From positions 1 to 64,000 of the forward strand of contig NZ_WSFU01000015.1 of assembly GCF_016820635.1 (NCBI RefSeq): DNA of 64,000 nucleotides, read 5' to 3'. Of this stretch, positions 1 through 64,000 are shown piece by piece; within the stretch, counting starts at the first letter, position 1; every line of letters starts with the position of its first letter. A model generated the notes under the pieces. It made no database searches and was not told the origin of the DNA. It saw only the letters and a program-made list of their open reading frames with translations. The position numbers and the translations under genes were made by a program. The stretch comes from Anaeromonas gelatinilytica (GTDB lineage: Bacteria; Bacillota; Clostridia; Tissierellales; SIT17).

Positions 1-127
1 TTTATACTTTAATTTTGGAATGATAAATATTTAAATTTTATTTGACTTCATATAGTTAGTCTTATATTTTACAAAAAGTTTTTTAGTACATTTTTATAGA
101 TAACTATAATTATAACATAATTATAAA

Positions 128-155
128 AATAAGGACTAATATGTTAGTCCTTATT
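128..155 (-). terminator. Terminator after the YteA-type gene
   Basis: A perfect 12-bp inverted repeat (AATAAGGACTAA / TTAGTCCTTATT) with a 4-base loop overlaps the stop codon of the gene that ends at 151. On the minus strand it is followed by TTTTTATAATTA, as expected for an intrinsic terminator. Confidence 0.8.
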
Positions 156-816
156 CATGTTTTTGTTCATCAGGTATGTCTTCTCTATTTTCATTTCTAA
201 ATTGTCCTCTATAATATTCTTCAGATATTAATTCTATATCTTCCACTGATCCAACTTCCTTTTCATCATATATTCCTAACCTATCACCTGTACTATGAGA
301 TGGATCGGAATCAATTTTGTTATATTCTTCAAGTTTTTGAATAATATCTTCACCATCGGTACCTACAAAATTTTCTTCGCTATCATCATTATTTGTTCTA
401 CTAAAAGCACCTTGTAAAAATTCTTCTTCAATTGGTCTCTCGCTAATAATAAACTGTTCCACTTCGTCCCTATGATCTTTACATGTAACTGTATATGGTA
501 TTATATCTAATCTATCTTCCTCAATAGGTTTACCACATATTATACAATTACCATATTTACCTTCCTCAATATTATTTAAAGATAAATCAATTTTTGTCAA
601 TATCATTTTTTCTCTATCTTTTAAATTTATATTTTGTTCCAACATAAATGTTTCAGTACCAAGGTCTGCGGGGTGATTATCATATGATGACAATTCACCA
701 GTAGAATCTCGTAATGTTCCTTCATGATCAGCTTCTATCTTATGAATTGTATCTATTATTTCTTTTTTTTCTTGTAATAATTGTTCTCTATATTTTTCTA
801 TTTTATTTACATTCAT
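151..816 (-). CDS. yteA: YteA-family sporulation protein (DksA/TraR-type zinc finger)
   Basis: This 221-residue protein matches the layout of the YteA family, sporulation-associated relatives of DksA/TraR. An N-terminal helical stretch (about 1-35) is followed by the family signature NHPADLGTETF (48-58). A zinc-finger-like module comes next, with Cys91, Cys94, Cys112 and His115 (spacing C-x2-C-x17-C-x2-H). The fourth ligand is His where DksA has Cys. The C-terminal third (about 120-221) is acidic and looks disordered. The start has a strong ribosome binding site, AGGAGG, 7 bases upstream. A terminator overlaps the stop codon, so the gene forms its own short unit. The family assignment is confident; the precise role is not established here. 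Confidence 0.88.
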   Translation of the reverse strand: MNVNKIEKYREQLLQEKKEIIDTIHKIEADHEGTLRDSTGELSSYDNHPADLGTETFMLEQNINLKDREKMILTKIDLSLNNIEEGKYGNCIICGKPIEEDRLDIIPYTVTCKDHRDEVEQFIISERPIEEEFLQGAFSRTNNDDSEENFVGTDGEDIIQKLEEYNKIDSDPSHSTGDRLGIYDEKEVGSVEDIELISEEYYRGQFRNENREDIPDEQKHE

Positions 817-859
817 ATATATCCTCCTATTATTTATTTACATTACTAATATACCCCAA

Positions 860-899
860 AAAATAAATCTCCATTATATATATAATGAAGATTTATTTT
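860..899 (-). terminator. Terminator hairpin
   Basis: An 11-bp plus 7-bp stem (AAAATAAATCT, CATTATA and complements) contains one position that is a mismatch on the plus strand but a U-G wobble on the minus strand. On the minus strand a run of T follows. It lies just beyond the 40-codon gene and probably ends that transcript. Confidence 0.7.
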
Positions 900-908
900 A
901 AAATTTAT

Positions 909-1031
909 TCAATTAAAAAAAGTTAATAGTAAGTAAAAAAACAATAAACTATCTTTCTTGTACCTTGCATTATAAAATTCAGATAATAAAAGGAAAAAGA
1001 ATAATAAATAATCAGTACTCTTTTCTATCAT
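909..1031 (-). CDS. Small hydrophobic protein (40 aa), unknown function
   Basis: A 40-codon gene reads from an ATG at 1031 to a TGA at 909. Its ribosome binding site, AGAGGTG, sits about 5 bases upstream. The peptide has two hydrophobic segments (DYLLFFFLLLSEFYN near 7-21, and a second from about 29) separated by a basic stretch, RYKKD. It could therefore span or lie along a membrane. Upstream (about 1050-1090) is a TATAAT-like box with GTCACATT further out. That pair loosely resembles a mother-cell sigma promoter, which is only an inference. A terminator follows at 860-899. I do not recognise the family. Its position between a sporulation-type gene and aroF suggests, but does not show, a sporulation link. 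Confidence 0.6.
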   Translation of the reverse strand: MIEKSTDYLLFFFLLLSEFYNARYKKDSLLFFYLLLTFFN

Positions 1032-1096
1032 AAAAACACCTCTTAATACTTTATATTATATAATATGAGGCGAAAATAAAATGTGACATATTTTTT

Positions 1097-1903
1097 TTAA
1101 TAAATACAATCATATATCTTTTTTGTTTCATCAATTAATTCTTGAAATTCTCTAAAATCTATTGACTGATGCCCATCAGACAATGCTTCCTCTGGATTAA
1201 AATGTACTTCCACCATTATTCCATCAGCTCCAACAGCAGCTGCTGCCTTTGACATAGGAGAAACTAAATGTCTTATACCAGTACCATGACTAGGATCTAC
1301 TATTACCGGCAATTTTGTTAAACCTTTCAATATTGGTACTGCTGTCATATCTAATGTATTACGAGTAAAATTATCAAAGGTTCTTATACCTCTTTCACAT
1401 AAAACAATATTTTCATTACCTTCTAATGCAATATATTCAGCCGCCATTAACCATTCTTCAATAGTAGCATTCATACCTCTTTTTAACATAATAGGTTTAT
1501 TAAACTTACCTACTTCTTTAAGCAAAGCATAATTTTGCATATTCCTAGAACCTATTTGAATAATATCTATATAATCTATAGATTTCTCTACATCTCTAGG
1601 ATCCAATATTTCAGATATTATTTTCAATTGATATTTTTCTGCAGAGTCTTTTAAATATTTTAACCCTTTTAGTCCTAACCCTTGAAAAGAATAAGGAGAT
1701 GTTCTAGGCTTAAAGGCCCCTCCTCTAAGAATTTTTACGTTTTTCTCAAATAAAAATTTGGCGATTTTACTAATTTGCTCTTTACTCTCTACTGAACATG
1801 GGCCACCAATTATTGTAAAATTTTCATTACCTATTTTCACATTATCTCCTAAGTCTATAACTCTCTTACTTTCTTTATCTTTTCCGATGTATTTTAAATT
1901 CAT
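1097..1903 (-). CDS. aroF: 3-deoxy-7-phosphoheptulonate (DAHP) synthase, type I-beta
   Basis: The enzyme condenses phosphoenolpyruvate and erythrose 4-phosphate to DAHP, the first step of the shikimate pathway. At 268 residues it is the bare catalytic barrel, with no ACT or chorismate mutase domain. The family motifs GGPCSVES (33-40) and FKPRTSPYSFQG (64-75) are present. Candidate metal ligands are Cys36, His206, Glu232 and Asp243. Their spacing (170, 26, 11) equals that of the characterised Thermotoga maritima enzyme. GGAGG precedes the ATG. No other shikimate gene is in the window, and mtnN lies just upstream. Lack of a regulatory domain implies either an unregulated enzyme or control by a partner protein; that is inference. 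Confidence 0.95.
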   Translation of the reverse strand: MNLKYIGKDKESKRVIDLGDNVKIGNENFTIIGGPCSVESKEQISKIAKFLFEKNVKILRGGAFKPRTSPYSFQGLGLKGLKYLKDSAEKYQLKIISEILDPRDVEKSIDYIDIIQIGSRNMQNYALLKEVGKFNKPIMLKRGMNATIEEWLMAAEYIALEGNENIVLCERGIRTFDNFTRNTLDMTAVPILKGLTKLPVIVDPSHGTGIRHLVSPMSKAAAAVGADGIMVEVHFNPEEALSDGHQSIDFREFQELIDETKKIYDCIY

Positions 1904-1925
1904 ACCAATTCCTCCATTGTTACAT

Positions 1926-2621
1926 CTATAACTTAAATAAAATTCTCTTTAAAATGTTTACTGATTTCTTACTAGCATCTAAAACAAATTCATTATAATT
2001 ACTATTAGCCGAACCATCAGCTTTATCTGAAATTGCTCTAATAATAACAAAAGAAATCCCATTAATATTACATGCATGACCTATTGCAGCACCTTCCATC
2101 TCAACGCAATAAGCACTAAATTGATTCCATAAAAATTTCTTTTTTTCAGCACTAGCTACAAATTCATCCCCAGATACAATTCTCCCTTTGTAAACTCTAT
2201 TATCTTTTAATTCACTTTTAGTAGAATTAACTACTAAATCTATCAATCTATCATCAGCTTTAAACTTTGATACTTTTAGTCTTGGTATTTCTCCTAATTT
2301 ATATCCAAAACTTCTAGCATCAAAATCATGTTCTAACACATCTTCAGATACAACTATATCTCCTATCTGAATATCATCTTTCACTGCACCTGCTACTCCA
2401 GTATTTATTACAGAATCAACTTTGTATTCTGTTATTAATATTTGAGTAATAATTGCTGCATTTACCTTTCCTATACCACATCTTACTAATACAATATTCT
2501 TACCCTGAAATCTTCCTCTATAAAATACAGTTTGAGCTTTTGTATCTTTCCCAACTATTTCCATTTCATTTTTTATTATTTCTATCTCCTCATCCATAGC
2601 TCCTATGATACCTAAAATCAT
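1926..2621 (-). CDS. mtnN: 5'-methylthioadenosine/S-adenosylhomocysteine nucleosidase
   Basis: It cleaves adenine from methylthioadenosine and S-adenosylhomocysteine, by-products of SAM use. The 231-residue length is normal. The N-terminus, GIIGAMDEE, places catalytic Glu12. The VEMEG motif at 173-177 supplies Glu174 and Glu176, which contact the ribose, and ISDKAD supplies Asp199, the proton donor. Ligand-binding GVAGA sits near 75-79. GGAGGGG precedes the ATG. It lies 22 bases upstream of aroF on the same strand and may be co-transcribed with it. A terminator at 2678-2695 separates it from divIVA. Several SAM-using enzymes are in the window (scfB, hemZ, queA), so a recycling enzyme fits. 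Confidence 0.95.
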   Translation of the reverse strand: MILGIIGAMDEEIEIIKNEMEIVGKDTKAQTVFYRGRFQGKNIVLVRCGIGKVNAAIITQILITEYKVDSVINTGVAGAVKDDIQIGDIVVSEDVLEHDFDARSFGYKLGEIPRLKVSKFKADDRLIDLVVNSTKSELKDNRVYKGRIVSGDEFVASAEKKKFLWNQFSAYCVEMEGAAIGHACNINGISFVIIRAISDKADGSANSNYNEFVLDASKKSVNILKRILFKL

Positions 2622-2677
2622 TTTCTACCCCTCCAATTATTTATTTAAGTCAAATATAATATCTTTCAACATTAGAA

Positions 2678-2695
2678 AAAGGGGTCTCCCCCTTT
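2678..2695 (-). terminator. Terminator of the divIVA/ylm operon
   Basis: A short G/C-rich hairpin (AAAGGGG / CCCCTTT) touches the divIVA stop codon and is followed on the minus strand by TTTTTCTAATG. It closes the ylm-divIVA operon. Confidence 0.75.
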
Positions 2696-3179
2696 ATATT
2701 TCCTCTGATAATTCTTCTGAAAACTCTTCTGAGCTTTCTACAAACAATTCTTCTGACATTTCTAATTGAGACTTTAAAAGAGTTCTAAATTTAGTTTTGA
2801 AAAGTAACATTTCTTTCCTAGTTTCTTCATACTCTTTATTAATATTTAAAACTTCATTATTAGCCTCATCAATTATCTCTCTAGCCTTCATTTCAGCTTC
2901 TTTAATAGTATTATCATATTTTTCCTTAGCATTCATATTAACTTCTTCAGCAGTTTTTTGAGCAACAACTAATGTATTTTGTAATGTTTCCTCAATATCA
3001 ACATAATGTTTAATTCTATCATTTAATAGCCCCATTTTATCTTTTAATTCTATATTTTCTTTATATAACTTCTCATAATCCGATATTATTTCATCTAAAA
3101 AAGTCTCTACCTCTTTTATATTATAACCTCTTACTCCTTTACTAAATCCTTTATTTTGAATATCTAGTGGTGTTAACAT
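2694..3179 (-). CDS. divIVA: Septum/pole-site protein DivIVA
   Basis: DivIVA recognises negatively curved membrane at septa and poles and recruits division and sporulation proteins. The N-terminus MLTPLDIQNKGFSKGVRGYN is the conserved lipid-binding DivIVA domain, with an exposed hydrophobic Phe12 and nearby basic residues. From about 30 onward it is a long heptad-patterned coiled coil. The last 15 residues (SSEEFSEELSEEI) form an acidic tail. At 161 residues it is typical. GGAGGG precedes the ATG. It is the last gene of the conserved ylm order (yggS-sepF-yggT-ylmH-divIVA), which supports the call. The ileS gene that often follows in other genomes is not here. Confidence 0.96.
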   Translation of the reverse strand: MLTPLDIQNKGFSKGVRGYNIKEVETFLDEIISDYEKLYKENIELKDKMGLLNDRIKHYVDIEETLQNTLVVAQKTAEEVNMNAKEKYDNTIKEAEMKAREIIDEANNEVLNINKEYEETRKEMLLFKTKFRTLLKSQLEMSEELFVESSEEFSEELSEEI

Positions 3180-3192
3180 TATTATCCCTCCA

Positions 3193-3984
3193 TTATATGT
3201 ATTTATTAATCTGAACTTTCAACTTTCCTTTTTTAGATTCTCCTAATATACTTTCAAGTCTCATTCTTCCTTTTTTCCTAACAGATATTAAATCTCCTTC
3301 ATTTACACAATAAGATATATTATCTATAGGTTGAAAATTAACTTTAACTTTTTCACCCTTTATAATCTTAGAGCTATCATTCCTTGATAAATTAAAAGCA
3401 GAACTTACAATAGTATCCAACCTCAATGAAGAAACTGTTGTATAAACTTTTTCATATTCATCTTTCTTTATATAAATATCTTGTAAAGAAATCTCTTTTA
3501 CATTTACCGACTCTTTACCTACAGTATCTAAATTTAACAATATATAATCTTTTAATTCTTTACTCATTATTATATGAGCAAAATCATCAGATACAATAAT
3601 ATCACCTATTATTTCTCGTTTTACTCCTAATCCCAATAGAGCTCCTAAAAAATCTTTATGATTTAAATTTGAATATCTATATTTAGTCCTAACTTCTATA
3701 GCTGATACTTCATTATCTAAATCAGTATGCCTTAAATATTCAGGATACATTATTATAATTTTTCTTTCAGCATAGTCATATCCACCCTCTTCATAATAAT
3801 CAATATCACTAAATCTATTAAGTATAGAATATGATAACTTTCTCTGATGAGGATCCAAAAAATCAGAAGAGACAACACTATGGTTTATAATAACTTTTTC
3901 TATATCATCAAGTATTTTTCTTAGGATTATTATTTGCCCTTTATCATTTATATGTTCTAAATATTTCTTTTTATCTTTTAACAT
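3193..3984 (-). CDS. ylmH: YlmH-family S4-domain RNA-binding protein
   Basis: This 263-residue protein has the YlmH layout. An N-terminal alpha/beta region is followed by a middle segment with FLGALLGLGVKREIIGDI (about 112-129). A C-terminal S4 RNA-binding domain follows (about 186-245), including LDTIVSSAFNLSRNDSSKII and VKVNF. YlmH-family proteins bind RNA and ribosomes, and recent work links them to rescue of stalled 50S subunits. That is family knowledge, not visible here. It lies between yggT and divIVA with 9- and 13-base gaps, so it is in the same operon. A modest AGGATG precedes the ATG. Confidence 0.93.
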   Translation of the reverse strand: MLKDKKKYLEHINDKGQIIILRKILDDIEKVIINHSVVSSDFLDPHQRKLSYSILNRFSDIDYYEEGGYDYAERKIIIMYPEYLRHTDLDNEVSAIEVRTKYRYSNLNHKDFLGALLGLGVKREIIGDIIVSDDFAHIIMSKELKDYILLNLDTVGKESVNVKEISLQDIYIKKDEYEKVYTTVSSLRLDTIVSSAFNLSRNDSSKIIKGEKVKVNFQPIDNISYCVNEGDLISVRKKGRMRLESILGESKKGKLKVQINKYI

Positions 3985-3993
3985 AAATACATC

Positions 3994-4272
3994 CTAATAT
4001 AATAGTCTAATTATAACTCCACTAACTATATCTAAAAAAAGAAAAGCCAATAATGGAGAAAAATCAAACATTCCTGTATTTATACCTAACCTATTTATTA
4101 AATTTCTAAAAGGAGCTAAGATTGGTTCTGTAAAACGATAAATAAAATTTAATAATGGATTTCTTAAATCTCTAATTATTAAACTCAAAAAAATTCTTGC
4201 TATTACCATTATTTTAAGTAAATTTATAAACATATCTATTGCTTGAACTAAAACATACTTATCAAATACCAC
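3994..4272 (-). CDS. ylmG: YggT-family membrane protein (YlmG)
   Basis: A small protein of about 92 residues has two hydrophobic segments around a conserved loop with NPLLNFIYRFTEPILAPFRN, the YggT signature. The best ribosome binding site (AGAGGTGG) sits 5 bases before the GTG at 4272, so I chose that start. The GTG at 4281 lies inside the binding site. YggT/YlmG proteins sit in the membrane and are linked genetically to division and chromosome or nucleoid distribution; the exact activity is unknown. It is immediately downstream of sepF and upstream of ylmH in the operon. Confidence 0.9.
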   Translation of the reverse strand: MVFDKYVLVQAIDMFINLLKIMVIARIFLSLIIRDLRNPLLNFIYRFTEPILAPFRNLINRLGINTGMFDFSPLLAFLFLDIVSGVIIRLLY

Positions 4273-4284
4273 TAAATCCACCTC

Positions 4285-4737
4285 TTATTTTTTCCAAGGA
4301 AATAATCCTTTATTTTTCAACTCTTCCTGTAAATTACCATCTATTTCTACATTATTAGGAGCTAAAATAAAGACATCCTTTGCTACCTTCTGAATATTTC
4401 CTTCTAATGTATATATTGCTCCACTAGTAAAATCAAATACTTTTCTTTTTTCTTCACTATCCAATTGTAATAAGTTTAATACTACAGGTTTTCTATTTTT
4501 TACATCATCTATTGCTTTCACTATATCCTCATACTTTATAGGTTCATGTATGGATAATTTTATACTATTATTTGTGTGTATATTTAAAACTTTCTTTTGT
4601 TTTGATTTGCTAAGATTTCTTTCATCCTTAATTAAAGCATCATCTTCTAATTCATCATAATCTTCATAATCCTCATCTAGATCCTCTAACCCTATAAAAT
4701 ACTTAACTTTATTTAAAATAGTTCCCTTCTCAGACAT
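4285..4737 (-). CDS. sepF: Cell division protein SepF
   Basis: SepF binds FtsZ and the membrane and helps build a smooth septum. The 150-residue protein begins with a membrane-targeting amphipathic stretch (about 6-16, LNKVKYFIGLE). An acidic linker (17-50) follows. The globular FtsZ-binding SepF domain (about 60-145) has the typical IHEPIKYEDI, RKPVVLNL, DFTSGAIYTLEG and FILAPNNVEI motifs. GGAGG precedes the ATG. The gene is packed 2 bases from yggS and 12 from yggT, which fits the conserved ylm operon. Confidence 0.96.
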   Translation of the reverse strand: MSEKGTILNKVKYFIGLEDLDEDYEDYDELEDDALIKDERNLSKSKQKKVLNIHTNNSIKLSIHEPIKYEDIVKAIDDVKNRKPVVLNLLQLDSEEKRKVFDFTSGAIYTLEGNIQKVAKDVFILAPNNVEIDGNLQEELKNKGLFPWKK

Positions 4738-4739
4738 TT

Positions 4740-5450
4740 TTATTCCTCCTTATATTTTCTTTTACCAAAAATACCTGTTCCTACTCTAATTAAATTAGCG
4801 CCTTCTTCAATTGCTATTTCAAAATCATTTGTCATTCCCATAGATAAATACTTCATTTCAACATTAGACAATTCCTTTTTTTTAATCTTTTCAAATAAAG
4901 CTTTAGCATCTCTAAATACGTATCTTACATTTTCTGATTCCTCAGCATAAGGTGCCATAACCATTAAACCTTTTACTTTTATATATGGATATCCTTCTAA
5001 CATTTTTAAAAAATCCATAACATCTTCTTTCTTTAGCCCAAATTTACTTTCTTCTTCAGCAATATTAACTTGTACTAAAGCATTGATAACTCTGTCAATT
5101 TTTTTAGCCCTCTTATTTAGCTCCTTTGCTAAAGATTTTCTGTCTAAAGAATGTATTAGATCAACCTTATCTATTATATATTTAACTTTATTTGACTGTA
5201 GATGTCCTATCATATGCCACGTTAAATCATAATCATTCAACGCATCATATTTAGCTGTTATTTCTTGAACCTTATTTTCTCCTATATCAGTCATTCCTAG
5301 TTCAATTGCTTCTGAAATAATATCTACTGATATAGTTTTTGTAACTGCTATTAGATTAATATCCTCTCTACTTCTATTAGTTCGCTTACAAGCTTCATTA
5401 ATTTTTCTTTCTATTTCTTTGATATTTTCATTAATTGAAATATTAACCAC
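4740..5450 (-). CDS. yggS: YggS/YlmE-family pyridoxal phosphate homeostasis protein
   Basis: This 236-residue single-domain alanine-racemase-like barrel binds PLP and keeps the free cofactor in balance. PLP lysine is Lys38 in LIAVTKTIS. Other signatures are DIGENKVQE (76-84), WHMIGHLQSNK (98-108), GLMVMAPYAE and LSMGMTNDFEIAIEEGANLIRVGTGIFG near the C-terminus, read as separate pieces. The start is a GTG only 3 bases after the stop of the upstream HlyD-like gene, and an AAGGGG overlaps this junction. Translation is thus probably coupled; a start a few codons downstream is possible. It precedes sepF in the operon. Confidence 0.94.
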   Translation of the reverse strand: MVNISINENIKEIERKINEACKRTNRSREDINLIAVTKTISVDIISEAIELGMTDIGENKVQEITAKYDALNDYDLTWHMIGHLQSNKVKYIIDKVDLIHSLDRKSLAKELNKRAKKIDRVINALVQVNIAEEESKFGLKKEDVMDFLKMLEGYPYIKVKGLMVMAPYAEESENVRYVFRDAKALFEKIKKKELSNVEMKYLSMGMTNDFEIAIEEGANLIRVGTGIFGKRKYKEE

Positions 5451-5453
5451 CCC

Positions 5454-6725
5454 TTACTCATCTAAATATTTATCAATTAAATTACCATTAATTATTACTT
5501 CATCATAACTTTCTACTGTATTATATTTTTCTTCATCTTTTTTTAACTGAATCATACCTCTTTGCCCCTGATCGGCAATAACAAATTCATCATCTTGATA
5601 TAAAATTTTTACAGGTTTAAAATTTATAATTGAATCAATATTTTTAGTATAAACACCTTTCAATCCATCTTTTTTTACTATTGCCTTTGAAGGTATTTTT
5701 AATCCTTCATATCTTCTTAATATTATCTCTACTTCTAAAAATCTTTCTTTATAATATTTATATAAATAAGAATTTAATTCAATCAAAACCAAAGTATTTT
5801 CTTTATCTGATTTTAAATTAACTATTTCTCCTTGTATTTCCTGACTATCATCTTTAACTCGTATTCTTATACTGTCTCCCTTATTTAAATTCTTTGACTT
5901 TTCAACAGAAACATTAGCTAATATATACCATTTAAAATCATCTATTACTTTCATTATAGGTTGTCCATGTTCTATGTTATCAAGTTTTCTAGTATTCTTT
6001 ATGGATTTTTCCTCCAATTTTATGTCTTTAGGTTTCATATTCAATACATTATTATAAGAATAGAATTCTTCATATCCATCAAATTGATAAGATACAATCC
6101 CAGAATCTTCACTATAATATGTTTTATTATTATTTTCACTTTCTTTCAATAAATCTTCTTTATTTTTTTCTAATTCTTGAAGTGTCTTTCCTACAAAACC
6201 ACTATCCTGTGTCATTTTATTCTTTTTTTCTATTTTTGCTTTTAATTCTTCTTCTAATTTATCTTTTTCATCATCATCTGTGATTTTAGAAATTTCTTCG
6301 TTTAAAGCATCAATTTCTTTATCTATTTTATCTATATCGTCACTAAATATTATCAAAGATTTATTTTCTTCTTTCAATTGATTAATTTTCTTATCTATTT
6401 TTTCAATTTCTTCTTGATAATCATCATTTACACCAGAAGTATGATTCGCTAAATTTCGTTTTTTCCCAACTTTATCTCCTTCATCATAATGAAACTCTAA
6501 CTCTCCATCCCCTTTAGAATGATATATACTTTCATTTTTTATAACTACAACATTACTCGCAATAGATTTTTCAATTTCCTCTTTCTTTATTAAATAGGTA
6601 TCAGAATTATTACTATAAAAACTCGGTAGAAAAGCAAAAAGAAGATATATGGTTATCACAATTGCTATGCCTAATCTTATCTTTTTTTTTCGTTTTCTTC
6701 GTCTCTCTCTCTCCTTTTTTGACAT
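5454..6725 (-). CDS. HlyD-like membrane-fusion/adaptor protein of the ylm cluster
   Basis: The protein has a very basic N-terminus (KKERERRRKRKKK), one membrane span (about 17-37), then an extracytoplasmic region. In order this region holds a half-lipoyl-like segment (about 45-80), a long alpha-helical hairpin (about 100-195, rich in Lys/Glu) and beta-barrel segments to the C-terminus. This is the layout of HlyD/membrane-fusion adaptors. No transporter or outer-membrane partner is nearby. The gene heads the divIVA/ylm group, so a role at the septum or cell wall is plausible but unproven. The ATG at 6725 has GAGGTG 5 bases upstream; a GTG at 6731 is within the binding site. Confidence 0.75.
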   Translation of the reverse strand: MSKKERERRRKRKKKIRLGIAIVITIYLLFAFLPSFYSNNSDTYLIKKEEIEKSIASNVVVIKNESIYHSKGDGELEFHYDEGDKVGKKRNLANHTSGVNDDYQEEIEKIDKKINQLKEENKSLIIFSDDIDKIDKEIDALNEEISKITDDDEKDKLEEELKAKIEKKNKMTQDSGFVGKTLQELEKNKEDLLKESENNNKTYYSEDSGIVSYQFDGYEEFYSYNNVLNMKPKDIKLEEKSIKNTRKLDNIEHGQPIMKVIDDFKWYILANVSVEKSKNLNKGDSIRIRVKDDSQEIQGEIVNLKSDKENTLVLIELNSYLYKYYKERFLEVEIILRRYEGLKIPSKAIVKKDGLKGVYTKNIDSIINFKPVKILYQDDEFVIADQGQRGMIQLKKDEEKYNTVESYDEVIINGNLIDKYLDE

Positions 6726-6788
6726 ATTCACACCTCATAATCCAATATTAATATACTTCTATGCTATTTTAATTTTTCCTGCTTAATT

Positions 6789-7163
6789 TCAAAAGAATTT
6801 TCCGTATTTACTAACTACTTTAATTTCCATTATATTATTAACTTTCAATCTTAATATTTCATTTGAATAAGTAGCTAATAAAAGTAATTTTTCTCTTTTT
6901 TTTGCTCCAATAATTATTCCTTTAAATTTTTCCTTACTATTCAAGATTAATGATACTTCATCTCCAGAACGAATTCTCAAATTGCCTATTAAAAATTCAT
7001 TAATATCTGTTTCATTTATAACTTCATTGGTTATTACTTTGTTGTCAAGAACTATAGTATTATTTTTTAAATATATTTTTTCTTTTATAACAACTAATAT
7101 ATATCCTAAAATACTAGCACTTAGAAGTATATATAAAAGATTTTTTAAAAAATATATTATCAA
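6789..7163 (-). CDS. Small membrane-anchored protein, unknown
   Basis: I do not recognise this protein of about 124-127 residues. It starts with one hydrophobic segment (first 28 residues, rich in Ile/Leu). A soluble region follows (about 35-127) with short beta-strand-like stretches, such as SLILNSKEKFKGIIIGAKK and LLLLATYSNEILRLKV, which could form a small beta-barrel. Start choice is uncertain. A TTG at 7163 lies about 11 bases from AAGG, while a GTG at 7172 overlaps it. It sits 63 bases upstream of the HlyD-like gene on the same strand and may be the first gene of the ylm operon. Confidence 0.6.
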   Translation of the reverse strand: MIIYFLKNLLYILLSASILGYILVVIKEKIYLKNNTIVLDNKVITNEVINETDINEFLIGNLRIRSGDEVSLILNSKEKFKGIIIGAKKREKLLLLATYSNEILRLKVNNIMEIKVVSKYGKFF

Positions 7164-7301
7164 AATTATCACTACCTTTTTGTTGATAAATTAATTATAA
7201 TTATTTTTATAAAAGTAATTATATCATAATTTATCATAATTAAAAATATGACTTATTTACCTATTTTACACTCTAACAATATATTAATCTATAAAAACAC
7301 C

Positions 7302-7330
7302 TTTACAAAAGATACTTTTTCCTATATAAT
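7302..7330 (+). promoter_or_regulatory. Promoter of tRNA-Pro
   Basis: TTTACA (7302-7307) and TATAAT (7325-7330) are spaced by exactly 17 bases. The tRNA gene begins 12 bases after the -10 box. This is a near-consensus housekeeping promoter. Confidence 0.85.
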
Positions 7331-7341
7331 GTCCTTGTTAA

Positions 7342-7418
7342 CGGGATGTGGCGCAGTTTGGTAGCGCACAAGTCTGGGGGACTTGGGGCCGCTGGTTCAA
7401 GTCCAGTCATCCCGACCA
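7342..7418 (+). tRNA. tRNA-Pro (anticodon GGG)
   Basis: The 77-base cloverleaf has a perfect 7-bp acceptor stem (CGGGATG / CATCCCG) and an encoded CCA end. The D stem is GCGC/GCGC. The anticodon stem is CAAGT/ACTTG around the loop CTGGGGG, giving GGG at 7376-7378 with G37. The TPsiC arm is CTGG-TTCAAGT-CCAG. The C1-G72 pair is typical of bacterial tRNA-Pro. It is the only RNA gene of this kind in the window and runs opposite to its neighbours. No copy of its 3' end was found downstream, so I see no sign that it served as an integration site. Confidence 0.96.
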
Positions 7419-7700
7419 TTTTATAATTTTGTTAATTATGATAACGTTGAAAAATAGCCATATTCACATTCGTCCTATTACAATTTCACCCAAAATATAA
7501 AAAGCTTTCTTAAATATAAAATTACAAACAAATATATTGATAATAGTCCAATAATATATAAAACTTTTCATTTATTAAATAAAAAGGACTAGAGGTTTTC
7601 TCTATGTCCAATTTATTTATAATCTTAATTATCTTTATATGAATTAATTATTTTGATATAGATTCTTACAAAAATTAGAAGTTAATAATTATAATAATTA
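7419..7700. other. AT-rich intergenic stretch between tRNA-Pro and the unknown operon
   Basis: No gene is visible here. The only structure I see is the terminator at 7586-7609. No duplicated tRNA 3' end, integrase remnant or inverted-repeat pair was found. Confidence 0.6.
7586..7609 (-). terminator. Terminator of the four-gene unknown operon
   Basis: The hairpin GGACATAGAG / CTCTAGTCC (read on the minus strand) has a small internal mismatch and is followed by TTTTTATTT. It lies about 90 bases after the last gene of the operon. Confidence 0.75.
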
Positions 7701-7994
7701 TTAGTTATTTCTCATAAATTTAAACTCTTGAACTTCATTCTTAAATATATCTTCAATCATACTTATATACATATTTTTTTTGCTTTCTTCTATATTATCA
7801 TAGAAAAATACAGCTTTTCCTACATGATTAATGCTAATTGCAATCTCAGAATTCTTAATTAATATCAAACTCCCATAATCTTTAAATAAATAATTACAAT
7901 TTGCAATATATTTTTTTATTCTATCAAAATTCATATTAAAAAATCTTTCCATTGGATAATAAGTTTCATTATTTTTATACATTTTCATCTTCAT
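7701..7994 (-). CDS. Unknown protein, fourth gene of the accessory operon
   Basis: This 97-residue protein is not recognised. It is mixed charged/hydrophobic with no clear membrane span; the most hydrophobic part is around YGSLILIKNSEIAISINHVGK (split near 40-60). The chosen ATG at 7994 has AAGGG 6 bases upstream, within the end of the preceding gene. The two genes overlap by 20 bases, so translation is probably coupled. A terminator follows. Compact alpha/beta character and size are compatible with a small partner subunit, but nothing in the sequence fixes a function. Confidence 0.65.
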   Translation of the reverse strand: MKMKMYKNNETYYPMERFFNMNFDRIKKYIANCNYLFKDYGSLILIKNSEIAISINHVGKAVFFYDNIEESKKNMYISMIEDIFKNEVQEFKFMRNN

Positions 7995-8349
7995 CACTTA
8001 CCCTTTTAAATATAGATATAAAATTATTATAATTATCATAAAACTCAAAAGTTTTCTCTAATGATTTTTTTCTTTTTATCTGTATTTCCTTAGCCTGTTC
8101 AAGCACATTACTCATCAATTCATATTCTAAGTCTGTCTCTTCAATATCTCCATTAATTACTAATCGTTTTAATTGACTATCCATACTATCTATATTCGTA
8201 AGCATCTTATCATTAGAACCTAAATTTTCTATAGTTTTTAACACTTCATTATATTCATTATAATTCTTTTTTGCTTCCTCATCAACAATTTTATTTTCCT
8301 TATATTTATCATGGTTATTTATACCCAAATGCATCATCCCCATATTCAT
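7975..8349 (-). CDS. Unknown helical protein, third gene of the accessory operon
   Basis: A protein of at most 124 residues, strongly charged and apparently all-helical (Lys/Glu/Asn/Leu-rich from about 20 to 115), with no membrane segment and no motif I know. The start is unclear because several ATGs lie within 15 bases (8349-8335), near a GGGGA inside the end of the upstream gene. The overlaps with both neighbours (35 bases upstream, 20 downstream) point to coupled translation and a shared assembly. A coiled-coil adaptor role is conceivable but not shown. Confidence 0.6.
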   Translation of the reverse strand: MNMGMMHLGINNHDKYKENKIVDEEAKKNYNEYNEVLKTIENLGSNDKMLTNIDSMDSQLKRLVINGDIEETDLEYELMSNVLEQAKEIQIKRKKSLEKTFEFYDNYNNFISIFKRVSDEDENV

Positions 8350-8770
8350 TTAACATTTTTACAATTTCACATAACATTCCATGTATTTTCCATTGATTAT
8401 CTTTATAATAATCAGGTGATTTATTGTGGATCTTATATAATTCAATAAATTTTAATTTCAAATCACTTGGTAACAAATAAAAGAAATTCACTTGTTTCAT
8501 ATTTTTCCTTAAATTTAAATAATCAATTTTTTGTTCACTATATGCACCTTTATAAATGATAGAAAATAACTCTTGATGGTTATAAATAATCTGAATTAAT
8601 AAATTTCTAACTTGATTTTTTTTAGCCTTCTTTTCTTCTATATAAGAAGTTATAATAAAAACAAAAGTACTTAATACAAATCCTAAAATTGTATTAAACC
8701 AATTTTGATTAAATATAGTACTATCTCTTTGTAAAATAATAACAAAAATCCAAATATTATTTTTTATCAT
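8315..8770 (-). CDS. Membrane-anchored unknown protein, second gene of the accessory operon
   Basis: A protein of about 151 residues begins with two hydrophobic stretches: IWIFVIILQ near 5-13, and a clear span FNTILGFVLSTFVFIITSYI near 26-45. A soluble helical C-terminal part follows (about 50-151). The layout, a short anchored N-terminus plus a small cytoplasmic helical domain, recurs in accessory or defence-type operons, but I recognise no family. The ATG at 8770 (GAGAG 8 bases upstream) is 14 bases inside the previous gene; an ATG at 8785 is an alternative. It overlaps the next gene by 35 bases. Confidence 0.65.
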   Translation of the reverse strand: MIKNNIWIFVIILQRDSTIFNQNWFNTILGFVLSTFVFIITSYIEEKKAKKNQVRNLLIQIIYNHQELFSIIYKGAYSEQKIDYLNLRKNMKQVNFFYLLPSDLKLKFIELYKIHNKSPDYYKDNQWKIHGMLCEIVKMLNEYGDDAFGYK

Positions 8771-9374
8771 TTTTTTCACTCTCATATTCTTTCTTGAGTG
8801 AAGTTAAATGTTCATTAAATATTTTAGAACTATTTAGATAATTATCTATAGTATTAATATTTAAATTAAATATTCCTCTATCTAGCGATTTATCTAATGA
8901 TTCTATAAGTACTGTAAATATTGATAATAATGATTCTGAATTAAATAATCCTTCTAAATTTTTTCCATCGGCTCTTTCTAATTTTAATCTATGTAAACTT
9001 TGTCCATTACCAACATTACTTTCTATAGAATTAATTAAAAAAGGATTTGTTTGAGCAGCCATTAGTGGTCTTAATAAGACTCCATATTTCATTTTCAATT
9101 TATTTACAAAGAGTAAGGATGCTTTATACTTTGTAGCATTTAAACTTAATTCTTCAATTTTAGTATATTGGGGATGCTGAAGATAATCTATTAAATTTTT
9201 TGGATTAGTTTTAAATACTTCTGCAATATGAGTATTTAGATTTCTAAATAATTTATCTTTATCATCATGTTTAAAATGCATTTCAAAAATTGTAGTCAAT
9301 ATTTCATGATAATTATCCACTTCACTCATTTTTTTAATAAAATCCTCAAGTTCATTTAATGTTTGATTTTCCAT
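8757..9374 (-). CDS. Unknown protein, first gene of the accessory operon
   Basis: A 205-residue, mostly helical, soluble-looking protein with no recognised domain. A strong AGGAGG lies 5 bases before the ATG, the best translation signal of the operon, so this is the leading gene. There is a Gly/Asn stretch near 120 (ESNVGNGQS) and a highly charged C-terminus (KKEYESEKNDKK). The end overlaps the start of the membrane gene. With its three partners it makes one coupled unit bounded by terminator hairpins (7586-7609 and 9513-9538). The content is very A/T-rich, and the unit sits next to a tRNA gene, so horizontal origin is possible. Confidence 0.65.
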   Translation of the reverse strand: MENQTLNELEDFIKKMSEVDNYHEILTTIFEMHFKHDDKDKLFRNLNTHIAEVFKTNPKNLIDYLQHPQYTKIEELSLNATKYKASLLFVNKLKMKYGVLLRPLMAAQTNPFLINSIESNVGNGQSLHRLKLERADGKNLEGLFNSESLLSIFTVLIESLDKSLDRGIFNLNINTIDNYLNSSKIFNEHLTSLKKEYESEKNDKK

Positions 9375-9512
9375 AATAACCTCCTAAATATTTTTTAATA
9401 CCATTCTTTAATTATTTCTACATCATTTTTTAAACTCCTTCAATAAAATAGAAAAATGACCAAAGATTTCTTATACGACATTTTTTAGTATTTATTATAT
9501 TACAAATAAAGA

Positions 9513-9538
9513 ATCTCTTAAACCTAAATTTAAGAGAT
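9513..9538 (-). terminator. Hairpin upstream of the unknown operon
   Basis: A 10-bp inverted repeat (ATCTCTTAAA / TTTAAGAGAT) is followed on the minus strand by TCTTTATTTG. It could be a second terminator after spoIVA or insulate the accessory operon. The U-run is weak. Confidence 0.5.
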
Positions 9539-9627
9539 CTATTTCTAATATATTCTATTATAATAATATGTTAAAAAATAACACTAATATTTAAACTTAA
9601 AAATAATTAAATAAATTTAATATTAAT

Positions 9628-9655
9628 ACAAGCTAAAGTGTATACTTTAGCCTGT
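9628..9655 (-). terminator. Terminator of spoIVA
   Basis: The hairpin ACAGGCTAAAGT / ACTTTAGCTTGT (minus strand, with G-U wobbles) starts 7 bases after the spoIVA stop codon. The following bases are T-rich but interrupted. Confidence 0.65.
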
Positions 9656-9661
9656 ATTTTG

Positions 9662-11140
9662 TTATATAATTATACAAATTAACCCTCCACTACCATCATT
9701 TATAATTCTTTGTAATGTTCTTTGAATCTTCTTTCTCGCATCCATAGGCATTGTATTTATTTTCCCTTGAAGTTGCTCATTAACTAGGTCATGTAAAGAT
9801 TTCCCAAACATATTTGATTGCCATATTTTTGATGGATCATTTTCAAATTCATCTAATAAATATTTAACTAATTCTTCACTTTGCTTCTCCGTTCCAATAA
9901 TAGGAGAAACTTCTGTCGTTATATCAGCTCTTATTAAATGCAGAGACGGCGCATTTGCCTTTAATTTAATTCCAAATCGATGTCCTTCTTTAAAAGTTTC
10001 TGGCTCCAATAATTCTAATTCTTCTAAATTAGGCGACACTAACCCATAACCATTTTCTCTTACATCATTTAATGCTGTTTCAATTCTATCATATTCTTTT
10101 TTAGCTTTTGATAATTTAGTTATAAGACTTAAAATCTGATGTTCACCATTTATATCATATCCTGTTGATTCATTAATAACCTTATAAAATAGAGTATCAT
10201 CAACATCAATAGAAATATTTACAATTCCTTTTCCTAAATCTATCTCTTTGATGTCTATTTCATTAATAATATCACATTCATGAATTTCCTCAGCAGCTTT
10301 ATCAATTTCACTTAATTTTTGTATTGAAGATGTATTTTCAATTACCGTATCAATTATCTTTTCTTTAATCCAATGTTTAACAGTTAATCCATCTACCCAT
10401 CCAGGTAAATTAATATTTATTTCTTGGATAGGAAATTCAAGTAATACTTTATCTAAAATTTCCGTTATATCCTTCATATTTAAATTCATACAATCCGAAG
10501 CAATAACTGGCACATTATATTTTTCCTCCAAATTTTCTTTTAAAGCCACTGTGCTATCAAGATTAGGATTTTTTGAATTTAATAATATAACAAAAGGTTT
10601 ATCTAATTCTTGTAATTCTTTTATTACTCTTTCTTCTGAAGGTATATAACTTGACCTTTCTATTTCTGTAAAAGAACCATCTGTAGTAACAACTATTCCT
10701 ATAGTAGAATGATCTGTAATAACCTTTCTTGTTCCTATTTCCGCCGCTTCTTCAAAAGGAATTTCCTTCTCATACCATGGAGTAGTAACCATTCTAGGCA
10801 TTTCATTTTCCTCATGTCCCAAAGCTCCTTCAACCAAATAACCCACACAGTCAACCATTCTTACTTTAAACTTAATATTATCATTCAATACTAAATTTAC
10901 AGCTTCACTTGGAACAAACTTAGGTTCAGTTGTCATTATTGTTTTCCCTGCACCACATTGTGGCAATTCATCATTAGCTCTTCCCTTCCTATGTACATTT
11001 TCTATATTAGGAATTACTAGTTGATCCATGAATTTCTTAATAAAAGTGGATTTACCAGTTCTAACTGGTCCAACCACTCCAATATAGATATCACCATCAG
11101 TTCTTTCTGAAATCTCTTTGTATATATTAAACTTATCCAC
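9662..11140 (-). CDS. spoIVA: Stage IV sporulation protein A (coat basement ATPase)
   Basis: SpoIVA polymerises with ATP hydrolysis around the forespore and forms the base on which coat and cortex are built. The 492-residue length matches the family. The N-terminal Walker A motif GPVRTGKSTF spans residues 24-33, with Lys30 and Ser31. MVDCVGY follows near 94-100. The middle and C-terminal domains end in the conserved segment DARKKIQRTLQRIINDGSGG, which is needed for membrane targeting in Bacillus. The start is GTG with GGAGGG 7-8 bases upstream. The gene is monocistronic, flanked by terminators. Mother-cell sigma-E control is expected from the family, but I could not fix a promoter. Confidence 0.97.
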   Translation of the reverse strand: MDKFNIYKEISERTDGDIYIGVVGPVRTGKSTFIKKFMDQLVIPNIENVHRKGRANDELPQCGAGKTIMTTEPKFVPSEAVNLVLNDNIKFKVRMVDCVGYLVEGALGHEENEMPRMVTTPWYEKEIPFEEAAEIGTRKVITDHSTIGIVVTTDGSFTEIERSSYIPSEERVIKELQELDKPFVILLNSKNPNLDSTVALKENLEEKYNVPVIASDCMNLNMKDITEILDKVLLEFPIQEININLPGWVDGLTVKHWIKEKIIDTVIENTSSIQKLSEIDKAAEEIHECDIINEIDIKEIDLGKGIVNISIDVDDTLFYKVINESTGYDINGEHQILSLITKLSKAKKEYDRIETALNDVRENGYGLVSPNLEELELLEPETFKEGHRFGIKLKANAPSLHLIRADITTEVSPIIGTEKQSEELVKYLLDEFENDPSKIWQSNMFGKSLHDLVNEQLQGKINTMPMDARKKIQRTLQRIINDGSGGLICIII

Positions 11141-11248
11141 TAACTTTCCCTCCTTTATATAATAAGTAGTTTCATAGCTCTTCTTAACATTATATATATT
11201 GTAAATATACAGATAATATTACATGCTTGGAAAAGTTTTTAAAAAAAT

Positions 11249-11270
11249 AGAACATACATATGTATGTTCT
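11249..11270 (-). terminator. Terminator of the der-plsY-gpsA operon
   Basis: A perfect palindrome, AGAACATACAT / ATGTATGTTCT, overlaps the gpsA stop codon and is followed by ATTTTTTT on the minus strand. Confidence 0.85.
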
Positions 11271-12297
11271 ACCAAGTAGATATTTCGTTTTCTACTATAT
11301 CTTCTATTTCATGAGTTTTATCTCTTAACATTAAATTAATTACAGAGTTCTTAACATCTTTATTTTCATAAAGTACTCCATAAATCTCTTCGATAATAGG
11401 CATTTCAACATTAAATTGTTCAGCTAACTTATAAGCCGATTTTGAAGTCTTTATTCCTTCTACAACCATACCTACTGATTTAACAGCCTCTTCCATACTA
11501 TAACCTTCACCAATTTTTATACCTGCTCTTCTATTTCTACTATGCATACTTGTACATGTAACTATTAAATCTCCTATTCCTGATAATCCTGCAAAAGTCA
11601 TTTCGTTAGCTCCCATTTTTTCACCAAGTCTTGCTATTTCAATGATTCCTCTATTCATTAATGCTGCCTTTGTATTATCTCCATATCCTAACCCATCAGA
11701 TATGCCAGCTCCTAATGCAATAACATTTTTTAATGATCCACCAAGTTCAACCCCTATTACATCTGGATTTGTATAAACTCTAAATTTTGGTGTCATAAAG
11801 AATTCTTGAACATATTCTGCTACTTCTTTTGATTTAGATGCTACAACTACAGCAGTCGGTATATCCTTAGCAACCTCTTCTGCATGAGATGGACCGGATA
11901 ATATAGCATATCTAGAACTTGGAATTATTTCTGATACAACATCTGAGATACGCTTAAGACTTTCTATTTCAATACCTTTTGCTACATTAACTATTATTTG
12001 ATTTCTTTTTAACTTATCTTTGATTAATTTTAATGTATCTCTAATACCATGAGTCGGTATAGCCAATAAAATAATATCTTTATTATATATTGTCTTTTCA
12101 ATATCACTAGTTATATTAATATTATTAGGAAGTACAATACCAGGTAAATATTTAATATTTTCTCTGGTCCTATTAATATCAATCTCCTTATCTTTATTTC
12201 TAACCCATAAGTCCACATGAGTTCCTTTCTTAGCTAAAAGTACAGCTAAAGCCGTACCCCAACTGCCTCCACCAAGTATACTTATTGTTTTATCCAT
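11269..12297 (-). CDS. gpsA: NAD(P)-dependent glycerol-3-phosphate dehydrogenase
   Basis: GpsA reduces dihydroxyacetone phosphate to sn-glycerol 3-phosphate for phospholipid synthesis. The 342-residue protein begins with the Rossmann motif ILGGGSWGTALA (7-18). Catalytic-lysine region ELGGSLKNVIALGAGISDGLGYGDN is present around 190-214 (read in pieces), with MNRGIIEIARLGEKMGA and the GLSGIGDLIVTCTS motif after it. AGGAGG precedes the ATG. It is 14 bases downstream of plsY, the enzyme that uses its product, so the operon supplies the first two steps of phospholipid assembly. Confidence 0.97.
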   Translation of the reverse strand: MDKTISILGGGSWGTALAVLLAKKGTHVDLWVRNKDKEIDINRTRENIKYLPGIVLPNNINITSDIEKTIYNKDIILLAIPTHGIRDTLKLIKDKLKRNQIIVNVAKGIEIESLKRISDVVSEIIPSSRYAILSGPSHAEEVAKDIPTAVVVASKSKEVAEYVQEFFMTPKFRVYTNPDVIGVELGGSLKNVIALGAGISDGLGYGDNTKAALMNRGIIEIARLGEKMGANEMTFAGLSGIGDLIVTCTSMHSRNRRAGIKIGEGYSMEEAVKSVGMVVEGIKTSKSAYKLAEQFNVEMPIIEEIYGVLYENKDVKNSVINLMLRDKTHEIEDIVENEISTW

Positions 12298-12311
12298 TTT
12301 TACCTCCTACT

Positions 12312-12908
12312 TTATGCTTTGTGTCCTAACTTAGATTCCTCTCCATTTAAGAGTCTTCTAATATTGGTTTTATGCCTATATATAGCCATTATAGCTAGAA
12401 TCAGTAAAAAAATAAAAAATCGTAAATCAAAAGGACGAACTACCACTAATGATATAATGGGTACTAAAGCCATAGCCATTATAGATCCTAAAGAAACATA
12501 TCTTGTCTTTATAATTATTAATATTCCTATTATTATTGCAATAATAGCTGGTAAAGGATTGATAAATGTTACTGCTCCAATAGTTGCTGCAATACCTTTA
12601 CCTCCTTTAAATCCTAAAATAATTGGCCAATTATGTCCTATAACAACAAAAATTCCAGCTATAAGTCTACCAGTATCTCCTAAAATCATTTGTCCTATTA
12701 TTACTGCTATGATTCCTTTTAATACATCTAAAATAAAAGTTATTAAACCAATTTTTTTACCAAAAACTCTAAGAGCATTAGTAGCCCCTGCATTACCACT
12801 GCCTTTTGTTCTAATATCTATATTTTTTAAAATTTTCCCCAAAATATATGATGAAGAAAAATTACCGACAATATAAGATATTAACCCAATCAAAAGGATT
12901 TTCAACAA
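12312..12908 (-). CDS. plsY: Acyl-phosphate:glycerol-3-phosphate acyltransferase
   Basis: PlsY is an integral membrane enzyme that acylates glycerol 3-phosphate using acyl-phosphate. About 198 residues contain five hydrophobic spans and the three conserved loops: GSGNAGATN, GHNWPIILGFKGGKGIAA and YVSLGSIMA. The start is a TTG at 12908, with GGGGG 7 bases upstream, immediately after the der stop codon. A longer upstream reading frame exists but lacks a binding site and overlaps der, so I rejected it. Downstream gpsA provides its substrate. Confidence 0.94.
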   Translation of the reverse strand: MLKILLIGLISYIVGNFSSSYILGKILKNIDIRTKGSGNAGATNALRVFGKKIGLITFILDVLKGIIAVIIGQMILGDTGRLIAGIFVVIGHNWPIILGFKGGKGIAATIGAVTFINPLPAIIAIIIGILIIIKTRYVSLGSIMAMALVPIISLVVVRPFDLRFFIFLLILAIMAIYRHKTNIRRLLNGEESKLGHKA

Positions 12909-12909
12909 A

Positions 12910-14226
12910 TTATTTCCCCCTTTCTCTAAATTCAAATAAAATAGATGTTCCCTCCAATCCAAAAGATGTTCTTATCTGATTTTCTAAATATCTTGCATAA
13001 GAAAAATGCATCAATTCTTTATCATTTATAAAGATAACAAATTTAGGCGGTTTTGATGCCATCTGTGTTCCATAAAATATTTTTAATCTTTTGCCCTTAT
13101 CCGATGGTGGCTGATTCATTAGAATAGCTTCTCCAATTATATCATTTAATACACCAGTACTTATTCGCATTGAATGGTTATTTGATACAATTTTTATTAA
13201 ATCAATAATTTTATTTACTCTTTTACCAGTCAATGCAGATATAAATAATATAGGAGCATATGACATGAAAGCCAATCCTTCTCTCACCTTTTTTTCAAAA
13301 GTCAAATAAGTCCTATCTTCCTTATCAATTAAATCCCATTTATTAACCAGTATTATTGTACCTTTACCATTATCATGAGCATAACCTGCTATTTTCTTAT
13401 CTTGTTCTGTTATACCTTCTTCTGCATCAATTATCATTAAGCATACGTCTGCTCTCTCAATAGCTGTTAATGATCTAATAACGCTATATCTTTCAATATT
13501 CTCAGTTATTCTCTTCTTTTTTCTCATACCCGCAGTATCAATAAATACAAATTTCTCATTACCAATATTAAACGGTGTATCAATAGCATCCCTTGTAGTA
13601 CCTGGTATATCACTTACTATAACTCTTTGTTCTCCTAATATCTTGTTAATCAATGATGACTTTCCTGCATTTGGCTTTCCTATAACGGCTACTTTTATAA
13701 CATCTTCTTCATAATTCATATTTTTATCTTTAGGAAATGATGCAATAGCTTCATCTAATAAATCTCCAATTCCATACCCATGACTAGCTGATATCATTAT
13801 TGGTTCTCCTAAGCCTAACTCATAAAATTCATAAATAGTATTTGGAGGAGTATGTGAATCAACTTTATTAGCCACTAGAATTATATTTCTACTAGATTTC
13901 CTAAGCATATTAGCTACTTCTCTATCTATAGATGTTAATCCTTCAGCTCCATCAACCATAAAGAATATAACATCTGCAGTTTCTATTGCTATTTCTGCTT
14001 GTGTCCTCATTTGAGATAAAATAATATCTTCACTATCAGGTTCAATACCTCCAGTATCTATCATAGTAAAGTAATTATTCAACCATTCTCCTTCAGCATA
14101 AATCCTATCTCTTGTTACTCCAGGTTTATCTTCAACTATGGATATTCTCTTTCCTGCAATTCTATTGAATAATGTAGATTTTCCTACATTTGGTCTTCCT
14201 ACTATAGCTAATATCGGTCTTCCCAC
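12910..14226 (-). CDS. der: Ribosome-assembly GTPase Der (EngA)
   Basis: Der is an essential GTPase with two G domains that matures the 50S ribosomal subunit. Both domains are complete. The first has GRPNVGKST (residues 9-17), DTGG and NKVD; the second has GKPNAGKSS (near 183), DTAG and NKWD. A C-terminal KH-like domain ends the 438-residue protein. The start is GTG with GAGGTG upstream. It lies 4 bases from the DUF512 gene and 1 base from plsY, forming a DUF512-der-plsY-gpsA operon, a familiar clostridial arrangement. Confidence 0.97.
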
Positions 14227-14230
14227 TTTA

Positions 14231-15571
14231 TCACCTCATGTTTACTAATGTGCTAATGAAGTCTTTTCCATTTACTTCAGAAACATACATATTTTTATTT
14301 AATTTACTTTTTATATCTTCTACTGTTAAGTCATCTAAAAAAACTTCTTCGCCATTTCTTAGCATAGAACTTGGAATTACTATTCCATCATATTCTTCTA
14401 AATTTTCTAATCTGGAAATTTGCTCTAAAAGATCTATTCCTGTAACTAATCCAGACACAGTTATTTTCTCTCCAAAAAAATTATTTTTAATTGGTACGAC
14501 TTTAATATCCAATCCATTAATCTTCCAATTAATCATTTCGCCTATTTTTTTCATATAATTATATGCAAGAGTTCCAGTTGCTATTAATACCTTCTTGTTT
14601 AATCTCATGTTATTAATATTATATAATTCTTTCTCTATTTCATATTTAAACTCCCTTAACAATCCAACTCCATTTTCTATCTGAGGAAATCCTTCATATT
14701 CATCATATTCTGGTAATTTTTCATCAGCTAAAACATAAAATTCATCAGAAGCAAATATAAAACGACTACCTATGATATCCAAGAAATTTTTATGATAATT
14801 ATTAATTTCTTTAATTAACTTTTTTGATTTTTCTTTATCATAACCTTTTAAACTTGGTAACCCTTGTCTATATTTAGTTATTCCTACAGGTACAACGGCA
14901 ACGCTTTCAATATTAGGATGAAATTTCACTAAATCTTTTATTGTTCTTTGTAACTCCATACCATCATTTACTTCCGGTATCAAAACAATCTGAGCATTCA
15001 TCTTAATATTGGTTTCATTAAACCTCTTTAATATATCATATATCTTACCTGCATTTTTATTATTCAACATTCTTTTTCTTAATTCTGGATTTGTAGTATG
15101 AACTGATATATTAATAGGACTTATCCTATATTTTATAATTCTATTAATCTCTTCATCACTCATATTTGTTAAAGTTATAAAATTTCCTTGCAAGAATGAC
15201 AATCTTGAATCATCGTCTTTAAAATATAATGTTTTCCTCATGCCTTTAGGTAATTGATCTATAAAACAAAACATACAATTATTTCTACAATTTTTAGCTT
15301 TATCGATTAAAGGATTAGAAAAATTAATTCCTAAATCTTCATCATATTCTTTTTCAATATCTAATTCCCACATTTCTCCATTAGGTTTTTGTATTTCAAC
15401 AGTAACAAAGTCATCTGCAATATGAAATTTGTAATCTATTATATCTATAATATCTTGTCCATTAATGGTAAGTAATATATCACCCTTTTCTACTCCCAAT
15501 TCTTCTCCAATACTATTAGGTATTACCTCTTCTACTATATTCATATTATTGTTAATGTTTCGTATTTCCAT
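14231..15571 (-). CDS. DUF512 family PDZ/radical-SAM-like protein
   Basis: This 446-residue protein has an N-terminal PDZ-like segment ([20 protein letters not shown], about 13-32). A cysteine cluster CRNNCMFC (C-x3-C-x2-C) follows near residue 98, typical of radical SAM [4Fe-4S] sites. A TIM-barrel-like region comes next, then the C-terminal DUF512 domain (GLLREF, TGTLAY, VSGLVTG motifs). AAGGAG lies 6 bases before the ATG at 15571, which I prefer to an upstream start at 15604. The gene commonly accompanies der in Clostridia. Its reaction is not known to me, so I give only the family. Confidence 0.88.
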
Positions 15572-15695
15572 ATTATACTCCTTCTTATTAGCACCTGGTA
15601 TCAATATTGTACCATAAATCTTTATATTTTCCTATTATACTTAGGTAATACTATCACTATATATGAGAAAAATCAAGATATTTCACTAATTACAA

Positions 15696-15890
15696 TTAGT
15701 GTTTCACAATTATAAAACAATCATTATCTAAATCATGAATCATAGCTAATGTTACTTTAGCAATCATTAAAGCAGTATGCTCCATTTCTTCCCTATTATT
15801 AACATAAAATACAGGAACACTTCCACCTTCAACAGCATCCTTATTTGTGGTAACAATAGCTAATATTGCATCTTTAATACCTATATCCAT
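15696..15890 (-). CDS. Capping complex subunit for YIEGIA
   Basis: A 64-residue protein that I recognise as the small partner usually found next to YIEGIA proteins in spore formers. It has the features of this group: MDIGIKDAILAIVTTNKD at the start, GGSVPVFYVNNREEME in the middle, and a C-terminus ending DCFIIVKH. It has no membrane segment. AAAGGAGG precedes the ATG, and the gene lies 12 bases downstream of the YIEGIA gene. The name comes from family annotation; I cannot confirm a physical complex from sequence. Confidence 0.85.
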   Translation of the reverse strand: MDIGIKDAILAIVTTNKDAVEGGSVPVFYVNNREEMEHTALMIAKVTLAMIHDLDNDCFIIVKH

Positions 15891-15902
15891 AGTAATCCTC
15901 CT

Positions 15903-16820
15903 TTAATCGGCTGCTTTTCTTCCATATTTAGATGATAAAGGTTTTCTCTTTGAACTTTCTAAAACTAATGTATTTTTTACTATTTCTATTAAACATTCAA
16001 TATCTGGTTCTAAAGCAACAATTACAAGCATTAATCTCCCATTTCTTGAATTCCTTCTAATCATTGGGGTAAAATCTGGTTCATCTACATCTTTTCTTAT
16101 ACCCAATTGAATTGCTGCCTCATGAGTAATAGCCTGTCGTTGACCTAAATTGGCAAGAGTAGATAATGAATTCTCATCTTTAGGTATTATTTCTACCGCT
16201 ACTCCTTTTTCTATAAATATTTCTCTAGAATCATCAAATCCAACATTCATAATAACAATACCATTTATTGTTAATAAAGGTCCATCAAATCCAATCTTAG
16301 CCTCTCTTACATCAGCTATCTCCCCAACAAAAGTTCTCTTAATTTTATTTTTCAAATATACAATAGATATTATGCCTATAAAAATGCCAATAACTATAGA
16401 CACTATATCATCTAATCTTAATTTACTAGAAATAAATATTGCTATGCTAACTAATACTGAAGTTATCATTGCAACATAATTTCTAGCTTCAAAAGATTTA
16501 GCTATATCCTCTATATATGCTGTTCCTCTAGGAACTAATTCTGTAGGTTCAATATTATCTAAACTTTGTCTCTCTAAATTTCTTACATCTCTAAATTGTT
16601 GAGCTGCTAAAGATAAAAAAGTTATAGCACTATATTCCTTAGCTGCAATTGCGGGAACGGCTAAAGAACCTAAACTTGCTGCTATAGCTCCTAATGTTAT
16701 ATGAGAAAGAGTAGCTTGAGGATAACTTGGATACTGCCTATAATCTACCCTTAACATAGATAACCTTGATGCAAGCCCTAATACAAATGACGGGATAAAA
16801 ATATAAGCATAATCAATCAT
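15903..16820 (-). CDS. YIEGIA family membrane protein
   Basis: A 305-residue membrane protein with hydrophobic segments near 1-20, 40-60 and 113-152 and a soluble C-terminal half. The family signature reads YIEDIA here (residues 102-107), within GTAYIEDIAKSFEARNY, so Gly is replaced by Asp. The preceding FRDVRNLERQSLDNIEPTELVPRG is also characteristic. AAAGGTG precedes the ATG. The gene is followed by its small capping partner. Family members occur in spore formers; the molecular role is unknown to me. Confidence 0.85.
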   Translation of the reverse strand: MIDYAYIFIPSFVLGLASRLSMLRVDYRQYPSYPQATLSHITLGAIAASLGSLAVPAIAAKEYSAITFLSLAAQQFRDVRNLERQSLDNIEPTELVPRGTAYIEDIAKSFEARNYVAMITSVLVSIAIFISSKLRLDDIVSIVIGIFIGIISIVYLKNKIKRTFVGEIADVREAKIGFDGPLLTINGIVIMNVGFDDSREIFIEKGVAVEIIPKDENSLSTLANLGQRQAITHEAAIQLGIRKDVDEPDFTPMIRRNSRNGRLMLVIVALEPDIECLIEIVKNTLVLESSKRKPLSSKYGRKAAD

Positions 16821-17310
16821 TTAATCACCTTTACTTAAATATTATAATTTTAGTCTACCTAAACCTAATTAGAAATATTCTAATACTTAATCAAGTAGGT
16901 ATAAAATACACTTTTAATGCAACAGTTTGTTAATCATTTAGTTCCATTTTATCTATTGAAAAAAACACCTATATAAAAATGTTCTTTCTCTCCTTCAGTT
17001 GTTTCTACATCTACTTGATTTTCAAATTCTAATTTATCATCACTAAGGATATATTTATATAAATTTGTCTCATAATCTATTACATATACCTTTAATCTTA
17101 ATTCTTCATTTATTACAATATTTAAAATATATGTGAAAAACCATAATTTAAACACATCAATATCACATCATGCATAATATATCATAATATATGTATTTTT
17201 TATTGTATAGTAAAGTTTATTTAATAAAAATTTTAAACTATTGATAAATACAAGGGTTAATAGTCACAAAAAATACTGGAATACAATAAAAAAATTATGG
17301 AGGGTTGTAA
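16821..17310. other. Divergent intergenic region before the cotA-like gene
   Basis: This stretch separates the leftward YIEGIA gene from the rightward oxidase gene. It holds one doubtful 68-codon reading frame (16949-17155). Just before the oxidase gene is ATACAATA (17281-17288), which resembles the -10 box of mother-cell sigma factors and lies 11 bases before the GGAGGG ribosome site. I see no stable hairpin or repeat. Confidence 0.5.
16949..17155 (-). CDS. Doubtful small hypothetical protein
   Basis: A 68-codon frame starts at a GTG with no convincing ribosome binding site. The N-terminus is hydrophobic (FKLWFFTYILNIVI); the rest is acidic and looks protein-like (LEFENQVDVETTEGEKEHFY). No family is recognised. 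It may be a real small gene with an unusual start, a decayed gene, or chance in AT-rich DNA. Confidence 0.3.
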   Translation of the reverse strand: MFKLWFFTYILNIVINEELRLKVYVIDYETNLYKYILSDDKLEFENQVDVETTEGEKEHFYIGVFFNR

Positions 17311-18909
17311 ATGGAAAATTTTTTTAATATCCTAGATGAAGAATTTTATTTGGAAGAAAAAAAGGTAGATCCATCAGTTCCTACAGATATACCAAAATTT
17401 GTAGATCCAATGCCTATACCACAAATTGCAAAACCAGTTTATGATTGTTATGAATCAAATGAAAAGGAATTATTCTATAATATTAAAATGCAAGAAGCTA
17501 AACATAGATTTCATAAGTACTTTCCTTTAACTACTATTTTTGGATACAATGGAACTTATCCAGGTCCTACGATAGAGGCTTCCAAGGATGTCCATATTAA
17601 AGTTAAATGGGAGAATAAACTACCATGTAAACATATTCTTCCCATTGATCATACTCTTCACGGTACGTTGGATACTCCTGATGTAAGAACAGTGGTTCAT
17701 CTTCATGGAGCTAATGTTGAGTCTGATAGTGATGGATATCCTGAAGCATGGTATTCTAAAAATAATGAATTTATAGGACCGAAATACACCAAAGAAGTAT
17801 ATGAATATACTAATCACCAGGCAGGTGCTACATTATGGTATCATGATCATGCAATTGGGATTACTAGGTTAAATATATATGCAGGATTAGTTGGATTCTA
17901 CATTATTAGAGATTTTTTTGAAGAGAAACTAAATCTTCCAAAGGATGAATATGAAATACCAATTATGATTCAGGATAAATCCTTCAACAAGGATGGATCA
18001 TTATTCTATCCTGATAATGCAACTCCACCTGTTAATTTTCCTGTTCCATCAACATCTTCGTTTTTCTTTGGAAATACAATAGTAGTAAATGGAAAGGTTT
18101 GGCCTTATCTTAAAGTAGAACCTCGTAAATATAGATTTAGAATGCTAAATGGTTCAAATAACCGTGCCTATGATTTAAAATTAAGTAACGGTGGGACTAT
18201 TCATCAAATTGGTACTGATTTGGGATTATTAGAACATCCTGTTGATATCAAGTCTTTTATTCTAGAACCTGCTGAAAGAATAGATTTAGTAATCGATTTC
18301 TCAAAGTATAAAGGAGAAGAAATAATACTATTAAATGATGGACCAGGACCAGCTAGTCCTGGTACTGATCAAATATTAAAATTCAAGGTGGAGAAAAAAT
18401 TAAAATCTTCAGACAAAAGTACTATCCCATATAATCTAATGCCAAAGCATAAAATTAACCCTACACTAGCTGCAAAAGAGAGAACTCTGGTCCTTGGTGA
18501 AACTACGGATGGTTATGGTAGAGTGATGCATTTGCTCAATAATAAAATGTGGAGTGATCCTGCTACTGAAAAGCCAAAACTAGATACAATTGAAATATGG
18601 CATTTAGTAAACACATTTAATTTTCCACACCCAATTCATCTTCACTTAGTACACTTTGAAATATTAGGTAGAAAGGTATATTCAGATGGTGATTTCGACG
18701 AGGATGGAAACTATAAGTTTGATTTGGATTCTTTAACACCACCCTTGGATTTTGAAAAAGGACCTAAAGACGTAGTGAGGACAGATCCTAATCAGGTAAC
18801 ATCAATTGTCATGCACTTTAAAGAACACTCCGGGGAATATGTATGGCATTGCCATATACTTGAACATGAGGATAATGATATGATGAGGCCACTTATTGTA
18901 GAAAAATAG
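17311..18909 (+). CDS. cotA: CotA-like multicopper oxidase (laccase)
   Basis: The 532-residue protein follows Bacillus spore-coat laccase CotA along its length. It has three cupredoxin domains and no signal peptide. The copper motifs are complete: VVHLHG and LWYHDHA (type 2/3 copper), HPIHLHL, and C-terminal HCHILEHEDNDMMRP (type 1 Cys and His, with the axial Met position occupied). The N-terminus carries about 30 extra residues relative to CotA. GGAGGG lies 6 bases before the ATG. It stands alone on the plus strand between a divergent promoter region and a strong terminator. Such enzymes use O2, so a coat location and possible transfer from Bacilli are plausible inferences. Confidence 0.92.
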   Translation: MENFFNILDEEFYLEEKKVDPSVPTDIPKFVDPMPIPQIAKPVYDCYESNEKELFYNIKMQEAKHRFHKYFPLTTIFGYNGTYPGPTIEASKDVHIKVKWENKLPCKHILPIDHTLHGTLDTPDVRTVVHLHGANVESDSDGYPEAWYSKNNEFIGPKYTKEVYEYTNHQAGATLWYHDHAIGITRLNIYAGLVGFYIIRDFFEEKLNLPKDEYEIPIMIQDKSFNKDGSLFYPDNATPPVNFPVPSTSSFFFGNTIVVNGKVWPYLKVEPRKYRFRMLNGSNNRAYDLKLSNGGTIHQIGTDLGLLEHPVDIKSFILEPAERIDLVIDFSKYKGEEIILLNDGPGPASPGTDQILKFKVEKKLKSSDKSTIPYNLMPKHKINPTLAAKERTLVLGETTDGYGRVMHLLNNKMWSDPATEKPKLDTIEIWHLVNTFNFPHPIHLHLVHFEILGRKVYSDGDFDEDGNYKFDLDSLTPPLDFEKGPKDVVRTDPNQVTSIVMHFKEHSGEYVWHCHILEHEDNDMMRPLIVEK

Positions 18910-18929
18910 ATCTAATAATTAACTCTATT

Positions 18930-18954
18930 AAAAGGCGACCTGTGGTCGCCTTTT
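18930..18954. terminator. Bidirectional terminator between the oxidase gene and glyA
   Basis: A perfect 11-bp stem, AAAAGGCGACC / GGTCGCCTTTT, with a 3-base loop has T runs available in both directions. It serves the convergent oxidase gene and glyA. Confidence 0.92.
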
Positions 18955-19043
18955 AATAAAAAATTCCCCTTGAACTTTAATACTTAATTCACTATCCGCT
19001 ACCCTGTTTTTCTCCAAAATACTGAATCAAAATTATCTAGTTC

Positions 19044-20291
19044 CTATGGTCTGTAAAATGATGATCTTGATGGTAAACCAAAATTATCAGTTAATCTATG
19101 AACTTCAACCTTTAACTTCTCTATGTCTTCTTTTTTAATTATTGCTCTATAAATAATATCTGCAATTTTATCCATCTCTTCTTCTTTCATACCTCTGGTA
19201 GTTATTGCAGGAGTACCTAACCTTATACCACTAGTTATAAATGGTGATTTTTCATCAAATGGTATAGTATTTTTATTAACTGTTATATCTATATCTGTTA
19301 ATATATGTTCAGCTTCTTTACCCGTTAGATCATGATCAATAACATTTATTAATATTAAATGATTATCTGTCCCACCTGAAACTAAATTCAATCCTCTTTT
19401 TGTTAAACCTTCTGCTAAAGCCTTAGCATTTTTTACAACTTGATTTTGATAGTTAACAAATTCTTCATCCATTGCTTCTTTAAAAGATACTGCTTTTGCA
19501 GCAATCACATGCATCAATGGACCACCTTGAATACCAGGGAAAATTGCCTTATCAATTTTAGCAGCATGTTCTTTCTTACATAAAATGGCTCCACCCCTAG
19601 GTCCTCTTAAGGTTTTATGAGTAGTGGTAGTAACGAAATCTGCATATTCTACTGGATTCATATGTAAACCTGCAGCAACTAATCCAGCAATATGCGCCAT
19701 ATCTACCATTAAATATGCTCCTACTTCATCTGCAATTTCTCTAAATTTCTTAAAATCTATCTTTCTAGGATATGCACTGGCTCCAGCAATTATAAGTTTT
19801 GGATTATTTGCCTTTGCTATTTCTAAAACATCATCATAATTTATTTGTTCAGTATCCTTATCTACTCCATAAGAAACAAAATTATAATATATTCCAGAAA
19901 TATTTACAGGACTTCCATGGGTTAAATGACCTCCATGAGATAAATTCATTCCTAAAACTGTATCTCCAGGCTCAAGTATGCTGAAGTATACTGCTAAGTT
20001 AGCATTAGAACCAGAGTGAGGTTGAACATTTGCATGCTCTGCTTTATAAATTTCTTTTAATCTGTCACGAGCTAAATCTTCTACTACATCTACATATTCA
20101 CATCCAGCATAATACCTTTTGTTAGGATAACCTTCTGCATATTTATTAGTCATAACACTTCCCATTGCTTCTAATACAGCATCACTAACATAATTTTCTG
20201 AGGCAATTAATTCTATCCCAGCTTTTTGTCTTGAGAACTCTTTATTAATTGTCTCGTATACTTCACTATCACTCATTTGTAATTTATTCAT
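19044..20291 (-). CDS. glyA: Serine hydroxymethyltransferase
   Basis: GlyA interconverts serine and glycine with tetrahydrofolate, feeding one-carbon units to purines and thymidylate. The 415-residue protein has the family motifs [33 protein letters not shown] and the PLP-lysine motif [15 protein letters not shown]. The C-terminus [14 protein letters not shown] is intact. The start at 20291 has GGGTGG 8 bases upstream; an in-frame start at 20303 overlaps that site. A good promoter lies at 20324-20352. It is transcribed away from the ThrE-like pair, which may export serine or threonine, giving a plausible serine-related divergent pair. Confidence 0.97.
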
Positions 20292-20323
20292 ATCTCTGAC
20301 CACCCTTCCCGTATCTTATCTAT

Positions 20324-20352
20324 ATAATAACCAATATTATATAATTAGTCAA
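20324..20352 (-). promoter_or_regulatory. glyA promoter
   Basis: On the minus strand TTGACT (20352-20347) and TATTAT (20329-20324) are spaced by 17 bases, about 30 bases before the glyA start codon. An extended -10 (TGTTATAAT) for the opposite gene lies at about 20393-20401. Confidence 0.7.
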
Positions 20353-20440
20353 AATATTATTTTTATTATTTCCTTAAATTAATATATTTAAAATGTTATA
20401 ATATATATTAAATCTATAGGCTTTATTGAGGAGGATACTA

Positions 20441-21196
20441 ATGAAAAAAGATGAAATAAAAAATTTATTAGTCATGTCTATATTAGCTGGAAAAATAATG
20501 TTAAGAAATGGCGCAGAAACCTATAGGGTAGAAGATACTATAATAAGAATATGTAAATCAAGAAATATTCAATATGTAGAAACTTTCGTTACTCCCACTG
20601 GTATATTTTTATCAGTGGAACATGAAGATAAACTCTTTTCTTATATTAAAAGAATTAAATCTATATCTATAGATTTACATAAAATATCCGAAGTTAATAA
20701 TTTTTCTAGAAAATTTGTTAATTCAGATATGTCAATATCAGAAGGAATGAAAATATTAGAAAGCATTGACACTATACCTACATTTAAAAGTATAGTAAGA
20801 TATATTTTCGGTGGAGTTGCTGGTGGTTTTTTTACATTAATGTTTCAAGGAAGCTTTTTAGATTTTATAGCTTCTTTTATCACCAGTTTTACATTATTAA
20901 TTCTATTAGATTATATAAAAAAAATACCTATCACGTTTTTTTTGAGTAACATTATAGGCAGTATATTTATCACATTATTTTCTATAGCATTATTCAAACT
21001 AGGTATTGGTAATGACATAAATAAAATTATAATTGGATCATTAATGCCCTTAGTTCCAGGGGTTGTTATTACTAACGCTATACGAGATTTCATATCAGGC
21101 GACTTTTTATCAGGAACATCTAGAGCAATTGAAGGTATTATAATAGCCTTAGCTATAGCATTTGGAGTTGGAATTATTCTAAGATTAGGTATTTAA
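20441..21196 (+). CDS. Threonine/serine exporter, ThrE N-terminal-type subunit
   Basis: About 251 residues. An N-terminal soluble part (about 1-115) carries the ThrE signature RNGAETYRVEDTI and FVTPTGIFLSVE. It is followed by about five hydrophobic spans, with the pattern LMPLVPGVVITNAIRDFISGD typical of this transporter. GAGGAGG lies 6 bases before the ATG at 20441. Actinobacterial ThrE fuses this part with the next gene's part; here they are separate genes 37 bases apart and probably form one exporter. The substrate is inferred from the family. Confidence 0.88.
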   Translation: MKKDEIKNLLVMSILAGKIMLRNGAETYRVEDTIIRICKSRNIQYVETFVTPTGIFLSVEHEDKLFSYIKRIKSISIDLHKISEVNNFSRKFVNSDMSISEGMKILESIDTIPTFKSIVRYIFGGVAGGFFTLMFQGSFLDFIASFITSFTLLILLDYIKKIPITFFLSNIIGSIFITLFSIALFKLGIGNDINKIIIGSLMPLVPGVVITNAIRDFISGDFLSGTSRAIEGIIIALAIAFGVGIILRLGI

Positions 21197-21233
21197 TACT
21201 TTCTTTTAATTTATTAAATCGGAGGACTATTTC

Positions 21234-21695
21234 ATGTTTTATATCAAACAATTTATATATGGATTTTTATCTACTATGGGATTTTCAATTATTTTTAATA
21301 CATCAAGGGAATCTATTTCCAAATCTAGCTTAAATGGTGCCATTGGTTGGATAATTTATATAGTATTAACTGATACTCTAGATTCTTCGGTTATAGCAGC
21401 TTTTTTCGGAGCTTTAAGTGTAGGAATTTTAGGAGAGTTATTTGCAAGATTCTTTAAAAAACCAGCTACAATTTTTATTATCCCTGGAATTGTTCCATTA
21501 GTACCTGGATCAGGTATGTACTATACAATGCTAGCAATAACTGAAAAAAGGTTTATTGAAGCAGCTGATTTAGGAAGTGAAACTCTTTTTATTGCAGCAT
21601 CAATTGCAAGTGCTCTTATAGTATCAATATCCATTGGCAAGTTACTAAGAACATCTAACTTTAAAAAACTAAATAAAAAGAAAAAAAATTTCTAA
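21234..21695 (+). CDS. Threonine/serine exporter, ThrE C-terminal-type subunit
   Basis: A 153-residue membrane protein with about five hydrophobic spans and the matching ThrE-type motif IIPGIVPLVPGSGMYYTMLA. It corresponds to the C-terminal half of fused ThrE transporters (the ThrE_2 type). GGAGG precedes the ATG. It ends with a basic tail (KKLNKKKKNF), which fits the positive-inside rule. It is in one operon with the preceding gene, and a terminator follows directly. Confidence 0.87.
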   Translation: MFYIKQFIYGFLSTMGFSIIFNTSRESISKSSLNGAIGWIIYIVLTDTLDSSVIAAFFGALSVGILGELFARFFKKPATIFIIPGIVPLVPGSGMYYTMLAITEKRFIEAADLGSETLFIAASIASALIVSISIGKLLRTSNFKKLNKKKKNF

Positions 21696-21722
21696 ACATC
21701 TACTATCAAGATGTTTAGAAAT
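21688..21722. terminator. Bidirectional terminator between the thrE-like pair and the CsoR-family gene
   Basis: A 14-bp stem, ATTTCTAAACATCT / AGATGTTTAGAAAT, has a 7-base loop and is followed on the plus strand by CTTTTATTT. It lies between convergent genes. Confidence 0.85.
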
Positions 21723-21725
21723 CTT

Positions 21726-21998
21726 TTATTTCGTATATTTAACCATTATATTTATTAAATTTTGTATTGCTTCTTCACTATCATCCCCATTAATTATATC
21801 CTGCTCAATACAAGCCTTCATATAATTTTCTAATATTAATCCTCCAACATTATTTAAAGCAGATTTAGCCGCAGCAATTTGTATCAAAATATCGCCACAA
21901 TATTTGTCCTCTTCTACCATTTTTTGAATTCCTTTGATTTGGCCTTCTATTTTTCTTAATCTTGTTATAGAACTCTTTTTTGTAGCTTCATCTTTCAT
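21726..21998 (-). CDS. CsoR/FrmR-family repressor with altered ligand set
   Basis: A 90-residue all-helical DNA-binding protein of the DUF156 (CsoR/RcnR/FrmR/CstR) family. The signature RLRKIEGQIKGIQKMVEEDKYCGDILIQ is present, read in pieces from residue 13. The classic copper ligands of CsoR are Cys, His and Cys spaced 25 and 4 residues. Here those positions are Cys34, Tyr59 and Cys63, so the His is missing. Two Cys without His is the CstR (persulfide-sensing) pattern, but another inducer is possible. GGAGG precedes the ATG. It lies just downstream of an RseC-like gene. No copper ATPase or sulfur operon adjoins it. Confidence 0.9.
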   Translation of the reverse strand: MKDEATKKSSITRLRKIEGQIKGIQKMVEEDKYCGDILIQIAAAKSALNNVGGLILENYMKACIEQDIINGDDSEEAIQNLINIMVKYTK

Positions 21999-22017
21999 TT
22001 TATTATTCCTCCATGAA

Positions 22018-22440
22018 TTATAATACTTTTACTATTTTTAATTCTGCAGAATTTTTATTCTTAATTGTATTATCAATGAACCTCAATATAAAATATGATA
22101 TTACTAAAAAGACTAATCCACTTAAAAACCCTAAAGATTCATAATCCGAAAATCCAATAGAACGAAAAACATAAATGCCTCCTGCTATCCCAACAATAAG
22201 CATTATTAACGGAACAATATATGCAATAAAAGCAGATTTCATTAAACTTTTAGTTTTCATCTCTACTTCTACAAAATTACCAACTTTTGCTCCAATTGTA
22301 TTTTTAATATTAACTCTCATAGCTGGCACATTACATCCTCCGCCACAACTACTACATTTTTCACCACATGCACTTGTTCTTCTAATATCAACTACAGCAA
22401 TTTCATCCTTTATATTAACAACATAGCCTATTTGATCCAT
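22018..22440 (-). CDS. SoxR-reducing system protein RseC-like
   Basis: A 140-residue membrane protein of the RseC/MucC family. A short N-terminal soluble region holds Cys25, Cys29, Cys32 and Cys36 in ACGEKCSSCGGGCN, likely an iron-sulfur or thiol site. Two hydrophobic segments (about 75-95 and 100-120) follow. In many anaerobes this family sits with Rnf electron-transport genes; none is visible in this window. AAGGAGG precedes the ATG. It lies 19 bases upstream of the CsoR-family gene and is probably co-transcribed with it. Its exact function is unproven. Confidence 0.85.
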   Translation of the reverse strand: MDQIGYVVNIKDEIAVVDIRRTSACGEKCSSCGGGCNVPAMRVNIKNTIGAKVGNFVEVEMKTKSLMKSAFIAYIVPLIMLIVGIAGGIYVFRSIGFSDYESLGFLSGLVFLVISYFILRFIDNTIKNKNSAELKIVKVL

Positions 22441-22534
22441 AATTTTTCCTCCTTATGGCTACTTGATTACTATACTTAAATAATATCACAAGAAAGATTA
22501 TCCTTCAATTTATTTAATACAATATCATTCTGCA

Positions 22535-24316
22535 TTATTTTTTATTTAACAAAGAAATATTTAACTCATCGAGTTGAGACTTTTGCACTTCACTGGGTGC
22601 TTCGGTTAGTAATGATGTTGCATTTTGAGTTTTAGGAAATGCTATTACATCCCTTATATTTTTCATCCCAGTTAATAACATCATTAACCTATCAAAGCCA
22701 TAAGCAATTCCTCCATGAGGTGGTACTCCATATTTAAACGCTTCAAGTAAAAAGCCAAACTTATTCCATGCTTCTTCATTGCTAAAACCTAAAGCTTTGA
22801 AAATCTTTTCTTGTAATTCAGAATTATTAATTCTTATACTTCCCCCACCAATTTCATCTCCATTTATAACTATATCATAAGCTTTAGCTCTAACTTTTTC
22901 TGGAGCTGTTTCTAATAATTCAATATCTTCATCTACAGGATGAGTAAATGGATGATGTTTAGCTACATATCTATCCTCATCTTCATTATATTCGAATAGT
23001 GGGAATTCAGTTATCCACACAAATTCAAACACGTCATCATCAATAAGATCCAATTTCTTTGCAACTTCAATTCTTAAGTGCCCTAAGGAATCTAAAACTA
23101 CTTTTTTCTTATCAGCAACTAAGAAAATTATATCTCCAGCTTTTCCACCAAATTTTTCAATTATATTTCCTATTTCCTCTTCACTTAAGAATTTTTCTAT
23201 AGGAGAACTAATTCCTTCTTCAGTTATCTTTATCCACGCTAGACCCTTTGCACCATAAGTTTTAATATATTTTTCTAATTTTGAAATTCCTTTTCTACTA
23301 AATTCATTTTCATAACCATTTACATTTATACCTCTTACTTCTCCTCCACTATTAACCGTACCAGAAAAAACTTTGAATTGAGAATCTTTAACTAATTCAG
23401 ATACATCAGATATCTCAAAATCAAATCTTAAATCTGGTTTATCTGATCCATATTTATTCATTGCTTCATTATAAGTCATTCTTCTAATTGGCAATCTTAT
23501 CTCTATTCCCTTTATTTCTTTGAATATTTCATATAAAAGTTCTTCATTTAATTTTATTATATCTTCTATATCAACAAATGACATTTCTACATCAATTTGA
23601 GTAAATTCTGGTTGTCTGTTAGCTCTTAAATCTTCATCTCTAAAACATTTTATTATCTGATAATATCTATCCATTCCAGAAACCATCAATAATTGTTTCA
23701 TTAATTGTGGTGATTGAGGTAATGCAAAAAATTTACCTGGATTAACTCTACTAGGAACTAAATAGTCTCTTGCTCCTTCAGGTGTTGGTTTTGTTAACAT
23801 TGGTGTTTCAACTTCAATAAAAGAATTATTATCATAAAAAGCTCTAACAATTTTTGCGGTCTTATGTCTTATTTTAAGATTATTCTGCATATATGATTTT
23901 CTCAAATCAAGATATCTATATTTTAATCTCATAGTATCTGAAACATCATCATTATCTTTGATATATATAGGTGGAGTCTCAGATTCATCTAGTATTTTTA
24001 ATTCTTTAACAAAAACCTCGATATCCCCAGTTGGCATTTCCTGATTTTTAGAATGTCTTTCAACTACTTTACCTCTAATAGCAATTACAAATTCATTTCT
24101 TATTTTATCAGCTTTATTAAAAGCTTCTTCTGAGAATTCTGTATCAAATACAATCTGAGATATTCCAGTGGTATCTCTCAAATCAACAAATATTAGTCCA
24201 CCTAAATTTCTTCTTTTTTGAACCCATCCCATCAAAACTACTTCATCATCAATATTATTTGACCTCAAATTTCCACACATATTAGTTCTTCTTAGTTTTC
24301 CCATTTTTTCGCTCAT
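22535..24316 (-). CDS. aspS: Aspartate-tRNA ligase
   Basis: The class II synthetase charges tRNA-Asp (possibly also tRNA-Asn; sequence alone does not decide). The 593-residue length and domain order are bacterial: N-terminal OB-fold anticodon-binding domain (about 1-105), catalytic core, and the GAD insertion (about 285-420). Motif 2 is FRDEDLRANRQPEFTQIDVE, and motif 3 is GIAYGFDRLMML near 540. GGGAGG lies before the ATG at 24316, 4 bases after hisS. It is the second gene of a T-box-controlled hisS-aspS operon. Confidence 0.97.
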   Translation of the reverse strand: MSEKMGKLRRTNMCGNLRSNNIDDEVVLMGWVQKRRNLGGLIFVDLRDTTGISQIVFDTEFSEEAFNKADKIRNEFVIAIRGKVVERHSKNQEMPTGDIEVFVKELKILDESETPPIYIKDNDDVSDTMRLKYRYLDLRKSYMQNNLKIRHKTAKIVRAFYDNNSFIEVETPMLTKPTPEGARDYLVPSRVNPGKFFALPQSPQLMKQLLMVSGMDRYYQIIKCFRDEDLRANRQPEFTQIDVEMSFVDIEDIIKLNEELLYEIFKEIKGIEIRLPIRRMTYNEAMNKYGSDKPDLRFDFEISDVSELVKDSQFKVFSGTVNSGGEVRGINVNGYENEFSRKGISKLEKYIKTYGAKGLAWIKITEEGISSPIEKFLSEEEIGNIIEKFGGKAGDIIFLVADKKKVVLDSLGHLRIEVAKKLDLIDDDVFEFVWITEFPLFEYNEDEDRYVAKHHPFTHPVDEDIELLETAPEKVRAKAYDIVINGDEIGGGSIRINNSELQEKIFKALGFSNEEAWNKFGFLLEAFKYGVPPHGGIAYGFDRLMMLLTGMKNIRDVIAFPKTQNATSLLTEAPSEVQKSQLDELNISLLNKK

Positions 24317-24320
24317 TATG

Positions 24321-25586
24321 TTACCTCCCTAATTTAGCCTTTATTTTTTCTACTAAATTACTCAATTTAATTTCTTCCTGCTCTCCAGTCTTCATATTTT
24401 TAATACTAACTACATCTTTATCTATTTCATCTTCTCCAATTACTAAAGTATAAGTAGAATCTACTTTATTTGAATATTTAAACTGTGCTTTAACACTTCT
24501 ATCAAGATGATCTACATCAGAAGATATCCCTATTTCTCTTAATTTACTTACAATTTTTATAGATAATTTTTTTGCTTTATCTCCCATAGTTACAATGAAA
24601 ACATCTAATCCATTAGGCTTTGGAATTTCAAGATTATTATTTTCTAAAGTTAATAATAATCTTTCAATTCCCATACCAAATCCTATAGCAGGAGTATCAG
24701 GACCTCCAATTTCTTTGACTAATCCATCATAACGTCCTCCACCACATACTGTGCTTTTAGCACCTATCTCATTAGAAATAAATTCAAAAGCAGTCTTAGT
24801 ATAATAATCTAATCCTCTTACAATCTTTGCATTAACAGAGTAATCTATATCTAATACATCTAAATAACTTTTTACATCTGTAAAATGTTGTTCACATTCT
24901 TCACATAGATAGTCCAATATAATAGGTGCATCATCTAATTCAGCTTGACATTTATCATTTTTACAATCAAGTATCCTCATAGGATTCTTCTCAAATCTTG
25001 AATTACAAGTTTTGCATAAAATATCAAGTTTATTTTCTAAATATTCTCTTAAAGCTTTATCATATTCAGATCTGCATTTAGGACATCCTATACTATTAAT
25101 CTGTAATTCTACACCTTCAATTCCTAACCTCTTATATAAAGTATCAACAATACTTATCACTTCGGCATCTACTGATGCACTCCTACTACCATATACTTCT
25201 ACTCCAAATTGATGATGTTCTCTCAATCTACCCTTTTGAGGTCTTTCATATCTAAATACTGATGTTAAATAAAATGTTTTAATAGGTTGAGTACTTGCAT
25301 ATAATTTATTTTCTACATAAAGTCGCGCTGCTGGAGCCGTTCCTTCAGCTTTTAATGTTATACTTCTACCTCCCTTATCCTCAAATGTATACATTTCTTT
25401 TTGTACCACATCTGTTGTCTCTCCTACTCCCCTTTCAAATAATTCAGTATGTTCAAATGCAGGAGTTCTCAATTCATAATATCCAAAATTTTTACAAACC
25501 TCTCTAAAAATCTCCTCTAAATATTGCCATTTATAAGACTCTTCCGGCGTAACATCTTTAGTGCCTCTTGGAGCTTTTGTAAACAT
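24321..25586 (-). CDS. hisS: Histidine-tRNA ligase
   Basis: HisS charges tRNA-His. The 421-residue class II enzyme has the N-terminal APRGTKDVTPEE motif, motif 2 (FRYERPQKGRLREHHQFGVE), the histidine motif RGLDYYTKTAFEF near 260 and AIGFGMGIERLL. The C-terminal anticodon-binding domain (about 330-421) is complete. A Cys-rich insertion with CPKC, CKTC and CEEC (about 170-235) suggests a zinc-binding knuckle, known in some bacterial HisRS. AGGAGG precedes the ATG, and a T-box leader lies upstream. Confidence 0.97.
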   Translation of the reverse strand: MFTKAPRGTKDVTPEESYKWQYLEEIFREVCKNFGYYELRTPAFEHTELFERGVGETTDVVQKEMYTFEDKGGRSITLKAEGTAPAARLYVENKLYASTQPIKTFYLTSVFRYERPQKGRLREHHQFGVEVYGSRSASVDAEVISIVDTLYKRLGIEGVELQINSIGCPKCRSEYDKALREYLENKLDILCKTCNSRFEKNPMRILDCKNDKCQAELDDAPIILDYLCEECEQHFTDVKSYLDVLDIDYSVNAKIVRGLDYYTKTAFEFISNEIGAKSTVCGGGRYDGLVKEIGGPDTPAIGFGMGIERLLLTLENNNLEIPKPNGLDVFIVTMGDKAKKLSIKIVSKLREIGISSDVDHLDRSVKAQFKYSNKVDSTYTLVIGEDEIDKDVVSIKNMKTGEQEEIKLSNLVEKIKAKLGR

Positions 25587-25635
25587 AATATAACCTCCTT
25601 TTAAATATATGTAAATTTGTTTTTATAAAAACAAA

Positions 25636-25860
25636 GAACTCTTATCCTATAAAAGGACGAGAGTTCCAATTCCCGTGGTACCACCCTAATTGGTTAAATA
25701 ACCCACTTATTAAATCCATAACGGAGATAGCCGAATAACCCTAGTTTTATTTCAGATTATTTACTCCAAGGCGTCTTCATTAACCTTTAGTATCGGTTTG
25801 CAGCTACCACCGACTCTCTGAAACTAATAAAATCAACTACTCTTCCTCTTCTAAGTATTT
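25636..25860 (-). promoter_or_regulatory. T-box riboswitch leader of hisS-aspS, Asp specifier
   Basis: All T-box landmarks are present on the minus strand. Stem I carries an AGTA bulge motif and the AGAGAG-TCGGTGGTAGCTG segment. On its 3' side lies TGAAGACGCC, then GGAGTA. The conserved T-box core AGGGTGGTACCACGG is at about 25674-25688. The leader closes with a terminator hairpin, GAACTCT...AGAGTTC (25636-25666), followed by a T run. Opposite GAA, in the specifier position, is GAC (25775-25773), an aspartate codon. I find no His codon on this strand of stem I. The leader therefore probably senses uncharged tRNA-Asp and lets transcription continue into hisS and aspS. Confidence 0.93.
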
Positions 25861-25884
25861 TTATATTGTAAACATTATAGATTA

Positions 25885-27363
25885 TTATTCTTCTGATGTC
25901 AACATTTTATTTATTTCAACTCTTTTTCTTTCAATCATTTCTTCTTTTCTATCAATATAATCTTTTAAATTTTTAACATTAGGTACTCTTACTAATCGAT
26001 TTTTACTAGGATAAAAAATTTTAGACACAGCTCCTGAACCTGCACCAATTATTGTCTGCTTCTCTTCCATCATTAAAATATTATATATACATTCCTTATT
26101 CTTTTTTGCATATCCAATATTCTCAAAATTCCCTAAAATTTGCTTTTGTCTATACATATAATAAGATATCATTTCCATTTTCTTCGAAAAATTTTTAGTG
26201 ATTTTAAGCATATCTTTTATTTTTTCAGTCTTAGCTAAATCGTATTTTTCCTTTTCTATATTTAACTTAGAAGTTTTCTTTATAGCTAAAGTATGAACTG
26301 TTAAATTATCTGGGTCAAGATCTAATATTTTCTTCATAGTATTTTTTATATCACCTACATCTTCTCCAGGCAAGCCTACAATAACATCCATATTTATTGA
26401 ATTAAATCCAACCTTTTTTGCTATATTATAAGCTTTCTCTATATCTTCGGGATTATGTTCTCTACCAACTAATTCTAATGTCTTTTTACTCATAGTTTGG
26501 GGATTTATACTAATCCTATCTACATAATTCTTTTTTAGGTTCTGTAATATTTCTTCTTTTATTGTATCAGGTCTTCCAGCCTCTACAGTAAATTCTTTTA
26601 TATTTTCCCTTCCAAATAGAGAATTGATAGTCTTAATAATTCTAACTAAATTTTCTTTAGGTATAGATGTAGGAGTACCTCCACCAATATACACAGTTTG
26701 AATATTTTTACCCTTCATTAAATTTGCAATTTCCTCTAACTCATTTAATAATGCTTCTGTATATTTATCTACCACATCTCTCCATTTCCCTAATGGATAA
26801 GAAGGAAAAGAACAATACACACATTTTGAAGGACAAAAAGGTATACTAACATATAAACTATAATTATTTTTATCTAAAGGATATAAATATTTTTCCTCTA
26901 CATCAGTTATTTCCAATAATAATTTTGACTTATCTTCTGTAATTAAATATTCCTTAGTTAAAATATTAAAGATTTCATCTTTCTTTATTTCTTTTTCTTT
27001 CAATTCATGTACAATTTTCGAAGGTCTAATTCCTGTTAATATACCCCATGGAACAGTACTACCCATCATATCCTCTATGACCTTGTAAAGAGATTTTTTT
27101 ATAGCTATACTTTTTTTCTTATTTAAATCTCTTTTTATATTAACTTTATTAATATCTTTTATATTATTAACAGCAATTAGTTTTCCATCTTTAAAAACTT
27201 CTGTCTTTACACTAATACCATTTAGAGAACTAATTATAAATAAATCCTCATTGCAAACTTTCTCATCATTTACAAATTCAATTTTTTGAATTTCTGTTAA
27301 TATTCTTAATAATTCATATATATTATGGGTATCATTATGCCCATTTAAATATACTCTTATCAT
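25885..27363 (-). CDS. hemZ: Coproporphyrinogen III dehydrogenase-like radical SAM protein HemZ
   Basis: HemZ is an oxygen-independent coproporphyrinogen III oxidase family member. The radical SAM cluster motif CPSKCVYCSF sits near residue 170, followed by YIGGGTPTS. The 492-residue protein has an N-terminal extension of about 160 residues, typical of HemZ rather than HemN. The start at 27363 has GGGGA 5 bases upstream. Four codons of an in-frame extension (to 27375) lie over that site. It follows the hydrolase gene by 16 bases. Family members include enzymes of uncertain substrate, so heme synthesis is inferred; no other heme gene is nearby. Confidence 0.93.
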   Translation of the reverse strand: MIRVYLNGHNDTHNIYELLRILTEIQKIEFVNDEKVCNEDLFIISSLNGISVKTEVFKDGKLIAVNNIKDINKVNIKRDLNKKKSIAIKKSLYKVIEDMMGSTVPWGILTGIRPSKIVHELKEKEIKKDEIFNILTKEYLITEDKSKLLLEITDVEEKYLYPLDKNNYSLYVSIPFCPSKCVYCSFPSYPLGKWRDVVDKYTEALLNELEEIANLMKGKNIQTVYIGGGTPTSIPKENLVRIIKTINSLFGRENIKEFTVEAGRPDTIKEEILQNLKKNYVDRISINPQTMSKKTLELVGREHNPEDIEKAYNIAKKVGFNSINMDVIVGLPGEDVGDIKNTMKKILDLDPDNLTVHTLAIKKTSKLNIEKEKYDLAKTEKIKDMLKITKNFSKKMEMISYYMYRQKQILGNFENIGYAKKNKECIYNILMMEEKQTIIGAGSGAVSKIFYPSKNRLVRVPNVKNLKDYIDRKEEMIERKRVEINKMLTSEE

Positions 27364-27379
27364 ATCATTCCCCATTAAT

Positions 27380-28006
27380 TTAAGATTTTTTTATAAAAGG
27401 ATTAGTTGATTTTTCAATACCAATAGTACTTGAAGGACCATGTCCTGAGAATATAGTAACATCATTATCATACTTAACTAATTTTTTATTAATCGAATCA
27501 ATTATATCATCATAAGAACCACCAATTAAATCAGTTCTCCCAATAGATCCTTTAAATAATGTATCTCCAGTGAAGATTGTCTTATCTATTTTAATTGAAA
27601 TGCTTCCCGGGGTATGTCCTGGAGTATGAATTATATTTATTTCAAAATCATCTAATGCCAAAGTTTCACCATCTTCCACAGTTTTATCAGGATTAATTTC
27701 TACTGGCTCCATAGGCATTTGATTTGATAAATTTATTTCTTTATTCATTAACATGTCTTTATCTAATGAATGTATTAAAATAGGAGCTTTAGTTTTATCT
27801 TTTAATTCTAATAATCCACCTATATGATCTCCATGTCCATGTGTTAATATGATATACTCTATGGTTAATTCATGTTCATATACTATTTTCATAATTTTAT
27901 CTACATCACCAGCAGGATCAATTACTATACCTTTTCCACTATTCTCTGAACCAACAACATAGCAATTTGCTTGAAATACTCCACAGGGTATTCTCTCTAT
28001 TATCAT
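27380..28006 (-). CDS. Metallo-beta-lactamase-fold hydrolase (glyoxalase II-like)
   Basis: A 208-residue single-domain hydrolase. The zinc motif THGHGDHIGG places His56, His58, Asp60 and His61. Later metal ligands lie in HTPGHTPGS, FTGDTLF and SGHGP. This is the small hydroxyacylglutathione-hydrolase-like type common in Firmicutes. The true substrate is unclear, since such bacteria often lack glutathione. GGAGG precedes the ATG. It lies between dtd and hemZ with short gaps, so it is part of the relA-dtd-hydrolase-hemZ operon. Confidence 0.92.
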   Translation of the reverse strand: MIIERIPCGVFQANCYVVGSENSGKGIVIDPAGDVDKIMKIVYEHELTIEYIILTHGHGDHIGGLLELKDKTKAPILIHSLDKDMLMNKEINLSNQMPMEPVEINPDKTVEDGETLALDDFEINIIHTPGHTPGSISIKIDKTIFTGDTLFKGSIGRTDLIGGSYDDIIDSINKKLVKYDNDVTIFSGHGPSSTIGIEKSTNPFIKKS

Positions 28007-28023
28007 AAATACATCCTCCTTAA

Positions 28024-28473
28024 CTAAAATTCCTTTTTACTATCTAATAATATTGTAACCGGACCATCATTAATCAAATTAACCTTCATGTCTGCCCCAA
28101 ATTCTCCTGATTCTACTTTTATTTCATACTCCTCACAAACAGATATAAACTTTTCATAAAGTACATTTGCAACATCAGGTTTAGCAGATTTCATAAAATT
28201 AGGCCTTCTTCCTTTCCTGCAATCTCCATATAATGTAAACTGGGAAACTACTAATAGTTCCCCTTTAATATCTAAAAGTGATAAATTCATTTTCTCATTT
28301 TCATCTTGAAAAATTCTCAAATTCAAAATCTTATCTGTCAGATATTTTATATCATCTTCATTGTCCTCTTTTCCAATTCCCAAAAGTACTAATAAACCTT
28401 TTGAAATCTCACCAGAAGTCTTATTATCTATATCTACCTTAGCATTATTAACTCTTTGAATTACTACTCTCAT
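28024..28473 (-). CDS. dtd: D-aminoacyl-tRNA deacylase
   Basis: Dtd removes D-amino acids (and glycine mischarged on tRNA-Ala) from tRNA. The 149-residue protein starts [13 protein letters not shown] and has the active-site motifs [17 protein letters not shown] (about 78-94) and the C-terminal [11 protein letters not shown], equivalent to the cross-subunit Gly-cisPro motif of the family. GAGGTG precedes the ATG at 28473. The gene starts 11 bases after relA, a conserved neighbourhood in Firmicutes. Confidence 0.96.
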
Positions 28474-28484
28474 TCTTCTCACCT

Positions 28485-30638
28485 CTACGTTATTACTCTA
28501 TATACATCAATAACACCATTAATTTTCTTCAATTTTTTCATTAAATTATTTAATTGTTCAATATCTTTAATTTCTAATGTTAAATTAATCATAGCTAATC
28601 TCTCTTTATTAGTTCTAGCATTTAATGAAGATACTAATAAATTAGATTCAGAAAGCATTTTGGTTATTTCAGATAATAATCCAGGTCTATCAGTTCCCTT
28701 AACTTGTATTTCAGCTTGATAAGAAATTTTCTCTTCAGTATCCCAACTTACATCAATAAATCTTTGATCTTTACCTAAATCTAATATATTAGGACAATCA
28801 CTTCTATGAACTGAAACTCCTCTCCCTCTAGTTATATATCCTTTTATATCATCACCAGGAACTGGATTACAACATTTAGCAAACCTTACCTTAACATTAT
28901 CAATACCACTTATTTTTACTCCTTGAGTATGCTTTCTTCCTCTTTTAATAGTAATCTGATTATTGTCTTTCCTCTCATCATCTGTTTTGTAATATTCTTT
29001 ATGATATTCTTTTAATCTCGTAGTTATTTGTGCAAGAGAAATATTTCCATATCCTAATGCTGCATATAAATCATCTACACTATTAAAGCTTAATTTATCA
29101 GCTACTTTTTCAAGCCACTTTTCTTTTAATATTTCCGTTATTCTATATCCTTGTCGTTTTACATCTTTTTCTAATTTACCTCTACCCTTGATCACATTTT
29201 CGGATTTTTCTTCTCTTTTAAACCATTGTCTAATCTTACTTTTAGCATGATTGCCCTTTACTATTTTAAGCCAGTCTCTACTAGGACCATTACTATTAGC
29301 AGAAGTTAATATACTTACTATATTACCATTTTTCAATTTATAATCCAAAGGTACTATTCTTCCATCAACTTTAGCCCCTACACAAGTATTACCTACTGCT
29401 GTATGAACTCTATAAGCGAAATCTATTGGAGTGGATCCTGCAGGTAAATTAATCACATCACCTTTTGGTGTAAACACGAATACTTCATTTGTAAATAAAT
29501 CTATTTTCAATGATTCCATAAATTCCTTTGGATCATTCATTTCTTTTTGCCACTCTAACATTTGCCTTAACCATGTTAACTTTTCATCAAAATCTGTATT
29601 ATCATTATTTCCCTCTTTATATTTCCAATGAGCTGCAATTCCATATTCTGCCGTTCTATGCATATCCCATGTTCTTATCTGAATTTCAAAAGTTTCACCC
29701 TTTGGACCAATCACAGTAGTATGAAGAGATTGATACAAATTAGGCTTTGGCATTGCAATATAATCCTTAAACCTTCCTGGAATCGGTTTCCATAAAGTAT
29801 GAACAATTCCCAATACTCCATAACAATCCTTAACTGAATCCACTATAACTCTAATAGCAGTTAAATCGAATATTTGTTCAAATACCTTATTTTGATATAC
29901 CATTTTTCTATATATGCTATAAAAATGTTTAGGTCTACCACTTATTTCATTTTCAATATCTACTTCGTCTAATTTTAATCTTAATTTATCAATAACACGA
30001 TTAATATATTCTTCTCTTTCTTTACGCTTTTTAGATACTTTATCTACTAAATCATAATATCCAGCAGGATCAATATATCTTAATGCAAGATCTTCTAATT
30101 CCCACTTGATTCTAAATATCCCCAGTCTATTTGCTATAGGTGCATAAATTTCAAGTACTTCTAATGCTTTTTCTTTCTTTTTTTCATCAGACATATATTC
30201 CAGAGTTCTCATATTATGAAGCCTATCTGTTAATTTAATTATAATAACTCTAATATCTTTAGCCATAGCAATAACCATTTTTCTTAGATTTTCAGCTAAT
30301 CTTTCTTCCTTTGTTTCATATTTTATTTTTTTTAATTTTGTTACTCCATCTACTAGATTAGCTACTTCATCCCCAAATTCTTCTTCTATATCGTCATAGG
30401 TATATTTAGTATCTTCTACAACATCATGAAGTAGACCAGACACCACTGTATTTATATCCATATTAATATCTGATAATATCATTGCAACATTAAAAGGGTG
30501 AATAAAAAAATCTTCACCAGAATTTCTGCGTTGTCCCTCATGAGCAGACTTGGCAAAATAGAATGCTTTTCTAACCTTATCTAAATCACCTTGAGGGTTA
30601 TATTGTTTTATTTTTTCTATTAATCTATCTAATGACAA
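28485..30638 (-). CDS. relA: Bifunctional (p)ppGpp synthetase/hydrolase
   Basis: It makes and degrades the alarmone (p)ppGpp on starvation. The 717 residues hold in order: an HD hydrolase domain (LLHDVVEDT near 68-76 and [11 protein letters not shown]), a synthetase domain (about 230-350, with [13 protein letters not shown]-type and YQSLHTTV motifs), a TGS domain (about 390-450), a Cys-rich conserved segment with CCNPVPGD, and a C-terminal ACT domain. The intact HD motif marks it as bifunctional. The start is TTG at 30638, with AAGGTGG 5 bases upstream. It precedes dtd by 11 bases; apt lies upstream behind its own terminator. Confidence 0.97.
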
Positions 30639-30729
30639 TTAACCCACCTTCTCTACTGTCAAAATTTATATAACATTAATAGTATACCACATAGAATCAT
30701 ACGTAAAAAGATATTTTCATTTATTTAAA

Positions 30730-30749
30730 AAATGCACCTAAGTGCATTT
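30730..30749 (-). terminator. Terminator of apt
   Basis: The hairpin AAATGCAC / GTGCATTT with a 4-base loop touches the apt stop codon and is followed on the minus strand by TTTTTAAAT. Confidence 0.85.
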
Positions 30750-31260
30750 AATATTTGATTAAAGATTCTACATTATATCCTTTTAATTTTTCAACACCTT
30801 TTAAAAATTCTAATTCTATTAAGAAATAAATTCCTACTACTTCTCCTCCTAATTTTTCTATCATATTTATTGTAGCATAAACTGTTCCACCTGTAGCTAA
30901 TAAATCATCTACAATAATTACTTTATCTCCAGGATTTATAGCATCTTTGTGCATTTCTAAAGTATCAGTTCCATATTCTAATTCATATTCATAACTTATT
31001 GTTTCTGCAGGTAATTTTCCTGGTTTTCTAATAGGTACGAATCCAGCTCCTGTTGCATAAGCTAACGGAGTTCCTACTAAAAAACCTCTTGCTTCAGGAC
31101 CAACTACTATATCAAAATCTACGTCTCTTGACATTTCTACTAATCGATCTATGCAATACTTAAAAGCATCCTTATCTTTTAGAATAGTAGTAATATCTTT
31201 ATAATTAATGCCTTCTTTAGGAAAATCCTCTATGTTTCTTATTTTATTTCTTAGATCCAC
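30748..31260 (-). CDS. apt: Adenine phosphoribosyltransferase
   Basis: Apt salvages adenine to AMP with PRPP. The 170-residue protein is full length. It has the N-terminal [14 protein letters not shown]-like segment, [10 protein letters not shown] near 55-64 and the PRPP-binding motif [13 protein letters not shown] (about 118-130). The start is GTG with GGAGG upstream. It lies 22 bases downstream of recJ. The recJ-apt-relA order is conserved in many Firmicutes and ties purine salvage to alarmone metabolism. Confidence 0.97.
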
Positions 31261-31281
31261 TTTTGTTCCTCCTTCAGATAA

Positions 31282-33732
31282 TTATGAAATATAATTTCTA
31301 AACTCTTTAAATATAGGTACATCACTAATATTTACTTTAGATGATACTTCATTTAGTTTTACATAATAATTATTTTTATCTATTTCTTTATAATCTAATA
31401 ATTTAGCTTCATTGAAAATTTTTATTGCTATCTGAACTTTCATCTCATTCATATTAATATCTTTATTTTGCAATGATAAAATATATTTTGAAATATTAAG
31501 TTTAAAAATATTATTTCCTTTAAATGATTTATAAATATTTCTCAATTCCTTTATATCAGGAATAAACTTTGATATTATTTCTTTATTATTTTTTAAATCT
31601 TTGTCATCACATAATACAACAACATCATCATGAACAGTTTTTATAGTATAATACATCTCTTCACTAAAAGGCAAATCATACAGTATAATCTTTTCACAAT
31701 TTTCATTCTTTATATCTTTAATCCTAGGATTTATAATAATCTTATTTTTACGATTTTGTCCCTCTTCAAAATAATTAAAATAAGTATTTTTAAATATATC
31801 TCTTCCCTCTTTATTCATTCGATTTAATATATCTCTTAAACTCATTAAATTATTTATATATATTTTAATTTTCTTATTACTTTTTAATCTTTCAATAACA
31901 TAATCTAATTTATCAATACTTTTAGTATCATTAATAGCAAAATCCTTAGAGTATTTTTGAAGACCATTAGTTAAAATCCTATTTAAATCTTCATTATATT
32001 TACTTTCTATATCTAACTCAATATCAGATTTAATAATATCTTTAATTAGTATTTGAACTTTCTTTTCTCCATTATATTCATTAATATCTAAAGAACCAAT
32101 TATATTTATTAAATCCAAATTATTAATATTATCTGTCATATATCCTAAATTAAAACCAATACAATCAATTTTCATTCCTTTATACAATATTCCTAATTTA
32201 AGATGAGACCTATTTCTACCTACACTCCTAATATTTTTTACAATAGAATCTTCGAATGAAAATACTGGACTTGAATTTCCCATACCAAAAGGAGCAAGCT
32301 TATCTAAATTCACTACAGTATTCAAAGAGATATCTTCCATTTCTACTACAGAATCTACAACAATCTCTTGACAAAAATCCTCTGGCTCTAAATTTTTTCC
32401 AACCCAAGAATTAACTCTATTTTTAAAAGTATCAATATTGTCTTTATCGATAGATAATCCAGCAGCTAGTTTATGCCCTCCAAAACCTAAAAAGAGATCT
32501 CTAGAATCATTTAATGCATCATATATATTAAGTGTAGAAATGCTTCTTGCAGAACCTCGCCCTTTATTATTTTCATCTATAGATATAAGAACAGATGGTT
32601 TATAATATTTTTCCGTTATCCGAGAACTGACAATTCCTATAACGCCATGATGCCAATCATTAGATGATAATACTATAACATTATCATCATCTAGTCCTTC
32701 TCTTCTTATCAGTTCATCAGCTTCATCAAAAATTCTACTTTCTATTTCTTGCCTATACTTATTTTCTTCATCCAACTCCTTAGCAATATTTAATGCTTCT
32801 TCATAATTAGTCGAAGTAAATAGTTCCACGCCTTTACGAGCATGTTTCATTCTACCTGCTGCATTTATCCTTGGTCCTATTATAAAACCTATATGTCCTC
32901 CAGAAATTTCTTTTCCTTCCAAACCTGTAACTTCAATCAAAGCTTTTATTCCTAAATTAGTAGTTTTATTAATCAATTCTAATCCTTTTTTTACAATTAA
33001 TCTATTTTCCCCCATTAATGAAACTACATCTGCAACAGTTCCAATAGCAACTATAGGAAGTAATGAAAGATAATCTATATCTATTTTAAATTCCCTACTT
33101 ATAGATTGAACTAATTTAAATGCAACCCCTACACCGGCTAACTTTTTAAAAGGGTAGTTACTGTCTTCTCTATTAGGATTTATAACACCTGCTGCATCTG
33201 GTAACCTATCTCCACAAGTATGATGATCAGTTATAATAATATCCATCCCTAATTCATTACAATATTTAACTTCTTCTACAGAAGTTATTCCACAATCTAC
33301 TGTAATTATAAGATTTCCTTTTTGCTCTCTTATAAATTTTACTGCATCTTTATTTAAACCATACCCTTCTTTATGTCTATCTGGAATATAATAATCTACT
33401 TCAATTCCAATTTGAGAGAAAAAATTAATAAGCAATGAAGTACTTGTAACTCCATCAACATCATAATCTCCATATATCCATATGTTTTCATCTAATTCTA
33501 TAGCTCTTAATATTCTGTCCGTTACATTATCCATGTCCTTCAATAAGGAAGGATCATGAAAATCATCATATGTAGGATTTAAAAATTTTTTTATTTCTTC
33601 TTTGCTTTTTAATCCTCTATTCAATAAAACTTTAGATACAATAGGAGAAATCCTAAATTCTCGAGAAATTTCTTCTATATACTTATCTTCTTGATATAAT
33701 ACCTTTACAAATTTTTTATCTTTTTTTAACAT
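31282..33732 (-). CDS. recJ: Single-stranded-DNA-specific exonuclease RecJ
   Basis: RecJ degrades single-stranded DNA 5' to 3' in recombination and repair. The 816-residue protein has the DHH phosphoesterase motifs GDYDVDGVTST (near 72), VDCGIT, DHHTCGD and NPNR. The DHHA1 domain shows HGVIGIVSSRITEKY and GFGGHKLAAGLS, and an OB-fold domain follows. An additional C-terminal region of about 250 residues is found in the long Firmicute form. The ATG at 33732 has GGGTG 7 bases upstream, which itself overlaps an upstream GTG at 33744. The repeated structured element (33758-33875) lies directly before this gene. Confidence 0.95.
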   Translation of the reverse strand: MLKKDKKFVKVLYQEDKYIEEISREFRISPIVSKVLLNRGLKSKEEIKKFLNPTYDDFHDPSLLKDMDNVTDRILRAIELDENIWIYGDYDVDGVTSTSLLINFFSQIGIEVDYYIPDRHKEGYGLNKDAVKFIREQKGNLIITVDCGITSVEEVKYCNELGMDIIITDHHTCGDRLPDAAGVINPNREDSNYPFKKLAGVGVAFKLVQSISREFKIDIDYLSLLPIVAIGTVADVVSLMGENRLIVKKGLELINKTTNLGIKALIEVTGLEGKEISGGHIGFIIGPRINAAGRMKHARKGVELFTSTNYEEALNIAKELDEENKYRQEIESRIFDEADELIRREGLDDDNVIVLSSNDWHHGVIGIVSSRITEKYYKPSVLISIDENNKGRGSARSISTLNIYDALNDSRDLFLGFGGHKLAAGLSIDKDNIDTFKNRVNSWVGKNLEPEDFCQEIVVDSVVEMEDISLNTVVNLDKLAPFGMGNSSPVFSFEDSIVKNIRSVGRNRSHLKLGILYKGMKIDCIGFNLGYMTDNINNLDLINIIGSLDINEYNGEKKVQILIKDIIKSDIELDIESKYNEDLNRILTNGLQKYSKDFAINDTKSIDKLDYVIERLKSNKKIKIYINNLMSLRDILNRMNKEGRDIFKNTYFNYFEEGQNRKNKIIINPRIKDIKNENCEKIILYDLPFSEEMYYTIKTVHDDVVVLCDDKDLKNNKEIISKFIPDIKELRNIYKSFKGNNIFKLNISKYILSLQNKDINMNEMKVQIAIKIFNEAKLLDYKEIDKNNYYVKLNEVSSKVNISDVPIFKEFRNYIS

Positions 33733-33757
33733 AATTTCACCCACAATATTTTAAAAA

Positions 33758-33875
33758 GTCGGATAAAAATCGTATCCTCCTTCGCTAGGGAAACCTAGTT
33801 TCCCTTCGACGGTACGTAATACATGCACCTGAGCACTCTTCTAATACGGCAGGGGATTTCATCCCCTACAACCCT
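33758..33875 (-). ncRNA. Repeated structured element, copy 1 (candidate RNA)
   Basis: This 118-base block is about 86% identical to 54089-54205 (16 differences including gaps by my count). Read from the minus strand it has the hairpins GGGGAT-gaa-ATCCCC, GGTGC...GTACC and GGGAAAC-tag-GTTTCCC, then a final hairpin GGATA...TATCC followed by GACTTTTT. Where the copies differ within stems, pairing is kept by G-U wobbles on the minus strand but broken on the plus strand. It lies between the 16-codon gene and recJ. It may be a leader or 3'-end RNA element, or a small mobile repeat. I do not recognise a known riboswitch class. Confidence 0.65.
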
Positions 33876-33877
33876 TA

Positions 33878-33928
33878 TTTTTATTGTCTAAGAAAGTTTA
33901 TTAAATAAACTTTCTTAGACAATAAAAA
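33878..33928 (-). repeat. 23-bp perfect palindrome next to the structured element
   Basis: The arms TTTTTATTGTCTAAGAAAG-TTTA (33878-33900) and their exact complement (33906-33928) flank a 5-base loop. The T run precedes the stem and the A run follows it in both directions. It therefore lacks the downstream U tract of an intrinsic terminator. Confidence 0.8.
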
Positions 33929-33982
33929 ACACATATAATATTATAGCTAATAGGTAGACTTTATTCAACTTATTACTTATTA

Positions 33983-34033
33983 TTATTTTTTAGAAATAGC
34001 AAATAATGAAGATAATATAAATCCTAATTGCAT
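33983..34033 (-). CDS. Candidate 16-residue membrane peptide after ubiB
   Basis: A 16-codon frame, MQLGFILSSLFAISKK, starts at an ATG with a strong AAAGGAG 7 bases upstream. It lies 13 bases after the ubiB stop codon. The peptide is a short hydrophobic helix with a Lys-Lys end, as in small membrane peptides or stress-induced microproteins. The binding site argues for translation; the extreme shortness argues for caution. It is followed by the palindrome at 33878-33928. Confidence 0.4.
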   Translation of the reverse strand: MQLGFILSSLFAISKK

Positions 34034-34046
34034 ATTATCACTCCTT

Positions 34047-35720
34047 TTATTTTTTATTGTTATAAGATCGTAAAATTATTGATAAAACTAAAGTTAAACC
34101 CATTATACCAGCAATTACAAATCCTATTAATCCAATGGCAGACATACCTAACATCTGTGGTCCAGCTTTAGATTGAATTATTGTAGAAGATCCTATTATT
34201 ATTGCTGATATTATAAGACTTAAAGAAAGTTTATTTGATATAGAATTCAATTCTCTATTTAAATTATCTATTCCTTCATGCTTCATATTTACATGTATTC
34301 TATCTCTTTCAACTTTATAAAGTATTTTATTTAATAATTTAGGCATTTCTTGAAAATTAGATATTTCATTATATATTAAGTCATAAGTCTTTTTAATCAA
34401 TTCATTAGGATTTAATTTATCTCTTTTTATTTTATCTAATATAGTTTTTGATACATCTGTAAAATTAAATTTAGGGTTTAATTTCTTCCCTGTACCCTCC
34501 AATGTTATTATTGATTTAATTAATAATATCCATTGACTAGGAATCTCAACCTTATGTTTAAATGCAACTCTTAAAATATCATTTAACGCATCATTAAATT
34601 TTAATCTATCTAAAGGCACATTATAATAATAATTTATTATATAGTTTATATCTCTTTTAAAAAGCATTATATTGGTATCATCTGATATAGCATCCATCTT
34701 ATAAAAGACTTCCACAATTTTATCAATATTTCTATGTAATGAAGATCTTAAAAGTAATATTAATAATTTCATACTCTCGTCATCTATATATCCGATTATA
34801 CCAAAATCTATAAACCCAATTTTATTCTCATTAACAACAAATAAATTCCCAGGATGAGGATCTCCATGATAAAAGCCATGTAAAAAAACTTGTTCCATAT
34901 AAACTTCTGCAATATTAAAGGCAATCTTATCTTTGTCATAACCCTTATCATTAATTTCCGTAATATTACTTATTTTAATTCCTTTTACTTCAGAAGTTAT
35001 AATTGTTTTCTTAGTAGTGTATTTCCAAAAAACTTTAGGAATATATACTTTATCATCATTTTTATATGTTGCTCTAAAATTTTCATAATTTTGTCCCTCA
35101 ATAGTATAATTCAATTCTCTTTTTATAGTTATAGCAAACTCATTTAATATTTGATTAAACTTAACAATGTTTTTTTTGATTAAATGGTCATCTACAATAT
35201 TTGATATCCTTTTTAATATTTGTAAATCCCTTGAAACTATTTCATCTATATTAGGTCTTCTTATTTTTACAACTACTCTTTCTCCGGATTTAAGTATGCC
35301 TTTATAAGCTTGGCCTATGGAAGCTGCTGCAATAGGAGTCCTATCAAATTCCGAAAATACCTCTTCAATTTTATATCCTGTTTCTGTATTAAAAATTTCT
35401 TCAGCACTTTCCCACGGAAAAGCCCCTACATCATCTTGTAATTTAGACAGCTCTTCAACTATATCTTCAGGAAGTAAATCATATCTAGTACTCATTAATT
35501 GGCCTAACTTTATAAATGTAGGTCCTAATTCCTCCAAAGCCATCCTTATGCGTTCAGCTCTAGTATAATTCTCATTTAACTTACTTGATTTTTGAAAAAA
35601 CAATTTCCTTAAAATCAATTTTTTATGCAATCTTTCAGCTAACATACTAAATCCATACTTAGTTAATACATTAGAAATTTCTTTATAACGTTGTATTTTA
35701 TTAAACTTATTTTTTTTCAT
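34047..35720 (-). CDS. ubiB: UbiB/AarF (ABC1) kinase-like protein
   Basis: A 557-residue atypical kinase-like ATPase of the UbiB/ABC1 family. It has the KxGQ motif (FIKLGQLMSTR), AAASIGQAYKG as the Ala-rich nucleotide loop, EVDYTIEG-type ERELNYTIEGQN, HGFYHGDPHPGNLFV as the catalytic loop and FIDFGIIGY as the metal-binding motif. Two membrane spans close the C-terminus (about 500-550). In other bacteria the family supports quinone or lipid handling; no quinone genes are seen here, so the role is open. A weak GAGGTAG precedes the ATG. Confidence 0.92.
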   Translation of the reverse strand: MKKNKFNKIQRYKEISNVLTKYGFSMLAERLHKKLILRKLFFQKSSKLNENYTRAERIRMALEELGPTFIKLGQLMSTRYDLLPEDIVEELSKLQDDVGAFPWESAEEIFNTETGYKIEEVFSEFDRTPIAAASIGQAYKGILKSGERVVVKIRRPNIDEIVSRDLQILKRISNIVDDHLIKKNIVKFNQILNEFAITIKRELNYTIEGQNYENFRATYKNDDKVYIPKVFWKYTTKKTIITSEVKGIKISNITEINDKGYDKDKIAFNIAEVYMEQVFLHGFYHGDPHPGNLFVVNENKIGFIDFGIIGYIDDESMKLLILLLRSSLHRNIDKIVEVFYKMDAISDDTNIMLFKRDINYIINYYYNVPLDRLKFNDALNDILRVAFKHKVEIPSQWILLIKSIITLEGTGKKLNPKFNFTDVSKTILDKIKRDKLNPNELIKKTYDLIYNEISNFQEMPKLLNKILYKVERDRIHVNMKHEGIDNLNRELNSISNKLSLSLIISAIIIGSSTIIQSKAGPQMLGMSAIGLIGFVIAGIMGLTLVLSIILRSYNNKK

Positions 35721-35827
35721 AAAAAATCTACCTCATTATATTTAATCTATTAATAACTTACCCTAAGTATAAATATATTAAAAATATATTTGCTAATTAA
35801 TCAAATTAATTTTCATTATGATTTCGT

Positions 35828-35863
35828 AAAATAAAATCTCAGGAAAGCCTGAGATTTTATTTT
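35828..35863 (-). terminator. Terminator of secD-secF
   Basis: A stem of about 15 bp (AAAATCTCAGG / CCTGAGATTTT core) overlaps the secF stop codon. On the minus strand the second arm ends in TTTTATTTT and continues T-rich. Confidence 0.85.
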
Positions 35864-36720
35864 GTCTTAGTTTTTAAAATATACCATATTGGACTTGCTA
35901 TAAATATAGAAGAATATGTTCCAATCAATACTCCTATAATCAATGGCAACGCAAATCCTTTTATTGCTTCTACACCAAATATATATAATGATGCAATAGC
36001 CAACAAAGTAGTAAATGAAGTATTAATTGATCTTATAATGGTTTGAGATATACTTGTATCAATTAATTTATCATATTCTGCCTTCTTAAATGATTTTAAA
36101 TTTTCTCTTATTCTATCAAACAATACTATAGTATCATTAATCGAATATCCTACAATAGTTAACATTGCAGCTACAAAAGATTCATTAACTTGTAAATTAA
36201 ATATCGCATATATAGACAAAGCTACTAAAATATCATGTATCAATGCAATAATAGCAGATATTCCAAACTTAAATTCAAACCTAAATGTTATATATATAAG
36301 CATACCTACAGTGGCTAATCCTATAGCTATAAAAGATGATTTTTTAATTTCTTCTCCAATAGAAGGCCCTATTTTTTCTGACCTTATTGGCTCATCATCA
36401 GCTAAATCATATTCTTCTTTAATCTTGTTAAATATTTCCATTCTTTCATCCATAGAAAAATCTTCAGAAGATTTAATTATGATTTCATTTCTTTCGTCAC
36501 CAGAATGAATAATATCAGCATTAGAATCAAATTCATCAGTTATCTCTCTTATTTCATCTACTGAAACAGTCTTTCCTAAATCAATTTGAATAATACTACC
36601 ACCAGTGAAATCAATTCCTAGATTAAATCCATTAACAAACATCATGATAATACCAATTATTATAACAATGGATGATATTATAAAAAATATATTCTTTCGT
36701 TTAATAATTTGTAAATCCAA
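35857..36720 (-). CDS. secF: Protein translocase subunit SecF
   Basis: SecF pairs with SecD in the membrane and uses the ion gradient to help pull exported proteins out. About 287 residues. An N-terminal span is followed by GIDFTGGSIIQID, an extracytoplasmic loop (about 45-120) and five more spans with the signatures GYSINDTIVLFDRIREN and FTTLLAIASLYIFG. The TTG at 36720, with GGGGGGAG 4 bases upstream, is the likely start. The longer ATG-started frame (36744) overlaps secD and the binding site. It is coupled to secD. Confidence 0.94.
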   Translation of the reverse strand: MDLQIIKRKNIFFIISSIVIIIGIIMMFVNGFNLGIDFTGGSIIQIDLGKTVSVDEIREITDEFDSNADIIHSGDERNEIIIKSSEDFSMDERMEIFNKIKEEYDLADDEPIRSEKIGPSIGEEIKKSSFIAIGLATVGMLIYITFRFEFKFGISAIIALIHDILVALSIYAIFNLQVNESFVAAMLTIVGYSINDTIVLFDRIRENLKSFKKAEYDKLIDTSISQTIIRSINTSFTTLLAIASLYIFGVEAIKGFALPLIIGVLIGTYSSIFIASPIWYILKTKTK

Positions 36721-36733
36721 TATTCTCCCCCCT

Positions 36734-38002
36734 CTATGCTCCAAATAATTTTGTATTTTTCGTTATATTTATTCCAATGAATAATTTCAATAAAAATCTT
36801 GTAATAAATATCGCTGTAATCATTGATATAATTACCCCTATAATTAAAGTAACCGCAAACCCTTTTACAGGACCTGTACCAAAATTAAATAAAACTATAC
36901 CTGCAATAAGAGTGGTAATATTGGCGTCTAAGACTGTTGATAATGCTTTCTTAAATCCAGAATCTACAGAAGCTCTTAATGATTTTCCTGATTTAATATC
37001 TTCCTTAATACGTTCAAATATTACAACATTAGCATCCACTGCCATACCAATAGATAAAATCAAGCCTGCAATGCCAGGTAATGTTAATGTAGCATTTATA
37101 CTAACCATAGTAAATAAGACTAATAATACATATATAGTCAAAGCTATAATTGATATAAGTCCTGGTATTCTATATACTATCAACATAAACATAAATATTA
37201 ATATTAATCCAATTCCAGCAGCAAAAATTGATTTATCTAAAGAAGTTAATCCTAGAGTAGGACCAATAGTAGAAGACTGAACCTCTTCCATTTCCATTGG
37301 CAAAGCTCCACCACTAATCAGAGTAGCAAGTTCTGTGACTTCTTCTATTGTAAATTCACCCTCAATAGTAGCCTTACCATCAGTTATAACAGCACCAACC
37401 TCAGGCGTAGAAATTTCTTCCCCATCAAGTACTATTCTAACAACTCTATCTGCACCAGCAGGTTTAGACATAGCATTTTCAGTAGCTTTCTTAAATAATT
37501 TAGCTCCCTCAGAATTAAAAGCCAATGATACCACCGGTGTATTTTGACCAGTTGAAGAATTTTCTATATACATAGGTTCTGCTTCTTTTACATGTTCACC
37601 TGTTACAACAACATTTTCTTCAGCATCAATAAATTGAAGCTCTGCAGTTTTACCTATCATATCCATTGCTTCTTCTGCATTCTTCACTCCAGGAAGCTCC
37701 ACCCTAATTCTATTGTCACCTTCAATTACTATATTAGGTTCCGTAACACCTAAGCCATTAACCCTTTGATCTATTATTGCCTTAGCTTCCTTCATCTTTT
37801 TATCTAATTCTTCTCCAGTTGCATCAGTCTTTCCTTCTAAAACTACATATACTCCCCCTTCTAGCTCCAAGCCTAAATTAAGGGAATCCCTTACAGAATT
37901 AATTTCATATTTTCCTATATTAATACCATTAATAGCCGTATATCCTCCACCTACAATTATAATAACTATTAAAAGGAAAATAATCATCTTCTTCACATTC
38001 AT
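36734..38002 (-). CDS. secD: Protein translocase subunit SecD
   Basis: SecD partners SecF. The 422-residue protein has an N-terminal span, the LGLDLEGG-like motif written LGLELEGGVYVVLEG, a periplasmic-type domain (about 60-245), and five C-terminal spans with AGLILSIGMAVDANVVIFERIKED and FGTGPVKGFAVTL. The Asp of LGLDL is Glu here, common in Gram-positive SecD. AAGGAGG precedes the ATG. yajC, another Sec accessory gene, lies 3 kb upstream on the same strand. Confidence 0.96.
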   Translation of the reverse strand: MNVKKMIIFLLIVIIIVGGGYTAINGINIGKYEINSVRDSLNLGLELEGGVYVVLEGKTDATGEELDKKMKEAKAIIDQRVNGLGVTEPNIVIEGDNRIRVELPGVKNAEEAMDMIGKTAELQFIDAEENVVVTGEHVKEAEPMYIENSSTGQNTPVVSLAFNSEGAKLFKKATENAMSKPAGADRVVRIVLDGEEISTPEVGAVITDGKATIEGEFTIEEVTELATLISGGALPMEMEEVQSSTIGPTLGLTSLDKSIFAAGIGLILIFMFMLIVYRIPGLISIIALTIYVLLVLFTMVSINATLTLPGIAGLILSIGMAVDANVVIFERIKEDIKSGKSLRASVDSGFKKALSTVLDANITTLIAGIVLFNFGTGPVKGFAVTLIIGVIISMITAIFITRFLLKLFIGINITKNTKLFGA

Positions 38003-38023
38003 AATTTTTCCTCCTTAATCATT

Positions 38024-38524
38024 CTATTTATGCCCTTGGGCCAATTCCACGTAATGTTTAGCAAAGTTTTTTAGATTCTCTATTTCATCCTCAGTTAAAT
38101 CTCTGACCACTTTTGCAGGAGATCCAAGTACAAGAGTTCCCGACGGAAATCTCTTACCTGGTGTAACTACACTTCCTGCTCCTACAAGAACATTATCCTC
38201 TATAATTGCTCCATTTAATATAATAGCACCCATACCTATTAAAACATTATCTTTTATATTACATGCATGTACTATTGCTTTATGACCTATCGTTACATTA
38301 TTCCCAATAATAGTAGGATGACTATTTTCAATATGCATTATCGTGCCATCTTGTACATTAGTATTCTCTCCTATTACAATCTTATTTCCATCAGCTCTTA
38401 ATACGCAATTATACCATATACTAGAATTTTTCCCTATTGCTACATCTCCAATTATATCAGCAGTTTCTGCTATAAAACATGTTTCATCAATACTAGGCTT
38501 CTTATCCTTAAATTTCTTAATCAT
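38024..38524 (-). CDS. Gamma-carbonic anhydrase family protein
   Basis: A protein of about 166 residues with a left-handed beta-helix of hexapeptide repeats (ADIIGDVAIGKNSSIWYNCVLRAD and onward, read in pieces) and a C-terminal helix. Three candidate zinc-ligand His residues occur in MHIEN, IGHKAIVHA and nearby turns, matching the gamma-carbonic anhydrase group. GAGGAGG precedes the ATG at 38524. It starts 1 base from the end of scfB and is in the same transcript. Actual enzyme activity in this broad family is variable. Confidence 0.92.
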   Translation of the reverse strand: MIKKFKDKKPSIDETCFIAETADIIGDVAIGKNSSIWYNCVLRADGNKIVIGENTNVQDGTIMHIENSHPTIIGNNVTIGHKAIVHACNIKDNVLIGMGAIILNGAIIEDNVLVGAGSVVTPGKRFPSGTLVLGSPAKVVRDLTEDEIENLKNFAKHYVELAQGHK

Positions 38525-38525
38525 T

Positions 38526-39887
38526 TTATACCTCCTCTTCATTTAAATTAGCTAATATAGATATAGAGCTTTCTATTCTCTTTTTCTCCATTTCACAACC
38601 AATTTTATAAGGTTTCTTTATGTCTTTATTAAAATTATATGCATTTGCATGACATCCACCGCTACAATAGAATCTTGCCCAACAATCTTTGCAGTCTTCT
38701 TTATTATAAACATTAGCTTCTTTAAATTTATCAACTATCTCGTTATTCCTAATCCCAGTATCTAAAGAACCAAGTTTGAATTTTTCATTTCCTACAAACT
38801 GATGGCATGGATATATATATCCTTCTGGAGTTATAGCTAAATATTCAACTCCAGCTCCACAACCTGAAGCTCTCTTAATAGCACATGGCCCTTGATTTAA
38901 ATCTATAGTAAAATGAAAGAAATTAAAATCATTATCTTTTCTTTTGATATCAATATAATCTTTTGATAACTTATCATATTCATCTAATATTTTTCCCAAA
39001 TGTTTCTCTAAAATCGCATATTCCTGTGATGGCTCTATAACTACTGGTTCCACTGATACACTTTTAAAACCAAGATTATATAACTCCATTATGTCTTTAG
39101 AAAAATCAAGATTCTTAGAAGTAAAAGTTCCTCTAACATAATGATCTTTATTCCCTCTTAATCTTACCATATCTAAAAATTTAGGAACAATTATATCAAA
39201 ACTTCCTTCTCCATTAACCGTTTTTCTCATATTATCATTGACATCTTTTCTACCATCTAAACTTAATACCACATTAGACATATGTTCATTGATAAAATTC
39301 ATTTTTTCTTTATCCAGTAATACTCCATTTGTTGTTATAGTAAATCTGAAATTTTTATCATACTTCTTTTCCAGGCTTCTACCATAATAAACTAATTCTT
39401 TTACCACATCAAAATTCATTAATGGTTCACCACCAAAGAAATCCACTTCAAGATTTCTTCTATTAGCAGAATTCTTTACTAAACAATCTAAAGCCTTCTT
39501 ACCAACTTCCAAACTCATCAAGGACTTGTCCCCATCAAAATCACCTTGAGATGCAAAACAATATTCACATTTTAAATTACAATCGTGAGCTATATGAAGA
39601 CATAAAGCTTTAACTACTTTTTCTTGATCGTATTTTATAGATTCCATATAAATATCATCTGAAAACAACACATCATTTTTTTCTAATTCCTCTATTTCAG
39701 CATATCCTTCTTTTATAAGTTCTTTATCATATTTATATGATAAAATATTATTTATTTCTTTCAAATCATTTTCATTATATAAATCAATCATATCCCAAAT
39801 CAATTCATCAACTAAGTGAACCGAACCACTGTTTATATCAAGAATAATATTTTTATTATTCTGTTTAAATTTATGTATATTTTTCAT
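38526..39887 (-). CDS. scfB: SCIFF peptide maturase (radical SAM/SPASM)
   Basis: ScfB makes a thioether link in the six-cysteine SCIFF peptide. The 453-residue protein has the radical SAM motif CNLKCEYCFASQG (Cys103, Cys107, Cys110) and FFGGEPLMNF. The C-terminal SPASM domain has the Cys-rich pieces CAIKRASGCGAG, GYIYPCHQF, CKDCWARFYCSGGCHAN and IGCEMEKKR, which bind two more iron-sulfur clusters. AGGAGGAG precedes the ATG at 39887, so the longer upstream frame (to 39947) is not needed. The substrate gene scfA lies 130 bases upstream, with a hairpin between. Confidence 0.95.
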   Translation of the reverse strand: MKNIHKFKQNNKNIILDINSGSVHLVDELIWDMIDLYNENDLKEINNILSYKYDKELIKEGYAEIEELEKNDVLFSDDIYMESIKYDQEKVVKALCLHIAHDCNLKCEYCFASQGDFDGDKSLMSLEVGKKALDCLVKNSANRRNLEVDFFGGEPLMNFDVVKELVYYGRSLEKKYDKNFRFTITTNGVLLDKEKMNFINEHMSNVVLSLDGRKDVNDNMRKTVNGEGSFDIIVPKFLDMVRLRGNKDHYVRGTFTSKNLDFSKDIMELYNLGFKSVSVEPVVIEPSQEYAILEKHLGKILDEYDKLSKDYIDIKRKDNDFNFFHFTIDLNQGPCAIKRASGCGAGVEYLAITPEGYIYPCHQFVGNEKFKLGSLDTGIRNNEIVDKFKEANVYNKEDCKDCWARFYCSGGCHANAYNFNKDIKKPYKIGCEMEKKRIESSISILANLNEEEV

Positions 39888-39988
39888 TTTGCTCCTCCTG
39901 TTTATTCTGATATTCCTTATTTTATAGTAAATAAATTTTATCTTCAACTTTTTATTAAATTACATACTATAAAAATCTTATTAGTAAA

Positions 39989-40020
39989 TGAAAAAGTAGT
40001 GATTAATCACTACTTTTTCA
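39989..40020 (-). terminator. Hairpin between scfA and scfB
   Basis: A perfect palindrome, TGAAAAAGTAGTGATT / AATCACTACTTTTTCA, overlaps the scfA stop codon. It may act as a partial terminator or 3' stabiliser, so that the peptide is made in excess over its maturase. Confidence 0.7.
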
Positions 40021-40164
40021 TCTACTAATATTTTCACAACTTTGATTACCAACAGTACATGACGTTTTACATGCAGATTGACAAGAAGTTTGACATTCAC
40101 CACAACCACCATTTGCTATTGTATTTTTTAAATTTCTACTACTCAATGTCTTAATATGTTTCAT
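40018..40164 (-). CDS. scfA: SCIFF ribosomal peptide precursor (six cysteines in forty-five)
   Basis: This 48-residue peptide is the natural-product precursor that defines the SCIFF family. It starts MKHIKTLSSRNL and has the core NGGCGECQTSCQSACKTSC followed by TVGNQSC. Six Cys fall at 21, 24, 28, 32, 36 and 43. The N-terminal part is the leader. The maturase scfB forms a thioether bond in the core. The gene is too small for standard gene finding but lies just upstream of scfB. Its ribosome binding site is weak, the best match being AAGG about 17 bases before the ATG, which is unusual for a presumably abundant peptide. Confidence 0.95.
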   Translation of the reverse strand: MKHIKTLSSRNLKNTIANGGCGECQTSCQSACKTSCTVGNQSCENISR

Positions 40165-40435
40165 ATGATACCGTTGTCAAAACCTTATAAAACTCTATAA
40201 AACTTGTTTAATTCCCTATTTATAAGCTACTTTGATTTGATTATGACTGTATCACTTTAGCAATATATGGGATTCACAATAGCTATAAATATTATATCAC
40301 AAATTAAATGCTCTATGCATTACGAATTTAAAGTAACCTTATATAAAGTTTATTAAAGATTTTCTAACGGTTCTTCACCTCCTAAACCATAATTTACGTT
40401 TAAATTATATCACAAACTATATTAGCTATAAAGTT
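40165..40435 (-). promoter_or_regulatory. Promoter/leader region of scfA
   Basis: No gene fits here. The block ATTATATCACAAA occurs twice (40291-40303 and 40404-40416). On the minus strand each gives TTTGTGATATAAT, an extended -10 box (TG-A-TATAAT), so two promoters are likely. The upstream one is followed by AGGAGG (40383-40378) with no start codon in a useful frame. The leader from the far promoter would be about 230 bases. Confidence 0.6.
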
Positions 40436-40819
40436 TTATTTTAAGTTAGCTCCTATCATTCCTGATAATACGCCAGCAACGACTCCAATTATTATTTTTA
40501 TTAATGTATAACTAGAAAATTGAAATTCCTTCATAAATATTGCACTCAATAAAATTAAAATTATAACATAAATTAGACCTATTATTCCCCCGTTTAAATA
40601 TCCTCTTTCATTAGTATTTATTGCTATCTTTATTGCACCAATACTGATTGAAATAATTAATATAATAGAATTTATTATTGGCATCCAACTTTCCGATAAA
40701 TTAGTATAAGTTAAAATTAATGTGAAAATCACAAAAAATATAAACGTTATAATAAAACTTAAAATCAAACTTTTTACTAATATCATGCTATAATTACTAT
40801 TTGCCTTACTATTATTCAT
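40436..40819 (-). CDS. TIGR04086 family membrane protein
   Basis: A 127-residue membrane protein with four hydrophobic spans and short loops, of the TIGR04086 family found near yajC in Clostridia. The final IIGVVAGVLSGMIGANLK is typical. A basic or Asn-rich N-terminus precedes the first span. AGGAGG lies 8 bases before the ATG. It lies between yajC and the scfA region on the same strand, after the yajC terminator. Its function is unknown. Confidence 0.85.
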   Translation of the reverse strand: MNNSKANSNYSMILVKSLILSFIITFIFFVIFTLILTYTNLSESWMPIINSIILIISISIGAIKIAINTNERGYLNGGIIGLIYVIILILLSAIFMKEFQFSSYTLIKIIIGVVAGVLSGMIGANLK

Positions 40820-40882
40820 AACAACACCTCCTACTCTTAATCAATACATATGCTAATTTTCAAATTTTATTCCAAATAAAAA

Positions 40883-40905
40883 GACCGATTCCTTTAGAAT
40901 CGATC
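40883..40905 (-). terminator. Terminator of yajC
   Basis: A 9-bp hairpin, GATCGATTC / GAATCGGTC, has a single G-U wobble on the minus strand and is followed by TTTTTATTT. It lies 8 bases after the yajC stop codon. Confidence 0.9.
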
Positions 40906-40912
40906 ATTTTTA

Positions 40913-41182
40913 TTATTCAGTTTCATTTAAATTAGTTCCTACTGCCCATTTCTTAATCTCAAATTTTGTTTTATCAGAGCCTACTTCAATTGTAACTTGA
41001 TCTTCCTTTACCTTTACTATTTTACCAACTATACCACCTATAGTAGCAATTTTATCTCCCACTTGAAGATTACTTCTCATTTCTTTAACTTTTTTATCTC
41101 TCTTTTGCTGTGGTCTAATTAAAAGAAAATAAAATATAACCAATAATGCTATGGGAAGAATAAAAGCTCTTAATGCATCCAT
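40913..41182 (-). CDS. yajC: Preprotein translocase subunit YajC
   Basis: YajC is a small accessory of the SecDF complex. The 89-residue protein has one N-terminal membrane span, then the signature FYFLLIRPQQKRDKKVKEMRSNLQVGDKIATIGG (read in pieces) and a small soluble beta domain ending in KWAVG. AAAGGAG is upstream of the ATG, with some distance. It follows tgt, a conserved queA-tgt-yajC order in bacteria. Confidence 0.96.
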   Translation of the reverse strand: MDALRAFILPIALLVIFYFLLIRPQQKRDKKVKEMRSNLQVGDKIATIGGIVGKIVKVKEDQVTIEVGSDKTKFEIKKWAVGTNLNETE

Positions 41183-41268
41183 ATCATATACACTCCTTTC
41201 AATAAAATAATATCTATAATATATTCTATAATAAATATATTCTATAATAAATTAAAAAATCCTTTATT

Positions 41269-42408
<1,140 letters not shown>

Positions 42409-43434
42409 CTATATAATAAGCATAGAATCGCCAAAGCTAAAAAATCTATATTTTTCCTCAACTGCTATTTTATATGCATTTAATATTTTATCTCTTCCAG
42501 TCAATGCACTTACTAACATTATTAATGTAGATTCTGGCAAATGAAAATTTGTTATCAATCCATCAATAACTTTAAATTCATAGCCTGGATAAATAAATAT
42601 ATCTGTCCAACCTGAACATTTCTTTACTCTCCCTTGATCATCAACAGCTGACTCTAACGTTCTAGTTGAAGTTGTTCCTACAGATATGACTCTACCTCCT
42701 TTTTCTCTAGTAGCATTAATAATATCTGCTGTTTCCTTATTTACTTCAAAAAACTCGGAATGCATTTTATGTTCATTAACATCATCAACCTTTACTGGTC
42801 TAAATGTACCTAATCCTACATGTAATGTAATATATACAATATTTATACCCTTATTTTCTATTTTTTTTAATAATTCCTTTGTAAAGTGGAGTCCCGCAGT
42901 AGGAGCCGCAGCCGATCCTTCTTTTTTAGAATATACAGTTTGATATCTTTCTCTATCTTCAAGCTCAGCCGTTATATAAGGAGGAAGAGGCATCTCCCCT
43001 AATCTATCTAATATTTCTTGAAATATACCTTTATATAGAAACCTTACTATTCTAGTTCCCCCTTCTTTTATATCTAATATTTCTGCCTGTAATTTTCCAT
43101 CACCAAATTCTATAATATCCCCAATCTTTGCTTTTTTACCAGGCTTTACTAAAGTTTCCCAATTATCTCCTTCAATATTGTTTAATAAAAGAAATTCAAC
43201 CTTCCCTCCACTTTTTTCCCTTCTACCATATAATCTAGCAGGAATAACTCTAGTATTATTTAATACCAAACAATCCCCTTCTTGTAAATAATCAATTATA
43301 TCACTAAAAATTTTATGTTTTATATTTCCGCTTTTTCTATCCAGAACTAACATTCTAGATTTTTCTCTTTCTTCAAGCGGATGTTGTGCTATTAATTCTT
43401 TAGGCAAATCAAAATAAAAATCACTAGTTCTCAT
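42409..43434 (-). CDS. queA: S-adenosylmethionine:tRNA ribosyltransferase-isomerase
   Basis: QueA transfers the ribosyl group of SAM to preQ1 in tRNA, making epoxyqueuosine. The 341-residue protein has the N-terminal [35 protein letters not shown], the GEMPLPPYI motif and [20 protein letters not shown] and [16 protein letters not shown], all family hallmarks. AAAGGATG precedes the ATG. It sits between DUF2905 and tgt in the ruvAB-queA-tgt-yajC arrangement conserved in many Firmicutes. Confidence 0.97.
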
Positions 43435-43478
43435 GAAATCATCCTTTGCTTTATAACTTATAACATATACTTATATTA

Positions 43479-43694
43479 TTAGAGAATTTTCCTTATTATA
43501 TTTACTATAATAGTTAAAATAATACTTATTATTATAGAAGTCAATATAGGAAAGAAAAAAGTGAAATTACCCTTTTTTATTAATATGTCCCCAGGTAATT
43601 TCCCCAATCCAAACTTTCCACCAATAGATACTAAAATTCCAATAATTACAATAATAATACCTAACATTATAATACTTCTTCCTATATCATTCAT
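43479..43694 (-). CDS. DUF2905 small membrane protein
   Basis: A 71-residue protein with two membrane spans around the family core GLGKLPGDILIKKGNFTFFFPI. Its function is unknown, although the family very often sits between ruvB and queA, as here. GAGG precedes the ATG, 2 bases after the ruvB stop. The gap to queA is 44 bases. Confidence 0.92.
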   Translation of the reverse strand: MNDIGRSIIMLGIIIVIIGILVSIGGKFGLGKLPGDILIKKGNFTFFFPILTSIIISIILTIIVNIIRKIL

Positions 43695-43696
43695 AT

Positions 43697-44704
43697 TTAT
43701 TCCTCAATTCTAATATTAAAATGTTCCAAACACCTTTTAGTAACTATCCTTCCTCGTGGTGTTCTATTAATGAAACCAATTTGTAACAAATATGGTTCAT
43801 AAACATCTTCAATAGTATTCCTTTCTTCTCCTATTGAAGACGCCAACGTATCTAATCCTACTGGACCATGATTAAATTTATTTATAATAGTCATTAATAA
43901 CTTTTTATCAACATTATCTAATCCTAAATCGTCTACTTCTAATAAATCTAATGCTTTTTCAGCTACACTTTTTGTAATTATACCATCTTCTACAACCTCT
44001 GCATAATCTCTTACCCTTTTTAGTATTCTATTGGCTATTCTAGGTGTCCCTCTTGATCTCTTGGCTATTTCCAATGCACCAACTTCATCTATTTCAATAC
44101 CTAATATTCTAGCAGATCTAATTATTATACTTTTTAAATCTTTGACATCATAATAATCCAACTTGCATATTACTCCAAATCTATCTCTTAATGGTGATGT
44201 TAAAAGGCCCGCTCGAGTTGTTGCACCAATCAAAGTAAATTTTGATAAATCTAATCTTATAGACCTAGCACCTGGCCCCTTTCCTATTATTATATCTAAA
44301 GCAAAATCCTCCATAGCTGGATATAATATTTCTTCTACATTTCTATTTAATCTATGAATTTCATCTATAAATAAAACATCATTTTCTCCTAAATTAGTAA
44401 GAATCGCAGCTAAATCTCCTGGTTTGTCTATAGCAGGTCCAGAAGTAATTTTAATATTAACCCCCATCTCATTAGCAATGATACTTGCCAGCGTAGTCTT
44501 TCCTAATCCTGGAGGACCATATAATAATACATGATCCAGAGATTCTCCTCTACTTCTTGCAGCTTGAATGAATATTTTTAATTTATCTTTAACTTTATTT
44601 TGACCAGTATAGTTTTCTAATAATTTAGGCCTTAATGTTGTCTCTATATCAAAATCTTCATCTTTCATACCACTAGTTATAATCCTATTTTCCATCTCTT
44701 CCAT
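43697..44704 (-). CDS. ruvB: Holliday junction branch-migration ATPase RuvB
   Basis: RuvB is the AAA+ motor that drives branch migration with RuvA. The 335-residue protein has Walker [12 protein letters not shown] (about 65-75), Walker B FIDEIHR, sensor 1 with GATTRAG, the arginine finger in LRDRFG, and a C-terminal winged-helix domain (about 260-335). AAGGAG precedes the ATG. It starts 12 bases after ruvA. Confidence 0.97.
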
Positions 44705-44716
44705 AATTATCTCCTT

Positions 44717-45307
44717 CTATTGTTTTGATAATTCACTTAAAGAAAGTTTAATTATATCTTCTGTATTTAATTTTTCAATATCAAATTTATTCATTACATT
44801 TGAAGCTTCATATTTAGTATACCCTAAGGCTATTAATGCATCTAGTGCTTCATTAATATTAGATTTATTATTCACCATCGAACTAGAATCTAATTTTTCA
44901 ATATTATAATCTTTGATCCTATCTTTTAATTCCAAAATCATTCTATTAGCAGTTTTCTTACCTACTCCTGGTGCTTTGGATAATGTCTTTGTATCTTCAT
45001 TTATAATGGCAAATTTTATTTTATCTACTGATAAAGATGATAGAATTCCTAAAGCTACTTTAGGTCCTATCTTAGATACAGATATTAATTTTAAAAACAA
45101 TTCCAGCTCAGACCTTGAAATAAAACCATAAAGGCTCATATCATCTTCTCTTACATGTAAATGTGTATAAATTTTATATTCTTCATTAATTCTTACATTG
45201 GATATTGTTTCCATAGATGTACTTATTTTGTATCCTATATTATTATTATCGACTACTATAAAATCTTCTGATATTTCATTAATATATCCTTTAATATACC
45301 TATACAT
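44717..45307 (-). CDS. ruvA: Holliday junction DNA helicase RuvA
   Basis: RuvA binds the four-way junction and loads RuvB. About 196 residues. The N-terminal OB-fold starts MYRYIKGYINEI. The tandem helix-hairpin-helix region has SVSKIGPKVALGILS and APGVGKKTANRMILELKDR. The C-terminal RuvB-contact domain ends in ALIALGYTKYEASNVM. The ATG at 45307 has GGAGG 9 bases upstream; the ATG at 45313 is too close. No ruvC is seen, as usual in Firmicutes. Confidence 0.96.
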   Translation of the reverse strand: MYRYIKGYINEISEDFIVVDNNNIGYKISTSMETISNVRINEEYKIYTHLHVREDDMSLYGFISRSELELFLKLISVSKIGPKVALGILSSLSVDKIKFAIINEDTKTLSKAPGVGKKTANRMILELKDRIKDYNIEKLDSSSMVNNKSNINEALDALIALGYTKYEASNVMNKFDIEKLNTEDIIKLSLSELSKQ

Positions 45308-45504
45308 TATCATATACCTCCAATATTTCCATAGAAAATAATCATTTTTTACTTATAGCTTGTCCTAACAGTATAGCAGTCTCACAATTGCTAATCCATT
45401 CTTTTAATCATTATTATTTCATATTATGTTTATATAAATAAATATTTAATTTAATTTTATCATATTTTATTAATAATGAAAAAAATAATAAAAAGTTAAA
45501 GAAT

Positions 45505-45542
45505 TCAACAAAAGTTAAACTGTATGGTTTAACTTTTGTTGA
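45505..45542 (-). terminator. Terminator after the BofC-like gene
   Basis: A perfect 16-bp stem, TCAACAAAAGTTAAAC / GTTTAACTTTTGTTGA, with a 6-base loop lies 4 bases after the stop codon. On the minus strand it leads into a T-rich tail. Confidence 0.85.
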
Positions 45543-45546
45543 TAAT

Positions 45547-46128
45547 TTAACTTATAAAATTCTCTATTACATCTCCTATATCATCTAAATTATCCACAAT
45601 TATTCCTTTCTTTAATTTTTCTATATCATATTCACCCAATAATTCAATAGATTGATCTAAAGTTTTAAACAATATTTTATCACCATTTTCATCTACTTTA
45701 TATATAGCAACTTTACCCTCATTTTCTCCTATAATATAATGATTCGGACATAAATAATTCTTTGTAACTTTAATTATTACCCTACTATCATCAAAAACTA
45801 AAACCTCTTTATTAGAATTTTTTCCAAAACTCTCTTCTAGCTCTCTTTTATTCATTCCAATAAATTTTTCTTTATTCAATTCAAAGTCCCTTATAGTATG
45901 ATCACACTCTGAATAATAATTTTCATATTCTATAATAGTATCCTCAGTTATTCTATCTCCATCATTTTTATTAGTTTCAGTACTTAATAAATCATCATCT
46001 GTTTTTTCTCCAATAAAATCGTCTTTTTTTTCATTATTAAAACTATTTTCCAAAATACTAAAAACTAATAAAACTACAACTAAAGTTAACCCTAAAAATA
46101 GATAAAATAACTTAGAAGAACTTTTCAT
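45547..46128 (-). CDS. BofC-like membrane-anchored protein
   Basis: A 193-residue protein with one N-terminal membrane span (about 7-26), an acidic linker (30-60) and a C-terminal domain. This domain resembles the C-terminal domain of BofC, with Cys residues in YYSECDHT and NYLCPNHYIIGENEGKVAIYK. The latter includes the pattern C-P-N-H-Y-I. BofC in Bacillus controls the sigma-K checkpoint signal; here the domain may have another target. GGAGGG precedes the ATG. It stands alone with its own terminator, separated from ruvA by a gene-free stretch. Confidence 0.7.
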   Translation of the reverse strand: MKSSSKLFYLFLGLTLVVVLLVFSILENSFNNEKKDDFIGEKTDDDLLSTETNKNDGDRITEDTIIEYENYYSECDHTIRDFELNKEKFIGMNKRELEESFGKNSNKEVLVFDDSRVIIKVTKNYLCPNHYIIGENEGKVAIYKVDENGDKILFKTLDQSIELLGEYDIEKLKKGIIVDNLDDIGDVIENFIS

Positions 46129-46201
46129 AATATCCCTCCTATACCTTATAAAGAGATATTATTTCCAATAATACATTTTATATACAACAGCATATTTAAA
46201 A

Positions 46202-46245
46202 ACCCCTATGAAAATTACTTATATAGTAACCTTTCTAATAGGGGT
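46202..46245 (-). terminator. Terminator of the unknown 246-residue gene
   Basis: The outer stem ATACCCCTAT / ATAGGGGT encloses an inner hairpin (TTACT / AGTAA). The structure overlaps the stop codon region and is followed on the minus strand by TTTTTAAA. Confidence 0.8.
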
Positions 46246-46972
46246 ATCGCTTCAGAACCCTGTCATTTAAAGCATACCAACAGGAATCTTTAAATATATT
46301 CAAGAGATTTTTTCTCAATTCTTTAATTATAGCTTTATATACTCTTTCTAATTCATCCTTCGTAAAATTAATTTTTTCTTCTTTTATATTAAATTCATAA
46401 GGGTTAAATTCTAATTTTAACTGTCTATCAATATAATTATCTATATTTTCTAATTTAGGCTTAATAACTTTACTAGCAAACAACTCTATTAATTCAGTAA
46501 ATTCTCTAGTTTCATTTTCTTTATTTGTAATTTCTTTTCTTATCTTTCTCCTTGTTTCATTTACTTCATTATTACAATAATTAAAATGAAATAAATAATT
46601 TTTATCATATAAGATATCTAAATCAAAACACTTCAATGCCATTTCTTCTAAAATATTTATCCATTTATTATTATAAAATCCATATTTATAGCCTTCAAGA
46701 TAAAAACAAAGTTCAATTCTATCAATATCTTCATGTATAACTTTACTAATTGATCTGGCAATAACTGAGGGATTATTTCTATTTTTTAATATATTTTTAA
46801 TTCTATTGTTAATTTTCCTTGTACAAATATATTGAGGATAAATATTGCTTATATTTTCCTCTAAATCATATAACGATAACAATATGTATATAGAATTAAT
46901 ATCATTATTAAATAGAAATCTATTTTTTAAACCTTCATATAATTCCCATAATTTCACTGCAGAAGCTGGCAA
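46235..46972 (-). CDS. Unknown protein
   Basis: I do not recognise this protein. From the TTG at 46972 it is 246 residues; that TTG has AAGGAGGG 6 bases upstream, while no good site supports the longer frame to 47005. It is soluble and largely helical, rich in Asn, Ile and Lys, with several charged helices in the C-terminal half. Scattered Cys at about 50, 90, 125 and 140 (original context PQYICTRK, RIELCFYLEG, NYCNNE) form no obvious cluster. It is an isolated gene with its own terminator. Confidence 0.7.
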   Translation of the reverse strand: MPASAVKLWELYEGLKNRFLFNNDINSIYILLSLYDLEENISNIYPQYICTRKINNRIKNILKNRNNPSVIARSISKVIHEDIDRIELCFYLEGYKYGFYNNKWINILEEMALKCFDLDILYDKNYLFHFNYCNNEVNETRRKIRKEITNKENETREFTELIELFASKVIKPKLENIDNYIDRQLKLEFNPYEFNIKEEKINFTKDELERVYKAIIKELRKNLLNIFKDSCWYALNDRVLKRYPY

Positions 46973-47154
46973 ATTTATCCCTCCTTCACTAGCAATTATT
47001 GCCAATATAAATTAAAATAAACCTTTATTTATTAATAAAATATCTAAGTTAGATTTGATAAATTCTGACAAAAAAGTCCAGAGTCTTTATTATACTAGTA
47101 TATCATTTTTTTTTCAACTCATAATAATAAAAAATTATAGTTTTTATAAAAATA

Positions 47155-47231
47155 TTGTCGGATAATACTTTTGTTTATATATATTTATTAAGGAGATGTT
47201 TTATATAATGAAAAAAGATATATATAATTAG
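47155..47231 (+). other. Possible tiny plus-strand transcription unit
   Basis: TTGTCG (47155-47160) and TATATA (47178-47183) are 17 bases apart. AAGGAG (47190-47195) follows. A frame of 7 codons (ATG at 47208) or 11 codons (ATG at 47196) then runs to a TAG at 47229-47231. A long hairpin at 47233-47276 comes next. It may be a leader peptide remnant, a small RNA, or chance. Confidence 0.35.
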
Positions 47232-47232
47232 G

Positions 47233-47276
47233 AAAATCAGTCAAGCTTATAATTAATTATAAGTTTAACTGATTTT
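47233..47276. terminator. Bidirectional terminator next to the permease gene
   Basis: The arms AAAATCAGT and ACTGATTTT enclose a second stem, CTTATAATT / AATTATAAG. The plus-strand side has TTTTTATTT after it. It lies 15 bases beyond the stop codon of the permease gene on the minus strand. Confidence 0.8.
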
Positions 47277-47291
47277 TATTTAATACAACCT

Positions 47292-49517
47292 TTATAATCT
47301 TTTTACTTGATTTACAGCTTTTCTTACTTTTGGTTTTTGTAAAATCTTATTATATTCTCTAACAATTAAGACAGAACATTTTGATTTCTCAGCTATAGTA
47401 TCCGCCTTAAAACCTCCAATAGTTTCTTTTATTCCCCATTGACTTCCTATTCCCATTGCTATTAAATCATATTTCCCAGATATATCTATAACCGCTTCTC
47501 TTACAGAGGAAGCATTAATCATGAGTACTTTACCATTGACGCCTAATGTTTTCAATGTTTGATACATTATTTCCTTAATTTGATTGTACTCTTCATCACT
47601 TATTTCTTCCTTGATTACTCTAAGCAAAGTTACCTCTGCATTATATCCTTGTGCTAATTTTTTTACTGTATTAGCAGCAGCTTGTGAATAAGCTCCACCT
47701 CCATAAGGATATAATATTTTTTTTATTTCTTTTTCTCCTTTATTACTTAAAACTCCAACAGTAGATTCATTATTTTTAAGGATTTCTGGAACTACTCCAC
47801 CTATCATATTATGAGCTAGTCCGCTATGATGCCATCCCACTAAAGTGAAATCTACATTTTCCTCTTTAACAGCAGTATTTATTGAATGAGCTCTATTTCT
47901 TGATAAAAACAATACTGGTTCAGAACATTTTATATCACGTTCACATGTCTTATTAAACTCTGCAATAATACCTTCATACAATCCCATATCATCTTTAAAG
48001 TTTTCATATCGGGAATCCAATGGAATTGCTTCTGGAACTTCTAATACATGAACAGGAACAACTTTTCCATTATTTATATTAGCTATTCTGTAAGCCATAT
48101 TAATCAAACTTTTAACATTCTCAGGATGACCAATAGGAACCATTACTTTAAATTCCTTTTTAGAATCTTTATTTTCTTTCCTCTTCATATTTAGAACGGG
48201 TACTTCTTGAGGATTTATTAACTTTGGTGCCTTATTTAATTTTGGTAATCCTATATAAAAATAAACAAGTCCTAACCCAATAATTACAACGGCTACTGCT
48301 AAAGCAAATAAATCAGTAATAATTAATTGGAAAATCATAAACATATTTACTATAATACCCAGTATAGGAGTTATAGGATAAAATGGTACTTTAAATTTTC
48401 TCTCTACATTAGGTTGTTTTTTTCTAAATATCATCAAAGCTACATTTACTAAGGTATATCCTGTTAAAGAAAAAATACTTGTTATAGTAGATATATGTTC
48501 TAAATCTCTCAACGTGGTGGCTGTAATGATTATTATACCTGTACCTATTATTGAAAATATTGGTGTCTTAGTCCTTCTATTTATTGATTTAAATATAGCA
48601 GGAAATCTTTTATCTCTAGCCAAAGCATAAGATGTACGAGAAGAAGCTAATACAGCAGTGTTTATAGACGATAACGTAGCTAATATTCCTGCTAATGCAA
48701 AAAGATATCCTCCTATTTGTCCAGCAATAACTATTGCTGTGTCAATCATAGGAGTTGATGTTACTCCTGGTACTAAAGTTTTCCAATTTTTTATACCTGC
48801 TCCCACAAAAAAAGTTGATGTTTTTATAATTATAACTACAATTACTGATATTATTATTGCTCTAGGTATATTTTTTTCAGGATCTATTACTTCCTCACTA
48901 GCCGTAGTTATAAGTCCATAACCTATATATGTCATATAAAGAAAACCCATAGCTTTTAATGTTCCTGCCATTCCTTCAGTAAAAAATGGTCTTTGATTTG
49001 ACATATCCATAAAAAATATTCCATATATAATATAGCTTATCAATAATATTATAAGACCCGTGGTAATTACATTTTGCATTTTACTTGATCCTTTAACACC
49101 CTTTATATTAGTCACTAAAACATAAAAAATCAATAAATAAGCACCTACCATTTGAGGTATAAAAGGAAAGAAATAATTAAGAAAAGTACCAAATCCTAAT
49201 GCAAACAAACCACAAGACATAGCATATCCTAACCAAAATCCCCATCCACATATAAATCCTAATATTCCATTATCAGTAGCATCTCTTACATAAGCATATC
49301 CTCCACCAGCTGTTGGTATAAAAGTAACCAATTCAGCAAAAGAAAAAGCAGTAAATATAGCTGCCATTCCTGAAAGAAAAATTGATAATGATGCTGATGG
49401 TCCTGCCACCTCAAAACTTGTTCCTGCTAATACAAATATAGCAGATCCTATCATTGTCCCTATACTTATAGTTAATGCTGAATAAAGACCTAAAGTTCTA
49501 TCTAATTTTTGTTGCAT
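47292..49517 (-). CDS. APC-family amino acid permease fused to tandem universal stress domains
   Basis: The 741-residue protein has about 12 membrane spans in the first 430 residues, beginning with the APC signature IGTMIGSAIFVLAG. A linker follows, then a cytosolic tail with two UspA-like domains (about 455-590 and 600-725). The second ends with the nucleotide-binding pattern GSQWGIKETIGGFKADTIAEKSKCSVLIV. Such fusions are thought to couple transport to energy or nucleotide state; the transported amino acid is not predictable. AGGAAGTGG precedes the ATG. A GntR-family gene 59 bases upstream is the likely regulator. Confidence 0.9.
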   Translation of the reverse strand: MQQKLDRTLGLYSALTISIGTMIGSAIFVLAGTSFEVAGPSASLSIFLSGMAAIFTAFSFAELVTFIPTAGGGYAYVRDATDNGILGFICGWGFWLGYAMSCGLFALGFGTFLNYFFPFIPQMVGAYLLIFYVLVTNIKGVKGSSKMQNVITTGLIILLISYIIYGIFFMDMSNQRPFFTEGMAGTLKAMGFLYMTYIGYGLITTASEEVIDPEKNIPRAIIISVIVVIIIKTSTFFVGAGIKNWKTLVPGVTSTPMIDTAIVIAGQIGGYLFALAGILATLSSINTAVLASSRTSYALARDKRFPAIFKSINRRTKTPIFSIIGTGIIIITATTLRDLEHISTITSIFSLTGYTLVNVALMIFRKKQPNVERKFKVPFYPITPILGIIVNMFMIFQLIITDLFALAVAVVIIGLGLVYFYIGLPKLNKAPKLINPQEVPVLNMKRKENKDSKKEFKVMVPIGHPENVKSLINMAYRIANINNGKVVPVHVLEVPEAIPLDSRYENFKDDMGLYEGIIAEFNKTCERDIKCSEPVLFLSRNRAHSINTAVKEENVDFTLVGWHHSGLAHNMIGGVVPEILKNNESTVGVLSNKGEKEIKKILYPYGGGAYSQAAANTVKKLAQGYNAEVTLLRVIKEEISDEEYNQIKEIMYQTLKTLGVNGKVLMINASSVREAVIDISGKYDLIAMGIGSQWGIKETIGGFKADTIAEKSKCSVLIVREYNKILQKPKVRKAVNQVKRL

Positions 49518-49576
49518 TTAATCCACTTCCTTTTTGTTTTAAAATACTTTTAGTCATATAATATTATAATTTTTCA

Positions 49577-50305
49577 TTAATATAGTTCTGTATAAAACTT
49601 AAACTTATCTCCACGAATTAAACTATTCCTATATTCTATAGGTTTATTATTATGAGTTAAAGTTAATCTTTCTGTGTGAAAAATAGGAGATCCATATTCT
49701 ATACTTAAATGCTTAGATTGAAATTCATTAGCAACTTGAGGCTCAATATATTCTCTTGCTTTTACTATTTTAATCCCATATTTTCCTTCTAAAAGATTAT
49801 AAATAGACATTCCATGTAATTTATCCTTAATAATATCAGGAGCAATATGAACGGGAATATATGAAGCTTCCAAAATTAAAGGTGATTTGTTAAAAATTCT
49901 TATTCTTAAAATTTCATAAACAGACATATTTTTTTTAATTTCAAGTCTATTAATTATATTACAATTTGGTTTTATTTTTTTAGCACTTATAATTTTTGAT
50001 ATAAAATCATCTTTTTTATTCTTTAACGTTCTTCCAAAACTATAAAATTGCAATAAACTCTGTTCTATTTTATGAGGTTTTACAATTGAACCTACTCCCT
50101 TTTCAGTACATATTAATCCTTCTTTTTTTAATTCTCGTAATGCATTTCTTACAGTTGCTCTAGTTACATTAAATTCTTTACAAAATTCTTTTTCCGATGG
50201 AAGTAATGTATCAATTTCATAAATATTATTTAAAATTCTTTCTCTAATAATCTCTTTAATTTGTAAGTAATATGGCAAATAACTATCTTTATTTAAATTA
50301 TCCAA
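49577..50305 (-). CDS. GntR-family (HutC/UTRA type) transcriptional regulator
   Basis: A 242-residue regulator with an N-terminal winged helix-turn-helix (about 8-72: LLPSEKEFCKEFNVTRATVRNALRELKKEGLI in pieces) and a C-terminal UTRA ligand-binding domain (about 90-240), ending in HTERLTLTHNNKPIEY. The start is TTG at 50305 with GGAGG upstream. It is directly upstream of the permease gene in the same orientation, so it probably controls its own operon in response to the transported compound. A dyad in its promoter region is a likely operator. Confidence 0.92.
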   Translation of the reverse strand: MDNLNKDSYLPYYLQIKEIIRERILNNIYEIDTLLPSEKEFCKEFNVTRATVRNALRELKKEGLICTEKGVGSIVKPHKIEQSLLQFYSFGRTLKNKKDDFISKIISAKKIKPNCNIINRLEIKKNMSVYEILRIRIFNKSPLILEASYIPVHIAPDIIKDKLHGMSIYNLLEGKYGIKIVKAREYIEPQVANEFQSKHLSIEYGSPIFHTERLTLTHNNKPIEYRNSLIRGDKFKFYTELY

Positions 50306-50386
50306 TTTAAAACCTCCATTTATTCATAGGCTTTCTTTCATAAAAGAATATATTCTTTCAAAAAATATTTTTTATAAGTATATTAT

Positions 50387-50412
50387 ACTTCTACTTGTGT
50401 AGTCAAGTATAT
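50387..50412 (-). promoter_or_regulatory. gntR promoter with candidate operator dyad
   Basis: A 26-base dyad of the form ATACTT-n2-ACT-n4-AGT-n2-AAGTAT covers 50387-50412, centred near 50400. It contains the inner repeat ACTTG-n6-CAAGT (50393-50408). On the minus strand it overlaps a TTGACT -35 box. This is the usual place for autoregulation by a GntR-family protein. Confidence 0.55.
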
Positions 50413-50648
50413 ATATCAAAAAGACATTTAAATTTATTATTTAATTTATAAATATAAAAATCACCTATATTTATTGTACTATAAATTACCATTACATTTT
50501 ATATGCAAAATATTTTAACAAATTAATACAAAAATAGAGAATTTATATTAATTCTCTATTAGAATAATTTTTAGTTTTATACTTTCCACTTGAAAGTATA
50601 ATTTAGAATCAGTTTTATTTTTAAATCTTCTAATTCTAGACACAAAAA

Positions 50649-50690
50649 AACACCCCAATCTTATCAATAAATAATAAGATTGAAAGTGTT
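50649..50690 (-). terminator. Terminator of yebC
   Basis: On the minus strand AACACTTTCAATCTTAT pairs with ATAAGATTGGGGTGTT with a small bulge, and TTTTTT follows. It lies 17 bases after the yebC stop codon. Confidence 0.88.
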
Positions 50691-50706
50691 TTAAATAGTT
50701 TTAACA

Positions 50707-51450
50707 TTAATCTTCTAAATCTTCTGGCATATCCCAGTTATGATATATCTCTTGAACGTCATCATTGTCTTCTATGGCATCTATAAGTTTTTCCATTGAT
50801 TTTATGTCTTTTTCATCATGAAGTTTTGTTTTATTTTGTGGTAAAAAAGATACTTCTGCTGTGGAAAATTTATATCCTTCTTTCTTTAAAGATTCCCTTA
50901 CACTAGTAAAATCTTCTGGAGCTGTGGTTATTTCAAAATATTCATCTTCTGATACAAAATCTTCTGCCCCTGATTCTATTGCTTGCATCATCATTTCTTC
51001 TTCATCCATGTCTTCATCTCTATCGATGATTAATAATCCTTTTCTATCAAACATAAATGATACACAACCTGTTGCTCCAAGATTTCCATTATATTTTGAA
51101 AAATAATGTCTTACATCGGCAGCTGTTCTGTTTTTATTATCAGTAAGACATTGAACCATTACTGCAACACCATTTGGTCCATATCCTTCATAAGTAATTT
51201 CTTCATAATTAACTCCTTCCAAATCTCCAGAACCTTTCTTTACAGCTCTATCTATATTATCATTTGGCATATTTTCTGCCTTAGCTTTTTCTATAGCATT
51301 TGCCAATTCTGTATTATATTCAGGATCATCTCCACCTTCTTTTGCTGCAACTGTAATAGCTCTAGCTAATTTTGTGAAAACTTTGGCCTTTTTCGCATCC
51401 TGTCTTCCTTTTCTATGCTTTATATTGGCCCATTTTGAATGTCCAGCCAT
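50707..51450 (-). CDS. yebC: YebC/PmpR-family protein
   Basis: A 247-residue protein of the YebC/TACO1 family. It has the N-terminal [21 protein letters not shown] signature, the central [21 protein letters not shown] (split across 84-104) and an acidic C-terminal domain. Family members were described as transcription regulators, and recent work links them to translation through proline-rich stretches. The single-gene unit has AGGAGG before the ATG and a strong terminator after it. Confidence 0.96.
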
Positions 51451-51532
51451 AATATTACCTCCTAGTACAATATATATTAGTTATAGAAAACTATTAATAT
51501 TCTAACATACTATTAAAATATAATAAAGAAAT

Positions 51533-51557
51533 AAGAAGTAGGTGTCACCTACTTCTT
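51533..51557 (-). terminator. Terminator of nadE
   Basis: A near-perfect palindrome, AAGAAGTAGGTG / CACCTACTTCTT, overlaps the nadE stop codon. The tail on the minus strand is T-rich but interrupted (ATTTCTTTATT). Confidence 0.75.
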
Positions 51558-52268
51558 AAACATTTTTGGAAGTTTTCTTTTATGTTCACTATTTTTGTTC
51601 ATTTTATCTATTTTTTCTTTTATTTCTTGAGTAGCCTCTCCAGTTTCAATATAATTATCTAAGTCTTTATAACTAAATCCCATTTCATGTTCGTCTGTTT
51701 GATTTTCCCATAATCCTGCCGATGGAGCTTTAGTTATTATATCTCTAGGTATACCAAGATACTTAGCTAACTCTTTAACTTCATACTTTACAAAATCAAC
51801 TATAGGTAATAAATCAACACCACTGTCACCATGCTTAGTAAAATATCCAATAGTAAATTCACTTTTGTTACCAGTTCCAGATACAAGATATTTATTCTTC
51901 TGTGCGTAATAATATAATGTAGTCATTCTAAGACGAGGCTTGATATTTGATAATGCCAATTTATTCTCTCCATCATCTTCTAATTCTCTTACTAAAGTAT
52001 CAAAAGTATCTTCTAAATCTACTCTCTTTGTCTTTAAATTTAAAGTCTCTGCTACTAACATACCATCAATTTCATCTTGAGGATTACTATGACAAGGCAT
52101 TATTATGCCTAAAGTATCATTAGGAAACGCCTTTTTTGCAAGACCAGCTACTACAGCTGAATCTATTCCACCACTTAACCCTAAAACAATACCTTTACAA
52201 CCTGCATCTTCAACACTATCTTTAAGCCATTCAACTAAATCATTTACCCACTTTTCTATATTCTCCAT
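51549..52268 (-). CDS. nadE: Ammonia-dependent NAD+ synthetase
   Basis: NadE converts nicotinic acid adenine dinucleotide, ATP and ammonia to NAD+. The 239-residue protein is the short ammonia-dependent form, with no glutaminase domain. The ATP-pyrophosphatase P-loop GLSGGIDSA is at about 30-38; SGTGNKSEFTIGYFTKHGD near 130 and the LWENQTDEHEMGFSYKDLD segment near 187 are characteristic. GGAGG precedes the ATG. It is followed on the right by cysK on the same strand after a short gap. Confidence 0.96.
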   Translation of the reverse strand: MENIEKWVNDLVEWLKDSVEDAGCKGIVLGLSGGIDSAVVAGLAKKAFPNDTLGIIMPCHSNPQDEIDGMLVAETLNLKTKRVDLEDTFDTLVRELEDDGENKLALSNIKPRLRMTTLYYYAQKNKYLVSGTGNKSEFTIGYFTKHGDSGVDLLPIVDFVKYEVKELAKYLGIPRDIITKAPSAGLWENQTDEHEMGFSYKDLDNYIETGEATQEIKEKIDKMNKNSEHKRKLPKMFKK

Positions 52269-52329
52269 ATAATAAACCTCCTATAGTTTCTAAATGAAAT
52301 CATAGCATAAGTATGAAGAAGAAACAAGT

Positions 52330-53247
52330 TTAGCCAAAGAAACCTGTGCTTAAATATCTTTCACCATTATCTGGTGCTATTACTACAATTCTCTTTCCTC
52401 TCCCTATCTTTTTAGCTTTTTCTATAGCTACATTTATAGCTGCACCTGATGAAATACCAACTAAAATTCCTTCTTTACTTGCTAACTCTCTCATAGTTTT
52501 TATTGCATCTTCATCTTGTACCTTTATAATATCATCTACAATATCCATCTTTAATACTTCTGGAATAAAACCAGCACCAATACCTTGGATCTTATGAGGA
52601 CCAGGATTACCTCCTGACATTACAGGAGATGATACTGGTTCTACAGCAGTAATGTTAATGTTCTCCATTTTATTTTTCAATACTTCACCTACACCAGTTA
52701 TAGTCCCACCGGTACCAACTCCTGCTACAAATACATCAAAATTATTATCCATTTGTTCTAATATTTCTAAAGCAGTTGTTCTCCTATGAATATCAGGGTT
52801 ACTTAAATTTTCAAATTGTTGTGGCATAAAATAATTATCGTTATTATCAGCTAGTTCTTTAGCTTTATTAATTGCTCCATTCATTCCTTGTGCTCCAGGA
52901 GTCAATATTAATTCAGCACCATAAGCTTTCAATAAATTTCTTCTTTCCATACTCATTGTATCAGGCATTACTAAAATAACTTTGTAACCTTTAGCAGCAC
53001 CTATCATAGCTAAACCAATACCTGTATTACCACTAGTAGGTTCTATAATAATAGAACCATCTTTTAATTTCCCTTTTTCTTCTGCTTCTTCTATCATATT
53101 TAATGCAATTCTATCCTTAACACTACTTCCTGGATTAAAATATTCTAATTTCACATATACTTCGGCAGAATTATTATCAACAAGTTTATTTAATTTCACC
53201 ATTGGTGTTTCCCCTACTAAATTGCTTATATTATTAACAACCTTCAT
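52330..53247 (-). CDS. cysK: Cysteine synthase A (O-acetylserine sulfhydrylase)
   Basis: CysK makes cysteine from O-acetylserine and sulfide. The 305-residue PLP enzyme has Lys44 in NPGSSVKDR as Schiff base, the substrate loop [12 protein letters not shown] (69-80), and the phosphate-binding [12 protein letters not shown] (about 174-185). AGGAGG precedes the ATG. A near-consensus promoter and a 26-bp dyad lie upstream (53272-53330), suggesting repression or activation by a sulfur regulator. The divergent neighbours are TauE/SafE-type sulfur-anion transporter halves, supporting a sulfur locus. Confidence 0.96.
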
Positions 53248-53271
53248 TTTTTATACCTCCTATTTTGAATA

Positions 53272-53330
53272 TCATAAATTCCGATTGGTTTTTATGAGTT
53301 TATTATATTTTATAACAATTACATTGTCAA
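53272..53330 (-). promoter_or_regulatory. cysK promoter with 26-bp operator-like dyad
   Basis: On the minus strand TTGACA (53330-53325) and TATAAT (53307-53302) are 17 bases apart, a perfect housekeeping promoter. From 53297 to 53272, over the expected start site, lies the dyad TCATAAA-n2-CC-n4-GG-n2-TTTATGA. Its position and shape suit an Rrf2-type repressor such as CymR; the identity of the protein is inference. Confidence 0.7.
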
Positions 53331-53390
53331 GTGAATATATTATTTCCTTTTAGTAAAAAATTATAAGAAATAATCATTTGGTGGTTAATT

Positions 53391-53744
53391 ATGAAAGATA
53401 AAATATACTTAATTATAATTGGTTTATTTACAGGTCTAGTTAATGGAATCTTTGGTGCTGGTGGAGGCATGTTAATAGTTCCTTCACTTATGTATATAGT
53501 TCATTTAGATGAACATAAAGCCCATTCAACGGCTATTACTATAATATTACCTTTATGTATAATAAGTACCTATATTTATTTTAAAAATAATCTAATAGAT
53601 TTTAAGCTTGGATTACCAATAGCAATAGGTAGCACTATTGGAGGATATTTAGGTGCTAAATTATTAAAAAATATCCCTAAACAAATATTGCGTAAAGCAT
53701 TCAGTATTCTTATAATTTATGTTTCTATAAGGATGATTATATGA
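53391..53744 (+). CDS. Half-size TauE/SafE (TSUP) transporter, first half
   Basis: A 117-residue membrane protein with about four hydrophobic spans. It carries the TSUP signature GLVNGIFGAGGGMLIVPSL (about 14-32) and a second typical stretch, IGSTIGGYLGAKLL. Full-size TauE/SafE proteins have two such halves in one chain of about 250 residues; here each half is a separate gene. GGTGG precedes the ATG. Its stop overlaps the next start (ATGA). It is divergent from cysK. Likely cargo is sulfite or another sulfur anion, by family. Confidence 0.9.
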   Translation: MKDKIYLIIIGLFTGLVNGIFGAGGGMLIVPSLMYIVHLDEHKAHSTAITIILPLCIISTYIYFKNNLIDFKLGLPIAIGSTIGGYLGAKLLKNIPKQILRKAFSILIIYVSIRMII

Positions 53745-54097
53745 CTAAATTTATACTAATAGGTTTCTGTTCTGGAATATTAGGGGGAATGGGTATTGGT
53801 GGGGGGACAATACTTATTCCTACTTTAGTATTTTTCACTACAATTTCTCAACCTCAAGCTCAAGGAATTAATCTTCTTGTTTTTATTCCAACTTCTATTA
53901 TTGCCATATTTATTCACTATAAAAATAAAAACTTGAAAACAGATATTATACTTCCTATAATTATACCTGGATTAATCAGTTCAATTCTAGGAAGTACATT
54001 AGCTAATCATATAGATCCAGAAAACTTAAAAAGAATATTTGGTATATTTATGTTATTAATTGGAATCTATCAATTTTTTCATAAAAAAAGCGGATAA
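53741..54097 (+). CDS. Half-size TauE/SafE (TSUP) transporter, second half
   Basis: A 118-residue membrane protein with four spans and its own TSUP glycine signature, FCSGILGGMGIGGGTILIPTL (split near 8-28), and IPGLISSILGSTLANHI. It overlaps the previous gene by 4 bases, so equal synthesis of both halves is likely; they probably pair as one transporter. The C-terminal end is basic. A hairpin immediately downstream (54089-54110) belongs to the repeated element and may also terminate this gene. Confidence 0.9.
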   Translation: MTKFILIGFCSGILGGMGIGGGTILIPTLVFFTTISQPQAQGINLLVFIPTSIIAIFIHYKNKNLKTDIILPIIIPGLISSILGSTLANHIDPENLKRIFGIFMLLIGIYQFFHKKSG

Positions 54098-54205
54098 AAA
54101 CATATCCGCTTCACTGGGGAAACCTAGTTTCCCTTTGACGGCGCATAATACATGCACCTGAGCACCTTTCTAATACGGCAGAGGATTTCATCCCCTACAA
54201 TCCCT
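54089..54205 (-). ncRNA. Repeated structured element, copy 2 (candidate RNA)
   Basis: Second copy of the block at 33758-33875. It has the same series of hairpins. On the minus strand GGGGAT pairs with ATCCTC through one G-U, and GGTGC pairs with GCGCC through one U-G; on the plus strand these would be mismatches. The last hairpin, AGCGGATA / TATCCGCT, is followed by seven T on the minus strand, a good intrinsic terminator. It lies in the gap between two convergent genes, so no gene follows on its strand. That argues against a simple riboswitch and for a 3'-end element or mobile repeat. Confidence 0.7.
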
Positions 54206-54214
54206 GTTTTTTAT

Positions 54215-54589
54215 TTATCCTAATTCTACTAATACACAATTATTATTAGCTATATTGAAATTATTTTCTTTTGCTTTGTTTAATACTTCATTATTAGAGG
54301 TTCCTGGTTGAAACCATAGATTTTTAATTCCTTTTTTCTTGGCCTCATCAATAGCCTTATAACTTATTTTAGGTGATACAACAAAATTCAATACATCTGG
54401 AGTTGCAGGTAAATTCTCTACACTTTTATAGCATTTTTCTCCTTCAATATCTTCATACTTTGGATTAATCGGATATACTTCATAACCATGGTCTTTTAAT
54501 TTCTTATATATTTTATAGCCAAACTTTTCTTTATTAGGAGTTACCCCTAAAACAGCCCATACCTTTTTATTTAACATATCTTTCTTCAT
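54215..54589 (-). CDS. CoA-binding (YccU-type) protein
   Basis: A 124-residue protein made of a single Rossmann-like CoA-binding domain: VWAVLGVTPNKEKFGYKIYK at the start, YEVYPINPKYEDIEGEKCYKS in the middle (in pieces) and LWFQPGTSNNEVLNKAKE near 90-107. This is the small YccU type. The ligand is inferred and the physiological role is unknown. AGGAGGG precedes the ATG. The structured element follows directly and probably shares its transcript. Confidence 0.92.
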   Translation of the reverse strand: MKKDMLNKKVWAVLGVTPNKEKFGYKIYKKLKDHGYEVYPINPKYEDIEGEKCYKSVENLPATPDVLNFVVSPKISYKAIDEAKKKGIKNLWFQPGTSNNEVLNKAKENNFNIANNNCVLVELG

Positions 54590-54641
54590 ATTTCACCCTC
54601 CTAAATTAAATAATACCCTGATTATTATATAATTAACATCT

Positions 54642-55289
54642 TTATCTTATTATTTTACCATCTTTTAATGAAAAAAATTCTTCATTCAATTCTATTATAT
54701 TTACATTCCCACTACTTAAATTCATTAATATTTCTTTTAAATTCTTCATATTATTTTTTTCTACCAAAATAATTATATTAACAGCATCATCATATATTAC
54801 ATCATCTATTACATATCCTAACCTATTTAGTTCATTCTCTACTTTTCCATACAATGTATAATTAATTCTTGCTTTTATTCTTTTAAATAATACCTTTTCA
54901 ACAATTAACGCATCATCTAATGCAATTTTAGCTCCTTTTGTATATGCTCTTACTAATCCTCCAGTCCCTAGTTTAGTTCCTCCAAAATACCTAGTTACTA
55001 CGACTACTGCATTTCGTAAATCTGCTTTTTTTATAACCTCTAATACTGGTATGCCAGCTGTACCACTTGGTTCACCATCATCACTATATCTTTGTATATT
55101 ACTATTTTCTCCGAAAACATATGCAGGTACATTATGAGTAGCATCTTTATGCTTTTCTTTAATTTTATCAATAAATTCAACAGCCTCTTCTTCTGATTCT
55201 ATATGTTTTGCATAACCAATAAACTTAGATTTTTTTTCAATAAAATAATCTTCTCCATAATTATGTACTGTATTATATCTATCCTTCAT
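54642..55289 (-). CDS. YigZ/IMPACT family protein
   Basis: A 215-residue protein with the N-terminal IMPACT domain (EKKSKFIGYAKHI, HNVPAYVFGENSNIQRYSDDGEPSGTAGIPVLE and VTRYFGGTKLGTGGLVRAYTKGA in pieces) and a C-terminal ferredoxin-like domain (about 140-205). The family is conserved but biochemically unclear; a link to translation control exists in eukaryotes. GAGGAG precedes the ATG. It stands between the CoA-binding protein and an M20 peptidase, all leftward. Confidence 0.93.
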   Translation of the reverse strand: MKDRYNTVHNYGEDYFIEKKSKFIGYAKHIESEEEAVEFIDKIKEKHKDATHNVPAYVFGENSNIQRYSDDGEPSGTAGIPVLEVIKKADLRNAVVVVTRYFGGTKLGTGGLVRAYTKGAKIALDDALIVEKVLFKRIKARINYTLYGKVENELNRLGYVIDDVIYDDAVNIIILVEKNNMKNLKEILMNLSSGNVNIIELNEEFFSLKDGKIIR

Positions 55290-55411
55290 TCAATCGCTCC
55301 TCATATAATAATAAAATATATTTCTTACTTTATTATATTTTATTTTTTTTAAATATAAAAGAAGCAAAACTTATCCCTTTAATTATTAATATAAATTTTA
55401 ATCTCATCACT

Positions 55412-56575
55412 TTATCTCTTCGTATTTTCAAATTCTTTCTTTACTTCTTCTAATAAATTTTTATTCTCAATAATATCTATAGCTGTTAACACTAAGGCTC
55501 CTATAGCCTTCATAGCCGAATCATAAGCTAATTCAGTATCTGTTGCCTTAGCTAATTCTCTAGTATGACCTGTTATTTCCCTATCAGCTATGCCAAAATA
55601 AGGATGTATAGCAGGACACACATGACTTACATTTCCCATATCTAATGATCCTGTACTCTCTTCAAAAGGTTTTATATATTCTACTCCCATATCCTTTATT
55701 CTTTCATTATAAATCTTAGATAATGCTCTATTAGTTATCATATTATCATAGGATAATTCATAGTTAGTTATTTCTAATTCTGTTCCTGCTGCTAAAGATG
55801 CTCCCTTAGCACAATTTTTGATTTTTTTACTTAATTCTATTAGATATTCCTTTGTAGTAGCTCTTACGTAAAATTGACATATAGCAAGGTCAGGTACTAT
55901 ATTAGCTGCACTTCCTCCTTCTATTATTACCCCATGAACTCTAGCATCAGATCTTATATGTTCTCTTAAAGCATTAATATTATTGAAAGTATTTATAGCA
56001 GCATCTAAAGCATTAATTCCCTTTTCTGGACTTGCTGCAGCATGAGCTGTTTTTCCTCTAAATGTAAATTGAATAGCCTCTAGTGCTAAAGAAGTACCAC
56101 TTTCCTCATGAAAATCTGAAGGATGAGCCATTAGAGCTATATCTACATCATCAAAAGCTCCACCATCTACCATTCTAACCTTTGCTCCACTAGTTTCCTC
56201 TGCAGGAGTACCTATTACTAATACCTTTCCAGAAAGATTATCTAATAGTTTCTTTAAAACTATACCGGAGCCTGTACTTACAGTTCCAAGTAAATTATGC
56301 CCACAACCATGACCTATATCTGGTAAAGCATCATATTCTGCTAAATAAGCTATAGTTGGACCTTCCTTTCCAGAATCATATTCTGCCCTAAAAGCTGTAT
56401 CCATTCCCATATATTTTTCTTCTACATTAAATCCACATTTTTTTAATATATCTATATGCTTTTTACTAGACTTATACTCCTCATATCCTAATTCTGGATT
56501 GTTCAAAATATATCTACTTAAACCTATAAGATCCTCTCTGATTTCAGAAATAATGTCCTCTACTCTATTAATCAT
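55412..56575 (-). CDS. M20-family amidohydrolase/peptidase
   Basis: About 387 residues with an M20D-type layout: a catalytic domain with GHGCGHNLLGT (about 91-101), PAEETSGAKVRM and ALMAHPSDFHEE, and an inserted dimerisation domain (about 185-295) with FRGKTAHAAASPEKG. Metal-binding Cys/His/Glu residues of aminoacylase-like enzymes are visible. Related enzymes remove aminobenzoyl or acyl groups from amino acids; the substrate is unknown. GAGGAAG lies 8-9 bases before the ATG at 56575; a start at 56581 is closer than usual. Confidence 0.9.
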   Translation of the reverse strand: MINRVEDIISEIREDLIGLSRYILNNPELGYEEYKSSKKHIDILKKCGFNVEEKYMGMDTAFRAEYDSGKEGPTIAYLAEYDALPDIGHGCGHNLLGTVSTGSGIVLKKLLDNLSGKVLVIGTPAEETSGAKVRMVDGGAFDDVDIALMAHPSDFHEESGTSLALEAIQFTFRGKTAHAAASPEKGINALDAAINTFNNINALREHIRSDARVHGVIIEGGSAANIVPDLAICQFYVRATTKEYLIELSKKIKNCAKGASLAAGTELEITNYELSYDNMITNRALSKIYNERIKDMGVEYIKPFEESTGSLDMGNVSHVCPAIHPYFGIADREITGHTRELAKATDTELAYDSAMKAIGALVLTAIDIIENKNLLEEVKKEFENTKR

Positions 56576-56666
56576 TTTCATATCTTCCTCTCTACTTTAT
56601 ATCTTTTTATTACCTTCTCTATTCTATTTATCATATAAGCACTAAATATCTATTAAAAATAAACTT

Positions 56667-56698
56667 AACCCCCTGAATCATAAGTTCAGAGGGTGGTT
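56667..56698 (-). terminator. Terminator of the Nudix gene
   Basis: On the minus strand AACCACCCTCTGAA pairs with TTCAGGGGGTT with two one-base bulges and is followed by a T-rich stretch (AAGTTTATTTTT). Confidence 0.75.
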
Positions 56699-56761
56699 AC
56701 ATCTCATAATTCATAGATTAAAAACTTAGGTATACTTCAACTGATTTCCTCTACTGCTTTT

Positions 56762-57193
56762 TTATACTATTGCTAAATCTTCTTTTTTAAGTTTCAAGTA
56801 TTTTTTATAGGATAAATTAACTAAAGACTTATCCTGACTATATGTGATTCTATCTAAAGCTTCTTCTATACCAAAAAATCCTCCGTCTTTAAATTCATTA
56901 TTATTTATATTATATTCTTCACTGTCTGCCTCCATAATAAACCAAATTATTTCATTGCAAACCGGTTTTTGTCTAGATAAAGAATAAAATTCGTAACTAG
57001 TTTCTCCAGCTGTAGAAATAATTTTAAAGCTTAAGCCAGTTTCTTCTTTCACTCTTAGCTTAGCTGTTTCTATAGCTAAATCACCATTACGAATTTTTCC
57101 TTTAGGTAATACCCATTCATTTTTTTCATTTTTAAGAATAAAAACCTTATCATTATAAAAAATTATCCCTCCAGAGCATATTCTTAAGAGCAT
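56762..57193 (-). CDS. Nudix hydrolase
   Basis: A 143-residue protein of the Nudix superfamily. The Nudix box reads GKIRNGDLAIETAKLRVKEETGL (32-54, in pieces), with the metal-binding REVKEE-type pattern kept as RVKEETG. The N-terminus CSGGIIFYNDKVFILKNEKNEWVLPKGK is typical of small housekeeping Nudix enzymes that clean up nucleoside-diphosphate compounds. The actual substrate cannot be told. GGAGG lies 8 bases before the ATG. It is divergent from the DUF3189 gene. Confidence 0.92.
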   Translation of the reverse strand: MLLRICSGGIIFYNDKVFILKNEKNEWVLPKGKIRNGDLAIETAKLRVKEETGLSFKIISTAGETSYEFYSLSRQKPVCNEIIWFIMEADSEEYNINNNEFKDGGFFGIEEALDRITYSQDKSLVNLSYKKYLKLKKEDLAIV

Positions 57194-57330
57194 AGGTAAC
57201 GCCTCCTCTTCTATTATTAATTATATAATACAATAATATGTCTGAAAATTCAATAGATTCATGGAAGTTTTAAAAGTTATAATACACTCTATTATTGGAT
57301 ACTATAAAATTAATAGTAAGGAGGTATTGT

Positions 57331-57786
57331 ATGGATATAATATATCATTGTGTAGGAGGAACACATTCTTCTGTAATAGCTGCATCCATTCATTTGGGAA
57401 TGTTGCCAAATAAAGAAAAACCTAAATTAAAAGAAATAATAAATTTCCCCTTTTTTGATAGATTAAAAAAAGAAGAACAAGGAAAAATAATTCTAAGAGG
57501 CATAGATGAAAAAGGTAATAAAATATATACCATAAGTCGTCAATTTGTCCCTGAACTTGTTATTCCTGCAATTATTGATTCTTATAAAATAGCTGGGGGA
57601 AATTTGAATAACCTAATTTTAGTTAATACTATGTCCTCTGTAAATTTTCTTATGAAAATAGGAGGCTTTAGTTCTAGAAGATTAGGTTTAGTAAGTTTTG
57701 GAAGACCTATTGTTGCTAAGGGAACACTAAAAGCATATGAAGATATTATCAAAATAGTAAAGGATACTAAGTCTAAAATTAATTAG
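57331..57786 (+). CDS. DUF3189 family protein
   Basis: A protein of about 151 residues of the DUF3189 family: it begins MDIIYHCVGGTHSSVIAASIHLG and has LILVNTMSSVNFLMKIGGFSSRR in the C-terminal half (in pieces). AAGGAGG lies 5 bases before the ATG at 57331; an upstream frame to 57295 has no such site. The family is common in clostridia and some spore formers; the function is unknown. Its 3' end overlaps by 8 bases the end of the convergent HEAT-repeat gene. Confidence 0.9.
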   Translation: MDIIYHCVGGTHSSVIAASIHLGMLPNKEKPKLKEIINFPFFDRLKKEEQGKIILRGIDEKGNKIYTISRQFVPELVIPAIIDSYKIAGGNLNNLILVNTMSSVNFLMKIGGFSSRRLGLVSFGRPIVAKGTLKAYEDIIKIVKDTKSKIN

Positions 57787-58420
57787 TATCCTTTATATTC
57801 AATATAGCCTCTTTTGCTGCTCGTCTAACATAATCCTTTTCATACTTATTATATAATATATATTCTAATAAATTTACAGTATTCATATCTCCAATTTTCC
57901 TTACAGATTTTATAGCATATTGTTTTACTTGAGAGTTACTATCATTAAATAAGCTTTCAAAAAGGTTTTTATACTCTTTCTTACCAATCTTACCTAATGC
58001 CGAGCATGCTAATCTACGAAAATTAACATTTTTACTTTTTAATTCCATTTTTAAAAATGGAACTAACTTTTCTTCTTTTAATTCTCCAATTAACCATATC
58101 AATATCATTCTATCTTCAACATTCTTAAATTTAATATATCTTTTATAAATTTCTTCTGCTAATTCTTTTCTTCCTTCTTCAGTTAACCTCTCTAAATATT
58201 CAATTCTTTGCCTTTTATCCATACTTATTATCTTTATTAATCTATCTTCTTTCTTTATATTTGAATATTTTATCTTACCCTCAATAATATGTTTTTCAAT
58301 TTCTTTATATGGAATATTTCTAATTTTAGATATAACTTCAATGCTCTTACCTTCCATATATAATAAATAGCTTATATGAAAACTCTCCATTTTATCTATA
58401 TTATTCCATTTAAAATTCAT
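57779..58420 (-). CDS. HEAT-repeat protein
   Basis: A protein of about 213 residues. The N-terminal part (about 1-90) is helical and unknown. The C-terminal half contains repeated helical pairs of the HEAT type, such as FRRLACSALGKIGKKEYKNL and VKQYAIKSVRKIGDMNTVNLL, with a third ending in RRAAKEAILNI. HEAT repeats bind other proteins; no catalytic motif is seen. AGGTG precedes the ATG at 58420. It lies upstream of a convergent overlap with DUF3189. Confidence 0.85.
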   Translation of the reverse strand: MNFKWNNIDKMESFHISYLLYMEGKSIEVISKIRNIPYKEIEKHIIEGKIKYSNIKKEDRLIKIISMDKRQRIEYLERLTEEGRKELAEEIYKRYIKFKNVEDRMILIWLIGELKEEKLVPFLKMELKSKNVNFRRLACSALGKIGKKEYKNLFESLFNDSNSQVKQYAIKSVRKIGDMNTVNLLEYILYNKYEKDYVRRAAKEAILNIKDTN

Positions 58421-58540
58421 AAATATCACCTAATCTATAGTATATTTCGCATTCACGTTCAAACTCTTTCCTCTAAATTTCTATCCATTAATTAAACTCA
58501 AATCTTTGTTTATTATATTATAACAAATAATTGGAGTTTT

Positions 58541-59188
58541 TTACTCTACTACATTCAAAAATTTATCTTCTGGTACATTTATATAACTTTCCGGTACATC
58601 TCCAACTATTACCGTTTCAGCGATTGGTATAGTTGAAGTTATGCTTACAGTATCAGATGCTAATGGTAAAATTATTCTCACATCTGACTTTATTATTAAA
58701 TAAACTCTATGCATTGTTTGATTTATACCTGCTTCATTAAACTCTGTAGCAAAATCTACAGTTGCTGAACCCTGAGGAATCATTTCCATATTAAGTTTGG
58801 GACCATATTGAGATAAAACTTGACTATTAATTGCATTTCCTAAAGGTATTTTAACCTCATTAATTCCCATCTGTTTTAATTTTTCTTGAACATCCAAAGC
58901 TAGATCAGAAGCTATACTATTCATAAGTATTGTATTTGCTTGCATTGAAGTTAATTTACCATCATTATCATATTTTAAGAATATTAAATCTTTATATTTT
59001 ATATCTTCTCCTATCTTTTCTTTTACTGCATCATTTATAACTTGAGTAGCTACCATTCTTGCCCTTACTTCACTTATAGCTAATATAGTTGGTCTAATAT
59101 TTCTATCAAGTATTCTAAATCCATATATTAAAAATACAATAATAAGTACTATTACTATATATCTTATTTTGAAAGATCTATATTTCAT
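58541..59188 (-). CDS. yunB: Sporulation protein YunB
   Basis: A 215-residue protein with a single N-terminal membrane span (about 9-24) and a soluble domain facing out. YunB signatures are RPTILAISEVRARMVATQVINDAV and MNSIASDLALDVQEKLK (in pieces), MIPQGSATVDFATEFNEAGINQTMHRVYL and the end IPIAETVIVGDVPESYIN. YunB is required for normal spore formation in Bacillus and is mother-cell expressed. GGGAGG precedes the ATG. It is divergent from the penicillin-binding protein gene. Confidence 0.93.
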   Translation of the reverse strand: MKYRSFKIRYIVIVLIIVFLIYGFRILDRNIRPTILAISEVRARMVATQVINDAVKEKIGEDIKYKDLIFLKYDNDGKLTSMQANTILMNSIASDLALDVQEKLKQMGINEVKIPLGNAINSQVLSQYGPKLNMEMIPQGSATVDFATEFNEAGINQTMHRVYLIIKSDVRIILPLASDTVSITSTIPIAETVIVGDVPESYINVPEDKFLNVVE

Positions 59189-59340
59189 ATCTATACCTCC
59201 CTGTATTCTATTATATGTGTAATAAAAACTTAATTTACCTAATATAAAATTTGTTATATAATATATTCTAATGGATATTATTATGATAGTGTATTTAAAT
59301 AAGTGGATTTTAAAAGGATTTTAAAAAAGTTTCGTATTTA

Positions 59341-59349
59341 TGGTATAAT
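59341..59349 (+). promoter_or_regulatory. Extended -10 promoter of the PBP gene
   Basis: TG-G-TATAAT (59341-59349) is an extended -10 box; the -35 region is weak (TTAAAA). Transcription would start about 40 bases before the ATG at 59399, which has AAGGAGG 8 bases upstream. Confidence 0.6.
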
Positions 59350-59398
59350 TAGCTTGAATTTAATAAAATTACCTTCATAAATATAAAGGAGGCTACAA

Positions 59399-62300
59399 AT
59401 GTCGAATGAAAATAGAAAAAATAAAGTCAAAAATAATAAAAAAGCTAAAACAGATAAAAAGAAAAAAAATTTTACTGTATTAAAAGTTTTTTTAATAATA
59501 CTTCTTGTTGGAGTATTTATTGGAGCTGGCACAATTGGTGGAATGGTATATGGAGTAATCAAAGATTCACCAGATATTAATCCCTACCACGATATACAAG
59601 CATTAAGCGAAAATTCAAAAATATACGACCAAAATGGCACTCTAATTGAAGAAATACTTACAGAAGAAAAAAGAACTATGGTAAATCTTAGTGAAATGTC
59701 TCCTGATTTACCGGATGCTTTTGTAACTATTGAGGATGAAAGATTTAGGGAACATTTTGGTATTGATCTAAAAGGTATTGGTAGAGCAATAGTAGTAGAT
59801 ATAAAAACTAGATCTTTAGAAGAAGGAGCAAGTACTATAACACAACAACTAGTAAGAAACTTATATCTTTCTAAAGAAAAAGCATTCACAAGAAAAATTA
59901 GTGAAGCTTATCTAGCTATAAAAATGGAGAAAGAATTGTCCAAAGATGATATTCTTGAAGCATATTTAAATACCGTATATTTAGGTCAAGGAGCTTATGG
60001 AGTTCAAGCTGCTTCGCAAACATATTTTAGTAAAGATGCTAAGGATTTAACATTGGCTGAAGCAACCTTGCTTGCAGGAATAACCCAATCTCCTACAAAC
60101 AATCAATTATATAAAAAATTAGATCCTGAAAATGTAGAAGATGATGCACAGGTTGTTGGTACAGTTGAGGTATTAGGAAAAAGCTATGTAGCTGTTTTTA
60201 ATGATGGAGTTATATCTAGACAGCAAAAAATATTATCAAAAATGAAAGAAAATGGTACTATTACAGAAAGTGAATATAATGAAGCTATAAACCAAGATGT
60301 AGCTTCCCTTATTAATCCTGGTCAAATGAAAAATGAAAATATAAGCACTTCATATTTCACAGACTATGTAAAAGATGTAGTAACTAATGATTTAGTAGAA
60401 AAAGCTGGCTATACTAAAGCGGAAGCTGAAGAAGCTTTATATACAAAAGGACTTAAAATTCATACAACTATAGATATAAATATGCAAAAAAAAGTAGAAA
60501 ATATGTATGCTTCTTTTGAAGATATAATGGCTAATGGTGGATGGAGAGATTTAATAGATACTAATATCCAAAATGGTAATATAGTAGATAACAATGGGAA
60601 AATTGCCTATTATGCAAAAGAAAATCTTCTAGATAATGAAGGTAATATAATAATTCCAAAAGATTCCTATTCTATTGATGAAAATGGCAATTTAACAATA
60701 AAATCATCTAAAATACATTATTCAAATTTAAATGTAGCAGATTATTATACATCTAAAAATGGTACTTTATATACCCATCCTACTTGGTCGCTAAGTATAC
60801 CAGAAGAAAATTGGACTGCTAACTCAGATGATAAAAGTTTTACAATTAACTCAGATTATTTAGAAGAAAATAAAGATCTTTATAAAATTAACGATAATAA
60901 TACACTATTAATTTCAACAGATGCATTCTATAATGATGAAGATGGTGTGATTCAACCTCAATCAGCTATTACAATAATGGACCATCATACAGGTTTTGTA
61001 AAAGCTATAGTTGGTGGTAGAGATTCAAAGGGTCAAAGAATATTTAATAGAGCTACTGATGCAGCTAGACAACCTGGTTCAGCTATTAAACCTTTAGGAG
61101 TATACACTCCTGCCTTAGATAATGGATTCACTGCAGCATCAGTAATTGATGATGTTCCCCATTATGTAAATGGTAAATTATGGCCTAAGAACTTTGTAAG
61201 TGGAGCTTTCTATGGTTTAACACCATTAAGAAAAGCTGTTGAACATTCATATAATGTTTCTGCAGTTAAATTTTTAGAAAAAGTTGGTATAAATACTTCT
61301 ATGGATTATTTAGCAAAATTCGGTATTATTAATACTGAAAATCCATCAAAAGATACTTTCGTAACTGCTAAAGAAGCAACAAATGGAATTTCTGATGAAA
61401 ATTTATCAGCTTTAGCCCTAGGTGGTATGACAAAAGGTATTACACCTTTAACAATGACTGCTGCATATAGTGCTATTGCTAATGATGGAATTTACACTGA
61501 GCCTCTTGTATATACAAAAATTGAAAACAATAGAGGTGAAGTTATAATAGACAATAAAGCTAAACAGAATACAGTAGTAAATCCTCAAGTTGCATACTTA
61601 ATGACAGATATATTAAAAACTGTTGTTAATTCAGGAAGTGGTACTAGAGCTAGAATCTCTGGTATGGATGTAGCAGGTAAAACAGGAACTACCACAGATC
61701 AGGCCGACGCTTGGTTTATAGGTTATACCCCATATTACACTGCTGGTGTATGGATGGGAAATGATAGTCCGGCAATAGAATTATCTAACGGTAGTGCCTT
61801 TTCATCTCATATTTGGGGATATATAATGAAAGAACTCCACAAAGATTTAGATAATGCTAGATTTAATAGACCAGAAGGTCTTGTAACTAGAGAAGTATGT
61901 ATGGACTCCGGGAAATTAGCGACTGAAGCATGTCGCCATGACCCAAGGGGTAGTCGTGTTCATACTGAATTATTTGTAAATGGTACTCAACCTACAGAAA
62001 AATGTGATGTTCATGTTGAAGCAAAAATAGATACATCTACAGGAAAACTAGCTACTGAATATTGTCCAGATAATGTAGTAGAAACAAGAGTATTTATTAA
62101 AAGACCTATACCTTACAATCCAGCTGATAATCATGGAATTAAACCAAGGGATTATGAATATCAATTACCTACAGAAAAATGTGATAAACACAATAAAAAA
62201 ACACTAAAAGATTATTTAGATGATTTATTAGGTGGAGATGATAAAGATAAAGATGATAAAAAAGATAAAAAAGATGAAGATAAAAAAGGTGAAGATAAAG

Positions 62301-62452
62301 ATAATGAAGGAAGCGAAGAAGATAATGATGATATAGATATACCTGAAGAACCTAAAGATCCAACACCTCCACCTCCTGAAGAAGAAGGGGAAGATCCACA
62401 TGAAAAACCTAAAGAACCTGAAGAGCCTAAAAATCCACCTAAAGATCAATAA
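59399..62452 (+). CDS. Class A penicillin-binding protein (PBP1A type)
   Basis: A 1017-residue bifunctional enzyme that polymerises and cross-links peptidoglycan. It has a basic cytosolic N-terminus (1-24), one span (about 25-52), a glycosyltransferase domain with EDERFREHFGID from residue 112 (catalytic Glu), then a transpeptidase domain. The transpeptidase motifs are S561-A-I-K564, S617-Y-N619 and K761-T-G. A segment of about 90 residues (about 380-500) lies between linker and transpeptidase. After the core are two related units (SGKLATEAC...PTEKCD and TGKLATEYC...PTEKCD) and a Lys/Asp- then Pro/Glu-rich tail from about 940. AAGGAGG precedes the ATG. Confidence 0.96.
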   Translation: MSNENRKNKVKNNKKAKTDKKKKNFTVLKVFLIILLVGVFIGAGTIGGMVYGVIKDSPDINPYHDIQALSENSKIYDQNGTLIEEILTEEKRTMVNLSEMSPDLPDAFVTIEDERFREHFGIDLKGIGRAIVVDIKTRSLEEGASTITQQLVRNLYLSKEKAFTRKISEAYLAIKMEKELSKDDILEAYLNTVYLGQGAYGVQAASQTYFSKDAKDLTLAEATLLAGITQSPTNNQLYKKLDPENVEDDAQVVGTVEVLGKSYVAVFNDGVISRQQKILSKMKENGTITESEYNEAINQDVASLINPGQMKNENISTSYFTDYVKDVVTNDLVEKAGYTKAEAEEALYTKGLKIHTTIDINMQKKVENMYASFEDIMANGGWRDLIDTNIQNGNIVDNNGKIAYYAKENLLDNEGNIIIPKDSYSIDENGNLTIKSSKIHYSNLNVADYYTSKNGTLYTHPTWSLSIPEENWTANSDDKSFTINSDYLEENKDLYKINDNNTLLISTDAFYNDEDGVIQPQSAITIMDHHTGFVKAIVGGRDSKGQRIFNRATDAARQPGSAIKPLGVYTPALDNGFTAASVIDDVPHYVNGKLWPKNFVSGAFYGLTPLRKAVEHSYNVSAVKFLEKVGINTSMDYLAKFGIINTENPSKDTFVTAKEATNGISDENLSALALGGMTKGITPLTMTAAYSAIANDGIYTEPLVYTKIENNRGEVIIDNKAKQNTVVNPQVAYLMTDILKTVVNSGSGTRARISGMDVAGKTGTTTDQADAWFIGYTPYYTAGVWMGNDSPAIELSNGSAFSSHIWGYIMKELHKDLDNARFNRPEGLVTREVCMDSGKLATEACRHDPRGSRVHTELFVNGTQPTEKCDVHVEAKIDTSTGKLATEYCPDNVVETRVFIKRPIPYNPADNHGIKPRDYEYQLPTEKCDKHNKKTLKDYLDDLLGGDDKDKDDKKDKKDEDKKGEDKDNEGSEEDNDDIDIPEEPKDPTPPPPEEEGEDPHEKPKEPEEPKNPPKDQ

Positions 62453-62473
62453 TCAAACATTAAAAACTACACA

Positions 62474-62503
62474 AAATAAGGAAGGCATATGCCTTCCTTA
62501 TTT
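62474..62503. terminator. Bidirectional terminator between the PBP gene and spoVAF
   Basis: A perfect 15-bp palindrome, AAATAAGGAAGGCAT / ATGCCTTCCTTATTT, is followed on the plus strand by more T. It overlaps the end of the spoVAF-like gene and separates the convergent genes. Confidence 0.92.
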
Positions 62504-63949
62504 TTTTGAAATTTTATCTTTAGGTTTTAATATTTCTGGTCTTCTCTTCACTTCAGGAATTGGTTTTCTCATTATTACATTAGATAATGCCTTACCATTA
62601 AAAGGCATCAAAGGCCATAGATAATTTATTCCTCCAAAAGATTTAGTCTTGTATAGTATTATAAAGAGTAAAATAAGCCCTATCAAAAGTCCATAAGGAC
62701 CAAGTAATCCTCCACTAATTAACAAAAGTAATCTAAATAATCTTAAAGCTAAAGAAAATTCTATACTTGGAGTAGCAAACATTCCTATTCCCGAAATAGC
62801 TGTATACAATACAGTCTCGGGAATAATCCATCCTACTTGAACCGCAAAATCACTAAGTAATAAAGCTCCTATAATCCCTAATGATGTTGTTAATGCATTT
62901 GGAGTATGTACCGATGCTGTTCTAAGCATATCTAAGCCAATTTCTAGTATTAAAAATTGAACTAATAAGGGTATTTCCCCTATTTCCTTGGGACCAATAA
63001 ATTTTAATGCTTCAGGTAATAGTTCTGTGTTATTAGCTAATACTAACCACAAAGGACTCACTATCAAAGAAAAAAATATAGCTAAAAATCTAACCCATCT
63101 CATATAAGTTCCTATTGTAGGATTTTGATAATAATCTTCTGCATGTTGAGTAAAATGAAACATTGTTACTGGCAATATCATAACACTAGGCGTAGTATCT
63201 ACGATCAATACAATATGGCCTTCTAATAAATGTGCTGCTATCACATCAGGCCTTTCTGTAAATCTAGCTTGTGGAAATGGACTGATACTTTTTCCCAATA
63301 TATATTCTTCTAAACTTTTTTCTGCCATTACTAATGAATCAGTATCTATTTGATCTAATTTATCTTTAATACTTTTTACTAAATCATCATTCGTTAAATC
63401 TTCAATATATCCTATTACTACATCTGTTTTAGATCTCTTTCCCACATTCTTAATCTCAAATCTCAAATTAGGATCTCTTATTCTTCTTCTTATAAGAGCT
63501 GTATTAAATATTATTGTTTCTACAAATCCATCTCTAGAACCTCTAGTTACTCTTTCAAGATCTGGTTCTTCAGGCCCTCTTGCTGGATATTCCCTTGTAT
63601 CTATTATTATTGCCTTATCTAAACCTTCCACAATTAATATTGAAGCCCCAGCAAGTAACATATACTCTATATTTTCAAATTCATCAGATTCTTCACATTC
63701 AATATAAGGAATTTTTTCTGAAATTAATTTTTCCAATGTATTAGGTACAATTTCATCATAATCAACTTTTTGTAATACTTTTAATATAAAAAGCATCATA
63801 TCATCTTTAGCAAATCCATCTATAAAAAATACTGATGCATTTTTACTTCCGATAATTATATCTCTTTTTACTGTATCAAAACTTGTTCCTACACCAATTC
63901 TTTCTGACAAATAATTAATATTCTTTTTATATTTTTTATATAATTTCAT
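62498..63949 (-). CDS. spoVAF: Spore germination protein SpoVAF (GerA family)
   Basis: The 483-residue protein belongs to the GerA-type germinant-receptor A-subunit family. The SpoVAF branch is supported by the short N-terminal region, the core FVETIIFNTALIRRRIRDPNL, and the C-terminal GGINYLWPLMPFNGKAL plus a Pro-rich end. It has a large N-terminal cytosolic region (about 1-260) and five membrane spans (about 275-435). SpoVAF associates with the inner spore membrane and the dipicolinate channel. The upstream partial gene overlaps its start by 4 bases (ATGA), fitting a spoVA operon. GAGAGG lies about 11 bases upstream. Confidence 0.92.
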   Translation of the reverse strand: MKLYKKYKKNINYLSERIGVGTSFDTVKRDIIIGSKNASVFFIDGFAKDDMMLFILKVLQKVDYDEIVPNTLEKLISEKIPYIECEESDEFENIEYMLLAGASILIVEGLDKAIIIDTREYPARGPEEPDLERVTRGSRDGFVETIIFNTALIRRRIRDPNLRFEIKNVGKRSKTDVVIGYIEDLTNDDLVKSIKDKLDQIDTDSLVMAEKSLEEYILGKSISPFPQARFTERPDVIAAHLLEGHIVLIVDTTPSVMILPVTMFHFTQHAEDYYQNPTIGTYMRWVRFLAIFFSLIVSPLWLVLANNTELLPEALKFIGPKEIGEIPLLVQFLILEIGLDMLRTASVHTPNALTTSLGIIGALLLSDFAVQVGWIIPETVLYTAISGIGMFATPSIEFSLALRLFRLLLLISGGLLGPYGLLIGLILLFIILYKTKSFGGINYLWPLMPFNGKALSNVIMRKPIPEVKRRPEILKPKDKISKK

Positions 63950-64000
63950 ATATTATTTTTCCTCTCTAAGATTTCAGTTAAAGCCTTAGAAATAATAGGA
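63946..64000 (-). CDS. C-terminus of an upstream spoVA-operon gene (partial)
   Basis: Only the last 17 codons are inside the window, reading PIISKALTEILERKNNI then TGA. The stop overlaps the spoVAF start codon (ATGA), so the two genes are translationally coupled. Location directly before spoVAF suggests a SpoVAE-type protein, but the fragment is too short to prove it. Confidence 0.6.
   Translation of the reverse strand, partial: PIISKALTEILERKNNI

Follow-up and report, generated by a model that had tools for sequence, protein, structure and literature searches.

A Clostridiales-2 RNA (RF02937) in Anaeromonas gelatinilytica is very probably the body of a small mobile element that targets transcription terminators

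Two similar, structured blocks stand on the minus strand of the 64,000-nt stretch of Anaeromonas gelatinilytica DNA that we analyzed (the window; contig NZ_WSFU01000015.1), and the question is what they are. A first-pass annotation made from the sequence had left open a new small RNA family, a 3′-end element, or a transposable repeat. On realignment of the minus strands, positions 33758-33875 and 54089-54205 are identical at 103 of 119 aligned positions (86.6%), and the 13 mismatches and 3 gap positions reproduce exactly the 16 differences and the identity of about 86% first reported. Both blocks match the Rfam family RF02937 (Clostridiales-2) on the minus strand over the entire model (positions 1-82 of 82), scoring 73.9 and 70.5 bits, where membership is a whole-model covariance score at or above the gathering score of 58.6 bits. 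They are copies of an Rfam family of unexplained role, and the suggestion of a new family, against which the annotation had itself set an Rfam match, has to be given up. The family was probably first listed in a 2017 paper; no paper naming it was found in the literature searched, which included few subscription papers. Matches to Rfam microRNA families at 33879-33927 lie far below their gathering scores and are a side effect of the perfect P1 palindrome (Table 1). Elsewhere, the window holds a T-box leader (RF00230, 156.8 bits, 25650-25862, minus strand).

The Rfam model, with 82 positions and two stems, covers only the core of the repeated unit. The full element is about 175 to 240 nt long and comprises a T-run, hairpin P1, an A-run, P2, a conserved GUGCUCAG segment, a variable P3, P4, and a terminator hairpin, P5. 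It shares the core sequence and the P2 and P3 stems with RF02937 and extends beyond it by P1 with its T- and A-runs, P4, and the terminator; it is, moreover, mobile and directed to terminators, as described below. The two blocks first delimited were therefore real but too short, copy 1 being complete at 33753-33929 (145.1 bits against a full-length model) and copy 2 extending over about 54083-54214, and the window also contains a third copy of the 5′ block, without a core, at 17196-17293 on the plus strand. This solo block, with a covarying GTAT/ATAC stem, lies 18 bp upstream of a multicopper oxidase ORF (17311-18909, plus strand; Cu-oxidase_2/3) and may be the present leader of that gene.

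P1 is about 98 bp long in most copies of the A. gelatinilytica genome, that is, with about 50 nt more inside than in copy 1, whose short perfect palindrome is likewise found in genomes G207 and G041. Its arms are complementary in nearly all copies though their sequence varies even among copies of one genome, for example ATACAAT/ATTGTAT and ATGCATA/TATGCAT in G188, or ATATACT/AGTATAT and AAATAGT/ACTATTT in G193. One G188 copy has C instead of T as the first nucleotide after the T-run, with a G-for-A change beside the facing A-run. The A-run beside P1 is kept in every family examined.

Table 1. Positions of the element copies, their parts, and the neighboring genes within the window
Feature	Position	Strand	Basis
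recJ, 820 aa; DHH, DHHA1, RecJ_OB	31282..33744	-	Domain assignment
recJ promoter-like sequence, TTGAAT-N17-TATAAT	33940..33968	-	Conserved in the empty sites of G001, G002, and G003
Element copy 1, complete, 5′ T-run to 3′ T-run	33753..33929	-	Empty site, Rfam match, full-length model
Copy 1, 5′ T6 run (target T5 plus one T)	33924..33929	-	Comparison with GTGTTTTTAAAATATTG in G002
Copy 1, P1, perfect inverted repeat with 19-bp arms (ATTGTCTAAGAAAGTTTAT.../...GACAAT)	33883..33923	-	Sequence, fold, copy comparison
Copy 1, A5 run, complementary to the target T-run	33878..33882	-	Alignment
RF02937 match, 73.9 bits	33799..33883	-	Rfam search
P2 hairpin	33849..33869	-	7 of 9 pairs with compensatory change
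P3 hairpin, sequence and length highly variable	33811..33829	-	6 of 6 pairs with compensatory change
P4 (P4a and P4b) stem, beyond the Rfam model	33782..33809	-	Fold, pair counts
P5 terminator hairpin, weakened, 5 bp	33759..33779	-	Fold, pair counts
Copy 1, 3′ T5 run, common to the empty site	33753..33757	-	Empty-site comparison
Element copy 2: A-run, core, P4, terminator, T7; P1 missing	54083..54214	-	Locus comparison, full-length model
RF02937 match, 70.5 bits	54128..54212	-	Rfam search
CoA-binding protein gene, same strand, upstream of copy 2	54215..54589	-	Domain assignment
Solo 98-bp 5′ block (T6...A6, GTAT/ATAC stem), no core	17196..17293	+	Directly before the multicopper oxidase gene

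From the two copies alone, it had been read that pairing is preserved on the minus-strand RNA. The described hairpins do form in both copies, and the predicted fold is stronger on the minus strand (-37.9 and -43.5 kcal/mol) than on the plus strand (-32.0 and -33.8 kcal/mol). A hairpin followed by T's is present at the minus-strand end of each copy, with 8 pairs in copy 2 and a weaker version in copy 1 (GGAUA/UAUCC, with G.A mismatches at its base); the outer pairs of P4 read UCG/CGA in copy 1 and UCA/UGA in copy 2. Covariation, which the annotation had proposed as a check, was examined with a 130-position covariance model built from nine aligned copies, which gave 66 matches, 65 of them distinct, in the window and in loci from related genomes. 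Across these 65 relatives, 94.7% of the cells of five stems (P2, P3, P4a, P4b, and P5; 33 pairs) can pair, compared with 74.1% after shuffling and at most 53% with slid partners, figures to be read with an alignment that was fitted to the scored structure and so favors it somewhat. Changes on both sides that keep the pair occur in 27 of the 33 pairs; the relatives share descent, so that such counts are non-independent events, and the slid control argues against relatedness alone. The cells comprise 1,665 Watson-Crick pairs, 81 G-U, and 22 A-C (43 G-U and 4 A-C in P2), and since a G-U pair on one strand is an A-C mismatch on the opposite one, this excess points to the sense transcript, that is, the minus strand of the window, as the pairing strand. 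The sequence comparisons thus strongly support the original reading and argue firmly for a structure that is maintained at the RNA level.

If the element were an ordinary multicopy trans-acting small RNA or 3′-UTR regulator, spread by gene duplication and kept in place for regulation, its strong structural conservation, its own terminator, and its intergenic positions would be expected. Its distribution makes this very improbable, because the copies stand at unrelated loci with exact common ends and no common flanks, many of them are decayed, none occurs in two genomes of the same genus (G001 and G003), and exact empty sites, described below, contradict it; a regulatory role is conceivable only as the domestication of single copies. 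About 30 copies or fragments, a good many of which stand at the ends of contigs, are found in the A. gelatinilytica genome, and within the genus, G002 has three copies, with none above threshold in G001 and G003. Within the order, 18 of 249 genomes gave matches, with up to 17 scored per genome. The 12 copies examined in G207, a relative with a complete genome that carries further ones, differ little from one another and have the same ends in unrelated flanks. That genome also contains many decayed copies (L219-L233) in which both ends persist and the internal stems are lost, L232 being reduced to a 5′ hairpin and a 3′ T-run. Its partial copies are internally deleted or truncated, with no ORF between the ends, and no longer, autonomous element with the same ends was found among them. 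Two G039 loci (L062 and L063) have a second, truncated 5′ block in tandem after the element's terminator, which suggests repeated insertion into the element's own terminator. Collections of plasmids and phages gave no match, nor did two exact-pattern scans of viral contigs, so nothing points to transfer by known plasmids or phages; a pattern scan of genome contigs gave a single match, in Asticcacaulis, which we judged to be due to chance.

The exact point of insertion is visible at one locus, recJ, before which copy 1 stands directly. Three genomes of the same genus (G001, G002, and G003) have the empty site, GTGTTTTTAAAA, where the window has GTGTTTTTT-element-TTTTTAAAA; in G002, the sequence TATGTG-TTTTT-AAAATATTG corresponds to TATGTG-TTTTTT-(ATTGTC...CCGAC)-TTTTT-AAAATATTG in the window. 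The element has therefore moved, and among the three options first offered, the transposable repeat is the best supported, given the number of near-identical copies, the exact empty sites, and the preferred target. Here the insertion lies directly after the promoter-like sequence of recJ, about 10 bp downstream of the -10 box, and separates it from the gene, so that copy 1, with its weakened terminator hairpin, would lie in the presumed recJ leader. This site is preceded by the promoter-like sequence and no terminator hairpin, which counts against terminator targeting at this locus.

Over the sites as a whole, the preference is for a terminator-like hairpin followed by a T-run. A hairpin abuts 50 of 69 intact 5′ ends, in contrast to 224 of 1,462 (15%) background sites, namely the other T5A sites of the same loci (p ~2e-24); the patterns that collected the sites were our own and a few entries are doubtful, while the contrast is large. 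By genome, the hairpin directly precedes the 5′ T-run at 21 of 24 G207 sites, at 13 of 19 sites of the A. gelatinilytica genome, and at 16 of 26 elsewhere, and for two of the G207 insertions, G053 and G204 have a plain terminator at the aligned position. Most copies stand at gene 3′ ends, right after the terminator, and the idea of a 3′-end element was to that extent partly right. In G207, the 3′ T-run is constant (CTC-TTTTT-A) and the 5′ T-run has between 5 and 8 T's, a pattern that fits either the duplication of a T5 target or a T5 borne by the element; at recJ, T5 is found at both junctions, and with a T-run as target, the element's own T's and a target-site duplication are indistinguishable. 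Such direct T5 repeats, together with shortness and high copy number, could also be expected of a miniature element (MITE) moved by a DDE transposase. Against this, the ends are not inverted repeats (5′ TATTGTCTAGG; 3′, in reverse complement, GCGGAC or GAGTTGC) and the element has one fixed orientation relative to its target. No terminal inverted repeats shared with a DDE insertion sequence were seen in these genomes, and we regard a MITE of this kind as most unlikely.

The second locus suggests what insertion can do to a host gene. In three relatives, the corresponding site is an ordinary bidirectional terminator between a CoA-binding protein gene and a TauE-like gene, and the 3′ T-run of the element at copy 2 is in the same position as the T-run of that terminator. 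On this comparison, copy 2 has replaced the terminator that these two convergent genes had ancestrally, and it would have taken over as the terminator of the host gene. The plus-strand TauE-like ORF ends inside copy 2, its stop codon being supplied by the element. On that strand, two adjacent ORFs (53391-53744 and 53741-54097) encode half-size TauE/SafE-like proteins, the first matching the C-terminal half of the TauE/SafE Pfam profile (128-237) and the second the N-terminal half (2-112).

These observations can be brought together in a model in which the element would always enter a run of a few T's in the same orientation. The run would most often be the U-tract of an intrinsic terminator, and the element would come to lie between the host hairpin and the downstream sequence, with a T5 tract on either side. 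With T5 on both sides, the upstream gene would retain its own terminator, and the last hairpin of the element plus the second T-run would form a new one; most insertions should thus be nearly harmless, and a copy can come to take over the host terminator, as at 54083-54214. The element would in this way duplicate or replace the "stop" signal of the host gene. The A-run beside P1, conserved in every family and complementary to the target, could plausibly act as a guide that recognizes the target T-run through base pairing, the sense transcript would take part in insertion, and the mobilizing enzyme would act in trans.

Which enzyme this might be is approached by two routes. We tentatively prefer an RNA-templated insertion, primed at the T-run and occurring at or near the replication fork, in which a reverse transcriptase, borrowed from a class-C group II intron or of another origin, would act in trans; we hold this as a possibility that stays short of an even chance. 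It is suggested by (i) the U-tract at the 3′ end of the element RNA together with the strong conservation at the RNA level, (ii) class-C introns, which insert in the same orientation into the same class of target, right after rho-independent terminators (PMC8919778), and (iii) locus L155 (G039:C28), where the 5′ end of an element (TGTCTAC...) follows immediately on the 3′ end (...CCTACTCGAT) of a class-C-like group II intron, as if the intron had made use of the insertion point of the element itself. The RVT_1 domain (PF00078), however, is absent from five element-bearing genomes (G189, G002, G014, G039, and G204), including G189, which is 99% complete and has 30 or more copies; this weakens the case for a reverse transcriptase, which, if needed, would have been lost since or be of another type. 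Domain V of group II introns does occur in some of these genomes. Truncation at both ends also speaks against this route, some copies being without the 5′ part and others without the 3′ part, and with both kinds seen, truncation singles out no one mechanism. In its most far-reaching form, the element would be a bacterial counterpart of a SINE, an ORF-less RNA of about 200 nt that has itself copied via its transcript by A-run pairing and a reverse transcriptase borrowed from the host or an intron, which we consider unlikely.

The other route, which seems to us rather doubtful, is movement as single-stranded DNA, with the hairpins as DNA recognition structures and a Y1 (HUH) transposase, of either the RAYT or the IS200/IS605 type, that cuts and joins the element in trans. 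Hairpins near both ends and the lack of terminal inverted repeats would suit it, and Y1_Tnp genes are present in 16 of the 18 element genomes, the two exceptions being 70% and 81% complete, and missing from the element-free G001 and G003. They are nevertheless common in any case (146 of 231 element-free genomes), so that the association is weak (one-sided p 0.02). In G207, the sense strand coincides with the leading, G-rich strand in 31 of 34 copies, a bias that fits both DNA and RNA routes and is confounded by gene orientation. The excess of G-U over A-C points to RNA instead, and no RF02937 match was found in 20 Y1 loci with flanks of about 1.5 kb, whereas rayt genes are described as always flanked by REPs (PMC2817692). 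Neither a reverse transcriptase nor a Y1 transposase is decisive as the machinery, and RNA-templated insertion is retained as the preferred route.

Comparison with known systems of mobile elements brings out likenesses to several. Like REPs and REPINs with their RAYTs, it is a small, non-autonomous, palindromic repeat with covarying stems, and most of its hosts have Y1 genes, but no element flanks any of the 20 Y1 genes searched, its RNA core is far more complex, and the GTAG/GTGG head that REPs have 5′ of a hairpin, seen in P2 of the window copies (GTAGGGGAUGAAAUCCCC), is not retained in other families of the element, where GCAA, GCAG, or TATA is found. G207 also carries Y1 genes of RAYT size, and GTAG-headed, REP-like palindromes such as GTAGGGGACGCATTGTATGCGTCCC occur near several of its copies (L108, L110, L224, L226, and L230). 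With class-C group II introns (PMC8919778), it shares the orientation and the position right after a terminator hairpin (50 of 69 5′ ends), while the window has no match to domain V (RF00029) and the element, shorter than 250 nt, has no reverse transcriptase ORF. The element thus lacks tested defining features of MITEs, REP/RAYT systems, and group II introns. In its general traits, the element also resembles bcr1 and related repeats of the Bacillus cereus group, which are short, multicopy, chromosomal, and partly transcribed in UTRs (PMC6542083, PMC3446304), with a mobility linked to a TTTAT motif (PMC6542083).

Taken together, the element is very probably a small, non-autonomous, RNA-structured mobile element that targets terminators and has the Clostridiales-2 RNA as its body, an explanation that is well supported and, as far as we have checked, new. 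The RNA itself was already known, while its mobile nature was apparently unrecognized before; in a literature search that included a minority of the subscription papers, Clostridiales-2 was nowhere found to be described as mobile. A catalogued small RNA of unknown function is thereby explained as a mobile element, and searches for its regulatory targets should start from mobility. Insertion into a terminator, with another terminator brought along, would be a safe way of living in a compact genome, and individual insertions can nonetheless take over the terminator of a gene or, as at recJ, split a promoter from its gene. The element also offers a manageable system in which to ask if non-autonomous, RNA-templated elements that compare with the SINEs of eukaryotes exist in bacteria.
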